A stretch of DNA of 64,000 bases from Candidatus Thalassarchaeum sp. (GTDB lineage Archaea; Thermoplasmatota; Poseidoniia; Poseidoniales; Thalassarchaeaceae), in NCBI GenBank assembly GCA_016777225.1, contig JADHRW010000002.1:127284-191283 (forward strand), given 5' to 3'. Shown here one piece after another: positions 1-64,000 of the stretch. The notes beneath the pieces are model-generated. The model was not told the DNA's origin. It was given only the letters and a program-made list of their open reading frames with translations, and did no database searches. How positions within the stretch are numbered: the stretch's first letter is position 1; every line of letters starts with the position of its first letter. Made by a program: the position numbers and the translations under genes.

Positions 1-1474
1 TTGCACCTGAAAGTAATGCTATCCTCTCCCTTTCTCCTTGAGGTGCTACTTCACCTATGCCGTAAGTAACGGGATCAGGTTCACAATCTAACAGAATATG
101 ACGACCATCTTTCATCCAAACTCCAGGATATAATCTTGAAAATTCGGGCATTGTACATCTATTGCTTACTGCCCATTGACCGATTCCTAACCACATATCA
201 ATTTCAATGAACTTTGATATTGCTTGCCTTGCAGGTTTCATAATCTTCACTGTTGAGTTAGCGATTGCAATTTCACCCTCGGTTCTCTCTGATAAAATTG
301 CTGAGTCTAGCTCAGTTTCTATTTGTTCTATTGATTCTCGGTTAATTACACATGGATATTCACTAGAATAGAATTCACTAGGTATTGAGATATTAGTATT
401 TTCTAAATATTTTTCTAATCTTCTAATCCCATCTTGAAGTGAAAAATCAATTGTGTCTGCAACTGTACTTTTCAACCTACGTTCTAAACTACTAATATCT
501 GAATAGTATGAAAGGACTTCATCGCCATCAAATGAAATTGTTGCATCTGAAGTTCCAGATACAATCGCATCATTAACCCCTGCTTCAATTGACTTTACTT
601 CACCCCATAGACCATCACGAGATTTTTCTAAATTTAGAAGACTGACTGAATCATTATCTAAAGATTGTAATAATAGAGGTAGATTTTCTAGTTGTTCTAA
701 AGGTTCAGATATTTTTTCTCCGATAATACTTATTGGCCATACTTCATCTAATAAACTAGAAATAATTGATAAATTTACAGAATTTAATTTTAACCATTGA
801 AGTGGAATTTCAGGCACTAGTTTGTATAATAAATCATCAGATTTGCCGACTACCCATCCTGAAGGAATCTCCTCTGGAGCCCCGGTTCCAATCCAAGTAA
901 CTCGAGGAATTCCTAGATAATCTTGCCATTTTTCATCATCTGAACGAACTAATATCCTACATCTATTATTAATATGGCTTAATTCTTCTATTACATCTGT
1001 ATTTGGTACGACAATGACTCTTTCGATACGTGTAGCAGGTTCTTTTGTATAACTAAGCCCAGATATATGGCTTATCCAAGATTCAAATGAAGATTTATTA
1101 TCCGTTACAAATCGAATCGCATTTTTAGACCAAATTGCTCTAGATTGTATCTCCGAAAAATTAGATTTTGTAAGTGGGTTTAGTATTGTTAGTCGATCTT
1201 TAGCAGCCTTTGTTTTAATGTGGAATGAAATATTCTCAATTAAATCGCGATGCAGTTTACGTCCCTCATCAGTAGTAGTTACTTCTCCGACTTGACCATT
1301 AGCCGAATTAATTAATTTCACTGCTCTTTGAGGAGAAATTCCTTCAATTCCTGATAGTGTACTAACATCACCATCTTCAAGAGCACGTTCTACATCTTCT
1401 AAAGATCCTATTTCCAAAACTAGTTTTTGTGCAAGAGTTTCACCTATACCAGGTATTTCTGTCAGGGACATCAT
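1..1474 (-). CDS. MutS-like ATPase with N-terminal helix-hairpin-helix region (3' part cut by window edge)
   Basis: I translated this stretch directly. An ATG at 1474 (a second ATG lies just upstream of it in the same codon run) opens a frame that stays open to base 2, 491 codons. The N-terminus has two helix-hairpin-helix motifs, IPGIGETLAQKLV near residue 7 and IEGISPQRAVKLI near residue 43. A long helical core follows, and the frame leaves the window at GERERIALLSGA, which looks like the start of a P-loop (expected to continue NSGGKT). This resembles the archaeal HhH-MutS2/MutS5-like ATPases (COG1193 type), thought to act on DNA structures in recombination or repair. The ATPase half lies outside the window, so family membership rests on the HhH start and the pre-Walker-A sequence. 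It is the last gene of the leftward run after carA-carB, 79 bases beyond carB. Confidence 0.72.
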   Translation of the reverse strand, partial: MMSLTEIPGIGETLAQKLVLEIGSLEDVERALEDGDVSTLSGIEGISPQRAVKLINSANGQVGEVTTTDEGRKLHRDLIENISFHIKTKAAKDRLTILNPLTKSNFSEIQSRAIWSKNAIRFVTDNKSSFESWISHISGLSYTKEPATRIERVIVVPNTDVIEELSHINNRCRILVRSDDEKWQDYLGIPRVTWIGTGAPEEIPSGWVVGKSDDLLYKLVPEIPLQWLKLNSVNLSIISSLLDEVWPISIIGEKISEPLEQLENLPLLLQSLDNDSVSLLNLEKSRDGLWGEVKSIEAGVNDAIVSGTSDATISFDGDEVLSYYSDISSLERRLKSTVADTIDFSLQDGIRRLEKYLENTNISIPSEFYSSEYPCVINRESIEQIETELDSAILSERTEGEIAIANSTVKIMKPARQAISKFIEIDMWLGIGQWAVSNRCTMPEFSRLYPGVWMKDGRHILLDCEPDPVTYGIGEVAPQGERERIALLSGA

Positions 1475-1553
1475 AATTGGTTTTAGAATTTCGAGGTAAT
1501 TAAGGAAATCGCAAAAAAAGTTCTTTATTGATTATCTTATGATGCTAATAACT

Positions 1554-4500
1554 CTAAAGCGAGCCTATCTCTAATAGTCTTGGCTCAGGGATTCCATCCA
1601 TAGCTTCAGCTATAGCAAGAACTTCCATTCTAGCACCAGCCATAGTAGTCACAAATGGAATATTAAGTTCGACTGCTAGTCTTCTCATCATATTACCATC
1701 GAGAACTGCACCGCCAGTATTTCTAGGAGTATTAATAATCAGATGAATTTTACCTTGACGCATTAAATCTAAAGCATCAGGAGTCATTCCTTCTGTGATT
1801 CTATAACATGTTTCCACTTCTAATCCGCCTTTATCGCGTAATACATTAGCGGTTCCTTTAGTTGCATAAATTTTGAAACCTAAATCGATTAAAGATTTAG
1901 CTTGATTGATAATATTATCTTTATCACTATCCTTTACCGTAATGTATACACCACCTTCAGTTGGAACCGGTGATTCTGTTGCTAATCTCGCTTTCAGATA
2001 TGCAGCAGATGCTCTCTCGTGACTCCCCATTACTTCGCCTGTTGATTTCATTTCAGGTCCTGGAGCAGGATCGAGTCCTCGGAGTTTAATGAAAGGGAAG
2101 ACAGGTGCCTTTACACATACCGCATCTGTCTGAGGTTTTGGGATATTAAGATCAGATAACTTCTCACCAAGTGCAACCATTGCTGCAATTCTTGCTAGTG
2201 GAACACCAGTTGCCTTCGCAACGAATGGGAACGTTCTAGAGCCTCTAGGATTAACTTCCAACACATACAATACCTCATCACGTATTGCAAACTGAATATT
2301 ATAGCAACCACGGATTCCAAGCTCAAGTCCTATCTTTCTAGTCCATTCATCCACCTCTTTCAAAATATTATCTGATATATTCTGAGGAGGGATGAAACAA
2401 GTTGAATCACCAGAATGTATTCCAGCTTCTTCTAAGTGTTCCATAATCGCCCCAATAAGAACCTCTCTACCATCACATACTGCATCTACATCCAATTCGA
2501 CTGCATTACCAAGATACTCATCAACAAGTAATGGTTTTTCAGGAGAAAGGAATGCATCTAGCATGTATGTTTCTAATTGACGATTTGAGGAAAGAATTTC
2601 CATCCCTCTACCGCCGAGAACATACGAAGGCCTAATCAAAACAGGGTAACCTATCTCCCTGACTGCTTCACGTACTTCTTCGGGGGTTGAAGCTGTTTGT
2701 CCATTAGGCATTCTTAAATCGTTCTTTTGAGAAAAAGACTCGAATCTTTCCCTATCACTAGCTTCATCAACTGCCTCAGGAGTTGTTCCCTCCATAATCA
2801 AATCAAGACCTAAAGTCGATAAATGTGACAAATTATTCGATAATGGCAAGGCTAAATTTATTGCTGTTTGACCTCCAAATTGTAACAGAATACCATGAGC
2901 ATCTTCACGGAGAAGAACTTCACTCACGCATTCAAGAGTTAATGGATCAAAGTATAACCTATCACTTGTATCAAAATCAGTAGAAACTGTCTCAGGATTA
3001 TTATTGATAATAATTGCTTCATGGCCTAGATCTTGTATAGCACCTACCGCATGAACGCACCCATAATCAAATTCTATCCCTTGTCCTATTCTGATTGGGC
3101 CACTGCCGATAACAACTATTCTTTTCTTACCATTATGAGAAAGGTTTGGAACATAATCAATACCTATTGATTCTGAACCGCACTCATACGTTGTATAATA
3201 ATAAGGAGTTACGGCAGCAAATTCAGCAGCACAGGAATCTACCATCCTAAATCTAGGGTGAATAGACAACTCATGTCTTCGTAGAGTAACTGAATGTTCA
3301 TCTTCACCAATTGGTAACTGTCTGAATCCAGATGCAGGGAATCCACATAGAGCATCAGCAATATGTAAGTCAGAAAAGCCAAGACCTTTCCAAGAACGCA
3401 TTTCTTCTGCAGGTATTTGAGAAGGAGTTAGGCCTAATTCACCAGCTGCTCGAATTTCTGTTTCAATCGCCGCCATTCTTTCAAAACGATGTAAAAACCA
3501 TCTGGTGACTCCACCTGTTAAATCACGTACATCCTCTATTGAATAACCTCTTCTAAATGCCTCGAAAAGAGCCCCCATTCTTCTATCAGTGGGTATTCTT
3601 AACCAATCTTCTAAAATCGCCTCAGGTAAGGCCTGTGGAGCCCTCTCGTCCATTGTTTCACCGCCTGAAGCATCTGCAAGAGTCAGAGGTCTAGGATGAG
3701 GCTGCCCATATTCTAAACTAGCCCAAGCCTTGAGAAAAGCCTCTTCGAAACAGCGACCTATCGCCATAACTTCACCAGTAGATTTCATCGAAGTTCCGAT
3801 TGTTCGATCTGCGGTCCTAAATTTATCAAAAGGCCATCTAGGTATTTTTACAACACAATAATCTAAAGTCGGTTCAAAAGCAGCGGTTGTTCCCTCTCCA
3901 GTGATAGGATTTGGAAGTTCATCAAGTGTATAACCAACAGCAATTAAGGCAGCCATTCGTGCAATAGGATATCCTGTTGCTTTCGAGGCTAAGGCAGATG
4001 AACGGGACACACGAGGATTTACCTCAATTACACGATACTCACCATTATCTTGGTTAACTGCAAATTGAACATTACATCCGCCTTTGATATTTAATCTTCT
4101 GATTAATTTTAAAGCAGCATTTCTTAATTTCTGATGATCACGATCTGAAAGAGTCTGTTGAGGAGCAACAACAACCGATTCTCCAGTATGCACACCCATA
4201 GGATCAAGATTTTCCATTGTACACACTATTATTGCGTTATCTGCATCATCTCTCATGACTTCATATTCATGTTCTTGCCAACCTAATATACTTACTTCAA
4301 TTAGTACCTGACCTATTGCTGAATGAAGTATTCCTTGACTAGCAATCTCTACTAATTCGCCCATGTTGAATGCAGTCCCTCCACCTAAACCGCCGAGTGT
4401 GAAAGCAGGCCTAACTAAAAGAGGAAAACCACCTAAAGTATTTGCGGCTTTGATTACTTCATCAATTGAATCGCAAGCTATTGCTTTACAAACAGGAAGA

Positions 4501-4919
4501 TCAATTTCTTCACACACTTTCTTGAATAAATCTCTATCTTCTGCCTCATCGATAGATGCTAGATTACAGCCAATTAACTCTACGCCCAGCTCATCAAGAG
4601 AACCATCATGAGCTAGTGCCATGGCGATATTAAGGGCGGTTTGTCCACCCATACCTGCAAGAATAGCATCTGGTTTTTCCATTTCCAATATCCTTTTTAC
4701 TACCTCAGGTAATAATGGTTCGATATATATTCTATCAGCCATTTCAGGATCATTTTGAATAGTTGCAGGGTTCGAATTAATTAAAATAACTTCATACCCA
4801 TCTGCTCTTAATGCCCTACATGCCTGTGAACCTGAAAAGTCAAACTCCGCTGCTTGACCTATCCTTATTGGTCCACTACCAAGAATGACTATTCTCTCTA
4901 AATCATCTCTACGAGGCAT
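1554..4919 (-). CDS. carB: Carbamoyl-phosphate synthase large subunit
   Basis: This subunit uses ammonia from CarA, bicarbonate and two ATP to make carbamoyl phosphate for pyrimidines and arginine. It is full length (about 1121 residues) and unsplit, unlike the divided carB of some methanogens. Two homologous ATP-grasp halves are visible, each opening with VxGSGPIRIGQ (about residues 11 and 615 of the chosen protein), followed by an oligomerisation region and a C-terminal MGS-like allosteric domain near residues 945-1121. The frame reaches an ATG at 4955, inside carA. I choose the ATG at 4919, one base after the carA stop, because the family starts MPRRDDL and a GAGGT Shine-Dalgarno precedes it. 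It is translationally coupled to carA. Confidence 0.95.
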   Translation of the reverse strand: MPRRDDLERIVILGSGPIRIGQAAEFDFSGSQACRALRADGYEVILINSNPATIQNDPEMADRIYIEPLLPEVVKRILEMEKPDAILAGMGGQTALNIAMALAHDGSLDELGVELIGCNLASIDEAEDRDLFKKVCEEIDLPVCKAIACDSIDEVIKAANTLGGFPLLVRPAFTLGGLGGGTAFNMGELVEIASQGILHSAIGQVLIEVSILGWQEHEYEVMRDDADNAIIVCTMENLDPMGVHTGESVVVAPQQTLSDRDHQKLRNAALKLIRRLNIKGGCNVQFAVNQDNGEYRVIEVNPRVSRSSALASKATGYPIARMAALIAVGYTLDELPNPITGEGTTAAFEPTLDYCVVKIPRWPFDKFRTADRTIGTSMKSTGEVMAIGRCFEEAFLKAWASLEYGQPHPRPLTLADASGGETMDERAPQALPEAILEDWLRIPTDRRMGALFEAFRRGYSIEDVRDLTGGVTRWFLHRFERMAAIETEIRAAGELGLTPSQIPAEEMRSWKGLGFSDLHIADALCGFPASGFRQLPIGEDEHSVTLRRHELSIHPRFRMVDSCAAEFAAVTPYYYTTYECGSESIGIDYVPNLSHNGKKRIVVIGSGPIRIGQGIEFDYGCVHAVGAIQDLGHEAIIINNNPETVSTDFDTSDRLYFDPLTLECVSEVLLREDAHGILLQFGGQTAINLALPLSNNLSHLSTLGLDLIMEGTTPEAVDEASDRERFESFSQKNDLRMPNGQTASTPEEVREAVREIGYPVLIRPSYVLGGRGMEILSSNRQLETYMLDAFLSPEKPLLVDEYLGNAVELDVDAVCDGREVLIGAIMEHLEEAGIHSGDSTCFIPPQNISDNILKEVDEWTRKIGLELGIRGCYNIQFAIRDEVLYVLEVNPRGSRTFPFVAKATGVPLARIAAMVALGEKLSDLNIPKPQTDAVCVKAPVFPFIKLRGLDPAPGPEMKSTGEVMGSHERASAAYLKARLATESPVPTEGGVYITVKDSDKDNIINQAKSLIDLGFKIYATKGTANVLRDKGGLEVETCYRITEGMTPDALDLMRQGKIHLIINTPRNTGGAVLDGNMMRRLAVELNIPFVTTMAGARMEVLAIAEAMDGIPEPRLLEIGSL

Positions 4920-4920
4920 A

Positions 4921-6285
4921 TTATTTACTACCTCGGAGAGTTTTTGTCGCTTCATTTGACATGGAATTTTTCTCTACAATCTCAGAGAATCTATCGAATA
5001 AAGGGGCAGCATCATGTGGTCCGGGGCATGCTTCAGGATGAAACTGTACAGTAAATGACGGCTTGCCAACTAAGTCTAGGCCTTCCACGGTTCTATCATT
5101 AGCATTGACATATCTAACTATAAAATCAGAGCCTAAAACATTGTCACCCTTTTCTGAACAGGCCCCACTTGGATGGGGAGCAAGCATTCCTTGTTCAGGG
5201 TCTTCTACTGCAAAACCATGATTTTGACTGGTTATATGGACTAAACCACTTTGTAAATCTACAACTGGTTGATTAGCACCTCTGTGACCATATCTTAGTT
5301 TGTATGTCCTTAATCCAGCTGCTAATCCCATTAATTGATGCCCTAGACAAATTCCCATTACCGGTAAATCAGATCTTACTGCTGAAGAAAGAGTATTCCT
5401 AGCAATTGTGGCAGCACCTGGATGAGCAGGATCTCCAGGCCCATTAGATGAAAAGAATGCATCAGGTGACCATTTCTCAATAATTTCATTAAATGGCATA
5501 TTAGCAGGACACCAAACAACCTCAAAACGACGACAAAGCTCTCGAAGAATATTAAATTTCACACCACAATCTATAGCAGCAAGACGTGGTAAGAGATTAC
5601 CGTCAATATCTGTGGCCCCTTTATTTAGAATTACAGACTCAGAGCAAGTAACTTCAGATACTAAATCTTCGTAATCGGGAGGAGTCATTTCATCGAGAAT
5701 ACCTTGCATTTCTTGTTCTTTCTCAACAGGACCAAATATACAGAGGACTGTCCCATATTCTCTGACTCTTCTTGTCAAAGCCCTTGTATCGATTCCTTCA
5801 ATCCCGGGGACTCCATGTGAGAGTAAGAATTCATGAACACTACCTATAGAGTCTCTGTGATCAGGAACTTTCATCAATTCTCGACAAATAACTCCACGCG
5901 GCCATACGCCTGATGATTCAGAATTATTTGCATGAATACCATAATTTCCAAGGAGAGGCCAAGTAAATGTTAGTACCTGCCCAGCGAAAGATGGATCGGT
6001 AAGACTTTCCTGATATCCACACATTCCGGTAGTGAAAACTAACTCTCCTTGAGCGATAGTTTCAGAACCGAATAAGGAACCTTTGAACCGTGTCCCATCA
6101 GCCAATAAAAGCAGCCCAGGGGCTAAACTAGCGGGTTGAATGTCATCTGAATCTATTAGAATATCTGCTGCATCTATGAATGTAGGGGGGTTATTAACAC
6201 CAAAAATATTGGCTCCCGGAGAGAATCCTCTAGCCGGTGTCGAGTTCGACATCAACGATACTGCTAGAACCCGATTATTAATCAT
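4921..6285 (-). CDS. carA: Carbamoyl-phosphate synthase small subunit (glutamine amidotransferase)
   Basis: This subunit hydrolyses glutamine and passes ammonia to CarB. The class I amidotransferase triad is present: nucleophile Cys313 in GICLGHQ, and His416 and Glu418 in FHPEACPGPHD. The CarA N-terminal domain begins at about residue 57 (LLLLADGTRFKGSLFG). At 454 residues it is longer than the usual 360-390 because of about 55 extra N-terminal residues. Part of this may be a start-site error (a second Met is residue 12), but the extension stays in frame without a good internal start. It is immediately upstream of carB. Confidence 0.93.
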   Translation of the reverse strand: MINNRVLAVSLMSNSTPARGFSPGANIFGVNNPPTFIDAADILIDSDDIQPASLAPGLLLLADGTRFKGSLFGSETIAQGELVFTTGMCGYQESLTDPSFAGQVLTFTWPLLGNYGIHANNSESSGVWPRGVICRELMKVPDHRDSIGSVHEFLLSHGVPGIEGIDTRALTRRVREYGTVLCIFGPVEKEQEMQGILDEMTPPDYEDLVSEVTCSESVILNKGATDIDGNLLPRLAAIDCGVKFNILRELCRRFEVVWCPANMPFNEIIEKWSPDAFFSSNGPGDPAHPGAATIARNTLSSAVRSDLPVMGICLGHQLMGLAAGLRTYKLRYGHRGANQPVVDLQSGLVHITSQNHGFAVEDPEQGMLAPHPSGACSEKGDNVLGSDFIVRYVNANDRTVEGLDLVGKPSFTVQFHPEACPGPHDAAPLFDRFSEIVEKNSMSNEATKTLRGSK

Positions 6286-6321
6286 TGATGTTGAATAATC
6301 AGTCAGATGGGTACTATTTTT

Positions 6322-6888
6322 TTATTCTTCTTCAATATTTACTACTTGCTTACGGATTGCATTTGGTATTACTCGTAATTCTCCATCAGAAAAATGTGCT
6401 TGGTCATCAATATCTCCAACAAGAGAATCAAGAAAGATTGCTAATGCAGATACCTCTGAATGTGGTTGATTACCTATCGAAATATTATGGTTTGCTAACC
6501 GATAAACTTCACCAGGAACTTTAGTTCCACCTACGACTATAATCATTGGTTTATCTAAATTAATTTTAGGTAAAGCTTCTTTCCAAGGTTCACCATACAT
6601 GGTCAAATGAATTATACTACCAGATTCCCCATTTCCACTATCTTTTGAGAATTTTCTTAGAAGACTGAGTGGTTTATCCTCATATCGACATTGAAAGTTA
6701 CCACCAAATCTTTTAGAAACAGAATTCCATGTTTCTAAGGCGGAAGGATCTTCTTCACCTGCTAGATATATTTCATCAGCACCAAAAGCTCTAGCAGTCA
6801 ATCCTAGATGAGAAGTAATTCTTTTATCCCTCTCTCTTCTATGACCTAAACGGAGCACAGCAATATGCGGAAGTCTAGTAGCACTCAT
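6322..6888 (-). CDS. trm56: tRNA (cytidine(56)-2'-O)-methyltransferase, aTrm56 family
   Basis: This enzyme methylates the 2'-OH of C56 in the T loop of archaeal tRNAs using S-adenosylmethionine. The 188 residues carry family motifs from end to end: VLRLGHRRERDKRITSHLGL at about residue 11, the SPOUT-knot segment MIIVVGGTKVPGEVYRLA near 113-131, and NISIGNQPHSEVSALAIFLD near 134-153. The length is typical of the single-domain family (COG1303). It starts 5 bases after the stop of the membrane-protein gene upstream and ends 36 bases before carA, so it may be cotranscribed with carAB. Confidence 0.9.
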   Translation of the reverse strand: MSATRLPHIAVLRLGHRRERDKRITSHLGLTARAFGADEIYLAGEEDPSALETWNSVSKRFGGNFQCRYEDKPLSLLRKFSKDSGNGESGSIIHLTMYGEPWKEALPKINLDKPMIIVVGGTKVPGEVYRLANHNISIGNQPHSEVSALAIFLDSLVGDIDDQAHFSDGELRVIPNAIRKQVVNIEEE

Positions 6889-6893
6889 ACTTT

Positions 6894-7484
6894 CTATCCG
6901 AGAGGTGACTCTTCATCAGCATGACCCTCGTAGAGAGTTGTGTTAGGGGAAGGGAAAATATCTACATCATTGGAGAGTAACCATGTCCTCACCCACTGAA
7001 GAAGTAAAGCATCGAAAAAGAATTTTGTAGCAAAATGAAGGAGAATTGCTAGAATCAATAGCCTCCCACTAGCAAACATTGCATTTTGAACATCTATATC
7101 GCCAACATCTAGTACAAGGTTGCCAAATGGTTCTAAAATATAGAACGCTCCAAGAATCATTAAAATTCCAGCAAGATTAGATAAAATCGCGTTACCTTGC
7201 TCTCTACCGATAGACATGACCAAAGTTGCTAATAATGCAATCACAGGAACAATGATACTTAATTCAGAAAATTCAAAACTACCTAATTGAGAAACAGGAA
7301 TAGCCGCATCTCCTAGTCTTTCTGCTCCCTTTTCAACAGATATCCACCACAGTAAAATTGCCATGATTAACATGGCTCCGGAAATTCGCCCACGCTGAAA
7401 TATCATATCTCTAATATCATGCCTATTTTGAGGTTGTAATCTTTGGATTATTGATTCCATCATTTCTAAAGAAGATTGATTCAT
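6894..7484 (-). CDS. Hypothetical multi-pass membrane protein
   Basis: I do not recognise this family. The protein has four or five hydrophobic segments (for example MLIMAILLWWISV, LSIIVPVIALLATLVMSIG, LAGILMILGAFYILEPFGNL and LLILAILLHFATKFFFDALL) and a short acidic C-terminal tail. The frame extends to 7565. I choose the ATG at 7484 because AAGGAG lies six bases upstream, an excellent match to the 16S 3' end, and this leaves room for a promoter region facing folP. It lies just upstream of trm56 on the same strand. Confidence 0.6.
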   Translation of the reverse strand: MNQSSLEMMESIIQRLQPQNRHDIRDMIFQRGRISGAMLIMAILLWWISVEKGAERLGDAAIPVSQLGSFEFSELSIIVPVIALLATLVMSIGREQGNAILSNLAGILMILGAFYILEPFGNLVLDVGDIDVQNAMFASGRLLILAILLHFATKFFFDALLLQWVRTWLLSNDVDIFPSPNTTLYEGHADEESPLG

Positions 7485-7620
7485 AGAATCTCCTTCTAAA
7501 CTAGAAGAAATAGAGTTAGAGACAGTATTTATACCATCATCAAACGTATCGTCTCCAATAACCATTGTTGGATTGCCACTACATCACATCATAAAGGGTT
7601 GGTTGAATCGAGGCACTAAT

Positions 7621-8460
7621 ATGGCTGACTGGAGACCCTTGATGTGTCGCCGAAATGATGGTTTTCCTCGAATAATGGGGGTTCTAAACATCACTCCAGA
7701 TTCATTCTATGCAAATTCAAGACTATCTAATGTAGAGGAAACAATGGAGACTGCCTCTATGATGATTCAGAATGGAGTTGATTGGTTAGATATAGGAGGA
7801 GAATCAACTAGACCTGGTGCTGAACCAGTAGATTCTAATGAAGAAATAAAAAGAATTTTACCAATAATTCGTGCGTTAAGGGAAAAATATCCAGACATAG
7901 GAATTTCAGTAGATACTAGAAGAGCAGATGTCGCTGAAGCAGCATTAGATGTAGGAGCAGATATGATTAATGATGTTTCTGCATTGAGTGATCCTAGAAT
8001 GATAGATGTCATAAAATCAAGAAAATGCCCAATTTGTATAATGCATATGAAAGGTTTACCTGAAAATATGCAAAATAATCCAGAGTATGGAGATGTAGTT
8101 ACTGAAGTTAAACAAGAGCTCGCTGCTAAAGTGAAGATTCTAACTGATGCGGGTGTTAAACCTGAACAAATACTTGGAGACCCAGGAATTGGATTTGGGA
8201 AATTATTACAGCATAATCTCGCATTATTATCTGCTGGAAGAGGAGTGATTCCATTACAAGACATGGGGTTATTATGGGGTGTAAGTAGGAAAAGAATGTT
8301 TTCAGATTTATTAGGTAGAGATGATGCGAACGATAGACTAGCAGGAACTCTAGGGATTGCAGCAATGGCTAAGTCAAGAGCAGTCGATATCATCAGAGTG
8401 CATGATGTCGGAGAACATGTAGACCTGTTTAGAGCAATGTCTGCATTGGAGGATTCATGA
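7621..8460 (+). CDS. folP: Dihydropteroate synthase
   Basis: This enzyme condenses 4-aminobenzoate with a hydroxymethyl-pterin pyrophosphate in folate or pterin C1-carrier synthesis. The TIM-barrel motifs occur in order: GVLNITPDSFY, DIGGESTRPGAEPV, ISVDTRRADVAEAAL, MINDVSAL, MHMKG, DPGIGFGK and GVSRKRM. An in-frame ATG exists at 7573, but I prefer 7621 (MADWRP): GAGG precedes it, and 7573 is only 8 bases from the longest frame on the opposite strand. It overlaps the following TraB-family gene by 4 bases, and is the first gene of a plus-strand group of four. Confidence 0.92.
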   Translation: MADWRPLMCRRNDGFPRIMGVLNITPDSFYANSRLSNVEETMETASMMIQNGVDWLDIGGESTRPGAEPVDSNEEIKRILPIIRALREKYPDIGISVDTRRADVAEAALDVGADMINDVSALSDPRMIDVIKSRKCPICIMHMKGLPENMQNNPEYGDVVTEVKQELAAKVKILTDAGVKPEQILGDPGIGFGKLLQHNLALLSAGRGVIPLQDMGLLWGVSRKRMFSDLLGRDDANDRLAGTLGIAAMAKSRAVDIIRVHDVGEHVDLFRAMSALEDS

Positions 8461-9629
8461 TGTCTGAAAATACTAAAAATATAGTTGATATTGATGAAAA
8501 CCTTCGTCTACTAGGTACTGCTCATGTAAGTACCACATCTGTAAATCTAGTTAAACAACAGATCTCAGAATATGAACCAGATCTTATTGCAGTCGAACTT
8601 TGTGACTCAAGGTTAGCAGCATTAAAGAAACCGGAAGGAATTGATAATGAACAACTATTGAAAATCATTAGTGACGGAAAGTCTGCAATGATTATACTTC
8701 AATCAGCTCTATCATTACAACAACGGAAAATGGGTATTGATTCCGGAGAGAAACCAGGAGCAGAACTTTTGGCAGCGATCAATATTGCAGAAGAGGCAAA
8801 TATTCCATTTGAGTTAATTGATAGAGATGTAATTATCACTTTGAGAAGAGCATGGCATAAAATGGGTTTGAGAGAAAAGATGCGAGTGCTTGAAGCATTA
8901 CTGATTGAAGATATAGATGATGAAGATTTTGATTTAGAAGAATTACTTGAAGATAGTGATTTACTTAGTAATATGATGGAGGATGTGTATAAAATTGCTC
9001 CCAATGCTGGCCATGTCCTTATAGACGAAAGAGATGCATATCTTAGCGCTAAAATTCAACAAATACGAGACAAAGGGAAAATCTTAGTAGTAGTTGGTGC
9101 AGGGCATTTATCAGGGATACAAGAACATCTTAAGAAACCAACAATGGAATCAACATCTAGGTTATCTGAACTAAATGAACAGCCGCAAAAACCTCGTTGG
9201 CCTAAGTTTTTAATGTTAGCAATACCAATTCTTCTGGCTACTGCAATAGGTAAAAGTGCCTATGATGGAGATTTAACGACAGTATGGGAGTCCATATCAA
9301 TATGGTTAGTATTGAATGCAGTTCTGACAGGACTTGGTGTACTTCTTGCAAGGGGTCATCCGTTCTCAATTATTGTTGGTGCACTAGCATCGCCAATTAC
9401 GTCCTTAAATCCAAGTCTAGCCGCGGGGTGGTTTGCTGGTTATACTCAACTAAAAATGGCACCACCAACTGGCAAAGATGCTTCAGATTTCCTAGAATTT
9501 TCAAGTTTCTTTCAAATGTTCTTCAAAAATAAAGTAGGTCGAGTAATAATGGTTACATCTTTAGGAAATCTAGGGTCTACGGCAGGCACATTCTTAGCAG
9601 CTGGTTTGATATCTACGGGATTACTCTAA
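8457..9629 (+). CDS. TraB/PrgY-like domain membrane protein
   Basis: The N-terminal half is a TraB domain. It begins LLGTAHVSTTSVNLVKQQI, continues with PDLIAVELCDSRLAAL, and ends with VVVGAGHLSGIQEHL near residue 218. This is the Tiki/TraB/PrgY fold, which in characterised relatives is a putative metalloprotease or a pheromone-inactivating factor. An acidic helical linker lies near residues 150-170. The C-terminal 150 residues contain several membrane helices. The archaeal function is unknown. The ATG at 8457 overlaps the folP stop; the adjacent ATG at 8460 has better spacing from GGAGG and may be the true start. Confidence 0.82.
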   Translation: MMSENTKNIVDIDENLRLLGTAHVSTTSVNLVKQQISEYEPDLIAVELCDSRLAALKKPEGIDNEQLLKIISDGKSAMIILQSALSLQQRKMGIDSGEKPGAELLAAINIAEEANIPFELIDRDVIITLRRAWHKMGLREKMRVLEALLIEDIDDEDFDLEELLEDSDLLSNMMEDVYKIAPNAGHVLIDERDAYLSAKIQQIRDKGKILVVVGAGHLSGIQEHLKKPTMESTSRLSELNEQPQKPRWPKFLMLAIPILLATAIGKSAYDGDLTTVWESISIWLVLNAVLTGLGVLLARGHPFSIIVGALASPITSLNPSLAAGWFAGYTQLKMAPPTGKDASDFLEFSSFFQMFFKNKVGRVIMVTSLGNLGSTAGTFLAAGLISTGLL

Positions 9630-9644
9630 TAATTGGTGAAGATA

Positions 9645-10622
9645 ATGAGTAAAAACATCGGAATAAGTGTCGCAATTATAATCACAGTAATTGCGTATCT
9701 TGCAAATATGTTTCTATCCAGTCAAGACTTCAATGTAGGTTCTAGTACTCTAGCGTTAATTCTGGGTGCAATTATAGCTTATTACATACCAAATACAGAA
9801 GATGGTGGTCGATGGATGATAAGTATGGTGCTACCAATTTCAATAGTATTACTTGGTTTCGGGCTAAATTTAACTACTTTTTTTGTACCAGAAATAGGAT
9901 TGGTTGGTATTGCTGCAGCATTTGCTACTGCGATTACTAGTTTCATCATATGCTATTTCGTGGGTAAGTATCTAGAATTGGATGTAGAAACATGTGTGGC
10001 ACTTGGTACTGGAGGGGCGATCTGTGGCAATAGTGCTGTAGTAGCTGTATCACCTGGTTTGAAACTTAAAGAAGAAAGAGTGGCTGTAATTTTAGCAATA
10101 ATTAATTTGCTAGGATTAATCACTTTCTTACTATTACCATTATTATCATCAGTTCTCGGTTTATCAGAACAACAAGGAGGAATTTGGGCAGGTTCTGTCG
10201 TTCATGCAGTACCTCAAGCCATTGCAGCTGGTGAGACAATGGGGCAAGAAGCAATGGTAATTGCTACAGCTGTAAAATTATCTAGAGTATCACTCTTAGT
10301 TATCATAGTTCCACTTTGTGCTTTACTAGGTAACAGTATTAACAAAGAAAATGGAGAAAATACAAAAATTGGAACTATCCCTTACTTCGTACCAGGATTT
10401 GTAATAGCAGCAATACTATCAACTTGGGTAATTCCTGATAATATAACAGAAATTCTAGCTATAATTGGAAAATATTTACTATTACCTATACTTGCATCAG
10501 TAGGATTTTTCATTACTAAAGAAAGTATGAAAGATGCAGGAGGAGCGATTCTACTAGTGGGAATAATTGCAACGGTGTCGATGTTAATTAGTAGTTATGC
10601 TACAATAATCATATTATCATAG
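9645..10622 (+). CDS. YeiH-family (UPF0324) putative anion exporter
   Basis: This protein of about 10 membrane helices belongs to the YeiH/UPF0324 family, often annotated as putative sulfate or sulfonate-related exporters. Recognisable motifs are LALILGAIIAYYIP, the glycine-rich ALGTGGAICGNSAVVAVSP, and SVVHAVPQAIAAGETMG. The longest frame begins at a TTG at 9633. I choose the ATG at 9645 (MSKNIG), preceded by GGTGAAG. The transported substrate is not proven for the family. The next gene is a TauE/SafE exporter, so the pair may handle a sulfur oxyanion released in catabolism. Confidence 0.8.
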   Translation: MSKNIGISVAIIITVIAYLANMFLSSQDFNVGSSTLALILGAIIAYYIPNTEDGGRWMISMVLPISIVLLGFGLNLTTFFVPEIGLVGIAAAFATAITSFIICYFVGKYLELDVETCVALGTGGAICGNSAVVAVSPGLKLKEERVAVILAIINLLGLITFLLLPLLSSVLGLSEQQGGIWAGSVVHAVPQAIAAGETMGQEAMVIATAVKLSRVSLLVIIVPLCALLGNSINKENGENTKIGTIPYFVPGFVIAAILSTWVIPDNITEILAIIGKYLLLPILASVGFFITKESMKDAGGAILLVGIIATVSMLISSYATIIILS

Positions 10623-10643
10623 AAATATAATTAGAGGGGAAAT

Positions 10644-11450
10644 ATGGATCCAGACATTATATTAGCAGTTTTCTTAATTTTTATGACTGGTCTGATTTTT
10701 TCACCACTGGGACTTGGAGGAGGGGTGATTTTTATGCCAATCCTTCATTATCTACTAGGATGGGAAATAAAAGTTGCAATATTAGGATCTTTAATATTGG
10801 TTTGGTCTGTGGCAATGGGGAGTCAGATTGCTCACAATAGACAGGGGTTTGGAGATATAAAGATGGCTCAAAAAGGCAGCCTTTTTGCTATACCAGGGGC
10901 AATTATTGGAACTATTATTGGTTATTTACTTATAGAGATAATTAGTGATATTACTATTAAGATAATGGCTCTATCAATAGTTTCTTGGATATTATATAAG
11001 GCAATAATTAGAATGTTGAATCGAGAAGATATCACCGGAGAGGCAATAGGAGAAATGAATGAGAAATACTGGTCTATCGGTGTATTTTTTGGAGGGATGT
11101 CCTCAGGTCTACTTGGAATAGGAGGAGGAGGGATTTTCGTCACTACGAATAGAAATTATGGAGGATTTGATACTAAATCTGCTTCCGGGACTTCTTTTAT
11201 GTTAGCAGCGATGGTTGTCCCTACGGCTATAATTTCACACATTATTATCGATGGTTCAGCACCACAAATATATGAACTGGCAACTGCATATGCAATCATT
11301 ATTCCGTTCTTAGTAGCTTCATTATCATTTACGGGGGCAAAATATGCAATAAATTACTTACCTGTGAAAACTATCACTAGTTTATTCATTATCATTATCT
11401 CCTTCAGTATGATTAAATATACTCAAGAAATTATTTCAATGATAGTTTAG
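10644..11450 (+). CDS. TauE/SafE-family sulfite/anion exporter
   Basis: This is a membrane permease of 268 residues with the two-fold repeated TauE/SafE architecture. The N-terminal repeat has FSPLGLGGGVIFMPILHYLLG and the second repeat GLLGIGGGGIFVTT. Members export sulfite or sulfoacetate, or import anions, and the substrate cannot be read from sequence. The start ATG at 10644 follows GAGGGG. It is 21 bases downstream of the YeiH-like gene and ends in a 4-base convergent overlap with the thiolase gene. Confidence 0.86.
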   Translation: MDPDIILAVFLIFMTGLIFSPLGLGGGVIFMPILHYLLGWEIKVAILGSLILVWSVAMGSQIAHNRQGFGDIKMAQKGSLFAIPGAIIGTIIGYLLIEIISDITIKIMALSIVSWILYKAIIRMLNREDITGEAIGEMNEKYWSIGVFFGGMSSGLLGIGGGGIFVTTNRNYGGFDTKSASGTSFMLAAMVVPTAIISHIIIDGSAPQIYELATAYAIIIPFLVASLSFTGAKYAINYLPVKTITSLFIIIISFSMIKYTQEIISMIV

Positions 11451-12670
11451 AGTGACTCGATAACCATTGCAATACCCTGCCCGCCACCAATACATGCGGT
11501 TGCTACTCCATATCTGCCGCCTGATCTTTGTAACTCATGAGCCAGTGTTAATACCAAGCGAGTACCTGTTGCTGCTAATGGATGACCTAAACCAACTGCT
11601 CCGCCATTAACATTCACTTTTTCCATGTCTAAACCTAAATCCTTGATACATGCCACTGCTTGTCCAGCAAAAGCTTCATTAATTTCCCAACGATCTATTT
11701 CATCTATTGAAAGTCCCGCTTTTTCTAGTGCCAAACGACTACTAGGAACTGGTCCATATGCCATAATTGCAGGGTCAAGACCTACAATTCCCCAAGAGAC
11801 TATTCTTGCGAGAGGAGAATCACCGTCTGAAGCGGCTTGAGTTGCTGATTTGATAACAACTGCTGCTGCACCGTCTACTACTCCGCTAGCATTCCCTGCA
11901 GTAACTAGACTATCTGGACCAAAAGCAGTCCGGAGTTTAGATAGAGATTCTGGAGTTGAATTTAATACAACATGATCTTCGTCTTTGTGTCCAACATCAC
12001 CTACAGATACTATCTCTTTTTCCCATATATCATTAGCGATTGAAGAAGCAGTTCGTGAATGTGAAAGCGCAGCAAACTCATCAGTCTCTTCGCGAGTAAC
12101 ACCTTTTCTTTTACAAATTTCATCTGAAGTTTGCGCCATAAAAGAACCACACATACCATCTAATAGATTTGTGAAAAGATAATCTTCCATATTTTTTTCT
12201 AAAATAACTCCTTCTTTAGGAGGCCTTGCTAATTTGTACACATCCCTCATTCCGCGTAAAACATGAGGAGCCTGAGAAAGATTTTCCATGCCTCCGGAAA
12301 CTACAGTAGATGCTTCTCCAAGCATAATCATTTGTGCACCGGTAACAATTGACTGAACACCGGAACCACAAATTCGAGATAATGTAAGCATAGGAACTTC
12401 TTGGGGAATTCCTGCGCCTAATCCGGCATGTCTTGCGCCAAATATTGCCTGATCACAAGTCTGCAAAGCATAACCCATTACTACATGGTCTACACTTTCA
12501 GGAGAGGTGCCGGTTTTTTCTAGAGCACCTATAATTGCAATCTCGCCTAACTTTAATGCACTTGTGTCCTTCAATAATCCACCAGGTAGACCATCGCCCC
12601 TTTTACCACCGCTCCATTCACAAAAAGGCGTACGTGCTCCACCGATAATTACTACATCTTCAACGACCAT
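11447..12670 (-). CDS. Acetyl-CoA C-acetyltransferase (thiolase)
   Basis: Thiolases cleave 3-ketoacyl-CoA or condense two acyl-CoA molecules. This 407-residue protein has the acylated cysteine, Cys101, in SRICGSGVQSI. The histidine motif NGGAVGLGHPLAATGTR lies near residues 350-370, and the second catalytic cysteine is in ACIGGGQGIAMV at the C-terminus. With all catalytic residues present it is probably a working acetoacetyl-CoA thiolase or fatty-acid degrading thiolase. It is not of the cysteine-poor archaeal HMG-CoA synthase-linked type. No other beta-oxidation gene is adjacent. The gene stands alone on its strand, 55 bases downstream of the flotillin-gene stop side. Confidence 0.93.
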   Translation of the reverse strand: MVVEDVVIIGGARTPFCEWSGGKRGDGLPGGLLKDTSALKLGEIAIIGALEKTGTSPESVDHVVMGYALQTCDQAIFGARHAGLGAGIPQEVPMLTLSRICGSGVQSIVTGAQMIMLGEASTVVSGGMENLSQAPHVLRGMRDVYKLARPPKEGVILEKNMEDYLFTNLLDGMCGSFMAQTSDEICKRKGVTREETDEFAALSHSRTASSIANDIWEKEIVSVGDVGHKDEDHVVLNSTPESLSKLRTAFGPDSLVTAGNASGVVDGAAAVVIKSATQAASDGDSPLARIVSWGIVGLDPAIMAYGPVPSSRLALEKAGLSIDEIDRWEINEAFAGQAVACIKDLGLDMEKVNVNGGAVGLGHPLAATGTRLVLTLAHELQRSGGRYGVATACIGGGQGIAMVIESL

Positions 12671-12725
12671 GATGGTCCGAGATGTAAGTCATTCATGAGG
12701 ATGACTGTCTAGTTAGGACAATGTC

Positions 12726-14129
12726 TCATTCAATTAGTGTGTCATCTTTTAAGGAACCGAGATAGTCAGGAAGATCTACTCCAGCCATCTTTGCAACATC
12801 ATGAATCGGTGGTAGACTTTGTACTAAACTACTAACGAAATTACTAGTTGCAGATGAACCATCGGCATTATTACCGCCATCCCATACAGTTACCTTATCG
12901 ATCTTCATATTACGTATAGCTTCAACTTGTGCAGCAACCATGCTCTCAACTTTCTCGACCATAAGAAGAGTAGCAGCAGCTTTCGTATCTCCGCCAGCGC
13001 TCTTAACTAGACCAGCATAACCACTAGCTTTAGCATCCAATACCTTCTGAATTCCTGCTGCTTCTGCTTCGTACCTAGCAAGGATAGCGTCTGCGTCTCC
13101 TCTAGCTATACGACGAAGTCGTTCCGCTTCAGCTTCAGCAGAAATTTCGATTTGCTGTTTCTCGATTTGTACGCGAACAATGTCACTCGCCTGTAATCTT
13201 GCTTCTTCTTCCATGAAGAATGCACGCTGAATTTCGGCTTCAGCTTGTGCTGCAGCAACTGCTGCACGCTGTTTAGCAGCGGCTTCAATCTCAGCTAAAT
13301 CCGCATCAGAATTCTTGACTATTGCAGTCGCAGCGTTCTCACCAGAAACCGCTAGTGCCTCTTGATTACCAACATATACACGCTGATCTGCTTCCGCAGT
13401 CTTACGACCTTTTTCTGCTTCTGCTAGGTTTTCTGCAACTTCAATCTCACGAACTCTGTTTGCTTTTGCTGCACCAACAGCTCCATCTCTTTCTGCGTTT
13501 GCAACGTCAATACGTGCATTCTCAACAGCAGTTGAAGCGGCTTTCTTACCAATACTCTCGATATAGTCTGACTCGTCAGTAATATCTACCAAGTTAACGT
13601 TAATCAGATGAATACCAATCTTTTGTAATTCTGTATCCACATTAGTCCTTGTCATCTCCAAGAATGTATCTCTGTCTTGGTTAATTTGCTCAATTGTTAG
13701 AGATGCTACTGTCAAACGAAGTTGACCAAAGATAATTTCTTTTGCCATTTCTTCAATTTGTTGAGGTGATAACTGTAGTAATCTCTCAGCAGCATTTGTC
13801 ATGATTGCAGGTTCAGTACTGATACCTACTGTAAATGTACTTGGAACATTGATTCGGATATTTTGCATAGATAGTGCATTTCTCAAATCAATATTAATTG
13901 TTATAGGAGTCAAGGAAAGGAATGCATAATCTTGAATTAATGGCCAAACTAGCGTAGCACCTCCATGTATTGATCTAGATGCTGCACCTTTAGAGGTACG
14001 ACCAAAAACCACCATGATCTTATCTGGAGGGCATCTTTTATATCGCTGTGCGAAAAATATTGTGGTAGCCACTAGGACTAAAACTATTGCAAATATCATT
14101 ATTGTTGCTATTCCGGAACCTTCTGCCAT
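12726..14129 (-). CDS. Flotillin-like SPFH-domain membrane protein
   Basis: Flotillins scaffold membrane microdomains. An N-terminal membrane helix (residues about 7-27) is followed by an SPFH/band-7 domain (about 30-230), including the segment LINVNLVDITDESDYIESIG. A long Ala/Glu-rich coiled coil (about 230-380) with AEAEAERLRRIA and a C-terminal segment VEAIRNMKIDKVTVWDGG match YuaG/FloT-type proteins. The 467-residue length fits. The gene directly upstream on the same strand encodes an NfeD/YuaF-like membrane protein, the usual partner of such flotillins. Confidence 0.9.
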   Translation of the reverse strand: MAEGSGIATIMIFAIVLVLVATTIFFAQRYKRCPPDKIMVVFGRTSKGAASRSIHGGATLVWPLIQDYAFLSLTPITINIDLRNALSMQNIRINVPSTFTVGISTEPAIMTNAAERLLQLSPQQIEEMAKEIIFGQLRLTVASLTIEQINQDRDTFLEMTRTNVDTELQKIGIHLINVNLVDITDESDYIESIGKKAASTAVENARIDVANAERDGAVGAAKANRVREIEVAENLAEAEKGRKTAEADQRVYVGNQEALAVSGENAATAIVKNSDADLAEIEAAAKQRAAVAAAQAEAEIQRAFFMEEEARLQASDIVRVQIEKQQIEISAEAEAERLRRIARGDADAILARYEAEAAGIQKVLDAKASGYAGLVKSAGGDTKAAATLLMVEKVESMVAAQVEAIRNMKIDKVTVWDGGNNADGSSATSNFVSSLVQSLPPIHDVAKMAGVDLPDYLGSLKDDTLIE

Positions 14130-14208
14130 TGTTTCAACTCATGTTGTTTGAAACACAACTAGGTCATGAACTCTTTGCCGGCATCATCTGAGAAAACAGT
14201 AGAGGAAA

Positions 14209-14835
14209 TTATTTTCTTCTAACTATTAGAGTTGATGAAATGACATCTATTACTTCAGCAAACTCACCGGTTGCCATCCCCTGACCATCTTCTGATTTCG
14301 CATTGTAAGTCCTCATAGCATTCCCTGATTCAACTTGAATTTGTCCTACTCCACCTTCAGGGATTCTTAGGTAGATTGTCCCTACTGAACCTATTGAATC
14401 ATCCATATCAATAGTTCCATCTGATTGAAGAGATACGAATAATTGGAATAGCTTACCTGTCCCATACATGGATGCAAAACCAGTAACAGATCCTACTACT
14501 ATTGCTAATGATGTTTGATCAGAATCACCTTCTAATACATACAATCCACCAAGGCCGAAAAACATCATGAAAGCCATAATTCCTTGAAATGTCAGAGCTT
14601 TGAATGATGCATCAGCACCCATTGCGTCAAAATCTGTGCCGAATATTCCATCGAATACATCAGCAGCAATTCCACCAATCATCATTAATGCGAACCAAAG
14701 AAGGAAAAGAACCCCTCCTAAAACAGCAGAAGATGCAAAAATTAACTGTAATCCACCTCCACCATCATAACCAACAAAAGAAAGTAAATCAAAGTCTGCA
14801 AGGGACGCCATGTACACATCTAGCACAAGACACAC
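14209..14835 (-). CDS. NfeD/YuaF-like membrane protein (flotillin partner)
   Basis: Three or four membrane helices are followed by a C-terminal beta-rich domain near residues 140-208. Its pattern, GSVGTIYLRIPEGGVGQIQV, then YNAKSEDGQGMATGEFAEV and SSTLIVRRK, is typical of the soluble OB-fold of NfeD/YuaF proteins encoded beside flotillins. The frame can start at a GTG (14835, four bases after GAGGTG) or at the ATG at 14811. The Shine-Dalgarno favours the first and usual codon choice the second. It lies 79 bases upstream of the flotillin gene. The assignment is from pattern and context, not a close match. Confidence 0.72.
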   Translation of the reverse strand: MCLVLDVYMASLADFDLLSFVGYDGGGGLQLIFASSAVLGGVLFLLWFALMMIGGIAADVFDGIFGTDFDAMGADASFKALTFQGIMAFMMFFGLGGLYVLEGDSDQTSLAIVVGSVTGFASMYGTGKLFQLFVSLQSDGTIDMDDSIGSVGTIYLRIPEGGVGQIQVESGNAMRTYNAKSEDGQGMATGEFAEVIDVISSTLIVRRK

Positions 14836-14872
14836 ATTTCACCTCTTCGGCGACATGAGATACTATTCATCG

Positions 14873-15121
14873 TTATTTGCGCTGTTTTCTTTCAGCCACA
14901 TATCTTTCTAAATTGAAAATCGGACCTACCGCAAGACCTGTCACTATTGCTGAAAAAAATTTGTTATTTGTTAAGTCGTAAAGAAGAATTGCAAGAATTG
15001 CAATTATTAGAGGAATTATTAATCTTCGTAGAAAGATATGATATCCACCAAATAATTCAAATGCAGGGTTATCGATAGCATTATCGACTAAATCAGGAAA
15101 ATTTTTTTTCTGACTAGACAT
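14873..15121 (-). CDS. Small hypothetical membrane protein
   Basis: This protein of about 82 residues has a hydrophilic N-terminus, two probable membrane helices (LRRLIIPLIIAILAILLYDL and FFSAIVTGLAVGPIFNL) and a basic end. I do not recognise the family. The longest frame starts at a GTG at 15130, but the ATG at 15121 has GGTGA eight bases upstream and is preferred. It sits between another small membrane protein and the NfeD-like gene, in the same direction, so the three may be cotranscribed with the flotillin. Confidence 0.5.
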   Translation of the reverse strand: MSSQKKNFPDLVDNAIDNPAFELFGGYHIFLRRLIIPLIIAILAILLYDLTNNKFFSAIVTGLAVGPIFNLERYVAERKQRK

Positions 15122-15133
15122 TCTAGTCACCGA

Positions 15134-15511
15134 TCAACTAGCTAACCAGAAAATCGCCCCAATCACGGTCAGACCGACAGGGATGATATACCAGATTACC
15201 CTAGAAACTACTGGACTTGAGTCTATGAATTGTAATTCACCTGATTCATCACGAACAAGAGTGGTTTTTTCTAATTTTGAATATGATTCAGAAAATTCTT
15301 TCTGGTGTTTAGATAAGAAAATTAGAAAATAAATTGCCATAACAATAGTTCCACCGCCAGTTCCTTGTAAAAGAATTCCAAGAAACTCAAGTGCCATGAC
15401 ATCCCCAATCATAATTTGAGCAATCCCTAACATAACTAAAATCAATGAGTCAATACGCGCCATACGTGTTAGTCCAAGAGGCGATATGAAATCAATCCTT
15501 TCCCTGCACAT
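15134..15511 (-). CDS. Hypothetical membrane protein, three predicted helices
   Basis: The 125-residue protein has hydrophobic segments near residues 20-40, 45-68 and 105-124 (VIWYIIPVGLTVIGAIFWLA), with a charged loop between the second and third. I do not recognise the family. The first ATG (15511) gives an N-terminus with little hydrophobicity; Met17 (15463) is an alternative start. It follows the thioesterase gene by 12 bases and precedes the small membrane gene by 12 bases. Confidence 0.5.
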   Translation of the reverse strand: MCRERIDFISPLGLTRMARIDSLILVMLGIAQIMIGDVMALEFLGILLQGTGGGTIVMAIYFLIFLSKHQKEFSESYSKLEKTTLVRDESGELQFIDSSPVVSRVIWYIIPVGLTVIGAIFWLAS

Positions 15512-15523
15512 TATGAAAAAATA

Positions 15524-15961
15524 TCAAGACATACTACTTGGTTTAGATGACCAAATAGCCCAGGTTCCTTTAGCAGTAGCAATAATTTCACCATCTTGAT
15601 TTGATAAAACACCATCACAATGAGCTAAATTCTTACCTCGACGAAGAACTTTGCCTTCTGCCACTAAAATATCGCCTATATTTGCAGCATTCAGAAATGA
15701 AATATCTAACTGTGCAGTAGCACACCACTCTTCTTTCTTAATCATCGATACAAGTGCTCCGCCAAGAGCGGTATCAAGCATAGTTGAATGCAATCCACCA
15801 TGAGCCACACCTCCAGCATTTAGATGATTAATAGATACTGTACAACTAACTGCACATTCACCATTCCCAAACTTTGTCCCAATTACTCCTAATGAATCAC
15901 ATACTCCTGATAATTTCATTGAGGGGGTATATTTATTATTGCCGTAAATTTCATCAGTCAT
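15524..15961 (-). CDS. PaaI-type hotdog-fold thioesterase
   Basis: This is a single hotdog domain of about 145 residues. The helix motif NAGGVAHGGLHSTMLDTALG contains the conserved HGG and an acidic residue, followed by TAQLDISFLNAANIGDILVAEG and GEIIATAKGTW, typical of PaaI/ComA acyl-CoA thioesterases. It probably hydrolyses an aromatic or medium-chain acyl-CoA, but the substrate is unknown. The frame extends to 15991. The ATG at 15961 is preferred because it overlaps the ABC exporter stop in an ATGA arrangement and gives the family-length N-terminus. Confidence 0.82.
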   Translation of the reverse strand: MTDEIYGNNKYTPSMKLSGVCDSLGVIGTKFGNGECAVSCTVSINHLNAGGVAHGGLHSTMLDTALGGALVSMIKKEEWCATAQLDISFLNAANIGDILVAEGKVLRRGKNLAHCDGVLSNQDGEIIATAKGTWAIWSSKPSSMS

Positions 15962-17727
15962 TTTTCTAATTCTCCTGTTTGAACAGCCCAAAGCCGCGAA
16001 TAAATACCACTTTTTTCTATTAATTGATCATGAGTACCAACTTCAGATATTGAACCGGAATCTAATACAATTATTGTATCTGCATTTCTTATTGTAGATA
16101 ATCGATGAGCAATTATAAGAGTTGTTCGATCTTCTGAGATTTTGTCTATTGAGCGCTGTAGAGCCGCTTCAGTTTCATTATCAACATTACTAGTAGCCTC
16201 ATCAAGAATAAGGATTGGAGCATTTTTGAGTACTGCTCTAGCTATTGCTAATCTTTGTCTTTGACCGCCTGAGAGTTTATGCCCATCTTCACCGATATTA
16301 GTTTCCATCCCCTTGGGTAATTCAGAAATGAAAACAGTGGCTTCAGCAATACCTGCAGCATATTCTACCTGTTCCATATTAGCATCTGGATCACCATATG
16401 CTATATTCTCTTTAACAGTGCCAGGGAAAAGAGTTGTATTCTGAGAGACAAGTGCGATAGAACTTCTAAGTGATTCAAGTTTCAAGTCTTTGATATTAAT
16501 ATCATCAATTTCTAAAGTTCCAGATAAAGGGTCATGGAATCTCATCAAAAGACGAGTTAGTGTGGTCTTACCTGATCCGGTAGAGCCTACAAGGCCAACA
16601 GTAGTCCCTGCTTGTATTTCGAAATTTATTTCATTAAGAACAGACTCTCTCCCCGGATAAGTAAATTTAATATCATTAAAAGTGATTTTTCCTTGGACTT
16701 CAGTTAATATCTCATTTCCCTCAATTATACCAATTTCAGTATCAACTAAGTCTAAAACACGAGTAGTAGAAGCCATTGCTCTTTGATATAAATCAAAAGT
16801 TTGTCCAAGTCTAGTTAGAGGCCAAAGAAGTCTCTGGGTAATGAACACAATGATTGCATATGCACCTACATCTAGCTCACCATCTAATGCCATCCAACCA
16901 CCCACGAGCATATTGGCGGTAAACGCGAATAAAATCGCCATTCGGATTAAAGGAACGAATGAGGCAGATAGGCGTATAGCATCTCTGTTAGCGTTTCTAT
17001 ATGACCCCGATGCTAAACTTACTCTTTCAGACTCTCTACTTTCTGCAGTAAAGGATTTGATGGTAGTAATCCCTTGAAGATTATTATTTAGTAAAGCATT
17101 TAGTTCCCCTACCTCTTCTCTGACTTTCTTGTATCTAACTCCAATCCTACTTTGAAAAATAAATGAACCAATGACGATTATCGGGACTGGGATGACCGCT
17201 AATAATGCAACTTCGGGCGCTAGAAGGAACATGATGGTGCCGACCACTGTAATGGTAGTAACGAGTTGTAATAGGTCATTAGCTCCCTGATCTAGAAACC
17301 TTTCTAACTGATTAACATCATCATTCAAAATTGACATTAATCCGCCAGTAGATTGCTCAGAAAACCACTGCATTTCTAAATTCTGAATATGATTATAGGT
17401 ATCCATTCTTAATTCATGCTGAGCGGTTTGAGCAAGATTTCTCCATAAAATCCCCCACCAGTATTCGAACAAAGACTCAAGAACCCAAATAACTACAGTA
17501 ATAGAAACTAAGATTAAGAATTGGTCATGAGGATCAGGGTATCCATAATTCGCTAAAAATGATTCTTCACGTTGAACTACAACATCAATTGCCATACCAA
17601 TAAGTATCGGTGGAGCAATATCCCAAAATTTATTCATAATAGAGCATAAAGAGGCTAAAATGACTGTCAATTGATGATGTTTTAGATGAGACAAAAGACG
17701 TCTCATAGGATGACGGCCCTGTTCCAT
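15958..17727 (-). CDS. ABC exporter, fused permease and ATPase (MsbA/ABCB type)
   Basis: This 589-residue half-transporter has an N-terminal six-helix membrane domain (residues about 15-320). The ATPase domain contains Walker A GSTGSGKTTLTRLL near residue 385, signature LSGGQRQRLAIARA, Walker B ILILDEATSNVD and the switch histidine in IIAHRLSTI. It probably works as a homodimer exporting a lipid, drug or peptide. The start is uncertain between the ATG at 17727 and Met8 at 17706. It is coupled by 4 bases to the downstream thioesterase gene. Confidence 0.92.
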   Translation of the reverse strand: MEQGRHPMRRLLSHLKHHQLTVILASLCSIMNKFWDIAPPILIGMAIDVVVQREESFLANYGYPDPHDQFLILVSITVVIWVLESLFEYWWGILWRNLAQTAQHELRMDTYNHIQNLEMQWFSEQSTGGLMSILNDDVNQLERFLDQGANDLLQLVTTITVVGTIMFLLAPEVALLAVIPVPIIVIGSFIFQSRIGVRYKKVREEVGELNALLNNNLQGITTIKSFTAESRESERVSLASGSYRNANRDAIRLSASFVPLIRMAILFAFTANMLVGGWMALDGELDVGAYAIIVFITQRLLWPLTRLGQTFDLYQRAMASTTRVLDLVDTEIGIIEGNEILTEVQGKITFNDIKFTYPGRESVLNEINFEIQAGTTVGLVGSTGSGKTTLTRLLMRFHDPLSGTLEIDDINIKDLKLESLRSSIALVSQNTTLFPGTVKENIAYGDPDANMEQVEYAAGIAEATVFISELPKGMETNIGEDGHKLSGGQRQRLAIARAVLKNAPILILDEATSNVDNETEAALQRSIDKISEDRTTLIIAHRLSTIRNADTIIVLDSGSISEVGTHDQLIEKSGIYSRLWAVQTGELEK

Positions 17728-17779
17728 AACTACCGCTTAAATTGTAGGGTTTTGAATGTGACCCTCATAGATTTGTGAT

Positions 17780-18832
17780 TTAAAACAAATCATCGGTCCA
17801 TGTATCTGCCCAGATATCAAATACTGAAATAGTAACATCAGTAGTTGAGTTTGTACGGATATTATAGAAATCTCCACCAGATACTAAATCATCTAAATCT
17901 ACATCCATCCAGAAAAATTCCCACCAAGTCTGATCATCAATTGTAACATTCAATATTCCATCATTAAAATTCATCAACGCCAATGATTCAGAATTATTTA
18001 AAGAACCGATTCTTGCATGGAATTCAAGTTCAGAAGGGTCGGCTTCAGATACACCATTCGGGATAGTACCGGACCAAGTTTGAATTTCATCATTAATTAC
18101 AGAATTATTCTGTGGAATGAACTGTATGGGAGTCCTTACAAGATTGTCTCGCAATATTATTGATGCCGATTCGCCAACATCAACTGATAAGGAAAAATCA
18201 GTACCTTCACCATCATATATTTCTATACCCAATATCATAGGTGGTGAACCTCCTAATTCAAGAATAATTGTATGTGTTCCATTGGTTCCTGTAGCAACTT
18301 GCTGAAGAGATAATATGTCACCCGTAATCTGCCAATCAAGATTCGAAAAATCAGTAGTATCAAAATTGAAAGGAGGCCATAAACCATCTGGATTTTCACT
18401 AGCAAGTCTGGCAATTTCATAGAATGGATCATTGTATTCTGGAAGAGCATCTCTTCCTTCAAACCATACATTCCCTATTCTTACATTAGTAATTTCAGTA
18501 CCTTCAATTACTTCAGTATCTACAGCAGCATTAGCAATATTATACCTCAAGGCAATAGAACTTAGATTTTTAGAATCATCCTTACCTACACTCCAATCTA
18601 TTGAAACTATTTGATTTTGTATTTCTATCACAGAAGATGTTTCAATTCGAAGCATGTCATAATCATCTGATAATTTGAGTACATTGAAAGAATCAGAGAC
18701 TGATAATAATGCATTTAAGGCATCAGAAGAAAGCGGGAAACATTCATCATCTTCACACGGATTTAATGGTACTTCAAGACAACCAGATAGTGCGGAAGAA
18801 AATAAAATAAAGCTCACCAACACTACCCTCAT
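17780..18832 (-). CDS. Hypothetical secreted lipoprotein
   Basis: The N-terminus is a signal peptide with a lipobox (SSALSGCLEVPLNPC near residues 12-25), which suggests a lipid-anchored extracytoplasmic protein. The remaining 330 residues are rich in Asp, Asn, Ser and beta-prone stretches, with no recognised domain. It is divergent from the NAD-kinase-like gene, with an intergenic region of about 65-125 bases depending on the start chosen there. It lies upstream of the ABC exporter in the same direction, 52 bases apart, but a functional link is only possible. Confidence 0.6.
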   Translation of the reverse strand: MRVVLVSFILFSSALSGCLEVPLNPCEDDECFPLSSDALNALLSVSDSFNVLKLSDDYDMLRIETSSVIEIQNQIVSIDWSVGKDDSKNLSSIALRYNIANAAVDTEVIEGTEITNVRIGNVWFEGRDALPEYNDPFYEIARLASENPDGLWPPFNFDTTDFSNLDWQITGDILSLQQVATGTNGTHTIILELGGSPPMILGIEIYDGEGTDFSLSVDVGESASIILRDNLVRTPIQFIPQNNSVINDEIQTWSGTIPNGVSEADPSELEFHARIGSLNNSESLALMNFNDGILNVTIDDQTWWEFFWMDVDLDDLVSGGDFYNIRTNSTTDVTISVFDIWADTWTDDLF

Positions 18833-18956
18833 GATTGCTTCCGAGAGTTAATCAGTCAATAAATTATGGAATATTTGTTGGAAAAATTCTGAATTATTGG
18901 AGCGTTGCCACTATATGCGATGCCTAACGACGGTAATCCAAGAAGGGGGTCTAACG

Positions 18957-19847
18957 TTGTCGAGTAATATTCTTGTTGTGTATAAAAAAAACTTTGAAGA
19001 TGTTCATGATAAAGCATTAGATGAAGTAAGAAATACCCTAGAATCACTAAGTAAAGAAATGTCTATTGTTGTGGATTACTCGGCTAGAGAGAAGGTCAGT
19101 AGAACGGATTTCATCGAACGCGATTTAGTGGTGGTATTAGGTGGCGATGGGACGCTAACATCGATCGCTCATTCAGTAGATGAAAATACTCCAGTAATGG
19201 GCGTTAATAGTCACCCAAGAGAACCCGATAACGATGGTTCTTATGGATTTTATATGGGTAGTGATCCAAATAATTTCAAAGAAGATATTAAGAGAGCTTT
19301 ATCTGAAGAAGCAATCGTTAATATTTTACCAAGATTACAAGCAGAAATATTTACCACTAGCGGTAATATAATTCGTTCGGATCCTGCATTAAATGACCTA
19401 TTATTAGCTAATACGCATCAGTATCAGCCATCAAAATATAGATTACAGAGAAAAGAAGATGAGAAAAATTTAGAAATTAATTGCGTACAATATTCGTCGG
19501 GGTGTTTATTCTCTACATTTCTTGGCCAAGGTGCTTGGTACAGACATATCAATAATATAGAAGGGACTACTTTTCCTGAACAAGAAATTGATGATCACTA
19601 TTTATTTGTTTCAAGAGATTTACCTCGTAATGATAGGAGAGATGATGGTACATATTGGGCTTGGACCAATCAACCAACTACATTCACTAGCGATATGCAC
19701 AGAGGATACGTAGTTGCTGATGGATGGGATGAGACTCATTTCACTAGAGGAGCCACAATCTCTGTTAGCCTGAATGGACCTACTTTGAAATTACTTACTT
19801 TCAGAAGTACGATATATGACCGAGTCGCATACTGGATAGATGCTTAA
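18957..19847 (+). CDS. NAD(+)/NADH kinase-like protein
   Basis: The protein contains the nucleotide-kinase motif VVVLGGDGTLTSIAHSV, followed by PVMGVNSHP and ALNDLLLANTH, corresponding to the GGDGT and NE/D motifs of NAD kinase. A C-terminal beta region ends TFRSTIYDRVAYWID. The spacing between motifs is unusual and more like the NADK2/mitochondrial type than the classical archaeal NadK, so the exact substrate is unsure. The frame is open from a TTG at 18897, with an ATG at 18915. I prefer the TTG at 18957 (LSSNILVVYKK) because GGGGGT precedes it and homologous sequence starts there. The gene ends immediately next to aapP on the opposite strand. Confidence 0.75.
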   Translation: MSSNILVVYKKNFEDVHDKALDEVRNTLESLSKEMSIVVDYSAREKVSRTDFIERDLVVVLGGDGTLTSIAHSVDENTPVMGVNSHPREPDNDGSYGFYMGSDPNNFKEDIKRALSEEAIVNILPRLQAEIFTTSGNIIRSDPALNDLLLANTHQYQPSKYRLQRKEDEKNLEINCVQYSSGCLFSTFLGQGAWYRHINNIEGTTFPEQEIDDHYLFVSRDLPRNDRRDDGTYWAWTNQPTTFTSDMHRGYVVADGWDETHFTRGATISVSLNGPTLKLLTFRSTIYDRVAYWIDA

Positions 19848-20591
19848 TCAAAGAATTTGTTCTAAGAATAACTTAGTCCTTTCATGCTGAGGATTATCAA
19901 AGAATACATCAGGTGTATTTTCTTCAATCAATAAACCTTCATCGAATAATATCACACGATCTGCAACTTCTTTAGCAAATCCCATTTCGTGAGTTACGAC
20001 AATCATAGTCACATTAGATTTAGCTAAATCTATCATTACATCCAATACTTCTTTAATCATTTCAGGATCTAATGCAGATGTTGGTTCATCGAACAACATG
20101 ATCTTTGGATCCATTGCCAGAGCTCTGGCAATCGCAACACGTTGTTGCTGACCGCCCGAAAGACCACTAGGATACTTGTAAGCCTGCTCTGGAATTCCAA
20201 CACGCTCTAATAATTCTAGAGCATGTTGCTCTGCTGCCCTTTTTGATATACCCTTAACTTTCATTGGAGCCAATGTAATATTTTCCATAATTGTTAGATG
20301 AGGGAATAAATTAAACTGTTGAAACACAAAACCGACTTCTGCTCTGACCTTCTTAAGATCTGCAACGGTGGTGTCATCATCGATATTGATACCATCAATA
20401 TATACTGTTCCAGCACTATGAGGTTGTAATCTATTCAGAGTTCTTATGAATGTTGATTTACCAGAACCTGAAGGGCCAAGAACTACAATAATTTCACCTT
20501 TTCTCACCTTCATATCAATTCCTTTTAATGCCCAAAAATCACCAAAATTTACTTTTACACCTTTAGTTTCTATAATTACTTCATCACTCAT
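19848..20591 (-). CDS. aapP: Polar amino-acid ABC transporter ATP-binding protein
   Basis: This is the ATPase subunit of a GlnQ/AapP-type importer. Walker [10 protein letters not shown] is at residues 39-47, the Q-loop is in [12 protein letters not shown], the signature is [15 protein letters not shown] and Walker B is [13 protein letters not shown], followed by the switch histidine in VVTHEM. The 247-residue length is normal. It is the last gene of the transporter set and overlaps the permease gene by 4 bases. Confidence 0.94.
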
Positions 20592-22105
20592 GCTGCTTCT
20601 CCTCCTCCTTCATTTGTTAATCCTAATCCTTTCTCAATCCTCATAGAAATTCTAGAAAGGTAGAATGCGAATACCCAGAACACTAGTGCTGTCACATACA
20701 ATGGTTCTAGGAAGTCTCCCAAATATCCAGGAGATGTGTTAGGTAAGTCTTTGGCTAACTTGAAGAAATCTAAGATATTGATTATGAAAAGTAAGGTTGT
20801 ATCTTTCCACAATCCTATGAATACACTCACAATAGATGGCAGAGTTGTACGTACCGCATTTGGAAGTTCAACTTGCAATTTTGTTTGCATTGGAGATAAA
20901 CCTAATGCAATTGCTGCTTCTTTCTGGCCACTATCAACTGCCTGTAATCCTCCTCTTAGAACTTCGGCAATATAACATCCACCAAATAATCCGAAGATTA
21001 ACAGCATCCTCATTATATCTTCAAGCTCCATAAACGGATCAATAATATCCGGAAGTAAGAAAACAGCGAAATATAACCAACAAATTAGTGGTCCTGAACG
21101 CACCGTCTCGATTAGAGCTACAGCAGGATATTTGAAGAATGGAAGTTTACTTTGTCTTCCAAATGCTAATACTACACCTACTCCAAAGCCAAGTACACAA
21201 CCAGCAGTAGCTACGATTAGATTGACAAATATACCTCCCCATTGAGATGCTTCTACACCTCCGCAACGAGTTAATTGGAGGTTAGCATCTGAAGAAATAC
21301 CAAATACCTGGGCGCACAAGTCTTGAACTGCTTCAGGAGGATTCATAATGAATATTGCAAAGAAGAAGAGAGCAACTGAAGTTAAAGCAAGATATGACCT
21401 TAGTCTATTTGCTACATATTCTTCATTTCTAGAACAATAAATATATGAGGCACCAAATGTAAAATATGACAGTATTGTAGCGCCAATAAGTTTCATCACT
21501 GGTTCGTCTGAATTATAATTAATTGCTGTTGGATTCCAAGCAATGTATGTTAATATCCCACAAAATATTGTAAATGGAATCAAAAATTTCAGAGGTTTTT
21601 CTCCAGTAGTACCGTAGGCGGCTGCGATAAGTGCAAATGTCAAATAAAGTATAGACCATAATCTCCAACTTTGATTAGGTAAATAAGGTTGAGTCAAACT
21701 TTCAGTCATTAATTGACCGACTAATACAAGGACACGATTAGCCCAAACAACTTCCCAATCAGCCTCAATTAAAGCAAAATGCCCAAATCCATTGACAACT
21801 AGATAAATTATCCAGGCACTAAGAACACCAAGTAATGTAGAGGCAGGATTTTTCCAAAAAGTTTGTTTGATTAAACTAGTTATAGTCAGGTAAATTGCAA
21901 GGAAACTGGCTAATAAAACTAAAATTGCAAATATTAACGCTTTGATTGATGTACCTTCTTCTGATAAAATACCAAGGAAATTATATACCGAAAGTAATAG
22001 AGAAATACCAATACCTACGTATGAAAAAGTGATATTTAGTGATGGGACTAAACTTGATTTGCCTATGATAGACTGTTCAATCTCTAATATCCTATCTTGA
22101 ATCAT
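20588..22105 (-). CDS. aapM: Amino-acid ABC transporter permease (AapM-like)
   Basis: This is the inner-membrane permease partner for AapP. The C-terminal half (residues about 290-500) is a HisM-type permease with the ATPase-contact EAA motif [21 protein letters not shown]. The N-terminal 280 residues add several membrane helices, as in the enlarged AapM of general L-amino-acid transporters. Overlaps of 4 bases at both ends show tight translational coupling with aapQ and aapP. Confidence 0.9.
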
Positions 22106-24414
22106 ATTTTCACACTCGTTATTCTGGCATTAAACCAATTCATTATTGCAGAAATCATAAGACTTCCAAGTTGATATGTCACTAAAAGTAGAAGGAATAA
22201 AGGAATCAGTTTACCTACATTATTAGCCATAACTAAGAACTGATAGAATATATCATTATATGCAACTATTATGGCTAGACTAGAATTTTTCCATACATTC
22301 ATAAATTGATTATTCAGTAATGGAATCATACTTCTAAGTGCCTGTGGAAGGATTACTAATCGTAATCTTTGAAATGGATTTAGACCTAATGAAATTGCAG
22401 CTTCAACCTGACCCCTAGGAAGGGCTTGGATACTCCCACGAACTATTTCTGCAACCACAGATGCTGTAAATAAAGTAAGCCCGATTATCATCGCACTGAA
22501 AGCAGGTGAAATTTCAAACCCTTTTTCTGCTGCAAATGTCCAAGACCCAGGGGAGGCTGAGGGTTTGAGTAATTCAGGATGGGAAAATCCATCGGAAATT
22601 GCCACCCCTATTGCTACTGCAATTGAGAGTGTCCATATAGTGAATGACTTACGCAATCCTTCAGATGAATCATCCATTACCATTTCATTAACACCTGAAT
22701 CATCCATATTAGTGAATACTAATAGCGAATAGATTAGAAATATTGCAGCTATAATACAATCTAGACCACCGGAGGTAGTAGTGAAGAATGGATATGACAT
22801 TACTGTAAAAGTAACTATCGCCGACATAACTAGAAGGTCAGATGCTAGAGCTTCATAACGCCAACTAAGAACTGAAAAGGGTCTTTGAATTAGAGAATTT
22901 TTTGAATCATTAACCTTACGAGGCTCTACCCTAGCCATTTGTCTCATAATTATTTTCACTAGACTAAGAATGATTAATCCGAAGAATATTCTGGAATGTT
23001 CTGCCACAGTTACAAACCATATTCCTTGATTACTATAGTAGATTAATCCCATGATACTTTTTTCTTCGGAAAATAGAGGGAATTGATGACCCATTTGAGT
23101 AGCTATTAAGAAAAGTAGAACTGCCAGAGGGAGATTACGGAAAATCTCTACATAAGCCGTTGCAAATGTAGAGGCTAGTTTATTCGATGATAATCTCGTC
23201 ACACCTACAATTATGCCTAACATAGTGCATAGGAATATACTGACAAGAGTTACTCTGGCTGAATTAATTATAGCCGCTTTATAGAAAAGCCATCTAGAAT
23301 CTGCTCCAGGTATTACTTCTAGTGGCCAAGTGTTTACCCTGAATGTATTACCTTGAGCCATGAAGTCATATGCTAGTTCCCACCTATTTCTCATTACAGT
23401 ATCGGGATGGTTGAGTAAAAACAAAAAGCGTAAAAGGAAATAGAGAAGAATTGGTAATGTCATCATAAAGACGAGAGATGCACTACGGTGTTCTTGAATA
23501 GAGGGTTTAGATTGTTCTAGACCTAAAACAATAATCCAGAAAGCAACATTTACAGAAAGTATTAGGGAAAAAATTTCTATAAGATTCTGCGACAAAACTG
23601 GTATAAATGAGATCTGAAATACTAAAATTACGAAAAATAGTATTGAAGATAATGAAATTAATTCGCCACGCCCTAAACTCTTAATGGATTTAAAATTGAA
23701 TAAGTTACCTATATTATTCTGAATCAATAAGAAAGATGTTAATACCGCACCACCGATTAGAAAGAAAGAGATGCCAGTCGTAGATAGTGATAATAAAGGC
23801 ACTATAAAATATGAGGATAAGAACATTATCATAGCAAAAAATGAAGAGTGATATCCACGTAATAGAAAGCCAATTAAGAGTCCACAAAACAATCCTAATG
23901 ACGAGCCTTTCAATAATGCAGTAAATATAGAAAGAACTGAATATGAACTATCATTTACGATAGCTAAAAATCCAAATAATATTATCCATAAATACATATT
24001 CTGCAATAAATCAAATAATAAAGAAATAGATGAGGAGAGGGCAGGAAACTTTCTTGGTTCAGCAAAAAGATTGTTAAATTCATTTTGAATCAAGATATAT
24101 GAGATTAAAAGAAATCCACCTACAAATAAAACTAAACTTTCATTTGAATAATAGGCAATATTTTGCTGGACTCCACCGAATGAAATATCCCTAGACATAG
24201 TAGACACATAATCTACTGAATAAGTAAGAAACTTATGAGAATAAAAGTAAAAAGCAATGATACCAATTAATCCAAATATGGCGCGTGGATAGCTAAAAAG
24301 AATATAGAAAGAAAGAGGTAATCTTCTTCTCCAATCGGAATCAAGTGTTTCTGTACTATCTAGAGAGAAGGCTTCGGAGTTATCTCCAACTCCATCTTGT
24401 CCTTCAACATTCAC
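22102..24414 (-). CDS. aapQ: Amino-acid ABC transporter permease (AapQ-like, enlarged)
   Basis: This is the second permease of the heterodimer. The EAA motif VEAAISLGLNPFQRLRLVILP lies near residue 680, and permease helices occur in two blocks (about 370-460 and 635-765). The protein is 770 residues, far longer than the 400 or so of typical AapQ. The first 350 residues carry roughly nine extra hydrophobic segments of unknown role, and another insertion separates the two permease blocks. It follows the binding-protein gene after a gap of about 110 bases that contains a terminator-like hairpin. Confidence 0.87.
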   Translation of the reverse strand: MNVEGQDGVGDNSEAFSLDSTETLDSDWRRRLPLSFYILFSYPRAIFGLIGIIAFYFYSHKFLTYSVDYVSTMSRDISFGGVQQNIAYYSNESLVLFVGGFLLISYILIQNEFNNLFAEPRKFPALSSSISLLFDLLQNMYLWIILFGFLAIVNDSSYSVLSIFTALLKGSSLGLFCGLLIGFLLRGYHSSFFAMIMFLSSYFIVPLLSLSTTGISFFLIGGAVLTSFLLIQNNIGNLFNFKSIKSLGRGELISLSSILFFVILVFQISFIPVLSQNLIEIFSLILSVNVAFWIIVLGLEQSKPSIQEHRSASLVFMMTLPILLYFLLRFLFLLNHPDTVMRNRWELAYDFMAQGNTFRVNTWPLEVIPGADSRWLFYKAAIINSARVTLVSIFLCTMLGIIVGVTRLSSNKLASTFATAYVEIFRNLPLAVLLFLIATQMGHQFPLFSEEKSIMGLIYYSNQGIWFVTVAEHSRIFFGLIILSLVKIIMRQMARVEPRKVNDSKNSLIQRPFSVLSWRYEALASDLLVMSAIVTFTVMSYPFFTTTSGGLDCIIAAIFLIYSLLVFTNMDDSGVNEMVMDDSSEGLRKSFTIWTLSIAVAIGVAISDGFSHPELLKPSASPGSWTFAAEKGFEISPAFSAMIIGLTLFTASVVAEIVRGSIQALPRGQVEAAISLGLNPFQRLRLVILPQALRSMIPLLNNQFMNVWKNSSLAIIVAYNDIFYQFLVMANNVGKLIPLFLLLLVTYQLGSLMISAIMNWFNARITSVKI

Positions 24415-24429
24415 TCAATCTCACCGAAT

Positions 24430-24488
24430 CTAAAAAAAATAAAAAAAATAAATAATAGACCTCTGGAGGAGTATACCCCTCCAGAGGT
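24430..24488 (-). terminator. Hairpin and T-tract between aapJ and aapQ
   Basis: A perfect 11-bp inverted repeat (arms 24459-24469 and 24478-24488, 8-base loop) lies just after the binding-protein gene. On the minus strand it is followed by a T-rich stretch with two runs of eight T (24431-24458). Archaeal termination relies mainly on the T tract. Because genes on both sides run leftward, it probably ends most transcripts after aapJ and lets a minority continue into aapQMP, giving more binding protein than permease. Confidence 0.75.
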
Positions 24489-24523
24489 TTTTGTAATTCT
24501 GTCTGTGTTATTCAGTTACCTGA

Positions 24524-25789
24524 TTAACGCATTGGAGGTGCGAACTGAAGTCCGCCCTCTGAAACGAGAGCGTTAGCAGTTCCTGATCTTGAAATCAAGC
24601 ATCCAGTCATAGCATCTGAACCACTGTGTCCATCATATGATCCGTCACAGAATGCGTCATCATATGCTTCACCGTAGTTACCAGATGCAGCTAGAACTGC
24701 TTGCATCCATGTACCTGCTACTGGGTTATCAGTAGTACCTAGACCTAGATCAGAAGTTAATAATCTACACATACCTGGGTCAGTGATAGCGCCGCCAGCT
24801 TGTGCAGGTGCAGACTCATCAACATCAGTAGTTGCAGGATCATCTTCAACAGCTTCAACTGCAGGAGTTAGTGCACAAGAAGAAGCAGCCATATCTACAG
24901 CGTTAGCAGCAGTTACGCCCATTTCTTCAGCAGTAATCATTCCATACCATACCCATGCAACTACATCCTTGAAGTCAGAATCTCCATCACGTGTAGCAGC
25001 TCCTAGAGGCTCCTTTGAAAGTAGTTCAGAAGCAATCCATGTACCATTAGTGATAGAACCCTCGTTGTCTAATGCCCACTTCTTTGCAACCATTGCTGAC
25101 ATGTCACCTGTGAATGCATCGCACTCACCAGAAATTAACTTGTCAGTAGCTTCAGCAGCATCTGCAGTACCTACAGAGGTAAACTCAATACCACGAGCGG
25201 AGAACCAGTCTTGCATGTTTCCTTCAGTTGTCGTTCCTACACCAACACAAATATTTGCATTGTTTAGACCAGAGGCTGAATTACCAGCGAGTGCTGCAGG
25301 GAAAGCAGCCTCACGGACCAAGATACCTTGTCCATCGAAGAAGTTCATACCTGCGAAATCAGCGTTAAGATCTGCATCACGGCTTGTAGTCCAAGTTGTG
25401 GTACGGATTAGAACGTCGATTGTTCCAGATGATAGTTTATCGAATCTGTCCGAGCCTGAAGCAGGGATGTATTCAACACCAGTATCTGGATTTAGGCCAA
25501 TAGCAGCTGCAACAGCTCTACAGTAAGCAATATCAAGACCAGAGCGAACTCCGCTTGTAGCATCTAAGTAGCCCATTCCATATTGGGACTCTTTCACACC
25601 ACACTTCATAGATCCACGATCTACAATTGTGTCCATTGTACTTACAGGTGTTGTATCTGAAACGCCCATAGCATATCCTTCATCATAGCTAGCATTAACG
25701 TCATCTTGCGTGACGTCAGAACCAGCACAGCCCGCAAGGGCTGCAGTCATCATTAACAGCATCATAGTTGTAGCGAGTAAACTTCGCAT
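24524..25789 (-). CDS. aapJ: Amino-acid ABC transporter substrate-binding lipoprotein (AapJ-like)
   Basis: This extracytoplasmic solute-binding protein has a signal peptide with lipobox TAALAGCAGSD. The family 3 binding domain starts at MKCGVKESQYGMGYLD and contains TWTTSRDADLNADFAGMNFF, GVGTTTEGNMQDWF and LSKEPLGAATRDGDSDF, closely following the order of motifs in AapJ of general L-amino-acid transporters. Short inserts rich in Asp and Ala (near residue 330 of the open frame) are atypical. The open frame reaches 25846, but Met20 at 25789 gives a normal signal peptide. Two TATA-like sequences lie upstream. Confidence 0.92.
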   Translation of the reverse strand: MRSLLATTMMLLMMTAALAGCAGSDVTQDDVNASYDEGYAMGVSDTTPVSTMDTIVDRGSMKCGVKESQYGMGYLDATSGVRSGLDIAYCRAVAAAIGLNPDTGVEYIPASGSDRFDKLSSGTIDVLIRTTTWTTSRDADLNADFAGMNFFDGQGILVREAAFPAALAGNSASGLNNANICVGVGTTTEGNMQDWFSARGIEFTSVGTADAAEATDKLISGECDAFTGDMSAMVAKKWALDNEGSITNGTWIASELLSKEPLGAATRDGDSDFKDVVAWVWYGMITAEEMGVTAANAVDMAASSCALTPAVEAVEDDPATTDVDESAPAQAGGAITDPGMCRLLTSDLGLGTTDNPVAGTWMQAVLAASGNYGEAYDDAFCDGSYDGHSGSDAMTGCLISRSGTANALVSEGGLQFAPPMR

Positions 25790-25811
25790 GACCCTTCTAG
25801 AACATATAGCG

Positions 25812-25819
25812 AATATATA
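25812..25819 (-). promoter_or_regulatory. TATA-like promoter element of aapJ
   Basis: On the minus strand TATATATT lies about 25-30 bases upstream of the aapJ ATG, so transcription would start within a few bases of the codon (near-leaderless). A second AT-only candidate, ATATATAT, lies at 25855-25862. Either fits an archaeal TATA box, and I cannot tell which is used. Confidence 0.4.
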
Positions 25820-26001
25820 CCTTCGCACAGATGTGAAGAAACTCACTGTTTTGAATATATATGAGAGAAATTAGAATTAAGGTAGTTTTGAATCAGAGAA
25901 TCGAAAATTAACATGGATAAAAAATACCACTAAAATTAATAATTCAGCGATAAAGAATACGTTTAGGAGGTAAAGAAAATATAGAGCTAACGCTAATATA
26001 G

Positions 26002-26052
26002 AAAAAAAATGAAAGAAATAAAGTTGGAAGGAGCAGGATGCCGAAGCATCCT
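26002..26052 (-). terminator. Terminator downstream of 16S rRNA
   Basis: The transcript would form a 7-bp hairpin with a UUCG tetraloop (arms 26046-26052 and 26035-26041), then a pyrimidine-rich stretch and a run of eight T (26002-26009). It lies 27 bases past the 16S 3' end. No 23S, tRNA or 5S gene follows on this strand, so the 16S transcript very likely ends here. Confidence 0.6.
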
Positions 26053-26078
26053 ACCCCCCCCGGTTTTCCGAGTTTCTT

Positions 26079-27550
<1,472 letters not shown>

Positions 27551-27930
27551 TCTTGTGAAATCACAGTATCCTTTCGAAGTTTGTAGTCATACAATGGCTG
27601 TCACTTATATTATTGAATTGGCGCAGAAACACATTTCCTATATTTGAATGTGATATATTTTTCTGCTTACTTGCACCCCTATTATCGGGGTCAAGTCGTT
27701 ATTGTGGTTAACCTCCATAACCATGAACTAGGTTCATGGCCGCACTTCCTCGGCACACGCCTGACCTGATAGTAGACCTCATCGCACTAGGTGCTCAATC
27801 TCCAACGCCAGTCAAACGTAGCAAGTCGCCGACCGGCAAGGGGTATTTCAATCTGCCCTACTAACAAGTATAGTGATTGGGGCGCAGTACAGCGATTATG
27901 GAAATACAAAATACTTTCAAGAGATTGGTA
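27551..27930 (-). other. Structured leader of the 16S rRNA transcript
   Basis: The 500 bases between secY and 16S hold no gene. Bases of about 27665-27895 are clearly richer in G+C than other spacers and contain several stems: arms of 8 bp around 27721-27740 (the strand reads CCATGAAC, CTA, GTTCATGG), and a stem that joins ACTTG and CCCC with GGGG and CAAGT near 27668-27696. One leader segment (27833-27845) can pair with the sequence just after 16S (26052-26063), which would make a processing stem. I looked for SRP RNA and RNase P RNA hallmarks and did not find a convincing set, so I treat it as pre-rRNA leader. Confidence 0.5.
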
Positions 27931-27959
27931 TTACTGCACACCATAAATTGATTTTAGTG

Positions 27960-27968
27960 TATTATATT
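27960..27968 (-). promoter_or_regulatory. Possible TATA box of the 16S rRNA promoter
   Basis: On the minus strand AATATAATA is the best TATA-like element between secY and the structured leader. It would place the transcript start near 27935. Other AT-rich stretches (for example 27900-27915) cannot be excluded. Confidence 0.3.
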
Positions 27969-28050
27969 GAGATATGGAATTCTACAAAAGAAATAGTTAA
28001 TACAAAAAAAAATAAAAACGATCTAGAATGGTTCTAGTTAGTTAATAAAC

Positions 28051-29982
28051 TCAATCAGCGCCAAAGAATTCTCGGAGCACTGGGTGCATTTCCATGGCCT
28101 GTTCTTTCTGAATTTGTTCGTATGTCCTTAGTATGATACCAACGGCTAAAAGAAGTCCAGTTCCAGTAGCATTCCCTACTGTTCCAAGTAAATCAGCGCC
28201 AGCTGCAAGTAGACCTACGAAGGCACCTGAGAATAGAGTCACGGGAGGAATGTACCTCTCTAAGATTCTTTCTAATACAACAGGGTTCTTTCTGAAACCT
28301 GGTATCTGCATACCAGTCCTCTCAATTTGTTTAGCGACATCTTTAGCACCCATGTTAGTAGTTTCAATCCAGAACTTAGCGAATACAGTTGAACCAGCTG
28401 TCATTACGAATACGTATACTACTACATGCACCATTAATTGCCCCAGGCTATGGCCATAAGCATCTCCTGTCTGATTAAGTAATGGAAGGAACCAATCACC
28501 GACCCCATTCACCATTGAGGAGTACCATGCAAAACCATCCGAAGGCGTCGTGGCACCTACTTCATACGAACCAAACCAATGGGCTCTAGAGAATGCACCA
28601 TTACGTCCCAAGAATGGGACTGTTGAGAGTACAGGGTGACTCCAGAATAAGAGCGTGAACATATTGATATTTGCTAGTAAAGCTGCCATTAGAATAACTG
28701 GTATGTTACTCGCATAAACTAGACGTATTGGATATTGACCTCTATGACCTCGAACTTTACCGTGAGTCAATGGTAATTCTAACTTACTTGATTCTGCATA
28801 AGCAACTACTAGGAACACAATTATCGAAGATACAAGTGCTGCTATCGGATTGGCATGATTTAACAATATCAATTCGAAACCATTTTCCGAAACTAATTGA
28901 GAATTAGTCGCAGTCCTCAGAGTATAGAATATCATTGGAAGCGTCCCCGAAGGAGGGTTCTGGAATGATAGAGGTGATCCTGCAGTTACGGGTAATGGAG
29001 ATAGTGTACCTACGAATGTAGACTGAGCAACACCTGCTGCAATGAATAATGAAATACCGCTACCAATTCCCCATTTACTTACAAGTTCGTCGAGAAGGAA
29101 AACAAGATATGAACCCATGAATAATTGAGCCACAATTATTGTATTAGCCCATCCAATACCAAAGTCTAGGATTAGAGTTTCTGATGGATCAAGGAAACCA
29201 TATACTTGTGGAATTGATTCAATAGGAATCATAATTAAAACTAATAATTTCTGAACACCTTGATATAATTGCTTATCATTAGAATCTTGTAAATCTAATT
29301 GAATTATCTTGGCACCTGCGAAAAGTTGCATAATAATTGAACCGGTAACAATAGGACCTATTCCTAAATGCATAATTGAACCAGAAGCTCCAGCCATGAT
29401 TGCACGGAAAGATGAAAATATATCTAATGTTGAATCAGATAATCCATAAATCATAACATTAGTCATCATGAAATAAATTATTAGTACAAGAGTTGTAGTC
29501 CATAATTTTTGATTAAAACGAACATGTCCCTCAGGTTTTGTAATACTAGGATAGACATCAACGAATCTGCTTAAACCATAAAGACGGCTACTTTCTGAAC
29601 CAGAATATAATAAACATGCTAAAGCCATAGAGACTGCTAATCCAAGAAGTGCAACTCCAACTAATAAGAAGCCCACAGCAGATGTGTCAACCCAACCCCA
29701 ATAGGCAAGTCCTATTACTGAAGTTAGCCAAATACCAGGCTTTAGTGTGCGTCCAAAATAAGGAACAGATTTGATATTCTCTGGTAAATCGGACATTGCA
29801 CTCCACATAACAAAAGCAACATATGGAATAGAAACTAGAAACATACGGAGAGCATGCATTTGCTCTTCTGCAGTACCTACGAATTCGTCACGTAACCAAT
29901 AGTACAACATACCCCAATATATTGCAGCGACGATCCCGGTTGCAATGAGGTTAGGTTTTCTGTCGACCATTAGATTCACCAA
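28051..29982 (-). CDS. secY: Preprotein translocase subunit SecY
   Basis: This is the pore subunit of the Sec translocon. Archaeal SecY features are present: the plug-region segment IMAGASGSIMHLGIGPIVTG near residue 193, the helix LFAGAKIIQLDLQDSNDKQLYQG, and the loop HGKVRGHRGQYPIRLVYASNIPVIL near 415-440. At 643 residues it exceeds the usual 440-490. The extra length is in an N-terminal pair of helices and an enlarged loop near residues 330-385 and 460-510. It closes the ribosomal protein cluster, 11 bases after uL15, with 16S rRNA downstream. Confidence 0.93.
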   Translation of the reverse strand: MVNLMVDRKPNLIATGIVAAIYWGMLYYWLRDEFVGTAEEQMHALRMFLVSIPYVAFVMWSAMSDLPENIKSVPYFGRTLKPGIWLTSVIGLAYWGWVDTSAVGFLLVGVALLGLAVSMALACLLYSGSESSRLYGLSRFVDVYPSITKPEGHVRFNQKLWTTTLVLIIYFMMTNVMIYGLSDSTLDIFSSFRAIMAGASGSIMHLGIGPIVTGSIIMQLFAGAKIIQLDLQDSNDKQLYQGVQKLLVLIMIPIESIPQVYGFLDPSETLILDFGIGWANTIIVAQLFMGSYLVFLLDELVSKWGIGSGISLFIAAGVAQSTFVGTLSPLPVTAGSPLSFQNPPSGTLPMIFYTLRTATNSQLVSENGFELILLNHANPIAALVSSIIVFLVVAYAESSKLELPLTHGKVRGHRGQYPIRLVYASNIPVILMAALLANINMFTLLFWSHPVLSTVPFLGRNGAFSRAHWFGSYEVGATTPSDGFAWYSSMVNGVGDWFLPLLNQTGDAYGHSLGQLMVHVVVYVFVMTAGSTVFAKFWIETTNMGAKDVAKQIERTGMQIPGFRKNPVVLERILERYIPPVTLFSGAFVGLLAAGADLLGTVGNATGTGLLLAVGIILRTYEQIQKEQAMEMHPVLREFFGAD

Positions 29983-29993
29983 CTATTCTAATC

Positions 29994-30410
29994 TTATTCT
30001 TCTTCCCATTCTTCTTCGCTATCGCCAAGAGTTACTGAGCCACCTGCGGCTTCTACTTTTTTAATCGCAAGAGAACTTGCTTCTTTAACTGTGATATTCA
30101 GAGCCTTATTCATCTTACCTTTACCTAGTAATTTATCGAAACCTAGTTCTGACAAATTGATAGATTTACCATCTGCCATTTCTTCAACTTCCTGAAGATT
30201 TACGGAGACATTTACTACCCTTAAACTAGGATCTCGATTGAATCCATGCATACCCCAGTGACCTGGCATATACTTGATTCGAGTCATTACACGATGTTTG
30301 TTGATTCCAGCATTACCACGGCCACCTCGCTTACCAGCGCCTCGTCCTGCTTTCTTTCCTCTGCCATGGTAACGAGATCGACCACGGAATTTATTTGTAC
30401 GGGATACCAT
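29994..30410 (-). CDS. rpl15: Ribosomal protein uL15
   Basis: This large-subunit protein has the Gly/Arg-rich start SRYHGRGKKAGRGAGKRGGR that threads into 23S rRNA, followed by NAGINKHRVMTRI, typical of archaeal L15. The C-terminal globular part is shorter than in bacteria and ends in an acidic tail (EEEWEEE). It is 138 residues long. It lies directly before secY, the standard position. Confidence 0.95.
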   Translation of the reverse strand: MVSRTNKFRGRSRYHGRGKKAGRGAGKRGGRGNAGINKHRVMTRIKYMPGHWGMHGFNRDPSLRVVNVSVNLQEVEEMADGKSINLSELGFDKLLGKGKMNKALNITVKEASSLAIKKVEAAGGSVTLGDSEEEWEEE

Positions 30411-30421
30411 ATTTATTCACC

Positions 30422-30892
30422 TCAGAGCATTCTTCCTGCGAGATCAGATATTGCCTCGCCACGGAATCCTAGAGCACCACCTACAGTGTAGGCTCGCTTG
30501 ATTCCACCCCATCCTTTGCTTCCGCGTGGAGGGTGTAGTCTAAAAATTGGTTTTAATCCATCAACATCTTTCATAGTAGCATCACCTGCTGCCATTGCTT
30601 TTGCAAATGCTGCAACCGTTTTATATTTACTAGCTGCTTTAATCGTGGCGTCGTCTACTGGTTTATCTCCAACCATTCGTCCTCGCTCTTTCAGAAGTGT
30701 TTCGATTGTTTCAGCATCTACTTCGCCCCATGTGATGTAATCCTTAGACTTCTGTAACATTCCAGAATAGGTTACATTTTCTGGTATCAAGGTAGCATGA
30801 TTAACACGTGTTAAATTAAGCATTAGCATTGTATCTCTAATTTTCTTTGTGACCCCACGGTCACTTCGTGCTCTAATTACCAAAAATGTCAT
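30422..30892 (-). CDS. rpl30: Ribosomal protein uL30
   Basis: The 156-residue archaeal/eukaryotic form (L7-like) has the ferredoxin-like core FLVIRARSDRGVTKKIRDTM and LNLTRVNHATLIPE, then the archaeal C-terminal extension containing IFRLHPPRGSKGWGGIK and KRAYTVGGALGFRG. It overlaps the uS5 gene by 4 bases and precedes uL15 by 11 bases. Confidence 0.95.
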   Translation of the reverse strand: MTFLVIRARSDRGVTKKIRDTMLMLNLTRVNHATLIPENVTYSGMLQKSKDYITWGEVDAETIETLLKERGRMVGDKPVDDATIKAASKYKTVAAFAKAMAAGDATMKDVDGLKPIFRLHPPRGSKGWGGIKRAYTVGGALGFRGEAISDLAGRML

Positions 30893-31653
30893 TGCATTTT
30901 CCTCCCTTCAGTGATATTCAGCCTTTGTCTATCACGATCTGTGATTTTAGTTTTATTTAACTCAACAAGAGCGTTGAATGTTGCACGTGCAAAATTAATA
31001 GTTGTACGTGTTTGACCTGCGGATCTAGCCCAAACATCAGTAACTCCTGCAAGATTGAGTACACGACGGCCATAGTCTCCGATAACCAAACCTTTACCAG
31101 CAGGAGCGGGCATTAGCGTAATCCTTGTAGAACCTGAACGACCTGTTACCTTGAATGGTACAGAATTTCCAGGACCTTCAGATGATTCCCAAGAACCATT
31201 TCCTCTCATCACTGGAATTAGATTTAATTTGGCCTTATCAATTGCCTTACGAATAGTGCCTGAGACTTCTTTTCCTTTACAAACCGCAAGTCCAACATAA
31301 CCATCACTGTTACCTACAACGCACAATACATTGAACCTAACACGACGTCCTGAGTCAGTCATTCTTTGAATCATATTTACACCTAAAACATCATCAGTGA
31401 GATCTGGTAGTAGCGCATCGACAATTTCTACTTCTCTAATTGGAAGCCCTGTTTCTATTGCTTGTTCATAGGTTAATATTTCACCATTCATGACCATACG
31501 ACCAAGTCTTGTACGAGGAACCCATGAACGAAGACCTGCTAATGGGTCTGGGCCTCTACGACCTCGTGTATCAGTACTTTTTTCGACAGGAGCTAATGCT
31601 GCTGCGAGACCAGGTGCTAATTGAACGACTTCTGTATTTTCTTCATCACTCAT
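30889..31653 (-). CDS. rps5: Ribosomal protein uS5
   Basis: This small-subunit protein contributes to translational fidelity. The double-stranded-RNA-binding S5 domain starts RVRFNVLCVVGNSDGYVGL, followed by GKEVSGTIRKAIDKAKLNL and the C-terminal half SGSTRITLMPAPAGKGLVIG. The first 60 residues are an archaeal extension containing WVPRTRLGRMVMNGEI. It is 254 residues long and coupled to uL30. Confidence 0.95.
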   Translation of the reverse strand: MSDEENTEVVQLAPGLAAALAPVEKSTDTRGRRGPDPLAGLRSWVPRTRLGRMVMNGEILTYEQAIETGLPIREVEIVDALLPDLTDDVLGVNMIQRMTDSGRRVRFNVLCVVGNSDGYVGLAVCKGKEVSGTIRKAIDKAKLNLIPVMRGNGSWESSEGPGNSVPFKVTGRSGSTRITLMPAPAGKGLVIGDYGRRVLNLAGVTDVWARSAGQTRTTINFARATFNALVELNKTKITDRDRQRLNITEGRKMQ

Positions 31654-31655
31654 AT

Positions 31656-32165
31656 TTATGCCTCCTCTATCGCTTTCAGCGATTTCTTCACTTTAGCTGC
31701 CATTGATTCATCAATGTGTGCACCATGAATTCTGTCATCATCAGGGAATACTTGATCTCCATGAGGAATATCTAACCCCGCATCAACCATACCTCTTAAT
31801 GCTGCGAAAACTCTACTTCCTGTAGATGATGCTGAAAGTCCAATATCAAGTACTGCACTCTCATGTCCAGCAGCCATTGCATTCTTTGCAAGTGCGTATC
31901 CTGCAAGATAACTTGCAGGAACAGATTTTCTAGAAATATCTTTAGGCCAAGAAAATTTATCAACTAGATTTTTACCATTTACAGATGCCAAAACAAAGTC
32001 TCCATCTGGATTGAACTCTACTAATTGACAAGTTGTCTGAGTATTTGATACTCTAACTACTGCTCTAGGCTTATCTCCTCTAAGTAACTTCATTCTTCGA
32101 CGATAGTCAGTTTCTCCAACTCTACGTCTCTTGAATCTTAATCTTTGGTTTTTACCATGTGCCAT
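31656..32165 (-). CDS. rpl18: Ribosomal protein uL18
   Basis: This 5S rRNA-binding protein of 169 residues has the archaeal/eukaryotic start LRFKRRRVGETDYRRRMKLL and the motif KPRAVVRVSNTQTTCQLVEF. The segment GHESAVLDIGL, then GSRVFAALRGMVDAGLDIPHG, completes the fold. The start codon overlaps the eL19 stop by one base, and a short gap separates it from uS5. Confidence 0.95.
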   Translation of the reverse strand: MAHGKNQRLRFKRRRVGETDYRRRMKLLRGDKPRAVVRVSNTQTTCQLVEFNPDGDFVLASVNGKNLVDKFSWPKDISRKSVPASYLAGYALAKNAMAAGHESAVLDIGLSASSTGSRVFAALRGMVDAGLDIPHGDQVFPDDDRIHGAHIDESMAAKVKKSLKAIEEA

Positions 32166-32641
32166 TATTCATCGCCTCCAAGTTTTATGCCATCCAAACC
32201 CATGTTGGTACGCATGTGAGCAACAGAACGGTAAGTACCACCTTTTGCTTTTCGATAATAATACCTATATTCACTAGGAGTGAGTGTTTCATCTCCTCTC
32301 AAGTCTTTTAGAACTCTACGTTGAGCGCGAATAAGACGCATCCATCGATTCTTCTTAGGATCTCTCGAATTCCTCGTACCTTTTCGTGAACCAGGACCTT
32401 TACGGCGACCTTTTGCTTTTTGTTCCGCAGCTCTTCTAGATCTACCTTTACTGATTCCTTGAATAGGTCTGGCTTTGATTAAGCCATCTTCAATTAACTG
32501 ACGAATGTCATCTTTCTGAACTGCAGTACTAACTTCATCAAGATAGTCTGGATTAATCCATACTCTATGAATTCCTACAGTACGCCCCTCTTTCTTTGAA
32601 AGAATTTGCGCGGCCATTCTCTTTTGATTAGAAATTATCAT
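32165..32641 (-). CDS. rpl19e: Ribosomal protein eL19
   Basis: This archaeal/eukaryotic-specific large-subunit protein has the basic start NQKRMAAQILSKKEGRTVG, then HRVWINPDYLDEVSTAV and the strongly basic GRRKGPGSRKGTRNSRDPKK. The C-terminal helix contains YRYYYRKAKGGTYRSVAHMR. The 158-residue length is normal. It overlaps eL32 by 4 bases. Confidence 0.95.
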   Translation of the reverse strand: MIISNQKRMAAQILSKKEGRTVGIHRVWINPDYLDEVSTAVQKDDIRQLIEDGLIKARPIQGISKGRSRRAAEQKAKGRRKGPGSRKGTRNSRDPKKNRWMRLIRAQRRVLKDLRGDETLTPSEYRYYYRKAKGGTYRSVAHMRTNMGLDGIKLGGDE

Positions 32642-33288
32642 TGAAGATCACCTTTCCTGTCAATCTTACGGCGATTTAGTACACGGAGGCCTAAGTCATC
32701 AGCTCTATCATGGATATTTGCTCTCTTCCTGTTACCTACACTTGCGCCTATGCGTATTGCCTGGCGCTCTGGGTCAAGTCCATCAAGGTCACTTGGTTGA
32801 TTCACAAGAACATCTTCAAAACCAGATGGATGTAATCCACGAACCGCAGCTATTTTCCCATACCCTACTCTCACCATTGGAGTACGATACTTCATGTTGA
32901 GTCTTTGCTTAGATTGCATACCCTTGGGTTTTCTCCATCCTGTTCTAGCAAGACGGTAGTATCTATACCACTCTTGACGACGGAATTTTGGTTGCTTCTT
33001 CATTTGAGCAGCACGTTTTGATAAATTTGCTTTTGTTTCATCATCTAAAACTGGTTTTTGTCGAGCAGTATGAACTTCACCCCACTCTTCGTCAAAGAAT
33101 TCTTCATCTTCATCTTCATCAAAATCATCTTCTTCTACTTCTTCGATTACTTCTTCGATTACTTCTTCTGATGAATTACTTGATTCAGTGAGTCTTAAGA
33201 TTAAATCACTTTTCTTTCCAGAAACTGGTAAATTTGCTTCTCTAAGTAATTCTTTTAGTTCTGCAACAGTCATTTTTTCGTATCCCAT
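32638..33288 (-). CDS. rpl32e: Ribosomal protein eL32 with N-terminal SAP-like domain
   Basis: The C-terminal 125 residues are eL32: FRRQEWYRYYRLARTGWRKP, MKYRTPMVRVGYG and GLHPSGFEDVLVNQP. In front is a SAP-type helix-turn-helix (MTVAELKELLREANLPVSG, then KKSDLILRLTES, residues 6-36). It is joined by a very acidic linker (residues about 38-70, mostly Glu and Asp). SAP domains usually bind DNA or RNA. Haloarchaeal eL32 also has an N-terminal extension, but of a different kind. The start ATG at 33288 follows a purine-rich GGAGGTAATAG. Confidence 0.93.
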   Translation of the reverse strand: MGYEKMTVAELKELLREANLPVSGKKSDLILRLTESSNSSEEVIEEVIEEVEEDDFDEDEDEEFFDEEWGEVHTARQKPVLDDETKANLSKRAAQMKKQPKFRRQEWYRYYRLARTGWRKPKGMQSKQRLNMKYRTPMVRVGYGKIAAVRGLHPSGFEDVLVNQPSDLDGLDPERQAIRIGASVGNRKRANIHDRADDLGLRVLNRRKIDRKGDLQ

Positions 33289-33301
33289 ACTATTACCTCC
33301 T

Positions 33302-33853
33302 TTATTCTCCCTTAGAGACTATGTATATTCCATCTTGAAACACACGCCTATCTCTTTTCTTAACAACACAGGATCTCTCAATATTTGCTGCTGTTTGTCC
33401 TACTTTCTCTCTATCTGCACCTTTGACGATAATATCTGTCTTATTTTCAACTTTTACCTCAACATCAGAGGGCGACCAAGGTAGTTTGGCTACACGAGGA
33501 ACCTTTTCTCCGAAAAGATTGTTCACAGTTAATTTATCACCTTGGACTTTTATAATCATAGGGAAGTGAGAATAAACCGCTTGTAGACGATATTCAAATC
33601 CAGAATCCACTCCTTTAACCATGTTAGTTAAGTGAGCATTCCATGTTCCAGCTAGTGCTCTTTCAGAGCGTCGTGGTAAATCGCAAAATACTTGCAAGCT
33701 ACCATCAACAGTGCTAATATCTAGACGAGGATGACGGAATTCTCGAGATACTGTGTTTCCATCTTTTGAAACAGTGACATTGTGTCCATCAAGCGAAGCA
33801 TTCACTCCATCAGGTAGTGGAATTGTATGTACTATTTTATCTAACTTAACCAT
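33302..33853 (-). CDS. rpl6: Ribosomal protein uL6
   Basis: This large-subunit protein near the factor-binding site has two tandem uL6 folds. The archaeal first repeat has IPLPDGVNASLDGHNVTVSK and ISREFRHP-like sequence (VSREFRHPRLDIS). The second carries DIIVKGADREKVGQTAANIE and CVVKKRDRRVFQDGIYIV. The 183 residues match archaeal uL6. It lies between uS8 and eL32 in the standard order. Confidence 0.95.
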   Translation of the reverse strand: MVKLDKIVHTIPLPDGVNASLDGHNVTVSKDGNTVSREFRHPRLDISTVDGSLQVFCDLPRRSERALAGTWNAHLTNMVKGVDSGFEYRLQAVYSHFPMIIKVQGDKLTVNNLFGEKVPRVAKLPWSPSDVEVKVENKTDIIVKGADREKVGQTAANIERSCVVKKRDRRVFQDGIYIVSKGE

Positions 33854-33865
33854 ATTTATCCCTCC

Positions 33866-34255
33866 TCAGAAAATATATGCGAGCAAACGCCCGCCAATTC
33901 TCTCCTTCTTTGCTTCATAATGATTCATTACACCTTGATTCGTAGACATAATTAGAAGTCCGAAATCTTGAGCAGGTAGGTACCTGGATTCCCACTTCTC
34001 ATATTCTGATCTTTGAACCGAGAATCTTGGTTTGATTATTCCACAGCGATTTATAGCACCGACTAGTTCGATTCTATAACCTCCGCCACGGCCATCATCA
34101 AGGGCTTCATATTCACCAACATATCCAGATTTCTGCATAATTGATAACATGCTTCCTAACAGCTTACTAGCCGGTCGTACGGTCACTTCATAGTGGCCTG
34201 CGGTCTCCGCATTGAAAATACGGGTAAATGCGTCATTTAATGGGTCAAATTGCAT
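33866..34255 (-). CDS. rps8: Ribosomal protein uS8
   Basis: This 16S rRNA-binding assembly protein of 129 residues starts DPLNDAFTRIFNAETAGHYE. It contains the archaeal-type GAINRCGIIKPRFSV and ends with the conserved region YLPAQDFGLLIMSTNQGVM, then GGRLLAYIF. It lies 12 bases after the tiny uS14 gene. Confidence 0.95.
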   Translation of the reverse strand: MQFDPLNDAFTRIFNAETAGHYEVTVRPASKLLGSMLSIMQKSGYVGEYEALDDGRGGGYRIELVGAINRCGIIKPRFSVQRSEYEKWESRYLPAQDFGLLIMSTNQGVMNHYEAKKERIGGRLLAYIF

Positions 34256-34267
34256 CTTCTTCTCACC

Positions 34268-34420
34268 TCAACTATTCTTCTTAAATCCTATACTCGGAGC
34301 TACATCGCGGAAACATTGGCGGCATAATCTTAGTCCATGTCGGCGAATCATTCCTCGGCTACGTCCACAACGTCTGCAGCCATTTGTTCGTCCAATTTCT
34401 TCTCCATGATCTCTTGCCAT
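34268..34420 (-). CDS. rps14: Ribosomal protein uS14, zinc-binding form
   Basis: I found this 50-residue gene by translating the gap between uL5 and uS8. It starts [20 protein letters not shown] and ends [14 protein letters not shown]. Two CxxC pairs (Cys15/Cys18 and Cys33/Cys36) form the zinc site of archaeal uS14, and the [16 protein letters not shown] segment is diagnostic. The ATG is at 34420, three bases before the uL5 stop region ends, and GGAG lies upstream. Confidence 0.96.
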
Positions 34421-34423
34421 GCT

Positions 34424-34945
34424 TCACTCCTCCACTATTGTAATTCCAAATTGCTCCACAAACCATAGTTTGCATTCATCACGGATAACACGATGATTTC
34501 TAGCAACCTTAGTACTTCGACGGCGACGTCGAGATACACGATGGCCAGGGCGCTCGAGAACGATATTTACATCCATACCAAATATTCCAATATCTGGGTC
34601 ATATTTTTGGTCGGGAAAATCAGTATAATCCGATATACCGAAAGAAAGATTACCTGATTGATCGAAATTATATCCAGGTAACGTATTCTGACGAATCCAG
34701 AATGCATCTTTCAAGAATGATGCTATTTTATCTTGATCGCGTATAGTAACTTTACAACCTATTGGCCCGCCAATACGTGTACCCAAATCACGGTTTGTGC
34801 TAGTAGAAAGTGTCCTTACCGGCTTCAAGCCTGTAAGTAACTCAAGAACTTGTTCTGCAAGTTGCAGTCTCTGACCACCCTCGCCAACACCTATGTTGAT
34901 AGTAACTTTAGTGATTCTAGGCTCTAACATTGCATTAGCACTCAT
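34424..34945 (-). CDS. rpl5: Ribosomal protein uL5
   Basis: This 5S rRNA-binding protein of the central protuberance has the archaeal start MLEPRITKVTINIGVGEGGQ, then LLTGLKPVRTLSTSTNRDLG and GGPIGCKVTIRDQ. The C-terminal part includes FGISDYTDFPDQKYDPDIGI. The 173-residue length is normal. It overlaps eS4 by 4 bases. Confidence 0.95.
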   Translation of the reverse strand: MSANAMLEPRITKVTINIGVGEGGQRLQLAEQVLELLTGLKPVRTLSTSTNRDLGTRIGGPIGCKVTIRDQDKIASFLKDAFWIRQNTLPGYNFDQSGNLSFGISDYTDFPDQKYDPDIGIFGMDVNIVLERPGHRVSRRRRRSTKVARNHRVIRDECKLWFVEQFGITIVEE

Positions 34946-35640
34946 TCAACCACCTCCAAAGGGATATCTTTGGAATTTCCAAGAATGAATACGTAGTCTG
35001 CAATTGTACCAAAATCATCAAAAGATACTTCATTTGCTTTTGATGAGCGTTTTATCTCTCTTGAACTAACAGTTGCGGTTTCTCCTATATGAGATCCACC
35101 TGTCAGATATGCTAAAGCACCTTCTTCGAATTTATGATGAGAAGTAATTTCTTGTTCTGGAAGTGATATTACTACACTGTCACCTGATTTGTATTCAGGA
35201 TTGGAATCGAATAAAAGATTTCTTCCATCATGAAGATGAAGCTGGGTTTTTCCGCCTGAAACAGTAGTTTTACCCATTACACGACATGTTTTGGATGATG
35301 CTTGTTTCTTACTAATTGGCCTGTATCGTAACTTACCATTAATGTCTAATACACAACGGAAATTGTTTTCTCCAACTGTTAAAACATCCATTAAACCTAC
35401 TCCACGTCCGACCGCAGTCTCGATTTTTCCATCAACCATGACTTTTCTAGAATGTAGAATTTTCTTAGCCTCTCGACGATTATGTGCTACTCCTAGTATA
35501 TCTCGAAGAATCATGCCCATAGGCATGCATTTCTCAATACTATGCCCACAAGGATCTGGTTTTTGTACCCAAACTGTTGTTTTTCGTGGCAATGGCCAAC
35601 TTCTTGGCATCATTAAACGCTTAATATGGCTACTACTCAT
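34942..35640 (-). CDS. rps4e: Ribosomal protein eS4
   Basis: This archaeal/eukaryotic S4e protein of 232 residues starts HIKRLMMPRSWPLPRKTTVW. An S4-like RNA-binding domain includes GVAHNRREAKKILHSRKVMV and DGKIETAVGRGVGLMDVL. It ends with a KOW-type segment around TGGSHIGETATVSSREI. It overlaps uL24 by 4 bases upstream and uL5 by 4 bases downstream. Confidence 0.95.
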   Translation of the reverse strand: MSSSHIKRLMMPRSWPLPRKTTVWVQKPDPCGHSIEKCMPMGMILRDILGVAHNRREAKKILHSRKVMVDGKIETAVGRGVGLMDVLTVGENNFRCVLDINGKLRYRPISKKQASSKTCRVMGKTTVSGGKTQLHLHDGRNLLFDSNPEYKSGDSVVISLPEQEITSHHKFEEGALAYLTGGSHIGETATVSSREIKRSSKANEVSFDDFGTIADYVFILGNSKDIPLEVVE

Positions 35641-36068
35641 AATTGTCCGCCTCCTCTTTCAATCAATTGCTTGATTCTTACTGGGTCTCCTTCATACAAT
35701 GCTGTAACAACTAAGTTAGAAGGATGGATAGGTAGTGCTTCCTCTTTTCCATCTGCTGTAGTGATAGTTAAGCCATCTACAAAGATTTTACCACTAGAGG
35801 TATCTACACGATTAACTTTCGATTTCAAACCGGCTCGGCCTCTTGATTGTCCTAAACGCTTACCTTTAGAATCTGACTTGATGCTATTAGGATTACCGAA
35901 ATCACCACGTAGGACCTCTACTTCATCGCCTACACGAACAGTTACAGTACGAACATTCTGTAAATTAGGATCATCTGTGATTAAACGTGCACGCATACGC
36001 TTACGTTTCACGTGAATTGGAGCCTTATTTTGGGAAAGGCGGTTTTTTCCAGGATTCTTTGTTGCCAT
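35637..36068 (-). CDS. rpl24: Ribosomal protein uL24
   Basis: This assembly-initiator protein has a KOW motif (VRTVTVRVGDEVEVLRGDFG), the archaeal-type start VKRKRMRARLITDDPNLQ (near residue 20) and KVNRVDTSSGKIFVDGLTIT. An unusual insert rich in Gly, Ser and Lys (near 55-75, SIKSDSKGKRLGQSRGRAG) lengthens the KOW loop. The total is 143 residues. Confidence 0.94.
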   Translation of the reverse strand: MATKNPGKNRLSQNKAPIHVKRKRMRARLITDDPNLQNVRTVTVRVGDEVEVLRGDFGNPNSIKSDSKGKRLGQSRGRAGLKSKVNRVDTSSGKIFVDGLTITTADGKEEALPIHPSNLVVTALYEGDPVRIKQLIERGGGQL

Positions 36069-36078
36069 TCATCTCACC

Positions 36079-36477
36079 TCATACAATTTGTTTCGCAGTA
36101 GCTGCGATTCTAGGCCAGCGTTCTGCAGCCTCTCTACTAACAGGGCCCTTGATATCGGAACCTTGAACATCTCCACGCTCATTAGTTAGAACGCATGCAT
36201 TATCTTCGAATCTAGCCCATGTACCGTCTACTCTACGGAATGGCCTTGATTGACGAATAATTACTGCTGTGAATATTTGTCTTCTTGTTTCTGGTGTTCC
36301 TCTACGAACAGTCACACGAATCATGTCACCAACACCAGCTGCAGGATAACGACCAGCAACTCCTCCTTTCTTTAGAACGTTGATTAATTGAACTACTTTA
36401 GCACCAGTATTATCTGCACAATCCATCTTTGCCTGTGTAGGCAAAGCCTTAGTCACACGACTTGAAATTCCCTTCAT
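36079..36477 (-). CDS. rpl14: Ribosomal protein uL14
   Basis: This conserved large-subunit protein sits at the subunit interface. The 132 residues include MDCADNTGAKVVQLINVLKK, PAAGVGDMIRVTVRRGTPE and TWARFEDNACVLTNERGDVQ, followed by IKGPVSREAAERWPRIA, all typical of archaeal L14. It overlaps uS17 by 4 bases. Confidence 0.96.
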   Translation of the reverse strand: MKGISSRVTKALPTQAKMDCADNTGAKVVQLINVLKKGGVAGRYPAAGVGDMIRVTVRRGTPETRRQIFTAVIIRQSRPFRRVDGTWARFEDNACVLTNERGDVQGSDIKGPVSREAAERWPRIAATAKQIV

Positions 36478-36806
36478 TGAGAATCACCTTTCTCTATTAC
36501 ACAGAACTTAACCGTCTTTGAAAGTGGTCTACATTCCATGATTCTTACAGAATCACCAGGGTTTAATTCACCAATACAAGAAGGTAAGTGAGCAGGGTAC
36601 CTTCTTGTACGCTTCTCATACCTCTCATATTTCTTCATATATCGAGTCATTTCTCTCTCTACTACAATTGAGCCAGACATATTATTCGAGTATACTTTAC
36701 CTTCGATAATTTGTCCACGAACTCTTAGACTTCCGTTAAATGGACAGTTTTCGTCACCATCCCATTCGCCTTCCGGCGTTTTTACATCTACTCCGATATC
36801 TCGCAT
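36474..36806 (-). CDS. rps17: Ribosomal protein uS17
   Basis: This 16S rRNA-binding OB-fold protein of 110 residues starts MRDIGVDVKTPEGEWDGDEN and carries LRVRGQIIEGKVYSNNMSGS, VVEREMTRYMKKYERYEKR and HLPSCIGELNPGDSVRIMEC. The open frame reaches 36878, inside the Rpp29 gene. I choose the ATG at 36806, one base beyond the Rpp29 stop, because AGGAGG lies seven bases upstream and the family starts there. Confidence 0.95.
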   Translation of the reverse strand: MRDIGVDVKTPEGEWDGDENCPFNGSLRVRGQIIEGKVYSNNMSGSIVVEREMTRYMKKYERYEKRTRRYPAHLPSCIGELNPGDSVRIMECRPLSKTVKFCVIEKGDSQ

Positions 36807-36807
36807 T

Positions 36808-37068
36808 TCAGTTCCTCCTATATTTACGGTTAATTCGATCTTCTGGCCGTTGGGTGACCGTGGCACCATCAATGACATTATTCTCAGAATCGAGTGTGAA
36901 TTGGATTACATCTTTAGCAAATGTTTTCTCTCCATTTTTTGTTTGTACGATAATTGTACGCCTAGTCTCCTCAAGGATTTTTCCTTTGATTCCTATCAGT
37001 GTAGGATCTACCGAATCAACTATTGAGATATTTCTAGCAAGGAACGGCATATGAATAGAATTAGTCAA
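36808..37068 (-). CDS. rnp1: Ribonuclease P protein component 1 (Rpp29/Pop4)
   Basis: This archaeal RNase P protein binds the catalytic RNA and helps mature tRNA 5' ends. The 86 residues form the Sm-like Rpp29 core: DSVDPTLIGIKGKILEETRR, IIVQTKNGEKTFAKD and a C-terminal TVTQRPEDRINRKYRRN. The position between aIF1/uL29 and uS17 is the usual archaeal one. It starts directly at the end of the aIF1 gene. Confidence 0.93.
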   Translation of the reverse strand: MTNSIHMPFLARNISIVDSVDPTLIGIKGKILEETRRTIIVQTKNGEKTFAKDVIQFTLDSENNVIDGATVTQRPEDRINRKYRRN

Positions 37069-37368
37069 TTAACGCACCTCCACTTGATAGCCATTTTGTT
37101 CGAGGATTTTAGATGCTCTTTTCTTGTGCTCCCCTTGCAATTCAATAGTACGATCTTTAACAGTACCACCAGCGGCACAATAACCTTTCAGAATTTTAGC
37201 TAGTTTATTGATATCGATTGCTACATCATCGATTCCTTCAACGATAGTTACCATTTTACCATACCTCCTTCTTACTACTGAAATTATTGCTTTTTGTTGT
37301 TCTTTTGCTATTTCTTGACAGATACATAATTCATCAGGTAAACCACACAGATTGCATATACCAGCCAT
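37069..37368 (-). CDS. Translation initiation factor aIF1 (SUI1 family)
   Basis: This factor aids start-codon selection on the 30S subunit. The 99 residues have an N-terminal zinc-ribbon-like CNLCGLPDELCIC (four cysteines). The SUI1 fold follows with YGKMVTIVEGIDDVAID, LKGYCAAGGTVKDRTIELQG and ILEQNGYQVEVR. It is encoded inside the ribosomal cluster between uL29 and Rpp29, as in many Euryarchaeota. Confidence 0.94.
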   Translation of the reverse strand: MAGICNLCGLPDELCICQEIAKEQQKAIISVVRRRYGKMVTIVEGIDDVAIDINKLAKILKGYCAAGGTVKDRTIELQGEHKKRASKILEQNGYQVEVR

Positions 37369-37376
37369 TTGTTACT

Positions 37377-37580
37377 CTACTCCTGTGAATCCTCATTCAT
37401 CTTTGTTAGTAGACGAGCTATACTACGTCTTGTAGCCTTGTACGAGCCAGAATCTGATAATGAACCACCAAGTGCTTGTTGAGCACGCAGTTGAAGCATC
37501 TCTTCGCGAAGTTCTTCTAAACGGCGTTCGCGCTGTTCGACATTCATGCCATCAATATCTCTAGATGATAGGTGAGACAT
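37377..37580 (-). CDS. rpl29: Ribosomal protein uL29
   Basis: This small helical protein of 67 residues lies at the exit tunnel. The helical hairpin ERRLEELREEMLQLRAQQAL and SGSYKATRRSIARLLTKMNE is diagnostic. The first 12 residues (SHLSSRDIDGMN) are a typical archaeal start. It abuts uS3. Confidence 0.93.
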   Translation of the reverse strand: MSHLSSRDIDGMNVEQRERRLEELREEMLQLRAQQALGGSLSDSGSYKATRRSIARLLTKMNEDSQE

Positions 37581-38345
37581 TCACTCTTCCTCCTGGACTT
37601 CTTCTTTAGTTTCGATATCTGCCATTTTTTGCAGTACTGAGTCAACTACTTCTTCAGCAGCAACATCACTTGAATCTGTATCTGGATCTTCTGGAGGTGC
37701 TTCAATCATAGAGACTTCATCAATAGGATCAAGACCTACTTCATGACGCTCATGGATTTTAATTTCATGTGGTAATTGTACGCCTTTACGCATTATTCTT
37801 ACAGTACAACCAATTGTGCCGAGTTTCTTAACACATACTGAGAAACCTGTGTCCATGAATTCAAGGGCAGTTTCTCCGCAGAATTTAATATGACCTTTCT
37901 GGAACTTCTCAACTCGATGTCTTGCACCAGTAATTTTACCTGAAATTATAATTAAACAGCCCCTTGCTCCTGCGTCCATAATATTTTGTGCAGTACTATG
38001 ACCAGCTCTTCGGAAGAACCAACCTCTTTCTAGAGAGCTTGCTAAACGACTAGCCATAACTTGAGCATTAAGACGTTGTTCCTCTATCTCTGTAACCTCA
38101 AGATGTGGGTTTTCTAAGTTGAAATCTTCTTGTAAACGACGCTGTAACTCATGAATTACTTTTCCTCGACGGCCTATTACACGACCAACTTGCTCAGCAT
38201 GAAGAGTTACTTTCGTACCTTCTGGAGTACGATTGAAATCTAAACCGCCAAATCCTGCGCGCTCTGTTTCTTTGAGAAGATATTCCCTAACTAATTGACG
38301 CTCTACATTACGATTAATGAAAGTTCTAATTGTGTTTTGCTTCAT
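37581..38345 (-). CDS. rps3: Ribosomal protein uS3
   Basis: This mRNA-entry protein has a KH domain with VGRVIGRRGKVIHELQRRL, then the archaeal segment FRRAGHSTAQNIMDAGARG and IIISGKITGARHRVEKFQKG. The C-terminal 50 residues are acidic (EAPPEDPDTDSSDVAAEEV), longer than in bacteria. The frame reaches 38384, but the ATG at 38345 (MKQNTIRTFINRNV) with GAGGTG six bases upstream is preferred. It starts 10 bases after uL22. Confidence 0.95.
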   Translation of the reverse strand: MKQNTIRTFINRNVERQLVREYLLKETERAGFGGLDFNRTPEGTKVTLHAEQVGRVIGRRGKVIHELQRRLQEDFNLENPHLEVTEIEEQRLNAQVMASRLASSLERGWFFRRAGHSTAQNIMDAGARGCLIIISGKITGARHRVEKFQKGHIKFCGETALEFMDTGFSVCVKKLGTIGCTVRIMRKGVQLPHEIKIHERHEVGLDPIDEVSMIEAPPEDPDTDSSDVAAEEVVDSVLQKMADIETKEEVQEEE

Positions 38346-38355
38346 ATTTGACACC

Positions 38356-38880
38356 TCAGAATTCGTCCTCTTGTCCCTCTTCACCGAAGTGTTCCAGGAA
38401 TATTTCTATATTTACTTGATAATGATTATCAGGAGTAGCTCTACCTTGTGCACGAGGTCTCCATCCTCTGTGGATTTGACCACGGTGTGATGCAAGATGA
38501 GTAATTACCATCTCTTCAGGCTCAATAGTATCATATCTTTGACGAGCATTATCCATAGCACTATTAATTAATTTAATGAAAACTTTTGATGCTTTACGAG
38601 GGAACTTTCCGGGACCCATCTTACCTTTTCGATGACCTGCCATGGTATTTCCTCCTCGACCTCTTCGTGTACGACGAGTGTAAGGTATTGCTTTCTTTTC
38701 AGCAATTACATCTTCTAAGTATGAAATCGCGTCTGCAGCATTCATACCTCGTAATGCCTTTGCAATATGTAAACAATGTTTTTGATGTACATCAACATTA
38801 ACTGCACGTGCAGAAACAAGGTTAGAACCCTCTAAGAGTTGTGTGTATCCGGATTGTGATTTACCTGCTTGTCTACTCAT
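38356..38880 (-). CDS. rpl22: Ribosomal protein uL22
   Basis: This exit-tunnel protein of 174 residues has HQKHCLHIAKALRGMNAADA, the loop AIPYTRRTRRGRGGNTMAGH and the segment KVFIKLINSAMDNARQRYDT. The tunnel beta-hairpin is HLASHRGQIHRGWRPRAQGR. The C-terminus ends in acidic residues (EEGQEDEF). It is followed by uS3. Confidence 0.95.
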   Translation of the reverse strand: MSRQAGKSQSGYTQLLEGSNLVSARAVNVDVHQKHCLHIAKALRGMNAADAISYLEDVIAEKKAIPYTRRTRRGRGGNTMAGHRKGKMGPGKFPRKASKVFIKLINSAMDNARQRYDTIEPEEMVITHLASHRGQIHRGWRPRAQGRATPDNHYQVNIEIFLEHFGEEGQEDEF

Positions 38881-38889
38881 TATTTCACC

Positions 38890-39390
38890 TCACTTCAATG
38901 CTACGTGTGTTGAAGATCTTGTCGCACCTACACCAGGCCCGGTGTGTGTTACTGATCTTCTCGTCATTGCAAATTCACCTAAAGCATGACCAATCATTTC
39001 TGGAATTATTTCTACATTAACGAAATCGCGACCATTATGAATTCCAATTGTAGTACCTACCATCTCTGGAAGAATATACATCCTCCTAGAATGTGTTCTA
39101 ATTACCTTACCTGAACTGTTAGATCTAATTTTATCAAGTAATTTTTCACAGTCGAGATTTAAACCTCGGGACAATGTTCTCTTAGCTCTCGATGGCATTA
39201 ATGTAGCGATACATATTGCACTCATATCATCTTCCGGAGGGTAAAGTGGCATTTTCTGGAGTTCTTCTAAAGTGTAACCTCTCCACAAGAATTCTTTCTT
39301 ACGTCGTTCTGAAATTTGAGAACGGCGTTTTCTAGCCTGACGTCGAGCGAGTTTAGGTGAACGGAACATTTTCTTGGATTTTCTTGCCAT
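38890..39390 (-). CDS. rps19: Ribosomal protein uS19
   Basis: This small-subunit head protein has the archaeal core [56 protein letters not shown] and [20 protein letters not shown]. At 166 residues it is about 25 longer than usual because of a basic N-terminus ([20 protein letters not shown]). Confidence 0.95.
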
Positions 39391-39392
39391 AT

Positions 39393-40115
39393 TTATGCCT
39401 CCTCATTTCTAACTCTTCCACGACCTGTTCTTCTTGGAGCGATATTTCCAACCTTCTGACCAGGAGGCGCATTACGACTTACTGAATTCGGACCATGTAC
39501 AGCCTGATGATTACCACCACCATGAGGGTGATCTACTGGATTCATTGCTACACCACTCACTGTAGGATATAATTTACCACGAGCTTTTGCACGATAGTGG
39601 GCTGCACCCGCTTTCATCAATGGTTTCTCAGTTCTTCCATGACCTGCCAGTACACCAATTGTTGCCCGACACTTTGAATGTAATTCTTTTAATCGGCCAC
39701 TAGGCAATCTAACACGTACTTTGTCACCCATTCGAGTTTCTAATAATGCAGAGTTCCCACCAGATCTAGCAAGCTTACCACCATCACCAGGCCTCAATTC
39801 CACATTGCAAACAGGAGTTCCTTCTGGGATTTGACCAAGGGTTGTAACGTTACCTGGCTTAAGAGAAACATTATCTCCAAAAGCAATATTCTGACCTACA
39901 GACATCCCCTCTGGAGCTGCCATGTGTCCAACTTGACCATCTTCAAATTTGATTTTTGCAAGTGGAGTTGTATGAACTGGACTGTGAATTAAATCGACTA
40001 CTTCAGCAATCTTCCCACTAACTCTAGGTAGTTTATTTGCAGCTGGGAATCTATGACTTGATACCTTATTCTTTGGACTTGAACCCTTACGCTGTGATCT
40101 TGTTCTCTTACCCAT
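39393..40115 (-). CDS. rpl2: Ribosomal protein uL2
   Basis: This large-subunit protein is needed for peptidyl-transferase function. The 240 residues carry [40 protein letters not shown] and the near-universal [19 protein letters not shown] with the functional histidine. The C-terminus [17 protein letters not shown] is basic and typical. Length and order are normal. Confidence 0.96.
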
Positions 40116-40124
40116 AATATCACC

Positions 40125-40424
40125 TCAGAAAGCGCCTAACTTCAGCGCTGCCTCCTCTGCATCATATCCTTCTGCAAGACGAATGCTTGCATGTTTGCCA
40201 GTAATGGTGATTTTGGTATTGACCTTTGCCACCTTGACATCCAATAGCATTTCAACTGCTTGACGGATTTGTGTTTTTGTGGATTCTCTTCGCACAATAA
40301 ACTCAATTCGATTATTATTTTCTCTGTAGTTATTTTCTAAATCAGAAACTCTTCGTGCTTCTAAAGTCTTCTCGGTAATCCAAGGCATCAAAATTATATC
40401 ATAGGGATTTACCATTTTCATCAC
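40125..40424 (-). CDS. rpl23: Ribosomal protein uL23
   Basis: This exit-tunnel docking protein (for SRP and chaperones) of about 96-99 residues starts NPYDIILMPWITEKTLEARR. It contains RIEFIVRRESTKTQIRQAVE and LLDVKVAKVNTKITITGKHA. The true start could be Met1, Met2 or Met4. It overlaps uL4 by 4 bases. Confidence 0.94.
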   Translation of the reverse strand: MMKMVNPYDIILMPWITEKTLEARRVSDLENNYRENNNRIEFIVRRESTKTQIRQAVEMLLDVKVAKVNTKITITGKHASIRLAEGYDAEEAALKLGAF

Positions 40425-41299
40425 TCCATTGCCTCAATTGCTGCCTTTGTCCAAACTGTCAAACGCCCCATATCGCCACCAGGTGCAAGATCTTCTGCAC
40501 ACAAATCTTTGGCTGCAACTACATCGACACCAGGGACGTTGCGAGCTGCTTTGTGAAGTCCGTCGCGCCCTGCTACTACAAGAAGAAGACTTTTCGGAGT
40601 ACGATACTTTCTACCCCTCATAGTACCTTTACCAGCACGTATTGTTCGTCCTGACTTTGCACGGTCTAAATCTTCACCAAGACCTAGGCCTTTCATCATT
40701 GCAACGAATTTTCTTGTTGAATTTTGAAGCGGAAGTGATTCAAGGTCATATTTCTCAGTAGATTCTCCACGAGATTCCTTGTAACCATCGATAACTATTG
40801 GGAAACGGACCTTATCATCGAAGTTGTGGCCTCTAGAAGAGACCATCTCAGGATTGATACTAGCAGCTATTGCTGAATTTCTAGCAAGTGTTCTTTGCTT
40901 ACTGTTTAATTTCTGTGACCAATCTTTTGCGACTTTAGGACCATGAGCCCTTCGACCGCCACGAGTATGTGGATTTTGTGCACCTGTTCTTTGACCTGTT
41001 TTTCTCATGATTCTAGATACACCTCTTCCCTTACCCCACCATTCTACAGAATGTTTCATTCCTGGCTGAGGTGCACGCTTACCATCGTGTTCATTATGAC
41101 CATATGCTTGTCTTCGATTGGCACGAGACGCATGTACTGCTGACCGAACTAGATCTTCTCGAATCTCACTTTCAAACACTGAAGGAAGAGTTAAATTTTT
41201 TCCGTCAGTAATTTCGACAATATATGATTCTGCTAGTAAACCAGCATCTAATTCTTCTTGCTCGACATTAGATACTAAATTGTAAGTCTTAACTTTCAT
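40421..41299 (-). CDS. rpl4: Ribosomal protein uL4
   Basis: This is the archaeal/eukaryotic L4. It has a tunnel loop with NRRQAYGHNEHDGKRAPQPG, the sequence WWGKGRGVSRIMRKTGQRTG and AHGPKVAKDWSQKLNSKQRT, and a C-terminal alpha/beta domain with GTMRGRKYRTPKSLLLVVAG. At 292 residues it is about 40 longer than the usual archaeal form. The insertion is near residues 165-200. Confidence 0.94.
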   Translation of the reverse strand: MKVKTYNLVSNVEQEELDAGLLAESYIVEITDGKNLTLPSVFESEIREDLVRSAVHASRANRRQAYGHNEHDGKRAPQPGMKHSVEWWGKGRGVSRIMRKTGQRTGAQNPHTRGGRRAHGPKVAKDWSQKLNSKQRTLARNSAIAASINPEMVSSRGHNFDDKVRFPIVIDGYKESRGESTEKYDLESLPLQNSTRKFVAMMKGLGLGEDLDRAKSGRTIRAGKGTMRGRKYRTPKSLLLVVAGRDGLHKAARNVPGVDVVAAKDLCAEDLAPGGDMGRLTVWTKAAIEAME

Positions 41300-41303
41300 T
41301 TAT

Positions 41304-42383
41304 TTAGACCCCCTGTTTTGATGATGTACTGACATAAGTCAAATCTACTTCTGGCTTACTTGCTCTAGGACGAATTGCATCACGGAATCTTAACATTCTT
41401 TTTGCAGGTCCAGGTAAACTTCCTTCGATTATCATATAATCATTTGAAACTTCACCATAATGCAGGAATCCACCTTCTGGCGTGATATCTGATTCATTAG
41501 GTTCTGAAATTCTAAGAACACGTTTATTCATCTCTGTTCTCTGATGATAGCCTGTCTGTCCTGCTTGTCTAATAGTCTTCCTTACATACCCTGTACCGAA
41601 ATCACCCATGTTACCACCTTGTCTACGGCGTTTACTGTTTTTATGACTTAACAGTTTAATTCCCCATCTTTTGATTGAACCTTGCCATCCCTTACCCTTG
41701 GTAACTCCAATGACATCAATTTCTGTACCAATGTCATAAACGTCTGAAACAGTAATTAATCCACCCAGGCGCTCTTTAGCCCATGCTAATTTCTCGTTAT
41801 TGTCCCCACCAACTAGTCCGACTTCCATGATTTCAGGAGTTTTACTAGTGATGCTCTTAACCATTGCTGGCTGTGTGGCTACTATCAATCTGACATCGCA
41901 TAAATCTGCACTAAGCAACGCTTCAAAGGCTGCTTCTGATGAACCGTTACTTCGAACAGGTATTCTTCCAGCTCGCTTCACAGGTTTACGACCCTCATCT
42001 TCATCACGTTCACCACGTGATTGATTTGCAAATCTTGGCATGAGACCTTGAGGCCCATCATCTGAAGCATTGATCCAAAATTCACCTGAAGTTTGCATAC
42101 CGTAGGGAGTCATTTTGTACCCTCTTACTGCTAAAACACTCATAGGTGGGGCTTCGACTACCGTTACTGCCTTCCTAACTTCTTGTCCAGCAGATGTTGA
42201 ATGTGGATTATTATCTCTAATTAATACATGAGTCATTCCGGCTTTCCAGCCAGCGAATCCTTGTACTCTAATCTCTGATGCATCTGTTTCAGGCCATGAT
42301 GTGATACGACCATATGGTCGAATAGCCCTTTTTCTAGGGCTAAAGCCCATGCTACCACGGCGGGGTTTACTACGGTCAGCCAT
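41304..42383 (-). CDS. rpl3: Ribosomal protein uL3
   Basis: This is the first gene of the ribosomal cluster. Archaeal uL3 features include RGSMGFSPRKRAIRPYGRI, FAGWKAGMTHVLIRDNNPHS, the peptidyl-transferase-proximal loop VIGVTKGKGWQGSIKRWGIK and GQTGYHQRTEMNKRVLRISE. It is 359 residues long. The start follows GGAGGACGCAATA. Upstream, in the same direction, lies a highly structured sequence that may be its 5' leader. Confidence 0.95.
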   Translation of the reverse strand: MADRSKPRRGSMGFSPRKRAIRPYGRITSWPETDASEIRVQGFAGWKAGMTHVLIRDNNPHSTSAGQEVRKAVTVVEAPPMSVLAVRGYKMTPYGMQTSGEFWINASDDGPQGLMPRFANQSRGERDEDEGRKPVKRAGRIPVRSNGSSEAAFEALLSADLCDVRLIVATQPAMVKSITSKTPEIMEVGLVGGDNNEKLAWAKERLGGLITVSDVYDIGTEIDVIGVTKGKGWQGSIKRWGIKLLSHKNSKRRRQGGNMGDFGTGYVRKTIRQAGQTGYHQRTEMNKRVLRISEPNESDITPEGGFLHYGEVSNDYMIIEGSLPGPAKRMLRFRDAIRPRASKPEVDLTYVSTSSKQGV

Positions 42384-42417
42384 TATTGCGTCCTCCTTTA
42401 TTTTTAACCAACATCAA

Positions 42418-42547
42418 GCCGCAGTGCGGCGCTTTGCCGGGCCTTTAACGCTATGGAGATACCGTGACACCGAACTAAAACCACGAATGTGATTTTAGTC
42501 TACGGGTTGCTTTAGCATTGCCCTATAGTGTCTGGTATCTCACGTTA
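42418..42547 (-). other. Structured RNA element upstream of uL3 (strand uncertain)
   Basis: The divergent gap 42384-42675 holds no gene but a strongly folded segment. Three stacked helices join 42446-42450 with 42543-42547, 42456-42463 with 42534-42541, and 42466-42470 with 42528-42532. Inside are two hairpins: 42475-42484 with 42489-42498 (tetraloop, one mismatch), and a weaker one at 42503-42523. A GC-rich hairpin lies at 42418-42430. On the minus strand this would be the leader of the ribosomal operon, and on the plus strand that of the helicase gene. I could not match it to SRP, RNase P or 5S RNA. Confidence 0.5.
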
Positions 42548-42675
42548 TGAGCGGCCTTGCGACCTACCATCCCTTTATGAAAGAATCGGGAATCAAATAT
42601 TCCGCCTTCAGCGACAATAATGAAAAAGGGTGCATGTGTAACTATTTTGAACCCTGCGCTTAAGGTCACTCTCCC

Positions 42676-44430
42676 ATGCGACGAGTGGTTCATCATACAG
42701 GCCTGACAGATGATGCTGTAGAGGCACGTGCATATCAACTAGAAGCAGTTGATGAAGCGCTAACAGGCTCCATGCTTTTAGTGCTACCAACTGCAGCTGG
42801 AAAGACTGCAGTTGCATGGATGACAATAGCAGAAATGTTGAAAAAAAATAAAGGATGGATACTTTTTGTAGCCCCTACTAATGGTTTAGTAGATCAACAT
42901 GTAAGAGATTTGAAAAGAATAATTAAAAATATTGAAAAATATAATCTAATCTCTATGACTGGAAGTATACCTCCTGAAAAAAGGAAGAATTTATGGAATT
43001 CGGCCAGAATAATAGTGGCTACGCCTCATGTCGTACGTAATGACGTGTTAACTGGTAATCTAAGTTTACAGGATTGCTCACACCTTATTATCGATGAAGC
43101 ACACCACAGTACAGGAAAACATCCAATGGCCATAACTGCAGAACTCTATAACTCAGAGGCAGGAAAGCCTCTGATTTTGGGTATGACTGCAAGCCCTGGA
43201 TCAAAGACAGAAATTGTTGCTGAAATTTGTGAAAGATTAAAAATAGAGAGAATACATATCAGAATGGCAAAAGAACCTATGTTATCAAAATATCTTGCAG
43301 GTCTAGAGATACAAGAAATTGTAGTTAATGTACCTGAAAAAATTAGGCAATTAGTGACTCCATTGGAGCTATGGATAAATGGAATTGTCAGAAGACAAAG
43401 AAGGGCAGGAATATATGTAAGAACCGGAAATCCATCATTTGGTGGCCTGAATGAAGCTAGGGCTAGAGCCCAACATGCCATATCTTTAGGAGACGCGAGT
43501 GCTTATTCATCAATTTCACAAATAGCTACTGCAATGACCTTGAATCACTTAATTAATCATCTATTGACACAAGGAATTGCAGCAGCAAGAGAGTTCTTAG
43601 AAAATTCTCATAATACTAGCGCTGAATCTAGTAAATCATTGAAGAAATTCCATAAAGACCCGCGAATATTAGAATTAAAAAATACTTTAGATGGAATGGA
43701 TGAGATACATACCAAAGTAGGTACTGTAAGGAGATTGATCAGACATAGATTGAGAAGAGACCCTGAGAGTAAGATCATTGTTTTTGCTTCTTTCAGAAAT
43801 ACTGTTGAATCATTAGATAGGGCTTTAGATGATCTGAAAGACGTAAAATCTGTACAAGTTGTTGGTCAATCAGACAGATCTGGTAAAAAGGGACTAAAGC
43901 CAAAACAACAAATCGAAGTTCTTGATAAATTCAGAGAAGGAGAATATAATGTACTAGTTGCAACGTCAGTTGCAGAAGAAGGTTTAGATATCCCAGGCGC
44001 AGATTTAGTAATATTCTATGAACCAGTAGGAAGCGAGATTAGAACAATACAAAGAAGAGGTAGAACAGGTAGGCACAGAGAAGGAGAAGTAATGGTTCTT
44101 GTTGCTGAAGATACTCGAGATGAAAATGCAAAAATGTCTGCTGAGAGAAAAGAAGAAAACATGCAAAGAGCCGTTCAAAGAATTAGGAGGAAACTCCCTC
44201 GAAAGAATCATGAAGATTTATCTAATCTAGATAATTTCTTAGTACAGATAGGACAAGAAGAGATATTAGCTACTGATTTTATAATTCAAATAAGGAAAGA
44301 GAATAGACCTGAAATTATAAAAATTGATCAGAATATACCTGGAATCGAAAAAAGAGCCGGAAAATCATTAGAACCAAGTAATTTCAGACCAAGAGGGCAG
44401 AAGGGTCTAGAAGAATACGATAAAAAATAA
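42676..44430 (+). CDS. Hef/FANCM-like superfamily 2 helicase, helicase part only
   Basis: This ATP-dependent helicase is related to Hef, Mph1 and FANCM, which remodel stalled replication forks. Motif I is LVLPTAAGKTAVAWM, motif II LIIDEAHHSTG, motif III MTASPG, motif V VATSVAEEGLDIPGADLVIF, and motif VI includes TIQRRGRTGRHREGEVM. A helical insert lies near residues 200-330. It ends at 584 residues without the ERCC4 nuclease/HhH part found in many euryarchaeal Hef proteins. It is monocistronic and divergent from the ribosomal cluster. Confidence 0.87.
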   Translation: MRRVVHHTGLTDDAVEARAYQLEAVDEALTGSMLLVLPTAAGKTAVAWMTIAEMLKKNKGWILFVAPTNGLVDQHVRDLKRIIKNIEKYNLISMTGSIPPEKRKNLWNSARIIVATPHVVRNDVLTGNLSLQDCSHLIIDEAHHSTGKHPMAITAELYNSEAGKPLILGMTASPGSKTEIVAEICERLKIERIHIRMAKEPMLSKYLAGLEIQEIVVNVPEKIRQLVTPLELWINGIVRRQRRAGIYVRTGNPSFGGLNEARARAQHAISLGDASAYSSISQIATAMTLNHLINHLLTQGIAAAREFLENSHNTSAESSKSLKKFHKDPRILELKNTLDGMDEIHTKVGTVRRLIRHRLRRDPESKIIVFASFRNTVESLDRALDDLKDVKSVQVVGQSDRSGKKGLKPKQQIEVLDKFREGEYNVLVATSVAEEGLDIPGADLVIFYEPVGSEIRTIQRRGRTGRHREGEVMVLVAEDTRDENAKMSAERKEENMQRAVQRIRRKLPRKNHEDLSNLDNFLVQIGQEEILATDFIIQIRKENRPEIIKIDQNIPGIEKRAGKSLEPSNFRPRGQKGLEEYDKK

Positions 44431-44438
44431 AATATTTC

Positions 44439-45299
44439 TTAATCCCCAATTACTAGAACTCTGGTTCTTAATTGTGCATATCGGGTATTGTAGTGACCAA
44501 GTGCGAAGGATAATATCTCACACAGATGAACTACTGGTATGTTTGTCCTAAGCCCAGTTCTTTGAGATGCTTTCCCTTGGTAAATGTCCAATACAGAATG
44601 AGATAAGTTGCAGGCACTAACGATCATTTGCGCACCCTCAGATTTTGCATCATTTAATACGGATGCAGCTTGTTTTAGGACAGTAGGTTCCTCGGACAGT
44701 AAACTAGGTGCACCTACACTTTGAGTGCGTGAGTCCCAACTCACTGGTTCACCGCCTAAAGTCTGAACTAATTGTTCCATATAATTTGGATCATAAATAT
44801 CATCATCTCCACAAAAACCATATTGCTGTATGTTAGGTCCATAATATGATGCAACTCTAAAATCTATAGGATTAACTACCATAGGCTTAATCTTTTCAAG
44901 GCCAATTTCATCCACAATAACATGCAATAAATGATTAACAGACGTATCTCCTGTAAATTTAAGACCACAGGTTTTCAACAGAACTTCATTAATTTCAGCT
45001 AATAAGATAGGATTTGATTTCAATAAAAACAAGTCTTCTGATAGGTTACCTGCAGTAGATGCACAAGGAGTTAGTATCCCCAACCCTAAAGATTCTGCTT
45101 GAGCAAAAACGCGCGCGTTCAGAGTTAATTGAAGTTTCTGATTGACTTGACGGATTATTCCAGCACCACAACTTGTAGCGCCGTCTAGATATGTTAATTC
45201 AATGCCTAATGACTTGACTAGCGGAACCATTGATTCTGCAACTTCTGGTGAGCCAGAGTGTGCTACATTCCCTGGGTGATAAGCATATTTCATTGCCAC
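44439..45299 (-). CDS. SdhE/HdrB-like protein with degenerate CCG cysteine motifs
   Basis: The 286 residues follow the two-repeat CCG fold of HdrB, SdhE and the C subunit of some succinate dehydrogenases. The start MKYAYHPGN resembles MKYAFFPGC. GATSCGAG, PCASTAGNL, VASYYGPN, TQSVGAPSL and SACNLSH line up with CCG, PCxxCY, VAxHYGCH, CCGxSL and CPxCH. Most cluster cysteines are therefore replaced (Asn11, Ser43, Thr82, Pro155, Ser194, Ser233). Single cysteines remain at 44, 79, 163 and 230. The noncubane [4Fe-4S] clusters probably cannot form. A GTG start shares a base with the TAG of the upstream flavodoxin fusion gene; an ATG follows at 45293. It is translationally coupled to that gene. Function is unknown. 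Confidence 0.7.
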   Translation of the reverse strand: MAMKYAYHPGNVAHSGSPEVAESMVPLVKSLGIELTYLDGATSCGAGIIRQVNQKLQLTLNARVFAQAESLGLGILTPCASTAGNLSEDLFLLKSNPILLAEINEVLLKTCGLKFTGDTSVNHLLHVIVDEIGLEKIKPMVVNPIDFRVASYYGPNIQQYGFCGDDDIYDPNYMEQLVQTLGGEPVSWDSRTQSVGAPSLLSEEPTVLKQAASVLNDAKSEGAQMIVSACNLSHSVLDIYQGKASQRTGLRTNIPVVHLCEILSFALGHYNTRYAQLRTRVLVIGD

Positions 45300-46903
45300 T
45301 AAAATCGACCATCCATCTCATTGTATATTGCTACCACTTCATGATGATTTTTTATTGAAGAATTAAATTGTCTAGGCATTTTTCCAAGTCCCGCAGGAGG
45401 AGCTATTAAAGCCAACATATCATTAATCATATTACCTCCGGTTCTTGTAAAACCAAGCACCATACGAGAAGTAACGCCTGAAAATAAATTACCGAATAAT
45501 CCAATTGGACCCAAGACCTGTCTATACAACACTGAATCATTGACTCGTCCACTACTCTTGATGGTGAATGTATACCACCAAACGTGTTTCCCATGACGTC
45601 CAGTAAATCCATCTCTAGCTAAAGTCGATGTTTTACAATCTAGTAATGCATCATGTATGAATGAACCTTTGCCTTGTCTTCTAATTGATGAAAAATCAGT
45701 TTCTGCTTTGATTCCAGAGGGAGAATCAAGAAGTTGTTCAATTTCTCTCTTTTTCGATGGTGCAGTACGAGGATCATTCCTTCTAGCCCAAGATTGAGAT
45801 ATTATCGAGGGGCCATAATAATCATCAGAATAAGCAGTTGCATCTGATGAAGCATGTAGAATAGGGTAACTATGGATATCCATCATCGAATGCAATTTTG
45901 ACGCAATTAGAGGATTCATTGAACCTAAGGCGCCTTGAGGAGTATTCAAGCCCTGACGTGTGACTGAACTCATCCAAGGCTTACTAGATTCTCGTTTTGA
46001 TTCTAAATCCCAATGCTCCACTGCAAGATCTCTAATTACTTCAAAACCATTCAATGGCTCAATACTAATACTAATACCACCATTTCTAAGGGGAGCAGAA
46101 GATTCTAATCTTAAATTACCTGGAAGAACATGACGTCCGTTAATTGAGATTGCAGTAGTTGGATCATCAACTGCTCCGTCACGGAAAGTTAGACTACCAT
46201 CTTGCGTCGATTTAATTGTCCTTAGAACATCTAATATTGACATATGACCAGGTAAAGCACATACCCAAGTATCTTTTCCCGTTGTGGAAGTACTTGGGTC
46301 ATATCTAAATATGCTTATTTCAGCACTTATTGATTCTGATTTAATCTCAGGAACAGTAAACCCATCTTCTCCAGATGCCCCAGTAGCTCCAGAAGTCATT
46401 GATTCTTTGATAGCCAGAACCATTTCTTCATGAAACACTCCTTCTCCGTCAACTGCTGCCATAGCGGCAAGAGCATTTTCAGCCCATTCTTGAGATATCT
46501 GATCATAGTCTACATCGCAATCAACTCGAGCTACTAATCTTGTAGCACCCAACTGTTCAAATTTATCATCCCATTCTTTACCAGATTCACAAAATAGTTC
46601 ATATGAAGTATCACCCAATGCCAACACAGAGAAATTCACTCCATCTAGAAGACCAGATGGTGCAGAAGATGCCTTTATCCAAAGTTCTTCTGCATTATCG
46701 GGTTGTTCTCCTTCACCCCAAGTAGAACACACAATAAGGACTCTTTTTCGTCCGGAAAGAGATGTTAAATCAAATCCATCCATATCAGCCACTTCAGCTT
46801 CTAGACCATAGCCTGAAGCCTGCTTAGCAAATTTCGCTGCTAATGCCTCGGCATTACCTGACTGAGAACCAAACAATACTAGAAGAGAACGACTGTCAGA
46901 CAT
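45299..46903 (-). CDS. Flavodoxin domain fused to Fe-S-less SdhB-like region
   Basis: Residues 5-150 are a flavodoxin domain of the cytochrome P450/sulfite reductase type, with FMN loops GSQSGNAEA, CSTWGEGEQPDNAEEL and LGDTSYELFCESGKEWDD. After a linker, residues about 192-410 read like succinate dehydrogenase SdhB: EISIFRYDP, SILDVLRTIKS, DGSLTFRDG, IEPLNGFEVIRDLAVEHWDL, SKPWM and DDYYGPSIISQSWARRNDPR. Positions where SdhB has its 2Fe-2S, 4Fe-4S and 3Fe-4S cysteines hold other residues; the whole protein has Cys only at 59, 105, 129, 215 and 423. The last 110 residues contain hydrophobic stretches of unknown role. It probably carries FMN and docks with an SdhA- or SdhE-like partner. Two overlapping hairpins lie in the leader at 46913-46943. 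Confidence 0.75.
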   Translation of the reverse strand: MSDSRSLLVLFGSQSGNAEALAAKFAKQASGYGLEAEVADMDGFDLTSLSGRKRVLIVCSTWGEGEQPDNAEELWIKASSAPSGLLDGVNFSVLALGDTSYELFCESGKEWDDKFEQLGATRLVARVDCDVDYDQISQEWAENALAAMAAVDGEGVFHEEMVLAIKESMTSGATGASGEDGFTVPEIKSESISAEISIFRYDPSTSTTGKDTWVCALPGHMSILDVLRTIKSTQDGSLTFRDGAVDDPTTAISINGRHVLPGNLRLESSAPLRNGGISISIEPLNGFEVIRDLAVEHWDLESKRESSKPWMSSVTRQGLNTPQGALGSMNPLIASKLHSMMDIHSYPILHASSDATAYSDDYYGPSIISQSWARRNDPRTAPSKKREIEQLLDSPSGIKAETDFSSIRRQGKGSFIHDALLDCKTSTLARDGFTGRHGKHVWWYTFTIKSSGRVNDSVLYRQVLGPIGLFGNLFSGVTSRMVLGFTRTGGNMINDMLALIAPPAGLGKMPRQFNSSIKNHHEVVAIYNEMDGRF

Positions 46904-47001
46904 AGAAACACCATTACCCCTATGGGTAATACTCTCGAAGTATCGGCGATTATTGAATGTAGCGTGTAGTTGTGGTAGAATTAAGACTATGATTTTTGAT
47001 T

Positions 47002-48612
47002 CTACATTCCCATTCCATCAAATTCAGCACCATCCATTGGACCTGATGCTCGACTTGAAATTACATCATCGATACGTAGAATCATCACTGCTGTTTCAGT
47101 AGCAGATTGTACAGCCTGATCTACTACTCTACTGGGTTCGAAAACCTTTCCAGCAGCCATATCGGCAACTCCACCTTCGTATACATTAACACCAAAATTA
47201 GATTTGCCTTCAGAATGAGCCTTGCGGAGATCAATAATAGTGTTGACTGGATCTAATCCTGCATTCTCAGCCAATGTTCTAGGTATCACTTCAAGAGCAC
47301 CGGAGAATGCTTCTATGGCCATCTGTTCGCGCCCACCTATACCTTCTGCATAAGCTCTCAAATCGCGACTGATGGCTGCAAGAACTGAGCCACCACCAGT
47401 TAAAATCGAGCCATCTTCATAAGCTACGGCTACTACACCTATTGCATCATCAAATGCGCGATTAATTTCATCAATTACATGTTCAGTCCCACCTCTTAGA
47501 AGAACTGAGACACTCTTTGCATCTTTACAGCCAGTGATAAATACCATATCAGACTCGCCTATTTTTCGCTCATCGACTTTAGATGCATAACCTAAGTCAT
47601 CAGGTGAAAGATCATCGACATTAGTGATTATTTTCCCTCCAGTAGCTTTCGATAACGCTTCCATGTCGCTTTTCTTTGCTCTCCTAATCGCAAATAATCC
47701 TGCCTTAGACATATAATGCTGAGCTAAGTCATCAATACCCTTTTGGCAGATAACTACTGTTGCACCAGAGGCTTGAATTTTATCAACTAGTGACTTCAAA
47801 TATGATTCTTCTTCATCTAAAAATTGAGATAGCATGTTTGGGTCTGTAATTTGAATTTTAGCATCAACTTCTGTTTTTTTGACTTCTATGGCTGAATTAA
47901 TAAGAGCAATTTTTGCATCATTAACTATTTTCGGCATTCCCGAATGTACTCTTTCTTTATCAAGAATAATACCATCAACTAGAGTACTACTTCCTATTGA
48001 ACCACCTTGTTTCTTTTCAACTTTAACATCATCTAAATCTACAACAATTTCCCCATCTACATCTTGTGCGACAGAAAGAACTGCTCTTACACAAATATCT
48101 GCAAGAAACTCTTTAACTGCTCCTGCACTTTTCCCGGTTAATGCAGTTTTAGCTACTTCAGAGAGCATTTCCTCACTAGTAATTATCGAATGAGCCTCAA
48201 TAAGTTCAGCGGCTTTCTGTGCAGCTAGGCGGAAACCCTCGCAAATCACTGTTGGATGAACATTTTGATCTATTAAATCTTCACTTCTTTTCAAAAGTTC
48301 ACCAGCAATTACAACAGCACTAGTTGTACCATCATAGCAATGCTGTTCCTGTGTTTTTGCTACTTCAATTATCATTTTTGCAGCAGGATTAGTAATATCC
48401 ATCTGCTTAAGAATTGTGGCACCATCATTCGTAATTACTACGTCGCCCATTCCATCGACTAGCATTTTATCCATACCTTTTGGGCCGAGTGTTGAACGGA
48501 CTGAATCTGCAACAGCCTTGGCTGCAGCGATATTGTTGCTCTGAGCAGAACGCCCGCTTGTCCTTTCTGTGCCCTCTTTGAGGATAAAAATTGGTTGTTG
48601 TCCATTGTACAT
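47002..48612 (-). CDS. thsA: Thermosome subunit (group II chaperonin)
   Basis: This is an ATP-driven archaeal chaperonin of the CCT family. The 536 residues have [34 protein letters not shown] and the nucleotide motif [14 protein letters not shown] near residue 90. An apical domain follows, and [20 protein letters not shown] precedes the C-terminal ATPase part with [12 protein letters not shown]. The C-terminus ends Gly/Met (EFDGMGM). GGAGG lies 13 bases upstream of the ATG. Only one subunit gene is present here, and it is not next to other chaperones. Confidence 0.96.
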
Positions 48613-48707
48613 CTGAAATAAGCCTCCAGTATTAGGATTTGGCCGACTTAAGGGACCCTCATAAGCCCTCGCACAGCAAGAGGGTTTTTAGAATAACGAA
48701 AAAAGCA

Positions 48708-51700
48708 TTAATTCTGTTGATCAATCCATTGCTGGCCGTAGTGAATCCATTGATCCATAGTCCAACCTTCGGGTAAACCATTTTCTGGTACAGGAGGCAC
48801 ATCAGAAGGCACATCTGCCGCCCCTAAACTTGGTTCTAATGGAATGGAATCTTCTTCTACTTGATCGACTATACCTTCTGTATCTACTGCTTCCGGCTCT
48901 GGAATATTCAGAGGAGGTGGTGGCTGTTCAAATATTTCCTTAGAGCCTCCGTACATAGAGTTTGCAACTTTATCCGAAGATGGCAATTCAGGTGCACCAG
49001 GTAAAGAATCAGAATGGAAAGTATTACTTTGAGTATATTCATAATCATCGAAAGATGATATCTCTTCTAATGGAGAAGACGCACTTCGCATCACTCTAAG
49101 AGTTGCAACTAAAACAACTGAAAGTAATATTAAACCAATAATAATAAAAAGTATATTTCCAGCTAAACCTGCTATCGCGCCTGCATCTGGTCCATCATCT
49201 ACAGGATCAATTTTCACCATATCTATACTAGCACTTTTAGATACCTTATCGATATCACCATCGACTTCTAGGAATAACTGGAAGTTTACCTGATTGTCTT
49301 CAAGATTACGTAAATTTTCTTCAGTAACAGTCAAGTACACTGTGATTGTTCTAGTTTCCTGAGCTTCTAGTACGAAGTCTTGATCTCCTGTATCAACTCT
49401 CGCGTCAATTATGTTGAAGAAAATATCTGAATCTCTTTCAATATCTGCTCTAAGTAATTGAGCATCAGTAGGATGTTCGTTCTTAACTGTGAATACTATC
49501 TCGATATCATTGCCTTTCTCTTCAATTAACAATGAAGCAGGAGGGTTCAAAGTAATCCAACCCTGAGCACCAACTTGGAATTCTGCATCACCTGTCCCAG
49601 ATACAATAGAACCTATATTTTGAGAAAGAACACTAGTAGCAGTCATAGAAATTGTTCTATCGCCAAAAGTAGTAGCTGCAAATGAATAACGTACAGTTAG
49701 ATTATACGAATCACCAGGAAGAATATAGGGGGTCTTCCCAGCATTCAATCCAACTGCAGATGCAGAGACATCACTGAACTGATCAAAAGAAATTTCAAAA
49801 GAATCTGCGACATTGCCTCGATTCCAAATCCTCCAATTTACAGTTCTTGGGTCATCACCACCTCGAAATACTTCAGCTAACATATCTAGGTCTTCAACCT
49901 CGACTAGGTTAGTTTGAGGCACAGTAAGTAAAATCTGAGATGACTTTTGATATTGAGGATTAGTTTTACTTGTTGCAGTAACTATCACTGAGTAAGTTTC
50001 GTTAACTATACCATAAGGCATTGGAAGTAGCATAGTTACAGTACTATCGCCACCAAAAGGATCTATCTCAAATGTTTGTTCGGTATTCATTTCGATCCCA
50101 AGTTTCCAATCCGCTTGTATAGTTAAATCAAAAGATTCTGGAGAATTACCATCATTGATTAATCTTATTTCAATCAATCTCAATGAATCATCGGCAGGTG
50201 CTAATAAATTTGTAACTTCAGGTTCTATAATCAAGTCTGAGTAAATTGGCACTACGATATTGACTTGCCATTCAGCAAGATACTGAGCAGGAGACATCCC
50301 TGAAGCCAACAATATCACAGGATAAGTACCAGGAGATACTTGGGGAGGAACTGTAATTATCGCATCAATATTTATATCATCTGTCAATGCTAATTCAAGA
50401 TTAGAGACTTCGGAGCCATTAAACATCCATTTTATTTCAGCATTATCTACCCAGTCAATGTTAGGGAAAGTCGCACCAAAGTTCCATGTTGCAACTTGAT
50501 TACCAGTATTCTTCAAAGTCATCGGAATTACTGCACTATTACCCGGTTCTAATGTGGCTGCTGGATTTTGCAATGTTGCTTGCTGTAATTTACAAGAATA
50601 TGCAGGCATAACTGAAACTGGTAAACGAACATAATCTTTACTTAGATTAGTAACTCCATCGTTTACCCAAACATCCCAGAATAAATCTTGGACACCTGAT
50701 GCATCAGGAATCGTAAGATTAAACCAAGTATCCATATAACCAAGAGCAGGTATAATCTTACTTATCACATAATTATCATGGTCTACTTGATTATTTGAAT
50801 CAATACGTAGAGGGAAGTCATACATCCAAGAACGATTTGTCACTTCAGTGTATAGTCTCAAAGTAATATCGATATATCCGTTATTCTTTATTTTACAATA
50901 TAATGAAGGAGGGTTCGGATCAGATGGGACTACAAGATAAGAATTAGGGAGAGGATCATTACAATCAAAATCTAAAGTATATTCAGGTACTTTCTCAATT
51001 GCAAATAATAAGAATGAATCAATTTGTATACCCGGACTAGCGTATGAACTATTAGAGTCAAATCTGAAGGCTAAGGTATATTCTGCAGATTCATGGACCT
51101 CTGACATATTCCAAACTAATTGACTCCAGTCTCCATTAGTAGAAAGTTCCTGAGAAGAAAAATTGTAAAACTCACCTACACCACCTGATTCTGCTTCTAA
51201 CCTAATTTCGTCACCAGCTCCCATTTCTCCCCAAGCATTAGTTACTAATTGAAGAGTTAAGAAATCAAATCCTTTGAGTCTTATTTTACAGAAGTTATTA
51301 CCATAATTAGAACTCACTGCTGAATCAAGTGTACCAGTACCTAATCCATGACCTGGCTCATTACAGTTGTCAAAAGGTGTAAACCACCCCCACCATAACT
51401 TATCGGCCCTATTACTGGCATAATTAGCACCAGGGCGAGATACTCGCCAGTGATTCTCGCCGTCTACGCTTGAGGAGTTATCCATCCTCCAATGCCCATA
51501 ACTATCTGGATCATTAGATAATTGACCCGATGAATCATAACCAGCACCTACCCAAGTAGGATTATTAGCCTGTAACTGATTTTTACAATCAATGATATTA
51601 TCACCGTCTACATCACCACAGAAACCATTTTCCATTGCGTCATTCCACATGGCAACTGGGACATATCTATCAAATTCATTATTAGATTCTGTATCATCTG

Positions 51701-52196
51701 CAAGTCCACCATCTACAATCCCTCTAAGAATTATGCCACCAACTAAGTAACCATTCTCATCTAGTGCACTATGAGCAGAACTAGGTGTCCAAACAAAACT
51801 AGCTTTCATCGACTGAAAACCTGATAATAACATACTAACATTATATTCTGCAATGATGAAGCCAATAGGATGCCAAATTTGCAAATAACCCTCTGCGGAT
51901 GCAGGTTGACCAGAGGATCCTGCCTGAGTGAAAGTAACATTAATTTGGATTGTCTCACCCCTCATCACATACTCAAGTATTGAACCATCTGGTTGAGTCC
52001 ATTCTTTAGCATCTCTAGTTTGATTACCTATCTCAATAGAGGTTATTTCAAAATCTATCAATGATTTGGGCCCAGAAGCATTCTTTAGGCTACTCTCATC
52101 CAAGTTTGAATCCATTACTAAAGGAGATAAACTCATCAAAAGCATAATCGAAAATACAAAGATTGGAGATAGCAGACGCATGATTAACAAACTCAT
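48708..52196 (-). CDS. Large secreted, C-terminally anchored surface protein
   Basis: I recognise no enzyme domain. A signal peptide (MSLLIMRLLSPIFVFSIMLL) is followed by about 1000 extracytoplasmic residues. These contain a jelly-roll-like section with SDGENHWRVSRP-type sequence, paired cysteines and several repeated beta-sandwich segments of the NEW3/CARDB kind (for example IEIRLINDGNSPESFDLTI and VNWRIWNRGNVADSFEISF). A single membrane helix (GLAGNILFIIIGLILLSVVL) precedes a cytosolic acidic/proline tail ending in GWTMDQWIHYGQQWIDQQN. The frame extends to 52283, but Met30 (52196) or Met35 gives a usual signal peptide. A T run at 48699-48704 and a hairpin at 48666-48684 follow the stop. It is probably a cell-envelope protein. 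Confidence 0.68.
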   Translation of the reverse strand: MSLLIMRLLSPIFVFSIMLLMSLSPLVMDSNLDESSLKNASGPKSLIDFEITSIEIGNQTRDAKEWTQPDGSILEYVMRGETIQINVTFTQAGSSGQPASAEGYLQIWHPIGFIIAEYNVSMLLSGFQSMKASFVWTPSSAHSALDENGYLVGGIILRGIVDGGLADDTESNNEFDRYVPVAMWNDAMENGFCGDVDGDNIIDCKNQLQANNPTWVGAGYDSSGQLSNDPDSYGHWRMDNSSSVDGENHWRVSRPGANYASNRADKLWWGWFTPFDNCNEPGHGLGTGTLDSAVSSNYGNNFCKIRLKGFDFLTLQLVTNAWGEMGAGDEIRLEAESGGVGEFYNFSSQELSTNGDWSQLVWNMSEVHESAEYTLAFRFDSNSSYASPGIQIDSFLLFAIEKVPEYTLDFDCNDPLPNSYLVVPSDPNPPSLYCKIKNNGYIDITLRLYTEVTNRSWMYDFPLRIDSNNQVDHDNYVISKIIPALGYMDTWFNLTIPDASGVQDLFWDVWVNDGVTNLSKDYVRLPVSVMPAYSCKLQQATLQNPAATLEPGNSAVIPMTLKNTGNQVATWNFGATFPNIDWVDNAEIKWMFNGSEVSNLELALTDDINIDAIITVPPQVSPGTYPVILLASGMSPAQYLAEWQVNIVVPIYSDLIIEPEVTNLLAPADDSLRLIEIRLINDGNSPESFDLTIQADWKLGIEMNTEQTFEIDPFGGDSTVTMLLPMPYGIVNETYSVIVTATSKTNPQYQKSSQILLTVPQTNLVEVEDLDMLAEVFRGGDDPRTVNWRIWNRGNVADSFEISFDQFSDVSASAVGLNAGKTPYILPGDSYNLTVRYSFAATTFGDRTISMTATSVLSQNIGSIVSGTGDAEFQVGAQGWITLNPPASLLIEEKGNDIEIVFTVKNEHPTDAQLLRADIERDSDIFFNIIDARVDTGDQDFVLEAQETRTITVYLTVTEENLRNLEDNQVNFQLFLEVDGDIDKVSKSASIDMVKIDPVDDGPDAGAIAGLAGNILFIIIGLILLSVVLVATLRVMRSASSPLEEISSFDDYEYTQSNTFHSDSLPGAPELPSSDKVANSMYGGSKEIFEQPPPPLNIPEPEAVDTEGIVDQVEEDSIPLEPSLGAADVPSDVPPVPENGLPEGWTMDQWIHYGQQWIDQQN

Positions 52197-52352
52197 TCGG
52201 TATCTAATTGGTGTAAGAATGTTGGGGGTAAACGTTCGTAGAAAGTTAGGCATACTCAAACCAACTGAAGAAAAAAAATACATTGAATAAACAGCACATG
52301 ATGATTGATTGGTTATGAAGAACTTATGCCCTAATTAGTATGCGTGGGCTAT

Positions 52353-53405
52353 ATGGAAGGTAGGGCCAGTATTTCACATAGACTTGGTTTATGGCTAATA
52401 TTGTTTGTTCAAATAACGGTCATACCGATTATAGGATTTTCATTAACATACTTAATCGACATAGATCAAGAAAATTTTGGAATTTCGATTAGAACAGAAT
52501 TATTCCATTGGATTTTAATATCTGGACTAACATACGGAGTAATTTGCTTTGCTTTAGCCCTAATCATAGGAGGATACAGACCAGCATTTATTGTAGAACG
52601 CGGGGGGTGGCTGCCTTCATTAGGAATGAGTCAAAGAAAATATGACCCAGAACTTATTGACATCTCTAAAATGGCTGCATATTCAAGCCCATATGGAAAA
52701 ATGAGTAGATTGGTTGCAAATAGAATTAAAGATGATCAATCAGAACTATTCGCAGTCCATGGCGGACTGCAATTACTTGCAGTTCCTTCGCAGGTTCTAC
52801 TAATATCCATACCTCTGATTATAATGGAAGGTATTCCTGAAAGTTTTATTCGAAAAGATAGCGCATTTGAATTAGGAATGGTTGGTTACATAATTGGATT
52901 ATGGATATCATTTAGAGTTCAGCCAATAATATCTAAACAATTTGTAGGATTTGCAGCAATGTTCAGAAAGATATTATGGAGAATTACAAAAATATCTTGG
53001 ATTCTTCCTGTAATAATTTTATGGGGCTGTGCTAGAATTATTCTTCAATTCTCACTATCCACATTAGGCATAGATATCACACAATGGCATGATGTTCAAT
53101 TAGAAGGAATGATTCTAAATTTTGTAGCACCAGAAGCACAAATACCGGAAACCGCAATCATAGATTTCCTTGTAGCTATTTCGGTATTACCGATGGCTGC
53201 TTTTACTACAATAAGTGTACTTGGAGGGTCTAATGGAATACCATCATGGATGAAAAATAAAGAAAAAGATTTAGAAAATCTTTCACAACAAAGCCTACCT
53301 GAACCAAAAGAAGAAAAAGAAATGTTATTTGAAACTAGAGAAACTGAATCTGAATATCAAGAAGAAGAAAGAATGATTGATATCCCTAGAGATTTATTCG
53401 GATGA
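52353..53405 (+). CDS. Hypothetical multi-pass membrane protein
   Basis: Six or so hydrophobic segments are visible (for example LWLILFVQITVIPIIGFSLT, ILISGLTYGVICFALALIIG, ISWILPVIILWGCARIIL and FLVAISVLPMAAFTTISVLG). A cytosolic loop with GMSQRKYDPELIDISKMAAY lies near residue 110, and the C-terminus is charged and Glu-rich. I do not recognise the family. Start is the ATG at 52353 or the GTG at 52344. It is divergent from the surface-protein gene and overlaps the next minus-strand gene by 12 bases. Confidence 0.55.
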   Translation: MEGRASISHRLGLWLILFVQITVIPIIGFSLTYLIDIDQENFGISIRTELFHWILISGLTYGVICFALALIIGGYRPAFIVERGGWLPSLGMSQRKYDPELIDISKMAAYSSPYGKMSRLVANRIKDDQSELFAVHGGLQLLAVPSQVLLISIPLIIMEGIPESFIRKDSAFELGMVGYIIGLWISFRVQPIISKQFVGFAAMFRKILWRITKISWILPVIILWGCARIILQFSLSTLGIDITQWHDVQLEGMILNFVAPEAQIPETAIIDFLVAISVLPMAAFTTISVLGGSNGIPSWMKNKEKDLENLSQQSLPEPKEEKEMLFETRETESEYQEEERMIDIPRDLFG

Positions 53406-53705
53406 TTCGGAAATTGGAAAAATCTTTTCGATAAAAGAATTCAATAAAATCCATCCACTAGACAGACATAGTGCAAAAGGTGTTGCGCTAGGCCCAGCTA
53501 AAAATAAGACAAAAGAGGAGATTCCAAAGACGAATATCGAAGGAATTAATTGATCTCTTAGAAAATACCATGAAAATAAAAGAATAATGAAACCAGCGGC
53601 CCAAATACCCGGAAGAAAAATGGTGGATGAATCGGATTCAATAGGACTTGGTCCGAGAAAGTAAGTTTCTATTATTGCACCATTGTCAATAATCATAATA
53701 ACCAA
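53394..53705 (-). CDS. Small hypothetical membrane protein
   Basis: This 103-residue protein has three probable membrane helices (FLPGIWAAGFIILLFSWYFL, IPSIFVFGISSFVLFLAG and FALCLSSGWILLNSFI) and a short charged end. I do not recognise the family. It lies five bases downstream of the aminotransferase gene and is probably cotranscribed with it. It overlaps the convergent membrane-protein gene by 12 bases. Confidence 0.5.
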   Translation of the reverse strand: MVIMIIDNGAIIETYFLGPSPIESDSSTIFLPGIWAAGFIILLFSWYFLRDQLIPSIFVFGISSFVLFLAGPSATPFALCLSSGWILLNSFIEKIFPISESSE

Positions 53706-53710
53706 ACTCT

Positions 53711-54853
53711 CTAAATTAACTTAGAGAGAACTTCTTCTACCCTATCCATGCCCCTAGAGATATCTTCTGGACCGATTGTATAAGCGAATCTAAGATGACC
53801 TTCTCCGGCTGCGCCGAAGGCAGTTCCCGGAGAACATAATACACCACCCTCTAACATTTTCATTGCTAATTCTTCACTCGTGTAACCCGGTATATCGAAT
53901 TTAGGAAATACATAAAATGCACCAGTTGGTATATTGCAGGAAACTCTTGGCATCGCGTTTAATCTCTCACAAATTAAATCTCTTCGAATCTTAAATTCAG
54001 CACACATTTGAGCGGGATAATCACTGGCTTTTTCTAAAGCCTCAAGAACTGCATATTGCATCGCATCATTACTACACGCAGTGACATAATATTGCATTTT
54101 TGTTAATTGAACCATTGCATCCGGATCAGGAGATAATAAATAACCAATTCGCCAGCCCGTCATAGCAAATGTTTTTGAAAATGAATTTATCATAATTACT
54201 TTATCATATCCTGCACCAAGAAATGAGACATGCTCTGAATCATAAACAATTTTATCATATACCTCATCTGTGATTAACCATAAATCATTTTCTTTAGCAA
54301 ATTGAACTAATTCATCTCTTTGTTTTTCTGTAACATTACCTCCAGTAGGGTTACTGGGAAAATTATACAGAATAGCGATTGTGTTTTCGTCTATTCGAGA
54401 GTTTAAATCTTCAACTTGAGGAACAAAACCATTTTCAAAATGGCAAGGGTACATATTAGCTTCACCACCACATAACACAACATCGGTAGGATACAAGGGA
54501 AAATATGGCTCTGGGATGAGGACATTGTCGCCAGGATTAACTAGTGCAAGAAAAATATCTAATAACGCATTAGTTCCACTCATTGTAATACAAATATTTG
54601 ATTCATCAAGGCTTGAGTCTCTGTAGTGCCATGTTTCAGCAATTTTACTCCTTAAATCAGGGAGACCAGCAGTAGTTGTATATTTGTTCCTACCCTCTTC
54701 CATAGCTCTTGAAAATGCCTTAATTGCCACAGGTGGTGGTTGAAAATCAGGTTCACCTAATCCAAACTGAATTGCATCATCTCCAGCAAGGTCAAACATA
54801 CGTCTGACCCCTGTCGGACGAATACTATTTGCTCTATCTGAGAAGCGCACCAC
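53711..54853 (-). CDS. Class I/II aminotransferase (aspartate aminotransferase family)
   Basis: This PLP enzyme transfers amino groups between amino acids and 2-oxo acids. It contains IQFGLGEPDFQPPPVAIKAF, KYTTTAGLPDLRSKIAE, the Asn/Asp active-site segments NFPSNPTGGNVTEKQRDELV and WLITDEVYDKIVYD, the PLP lysine in NSFSKTFAMTGWRIGYL, and the substrate-binding arginine in GEGHLRFAYTI. The substrate is probably aspartate or an aromatic amino acid. The frame is open to 54940, overlapping the protease gene, but the extra N-terminal 29 residues do not look like the family. I place the start at a GTG at 54853, just after a 14-bp palindrome (54858-54871). The start is uncertain. Confidence 0.88.
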   Translation of the reverse strand: MVRFSDRANSIRPTGVRRMFDLAGDDAIQFGLGEPDFQPPPVAIKAFSRAMEEGRNKYTTTAGLPDLRSKIAETWHYRDSSLDESNICITMSGTNALLDIFLALVNPGDNVLIPEPYFPLYPTDVVLCGGEANMYPCHFENGFVPQVEDLNSRIDENTIAILYNFPSNPTGGNVTEKQRDELVQFAKENDLWLITDEVYDKIVYDSEHVSFLGAGYDKVIMINSFSKTFAMTGWRIGYLLSPDPDAMVQLTKMQYYVTACSNDAMQYAVLEALEKASDYPAQMCAEFKIRRDLICERLNAMPRVSCNIPTGAFYVFPKFDIPGYTSEELAMKMLEGGVLCSPGTAFGAAGEGHLRFAYTIGPEDISRGMDRVEEVLSKLI

Positions 54854-54905
54854 GACCTGCGGACGTCCGCACAATGATATGAAAGGAATGTATTGCGAAC
54901 TTCTA

Positions 54906-57011
54906 TTAATCAATGATTTCTGCATCAATAATATCATCATTATGCGAATATTTATCCACAGAGATTAATGAAGGAAATTGAATATCATATCGATATAGAA
55001 GCAATAGTGTAGACAACCAGATTAAGCCTATAACTGCAACTAAGCTTAATACAAAAGAATAAATTGAAAGGGAGGAGGAAGATACAGTTCCTACGCCAGA
55101 GATTTGAACTACAACTGGCAGAGATTGGCCTGTTGAAGAAAATGCAGTTACTTCTAATGTATGATTTCCTTCAGATAATTTATCAGAGTTAATGTTCACA
55201 TACCACTCAAATGGAGTTAATGAAGAAATTTCTACGATAGAAGAATTGAAACTTGCATCATTCCAATCACCTCCATCAATTCTAAATTGGACAGACTCCA
55301 CAGAACCAGATTGACTCCATGAATGACCGACGATTTCGATAGAATTATTATCATTATAACTCAATAAATGATTCTGAATAGAAGGATCTATCGATTCAGT
55401 GATTCCATTTTCTTTGAGGTAAATTGCAAGGTTAGTGGCAGAATAAGCATCTATGATTCCATATCCAAAATCTCGATTCCAATAAGGGTCAACGTCAGGG
55501 ATACTTGGCTCCCCACGCCTCTCAGAAGTTTGCTTCAAAATTTCTTTCAATTGTAATGGTGTCAAGTTTTCATTCGCTTCCCAAACAAGAGCCATTACTC
55601 CTGAAACAGAGGGAGTGGCATAGGAAGTACCTGAACCCCTACTTGTGTAGGTATTACCAGATGCATCACCAATTAGATTTGAACAACCACCACTAGTAAC
55701 GCACCCTTCCGCCTGAATAATATTTGATCCAGGTGCACTAATTTCCGGTTTCAACTCATTTAGAGGATTGCCATCGCCGTTATCTTTTCTAGGGCCCCGT
55801 GAAGAATATCCTGCCACTGTATCGTCATCTCGACTTATTGTATTCTGATCATCCGTAGCCCCTACTGTTACAGATAAGTCAGATGAACCCATACCTGAAA
55901 GTCCATCATTATCAGGTCCATCATTACCTGCAGCAACTGACACGATTATTCCTGCATTCATTGCTTCATCTAATATTCTACTGTGCATATCTGAACCATC
56001 CGAGCCACCGTTTTCATGACTTGTAATCCCCCAAGACAAAGATATGATATCGATTCCATAATATTCTTCAGAAACACCTGGCCATGCATCATCGCGATGT
56101 TTGATTACCCAATCAAGACCATTCATTGCAGATTCATAAAATTCTTGCTCAAGAAGATAATTTTCGAAAGGACCGGCCCCCACATCAGTACCAATACGAA
56201 TATCAACTAGAGTAGCATTAGGAGCCGAACCATAGAAATTAGACTGAGTTCCATCTGCATCTATTCCAGTTGCACTAGCCATGCCCATGCATGCAGTGCC
56301 ATGCTGATTACCATCATCTGGATCAAAAGAACCATCATCTTCCCTTAGTGGATTTGAAAGTAAACATGTTGGATCGGTGTGCACATAACAAACTGCATCA
56401 TAACCCGCTACGAATTTATCACTAAGACCAGGGTGTTCATTATCTACGCCTGTATCGACAAGAGCAATATTCATGCCATTACCACTAACGCCTAAATCCC
56501 ATGCACCTAAGGGATAATCTGAAGAATTACTAGCTTTGACGGCTGGTGTTTGAATATCTCCATAGAATACCACTGAGCCATATCGTTCAACCATTACTAC
56601 TCCATCTAATTGAGAGAGTATTTCTATCTGATTACTAGAAACTCCTCCTAATAGGAGTACATCAATGATAGGTAAATGGAGATTGACGTTTATTCCTAAC
56701 AAAGAAAGTTCTTGAATATCAGAATCAATAACATCTCTTGAATAAGAAATACCCACATTCACCACTCCTGATTCAGACTGAAGAGAATCGTGAATCCCAT
56801 TACGATCAATATCCATTGTTGTAGTCTCCCACCAAGGAGTTAATTCATCCCAAGAAATAGGTTCTTGATATGGCACCTCTTTAGATTTAGTAGATAAGAA
56901 AAATTCGAAATCATTATAATTATCGAAATTTGAATCACCTTCTGCGATACTTCCAGATAATGGCGCTGCTAGTAAAAATACAGCAAAAATAGCAACAACT
57001 CGGCGATTCAT
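54906..57011 (-). CDS. Subtilisin-like serine protease, secreted and membrane-anchored
   Basis: This is an S8-family peptidase for extracellular protein breakdown or envelope processing. After a signal peptide (VVAIFAVFLLAAPLSGSIAE) and a propeptide, the catalytic Asp is in NIALVDTGVDNEHPG, the His in DGNQHGTACMGMASA and the Ser in SRGSGTSYATPSVSGVMAL. The oxyanion Asn lies in VAAGNDGPDNDG. A beta domain follows (about 545-655), then a membrane helix (LSIYSFVLSLVAVIGLIWLS) and a short acidic tail. It is 701 residues long and the active site is intact. It precedes the aminotransferase gene by about 50 bases. Confidence 0.93.
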   Translation of the reverse strand: MNRRVVAIFAVFLLAAPLSGSIAEGDSNFDNYNDFEFFLSTKSKEVPYQEPISWDELTPWWETTTMDIDRNGIHDSLQSESGVVNVGISYSRDVIDSDIQELSLLGINVNLHLPIIDVLLLGGVSSNQIEILSQLDGVVMVERYGSVVFYGDIQTPAVKASNSSDYPLGAWDLGVSGNGMNIALVDTGVDNEHPGLSDKFVAGYDAVCYVHTDPTCLLSNPLREDDGSFDPDDGNQHGTACMGMASATGIDADGTQSNFYGSAPNATLVDIRIGTDVGAGPFENYLLEQEFYESAMNGLDWVIKHRDDAWPGVSEEYYGIDIISLSWGITSHENGGSDGSDMHSRILDEAMNAGIIVSVAAGNDGPDNDGLSGMGSSDLSVTVGATDDQNTISRDDDTVAGYSSRGPRKDNGDGNPLNELKPEISAPGSNIIQAEGCVTSGGCSNLIGDASGNTYTSRGSGTSYATPSVSGVMALVWEANENLTPLQLKEILKQTSERRGEPSIPDVDPYWNRDFGYGIIDAYSATNLAIYLKENGITESIDPSIQNHLLSYNDNNSIEIVGHSWSQSGSVESVQFRIDGGDWNDASFNSSIVEISSLTPFEWYVNINSDKLSEGNHTLEVTAFSSTGQSLPVVVQISGVGTVSSSSLSIYSFVLSLVAVIGLIWLSTLLLLYRYDIQFPSLISVDKYSHNDDIIDAEIID

Positions 57012-57073
57012 TATACATTGGCAAATGTATGTTATCCTTCAACCCTACCCCTAGTAGTATCTATTATTTTTTT

Positions 57074-57082
57074 AAAAAAAAA
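57074..57082 (-). terminator. T9 tract after tRNA-Trp
   Basis: About 20 bases beyond the CCA end of tRNA-Trp the minus strand reads nine T in a row. This is a sufficient archaeal terminator and precedes the protease gene, which then needs its own promoter in the remaining 60 bases. Confidence 0.5.
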
Positions 57083-57102
57083 TTTACTAAGATAGGAAAA
57101 TA

Positions 57103-57291
57103 TGGTGGGGGCACTGGGATTTGAACCCAGATCAGCGGGTATCTTCCGCTTAGCGTGCACCTGGTAATTGCACGCTCTCGGGTTGCGACGGGTCAGCGCT
57201 CCAGTTGGTCATCAATACCATCAGATCACTTATTCGTCGTCATTCCCGTGCAACTGGAGCCCGCTGTACTACCAAGTTATACTATACCCCC
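57103..57291 (-). tRNA. tRNA-Trp (anticodon CCA) with 113-base intron
   Basis: The exons are 57254-57291 and 57103-57140. The acceptor GGGGGTA pairs with TGCCCCC, the anticodon stem GCGGG with CCCGC, and the T arm is CTGGG TTCAAAT CCCAG. A CCA end is encoded. The anticodon loop reads CT-CCA-G before the intron and A after it, so the intron (57141-57253) sits at the usual 37/38 site. The bulge-helix-bulge pairing at the junction (CUCC with GAAG) has one mismatch, so exact splice points are inferred. The intron holds a box C/D guide RNA. Thermoplasma and haloarchaea also have introns in this tRNA. Confidence 0.9.
57183..57253 (-). ncRNA. Box C/D guide RNA within the tRNA-Trp intron
   Basis: The order is a terminal stem (57245-57253 with 57183-57192, one bulge), box C AUGACGA (57237-57243), a 12-base guide, D' CUGA (57221-57224), a 5-base spacer, C' UUGAUGA (57209-57215), a 12-base guide, and D CUGA (57193-57196). 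The D guide pairs for 10 bp with the 5' exon-intron junction (57251-57260). The fifth base before box D faces C34, the wobble base. This matches the C34 2'-O-methylation guide known from the Haloferax tRNA-Trp intron. The D' guide has no evident match in this tRNA or in the 16S gene here. Confidence 0.85.
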
Positions 57292-57352
57292 AAGGGTATC
57301 CTCAACGAAAGACACTACTCTTATGATGCTCTCGGTCCAAAGGTTGTAAAAT

Positions 57353-59683
57353 CTATAAGATTATCATCAAAGGTCCGATAATAATACTAATTGATATCCA
57401 GATTCCAAGTATTACACAAACTAACCCCCAAGCACGAGGTCTAAGCCCTACACTAAGTGAACCCATTATACGAGAAATATCTCCAGGAATTGAAATAATA
57501 ACTCCAGATAGAATTACGACTAAACCTGCCATTAATGAGTACCCAACAAAGAATAATATGCAAATTAAGATTCCTAATATTCCTGATCTTGCAACTGCAC
57601 CTATTGCTTGAGGTATCGCACTAGGTGCCCTTAGCCATAGTAACCAAGCCACCCATAATCCTAAGTGAAAATCATCTAAAAATCGATTTTCTTTTCTCCA
57701 ATTACGATATTCATCAGGCAATTTAGAATAAATTAATTTACCAATGATTTCTATTTCTTTTACTCCACCTCTAAGTAGCATCGACATACCATGATAGACT
57801 AATAATAAACTAAGGAACAATTCTATAAAAATCCAATAAGAACCTAAACCAAATGAAGAAAATAATGCTACTGGAAGTGCCCATAGAGCGAATCCAATAC
57901 TAGCTGCATATAATGTAAGAACAAACCCAGCACCAGGTATCAAAGGTGATTCTGGAAGTTTGTACTTATCACCTCTAGGCATTGCTAAAATTATTAGTGG
58001 CAAGAATGTCGTACTGAGGATAAGTCCGAAAATACTTAGAGGACTCTGGCCCGAACCTCGATAAGATAAATCAACAGCGTCTTCAATTGATTGGGAAGAC
58101 ATTACACCGGCCTTCCAAGAAGAAATAAATCCTGCTGAATCAATTACAAACACAGCATCTGATGCTCTACTTGGGAATGATTTACCAACTGTTGAATCTG
58201 AGTCATCCATAAGAACTGGCCAACTTCCATTTATCTTGTCAACTAATCCTTCAAGATCAAGACTATTCACCCCATCTCCAGTTGCAATTTGAACGAAAGC
58301 TACATCATTGCCAATTACCTTCTTTGCAATTTCAAAATCTACCCTCTGAACTTCGGCATTAGGTGAACTGGGAGTGAATAAGCCAACTACAATGGCATCA
58401 TAATTTGACATTAATTCACTTAGTTCAACTAATTCTGATTCTGAACCATGCTCATACAAAGAAAATGAAGGAGCCGCCCCCTGCATCCTTGGTTCTTCAT
58501 AATCTATGTCTGGTAAATTTAGTGCAGGACCTAGAGTTGTCAATGCCAATAACAGAATCACCCCATATGCAGGAAGAGGCAGCATAGCATCTTTCATCGA
58601 TACTCCTATCCATGCAATAATTCCTAGTGGAATTAGTATAGCCGCCCAACTTCCATTCAAAAATGCAGGTTCAGATTTTAATACTTCAAATCTTAAAACT
58701 CCAACTAAGCTACAACTCTCCCCTGGGTCTTGGTCAGATAATTTGTAACAACTATCCACCATATATTTACCAGGAGACAATTTGTTAGGTGAAGACCAAG
58801 TAAAAACTGTTCGATTTAATTCATCGATTCTATAGCCATGAGGGGTCTCAAAATGGTCTAATCTAGTATCTTCATCAGCATTTCCATGAATAAGATCTTC
58901 CCACTCAACAGGCCCGATTACTTCTAATACTTGAGAAATATAAAGATCATTCCCCCATGGTGAATTAGGAGTGAATTCTACTCGAATTATCCCATTAGGA
59001 TCAACTGTCTGATCTAACTCTGGATTAATTAATTCACCCTTGAATTCGATACCTGTAATTGCATCGTAAGTGTCCCACCAAAGCACCCCTGTTTGAACAC
59101 AATCGTGTAAAACATCTATCTTCAGACTAATCAAATCACCTTTTTGAAGACTGACATTAATATCATTAGCATTTACAAAAAATTCATGTGCTAAAGTAAA
59201 TGATTCTTCCATAATTATGGAATTTGTTTGAATATCAGATAATACTTGATTGCTACCTAATGAGAGAGAGACCGAAAATTTTGTTTCAGAACCAAGTGGT
59301 GAGTCAGGTAATACATTTGTAAATCTGCACCCATCATTAGCAACATCTAGCGATGCAAAAAGGTGTATTGTTATATTCCCATTAAAATCTAGATCATTTT
59401 CTAAAGGAGCTGATTGAATATCAATTAAATTGACGGGGCCTGCAGTTTTCTGAAAATCAATAGAACCAATGGGTTGACCAGTTAAAGAACTCCAATTATT
59501 ATCCAAATATGGATCTCCAGAATCACCCTTAAGAAAAAGACGATGACTCTCTGGTTTTTCCCAATCTAAACCGGGCCCCTCTGGGGCTATTATCTGAGCA
59601 GAAGACATACTCGACAATGATAAAAAAATTAGTAAAACTATGGATAATGACACAAACGTCTTCGTTGACTTTCTGTCATCCAT
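57353..59683 (-). CDS. Membrane protein with secreted beta domain, Cys-less TlpA-like domain and C-terminal helices
   Basis: A signal peptide (residues about 10-30) precedes 310 residues of beta-rich extracytoplasmic sequence. Two helices (about 345-395) are followed by a thioredoxin/peroxiredoxin-like segment: APSFSLYEHG, LSELMSNYDAIVVGLFTPSS, VAFVQIATGDGVNSLDLEG and AVFVIDSAGFISSW. Where TlpA proteins have WCxxC this one reads FTPSSPNAEV, so it is redox-inactive or uses another residue. Six or seven further helices (about 555-776) follow. I do not recognise the whole protein. It lies downstream of the DUF92 gene on the same strand. Confidence 0.65.
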   Translation of the reverse strand: MDDRKSTKTFVSLSIVLLIFLSLSSMSSAQIIAPEGPGLDWEKPESHRLFLKGDSGDPYLDNNWSSLTGQPIGSIDFQKTAGPVNLIDIQSAPLENDLDFNGNITIHLFASLDVANDGCRFTNVLPDSPLGSETKFSVSLSLGSNQVLSDIQTNSIIMEESFTLAHEFFVNANDINVSLQKGDLISLKIDVLHDCVQTGVLWWDTYDAITGIEFKGELINPELDQTVDPNGIIRVEFTPNSPWGNDLYISQVLEVIGPVEWEDLIHGNADEDTRLDHFETPHGYRIDELNRTVFTWSSPNKLSPGKYMVDSCYKLSDQDPGESCSLVGVLRFEVLKSEPAFLNGSWAAILIPLGIIAWIGVSMKDAMLPLPAYGVILLLALTTLGPALNLPDIDYEEPRMQGAAPSFSLYEHGSESELVELSELMSNYDAIVVGLFTPSSPNAEVQRVDFEIAKKVIGNDVAFVQIATGDGVNSLDLEGLVDKINGSWPVLMDDSDSTVGKSFPSRASDAVFVIDSAGFISSWKAGVMSSQSIEDAVDLSYRGSGQSPLSIFGLILSTTFLPLIILAMPRGDKYKLPESPLIPGAGFVLTLYAASIGFALWALPVALFSSFGLGSYWIFIELFLSLLLVYHGMSMLLRGGVKEIEIIGKLIYSKLPDEYRNWRKENRFLDDFHLGLWVAWLLWLRAPSAIPQAIGAVARSGILGILICILFFVGYSLMAGLVVILSGVIISIPGDISRIMGSLSVGLRPRAWGLVCVILGIWISISIIIGPLMIIL

Positions 59684-59728
59684 GTCAATGCCACTACCTA
59701 CTATTAATCAAAACCAACGCCATAATGC

Positions 59729-60472
59729 TCAAAGTAATTGACTATGAAAAATTATTGCCATTAATACTCCGGAGAAAGTTGCAAGGAAATTTACACTATG
59801 TTTTCCAAGGTAACCTCTATTCTCTAATAATGCGCCTAGAACTGAATCTACTTGACAGCCGAGCCAACCAATAATGGTTATTAAAACGAATAAAGATTCA
59901 TTAGATATAGTAGAATTATCTGGGGAAAGTAAGACACCTGAAGTTGCTATTATTAATGCACCGATAAAAGCAGCAATAGTCCCAGTAGGAGACATTCCTC
60001 CATTAGTTCCAGCAGGTACTGATTGAAGTGTAGTTATACTTCTAGTTCTTACATCCAAAGAGCCTATTTCTGATGCTAAAGTATCTGATAAAGCAACAGA
60101 AATACTGGATATTGCAGCTAAATATATCCATTCTTGGCCTGGTGAATAGTAATTATAAATTGCGACAATTGAGACTGCCCCCCCATTTGCTAGAACATTT
60201 CGCCATCCTCTAAGCCCTTCATTTGCTTCTTCTAGTGAAAGCGCTCTCTTATCATCCATTCTCCATTTTGTTGCTAAAGAACCTATCATAAGGAATACAA
60301 AAAGGGCTACTAACCAAGTCCAGTGACCTAAAAGTGATACCGTTAATCCAGTTGCTGTAGCGGCAACTATTCCACTAAAATCAAGTAAATCTTTGAGTCG
60401 AGAAAGTACCAATAATGTTAGTACAAGAGTGATTGAAATAAGTTGGTCATCATTCAAATCCAATACAGACAC
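59729..60472 (-). CDS. DUF92/TMEM19-family integral membrane protein
   Basis: This 247-residue protein with about six helices has the DUF92 pattern: SGIVAATATGLTVSLLGHW, FLMIGSLATKWR, RGWRNVLANGGAVSIVA, SVALSDTLASEIG and QSVPAGTNGGMSPTGTIAAF. Family members include plant VTE6 (phytyl-phosphate kinase), so an isoprenoid-phosphate kinase role, useful for archaeal lipids, is possible but unproven. It lies 75 bases downstream of the PrsW-like gene. Confidence 0.82.
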   Translation of the reverse strand: MSVLDLNDDQLISITLVLTLLVLSRLKDLLDFSGIVAATATGLTVSLLGHWTWLVALFVFLMIGSLATKWRMDDKRALSLEEANEGLRGWRNVLANGGAVSIVAIYNYYSPGQEWIYLAAISSISVALSDTLASEIGSLDVRTRSITTLQSVPAGTNGGMSPTGTIAAFIGALIIATSGVLLSPDNSTISNESLFVLITIIGWLGCQVDSVLGALLENRGYLGKHSVNFLATFSGVLMAIIFHSQLL

Positions 60473-60547
60473 CCAAACATCGTGCGAATACTAGTAGTCA
60501 TGAAGGATTCGGAAAGAAATAGTCAATTCGATATGAATTTATAGAGA

Positions 60548-62107
60548 TTATTCAGCAAGAGAACTAATTCCTCTCATCAATAAAGATGATACAAAGATTA
60601 CTACAGTAACCATGATAATAATCCATATTAAAGATATACCAATCACTGCATTCTCAGTGAAACCTAAATAGAATCCTAATTTTGATATTATTATTCCTGA
60701 ACCATTCCAAAATGAGTGACCACATATAGCAATTAATAGTCCAAATAATAATGATCGAGGGGGAATAATCTTTAGCCTAGAGATAATTTTAAGATCATCA
60801 GTTGATTTTTTAATTATGAAATTACTATCATTACCTAGGGTGTTAGAGATTAAAGAGGTTGAGACCGTATTTACTTTATCTGACGAAATAGTCCAATTAG
60901 GAGTTTGAGAAGTATTTTCTGCATCTTGAATTGCCTGTATCATCGTATATTCAGGGCCATCATAACCAGAATTATCTCCATCCATATCTATATCAATACC
61001 AATGCCCTCAATTATATCCATTGATTTAGAAATAAATCTATGAATAAATATGTTTACTTTGGCTTTATTATTTTTGTCAGTTAACCACCAACCTAGGGCT
61101 GCTCCACTAAAAGAAGTCCATACCGCATGACTAGGTATTGAACCAATACCACGAATTAATGAGGTTATCAGAAGGCTTGCAAAACCCCCTCCAGAGACAT
61201 AGGAGGAAACAAGATATGTGAAATTTTCAGAAATAGCGAAACCTAAACCGACAGTAAAGCCAACTTGAAAACCAGTTTTAGGGCCCTTAATTGATGAAAT
61301 AAAACAAAGAATAGCAAGGAATTTGAATATCTCTTCTCCAATTGGGGCGCTGATAGTATAAATGATAAAATCCTCAGTATTTACAGACCAAGATCTGGGA
61401 ACCAGGATTGGAGTTAGCCAACTATTGACGAAAATAGCTGGTATTCCTGCAGCCATTCCTGCAATAAGCCAAGCTTCAGCGTCTCTCAGGCGCGTAGGTA
61501 TTCCTATCCAAGATGTTGATGAAGCCCACCATGCATAAACTGGTATTGAAAATAAGATTAGAATCATAGGTAATGCCATTAATAGAGAAAATATCAAACC
61601 TAAATCACCACCCATTATTTCAAGAATTGCTATAGCGAATGAGATAAATAAACATAATAAAAAAACTAACCATATCTTAAAAGAGGGAGGTGTATCTATT
61701 ATCGAATCATCTCTTACTAAAAATCGAGTCATTCTACTATTGGTAGTTGTCTGAATAGAGCCACCTTCAGGGATTGGATGGGCAAGGATACCTTTTTCAT
61801 CGGAAGTTACTAAACGGACTTCAACTAATTTAGGACGATGGAAGTAAAATAAACAAAATAAGCAAGGAAGAGTGACAAAGCTACAAGCGATTATACTCAA
61901 TGGCTGCCTTTCAAGTACTCCAAATAACTGAAATGAAAATGCTTGGACTAAGAAAATCATCAATATAGAATTACCGACGAGAGAAAAATATCTTCGGAAT
62001 GGTTTTCCCGCTCTTGATAAGTGGAAATCTTTAGGTGCAGAGGATAATTTTACTGGATTAATTAATCTTAATTTACGACCATATTCGTCAGTAATGATTC
62101 TATCCAA
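60548..62107 (-). CDS. PrsW-like intramembrane protease family protein
   Basis: This 519-residue membrane protein carries PrsW motifs: ISAPIGEEIFKFLAILCF (EExxK), FTVGLGFAISENFTYLVSS and LIRGIGSIPSHAVWTSFSGA, then a last histidine in AICGHSFWNGSG. PrsW proteases cleave membrane anti-sigma factors in bacteria; archaeal targets are unknown. An N-terminal pair of helices and a cytosolic insert (about 340-430) enlarge it. The start is a TTG at 62107 with GGTGAT four to five bases upstream, an exact fit to the 16S 3' end. A structured leader lies directly upstream and can pair with the start codon. Confidence 0.82.
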   Translation of the reverse strand: MDRIITDEYGRKLRLINPVKLSSAPKDFHLSRAGKPFRRYFSLVGNSILMIFLVQAFSFQLFGVLERQPLSIIACSFVTLPCLFCLFYFHRPKLVEVRLVTSDEKGILAHPIPEGGSIQTTTNSRMTRFLVRDDSIIDTPPSFKIWLVFLLCLFISFAIAILEIMGGDLGLIFSLLMALPMILILFSIPVYAWWASSTSWIGIPTRLRDAEAWLIAGMAAGIPAIFVNSWLTPILVPRSWSVNTEDFIIYTISAPIGEEIFKFLAILCFISSIKGPKTGFQVGFTVGLGFAISENFTYLVSSYVSGGGFASLLITSLIRGIGSIPSHAVWTSFSGAALGWWLTDKNNKAKVNIFIHRFISKSMDIIEGIGIDIDMDGDNSGYDGPEYTMIQAIQDAENTSQTPNWTISSDKVNTVSTSLISNTLGNDSNFIIKKSTDDLKIISRLKIIPPRSLLFGLLIAICGHSFWNGSGIIISKLGFYLGFTENAVIGISLIWIIIMVTVVIFVSSLLMRGISSLAE

Positions 62108-62217
62108 TGTATCACCCTAGCGTCGCTCAGATCGCCCATCACTCGCGATACCCGAGGTATCCGGTGCGGTTCCTCATCACTGCGACGACTAAGCCGAAGA
62201 CCTCTGACATATTGGAT
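62102..62217 (-). promoter_or_regulatory. Structured leader with kink-turn-like core before the PrsW-like gene
   Basis: Between the zinc-ribbon and PrsW-like genes lies a G+C-rich segment. Its core has a 6-bp stem (62182-62187 with 62121-62126) flanking box C GUGAUGA (62174-62180) and box D CUGA (62127-62130), the layout of a kink-turn or box C/D RNA. Inside is a hairpin GAUACC-UCG-GGUAUC (near 62146-62160). Outer bases 62207-62217 pair with 62102-62110, which contain the TTG start codon. It could be a cis-regulatory leader or an atypical C/D RNA; the internal guides are not of canonical length. Confidence 0.5.
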
Positions 62218-62229
62218 TTACGATAGTAA

Positions 62230-62448
62230 CTAAACTATAGCACCACAAGATCCACAATAAATCTCCTTCCTAGTTCCATCTTTTTGCATACTCCACTCGC
62301 CGCATGCAGGACAAGGAGGGAGACCTCTTTCACTGGGTGGCACTATTGGACCACGCCGAGGCCTTTTCTTTTGAGGACGAAACCAGCCTTTTTTGGGTTT
62401 CTTCACTTTAGGCAACTCATCACCATTAGTAGGCAGAAGAGGATTCAT
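62230..62448 (-). CDS. Small zinc-ribbon protein
   Basis: This 72-residue protein has a basic, proline-rich N-terminal half (KKGWFRPQKKRPRRGP) and a C-terminal zinc ribbon with CPACGEW and YCGSCGAIV, four cysteines in all. Such proteins often bind nucleic acid or act as transcription or ribosome accessory factors. No closer family is evident. It is divergent from the D-amino-acid oxidase gene, with 53 bases between them, and upstream of the PrsW leader. Confidence 0.72.
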   Translation of the reverse strand: MNPLLPTNGDELPKVKKPKKGWFRPQKKRPRRGPIVPPSERGLPPCPACGEWSMQKDGTRKEIYCGSCGAIV

Positions 62449-62501
62449 TGAAGATAGTTCGCATACCGAGTAAATGATTTACTATACCTTTATCTCAAAT
62501 C

Positions 62502-63434
62502 ATGAAAATAACAGTAGTGGGGGCAGGGGTTTCGGGTTTAACCACAGGAATCAGACTACTAGAAGAAGGTTGGAATGTGAAAATAATGACTGAGAACATG
62601 AGTCCAAATACAGTTTCAGATACTGCTGCTGCTTGGTGGTATCCATTTCTTGCTGAACCTATTGAAAAAACGAACCGATGGTCTTCTGAAACATTTAACG
62701 AGCTTCTTCGTCTAAAAAATATAGAAGGTGTCGATTGTATAACTTTGCGGAAAGGTAGAGAATATCTTGAGGAAAAATGTGGTCGACCTGGATGGAGTTT
62801 TGAAATCCCATATTTTAGAATTCTGGAAAAAGAAGAGGTTATTGAAGGATATACATTTGGATGGGAAATGGAGGCTCCTGTAATCGAAATGAATTTGTAT
62901 ATGCCATGGCTATTATCAAAATTTGAAGATTTAGGTGGAGTTTTTGAATTAAAGAAATTCAATTCAATTGAGGAAGTACCTGGAAAATTTATTGTGAATT
63001 GTACTGGGATAGGTGCTAGGATTATGTCAGAGGATGAAACAGTAATTCCGGTAAGAGGACAAGTAATTTACATAGAACAAGACCCTGGCTTTGGTCGCTT
63101 TGACCAACAGCCTGAAACACTAACATACACCATACCACGCAGAGATGTCACCGTTCTTGGGGGGACTGCTCAGAAGGGCGATTGGGACCCAAATATTCGA
63201 GAAAACGATACTGAATATATTCTTTCTAAATGTGAAGCTCTGTGGCCTGAGTTGGATCGAACGAAGATTGTAGGTCAAGCAGTTGGTCTAAGGCCATCAC
63301 GATATGAAGTAAGACTCGAAAAGGAAAATATTGATTCTAGGACTATAATCCATAACTACGGACATGGAGGAGCAGGAGTAACGTTATCTTGGGGATGTGC
63401 TGATGAAGTGGTTAGATTACTCAAAAATCAATAG
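62502..63434 (+). CDS. D-amino-acid oxidase family flavoenzyme
   Basis: These enzymes oxidise D-amino acids to 2-oxo acids with FAD, giving ammonia and peroxide. The 310 residues begin with the FAD dinucleotide motif KITVVGAGVSGLTTGIRLLE. AAAWWYPFLAEP, YTIPRRDVTVLGGTAQKGDW, GLRPSRYEVRLE and the C-terminal HNYGHGGAGVTLSWGCADEV match the DAO signature. Length and motifs resemble eukaryotic and bacterial DAO rather than the DadA dehydrogenase. An AT-rich TTTACTATACC about 22 bases upstream could drive a leaderless mRNA. It overlaps the glutamine synthetase gene tail by 7 bases. Confidence 0.9.
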   Translation: MKITVVGAGVSGLTTGIRLLEEGWNVKIMTENMSPNTVSDTAAAWWYPFLAEPIEKTNRWSSETFNELLRLKNIEGVDCITLRKGREYLEEKCGRPGWSFEIPYFRILEKEEVIEGYTFGWEMEAPVIEMNLYMPWLLSKFEDLGGVFELKKFNSIEEVPGKFIVNCTGIGARIMSEDETVIPVRGQVIYIEQDPGFGRFDQQPETLTYTIPRRDVTVLGGTAQKGDWDPNIRENDTEYILSKCEALWPELDRTKIVGQAVGLRPSRYEVRLEKENIDSRTIIHNYGHGGAGVTLSWGCADEVVRLLKNQ

Positions 63435-64000
63435 CTAGATTTCGTGGTTGTAACTATCGCTGAAGCGATTTTATAAGGATCTCCATTCGATGCTGGACGT
63501 CTATCTTCTAGTCGTCCCTTCCAACCATCTTCCACTGTAGTAATAGGTATTCTAATTGATGCTCCTCTGTCAGATACTCCATACGAGAATTGATCAATTG
63601 ATTGTGTTTCATGGAGACCTGTTAGACGTAATTCATTGTGTGCTCCATAAACATCCATATGCCTCTTGATGTTTTCTCCAAATGCTTTACAGACATTGTG
63701 GAATATTGCCTCATCTCCACTTTCACGTAATTTAGTATCTGAAAAGTTCGCATGCATACCAGAACCATTCCAATCACCCTTAATCGGCTTTGGATGATAT
63801 TCAATATAGTATCCATAATTTTCAGTCAATCTATCTAAAAGATATCTCGCAACCCATAATTCATCGCCTGCGTTCTTAGCACCTTTAGCGAATAATTGGA
63901 ATTCCCACTGGCCACAAGCAACTTCTTGATTGATTCCTTCGAAATTAATGCCTGCAGCAATACACAAATCAGCATGCTCCTCTACAAATGCTCTGCCATG
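63428..64000 (-). CDS. glnA: Glutamine synthetase, eukaryotic-type (GSII), 3' part
   Basis: This enzyme makes glutamine from glutamate, ammonia and ATP. The frame enters from the window edge (HGRAFVEEHADLC) and ends at 63428, giving the last 190 residues. Motifs are AAGINFEGINQEVACGQWEF, DWNGSGMHANFSDTKLRESG, NELRLTGLHETQSIDQFSYG, SDRGASIRIPITTVEDGWKG and LEDRRPASNGDPY. The GLHET and DRGASIRIP forms and short C-terminus are those of type II (eukaryote-like) glutamine synthetase, not the long GSI usual in archaea. Active-site residues in this part are intact. Confidence 0.93.
   Translation of the reverse strand, partial: HGRAFVEEHADLCIAAGINFEGINQEVACGQWEFQLFAKGAKNAGDELWVARYLLDRLTENYGYYIEYHPKPIKGDWNGSGMHANFSDTKLRESGDEAIFHNVCKAFGENIKRHMDVYGAHNELRLTGLHETQSIDQFSYGVSDRGASIRIPITTVEDGWKGRLEDRRPASNGDPYKIASAIVTTTKSSY

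Follow-up and report, generated by a model that had tools for sequence, protein, structure and literature searches.

Complex II subunits without cluster ligands as a candidate docking scaffold for exchangeable electron carriers in Poseidoniales

Marine Group II (MGII) archaea are uncultured and count among the most abundant archaea of the surface ocean. The window analyzed here, a 64,000 nt stretch of a Candidatus Thalassarchaeum genome, carries two overlapping genes whose products resemble Fe-S subunits of complex II and heterodisulfide reductase and from which most of the cluster-binding cysteines are missing. What could be the function of such a pair, and is iron-sulfur chemistry replaced by something else? 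The neighborhood of the locus has already been drawn, with the labels 'succinate dehydrogenase cytochrome b' and 'sulfite reductase flavoprotein' (PMC6741140); a prior description of the cysteine loss or of the carrier swaps reported below was not found in the open-licence literature.

Gene arrangement and predicted folds

Both genes are on the minus strand. The first (45299..46903 including the stop; coding 46903..45302) encodes a 534 aa fusion of flavodoxin and a cluster-less SdhB, hereafter SdhB*. The second (44439..45299; coding 45299..44442) encodes a 286 aa HdrB/SdhE-like protein with a GTG start, hereafter HdrB* or SdhE*, for which an alternative ATG start exists two codons downstream. 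Base 45299 is common to the fusion stop and the GTG (TAGTG), a stop/start overlap that agrees with the coexpression proposed in an earlier, sequence-only reading of this DNA. Gene order and overlap are the support for a putative SdhB*/HdrB* heterodimer. Within the window, the pair is flanked by a thermosome gene and a helicase, with ribosomal genes also nearby, and no HdrA or HdrC neighbor of HdrB* was seen; the gene neighborhood at the locus has no SdhA gene adjoining the pair. A MAG with a small deletion (L060:3971-6961, also G006) presents both genes as a single 997-aa frame, which was discarded as a Rosetta-stone fusion and is probably an assembly error, since the near-identical L048 has two intact genes. 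Another contig bearing this Poseidoniales locus, PBAZ01000031 (L062), is filed as a Chloroflexi MAG and is likely mis-binned or mislabelled.

Family profiles place a CysJ-type flavodoxin domain at residues 5-150 of the fusion (46454..46891, minus strand), with matches to PF00258 (residues 9-133, 3e-30) and to the CysJ-type TIGR01931 (residues 6-150, 3.2e-40). The loops GSQSGN, STWGEGE and GDTSYELFCESGK are conserved, including residues invariant among orthologs; this is a flavodoxin domain by sequence, FMN binding is predicted, and it is the remaining redox centre of the window fusion, as previously suggested.

The N-terminal, [2Fe-2S]-type domain of SdhB* (residues 191-302; 45998..46333, minus strand) is delimited by a Fer2_3/SdhB match (PF13085, residues 196-297, 5.8e-10) and by the SdhB fold, and the C-terminal, dicluster-type domain (residues 303-430; 45614..45997, minus strand) by alignment and predicted fold. 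TIGR00384 (dhsB) matches residues 199-388 at 1e-13, below its 88-bit cut-off, and the VIRDLVVD linker is kept. AlphaFold, using an alignment with 64 orthologs, modelled the flavodoxin and SdhB regions confidently (most 10-residue blocks of 1-430 at pLDDT 75-94) and left residues 446-534 unresolved. Foldseek searches with this model returned bacterial and mitochondrial complex II B subunits, with a target TM of 0.78-0.83 for SdhB/FrdB. The complete SdhB fold, both domains, is recovered in the predicted structure, so the cluster-less region is not an unrelated fold. The strongly conserved C-terminal extension (residues 431-534; 45302..45613, minus strand) is homologous, with one insertion, to the extension of SdhE-type SdhB (LYRQVLGPIGLFGN...HEVVAIYNEMD); it has low confidence when modelled alone and perhaps contacts SdhE*.

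HdrB* matches TIGR03288 HdrB (1.9e-36, below the equivalog cut-off), MFR SdhE (2.5e-30) and PF02754 (7e-10). Its family profile is similar to HdrB structures over the full length of the protein (PDB 8rvv_B, 2.7e-54). Profiles, and for SdhB* also the predicted fold, uphold the homology to SdhB and HdrB/SdhE first read from the sequence.

Stepwise loss of the cluster ligands

Aligned with intact SdhB-SdhE pairs, the window protein has 0/12 cysteines at the SdhB ligand positions: A244, D247, T250 and G262 occupy the former [2Fe-2S] site (residues 244-262; 46118..46174), and I343, Y346, L349 and S353 (residues 343-353; 45845..45877) together with E401, F404, I407 and G411 (residues 401-411; 45671..45703) are the two quartets of the former [3Fe-4S]/[4Fe-4S] region, all on the minus strand. 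In HdrB*, alignment with intact relatives gives N11, S43, C44, C79 and T82 for former CCG site 1 (CCG1; 45054..45269, minus strand) and P155, S194, V195, C230 and S233 for former CCG site 2 (CCG2; 44601..44837, minus strand), that is, 3/10 CCG cysteines left and 7/10 replaced. The loss noted earlier is confirmed in both proteins, with the correction that HdrB* retains three CCG cysteines, two of which (C79 and C230) are invariant across the order. Throughout the order, SdhB ligand cysteines are essentially absent in ~200 sequences and their replacements are conserved, Ser353 and Glu401 being invariant among orthologs; C79 and C230 of HdrB* are cysteine in every scored ortholog.

A decaying or mis-sequenced copy of a normal SdhB/SdhE pair would explain the missing cysteines and nothing more. 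Close relatives do not have intact cysteines: the same ligand loss is found at ~200 loci, single-cell assemblies included, and the pair is under purifying selection (dN/dS of 0.02-0.06). HdrB* is present in 137 of 146 Poseidoniales genomes (33/33 of high quality) and the fusion in 94/99 family genomes. Such dN/dS values and order-wide occurrence indicate neither decay nor sequencing error, and we regard this explanation as refuted.

When 293 genomes of the phylum were searched by profile, HdrB* was found in 0/6 genomes of the sister family in the same class. Beyond the order, the closest matches, with E down to 1e-72, come from another Thermoplasmatota family (f6), in whose operon SdhA, SdhB and SdhE are adjacent and every cysteine is present; homology to these SdhB-SdhE proteins is full-length, C-terminal extension included. 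The Poseidoniales pair resembles type E complex II (SdhABE, with MFR SdhE and TfrAB) in its adjacent sdhB-sdhE genes, full-length homology and SdhB extension, and differs from it in having neither SdhA nor the SdhB cluster ligands, in having mostly lost the CCG ligands and in the ferredoxin (Fd) or flavodoxin (Fld) carriers added at the N-terminus.

Conceivably, the pair still works as a variant of complex II: SdhB* would bind canonical SdhA or NadB, and flavodoxin would accept the electrons from succinate/fumarate or aspartate oxidation. The VIRDLVVD linker and SdhB fold agree with this, and NadB and SdhA are both encoded in the genome. However, another locus of the window genome encodes a full set of SdhCAB genes side by side, their cysteines intact, no SdhA stands beside the pair and electrons from SdhA could not cross a cluster-less SdhB*; we consider this variant quite unlikely. 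The second SdhA-like protein, tried as a partner, is NadB, so that the genome has no spare SdhA. A third Fer2_3 match (C10:277125) was rejected as SdhB since, judged by eye, it adjoins a xanthine/aldehyde-dehydrogenase-like cluster.

HdrB* matches HdrB over its whole length but both catalytic bridging cysteines are among those lost: in the numbering of the published HdrB (PMC13083937), these are C81 and C234, and HdrB* has T82 and S233 in their place. A possible iron-free electron-transfer complex, in which FMN and the thiols of C79 and C230 would pass electrons via SdhB*/HdrB* and HdrB* would act as a cluster-less thiol/disulfide reductase, draws on the fact that C79 and C230 are invariant, one per CCG half, while eight other ligand positions vary. 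Nevertheless, these two residues correspond to the non-bridging HdrB ligands C78 and C231, for which reason they were rejected as a catalytic disulfide, and SdhB* offers no cofactor site between FMN and the thiols. Such a complex seems improbable to us. EtfD-type CCG proteins, which work under aerobic conditions, set a precedent for changed CCG ligands (PMC13083937), but EtfD retains two clusters, one a linear [3Fe-4S] and the other a noncubane [4Fe-4S], whereas HdrB* has most ligands gone. The window genome also encodes a 929-aa CCG protein beside cytochrome b (L121:4244-7030) and a 669-aa TfrB/LdhH-like, EtfD-like protein (L122:5857-7863), both of which keep CCG and 4Fe-4S family matches.

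CCG2 is lost in all orthologs. CCG1 is intact, with 5/5 cysteines, only in genus g5 of family f1 and genera g16, g17, g19 and g21 of family f2, which branch off close to the base of their respective families and are all ferredoxin-bearing. Parsimony needs two events for CCG1 loss, and its replacements differ by family (NSCCT vs NSDCS/A); a single clade of CCG1-lost sequences is not rejected by the AU test (p = 0.27). Loss was stepwise, the 12 SdhB ligands and CCG2 going before Poseidoniales radiated and CCG1 later, rather than iron leaving both proteins together as the sequence-only reading had it. Genus g16 holds both a locus with CCG1 lost and two flavodoxins (L221, G154) and one with CCG1 intact and ferredoxin plus flavodoxin (L209, G115), mixed forms that suggest gene exchange or else a taxonomy or binning problem.

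Carrier domains and the CysJ-type reductase

Ortholog N-termini are of three kinds: a ferredoxin followed by a flavodoxin, two flavodoxins in a row, or the single flavodoxin seen in the window. Wherever this region of an ortholog is intact, a flavodoxin adjoins SdhB*. In most orthologs an N-terminal [4Fe-4S] ferredoxin domain is present and intact, so an iron-free module is not the rule in the order. This ferredoxin has been swapped repeatedly for a second flavodoxin, parsimony on the SdhB*/HdrB* tree giving at least 14 Fd/Fld state changes; the first flavodoxins (Fld1) fall into several separate groups and the genus of the window has all-flavodoxin carriers. The window flavodoxin is a chimera (46850-46903), its first ~45 nt corresponding to copy 1 of relatives and the rest to copy 2, the mark of a deletion between repeats that may be real or an assembly effect. 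A single-flavodoxin form can be natural, given that species of genus g9 lack Fld1. Another, different single-copy flavodoxin product is seen in G032.

The CysJ-type FAD domain (PF00667, FAD_binding_1) is found in 111 of 116 order genomes (30/30 of high quality), in reductases (FNR) of ~430 aa without a flavodoxin and ~620 aa with one. That of the window genome (L123:2748-4676; G000:C8:232 kb) is an orphan CysJ-type diflavin reductase of 643 aa without CysI. The presence of a flavodoxin in the reductase follows the type of the fusion: 0/56 genomes with ferredoxin-type fusions have it, compared to 15/29 with two flavodoxins and 9/10 with a single one. Ferredoxin-bearing and flavodoxin-only fusion genomes thus differ as 0/56 vs 24/39, with a Fisher p of 1e-12 that is inflated by relatedness; phylogenetically independent pairs agree 5:0 (p = 0.06). 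Reductase flavodoxins form two clades, one per family, each nested in the fusion Fld1 of that family in a quick, unrooted tree on which the direction of transfer depends. In genomes with a single PF00258 match, such as the complete G099, the fusion holds the sole flavodoxin. A carrier domain moving between fusion and reductase suggests that both belong to one electron path.

The fusion shares its flavodoxin type with CysJ and diflavin reductases, but its FAD/NADPH domain is in a separate gene and a CysI partner is missing, the NIR_SIR sulfite/nitrite reductase domain being found in 0/116 order genomes, the window genome among them. The literature counts assimilatory sulfite reduction among the core traits of MGII (PMC6336850), a claim whose probable basis is the annotation of the fusion and of the orphan reductase as CysJ-like.

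One may also ask if the pair is a structural or assembly factor without a redox client, its flavodoxin and ferredoxin serving as stability or regulatory domains. There is a precedent in the RNA polymerase subunit AC40, where a cluster-less ferredoxin-like fold is kept as a packing module after ligand loss (PMC13374769), although AC40 belongs to an unrelated complex and has no added carrier domains, and the pair adjoins thermosome and ribosomal genes. Against a purely structural role, which we find unlikely, the carrier has been exchanged at least 14 times, always for a domain of equivalent redox function, and also moves to the NADPH reductase, a pattern that points to electron transfer.

A possible docking platform for electron carriers

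We favor, with modest confidence, a reading in which SdhB*/SdhE*, devoid of clusters, serves ferredoxin and flavodoxin carriers as a docking scaffold, is fed by the CysJ-type reductase and originated from SdhABE. The pair would derive from the SdhB and SdhE genes of an archaeal operon for type E complex II (SdhABE), from which SdhA would have been lost in the Poseidoniales ancestor, respiration being covered by the separate SdhCAB. The subunits so freed kept their fold and lost the electron wire, and redox function shifted to the N-terminal carriers, i.e., the flavodoxin beside SdhB* preceded by a [4Fe-4S] ferredoxin or another flavodoxin. SdhB*/SdhE* may then hold these carriers against a client enzyme, with electrons presumably passing from NADPH to the FAD domain of the reductase, to ferredoxin or Fld1, to the second flavodoxin (Fld2) and to the client; the original partner of the reductase, sulfite reductase, is missing from the searched genomes.

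The earlier idea that FMN substitutes for iron in the SdhB wire fares less well than a scaffold because cluster-less SdhB*/SdhE* has no known electron path. The pair is probably a docking platform for electron carriers, not a wire. As the carriers in the genus of the window are all flavodoxins, its module would require iron only if C79 and C230 bind it. Iron-poor water is a plausible cause of the change.

The broader proposal, put forward tentatively, is that complex II B and E subunits became an order-wide iron-independent electron hub. Its ferredoxin and flavodoxin domains would have been swapped many times and exchanged with the NADPH reductase supplying it, and the pathway it serves would be one so far not known from any organism. 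The series of Fe-S site losses (12 SdhB ligands, CCG2, CCG1, ferredoxin to flavodoxin) on one tree makes iron-sparing evolution directly testable. The pair is core to MGII (Poseidoniales) and, if the scaffold reading is true, a respiratory Fe-S wire would have been turned into a dock for interchangeable carriers.
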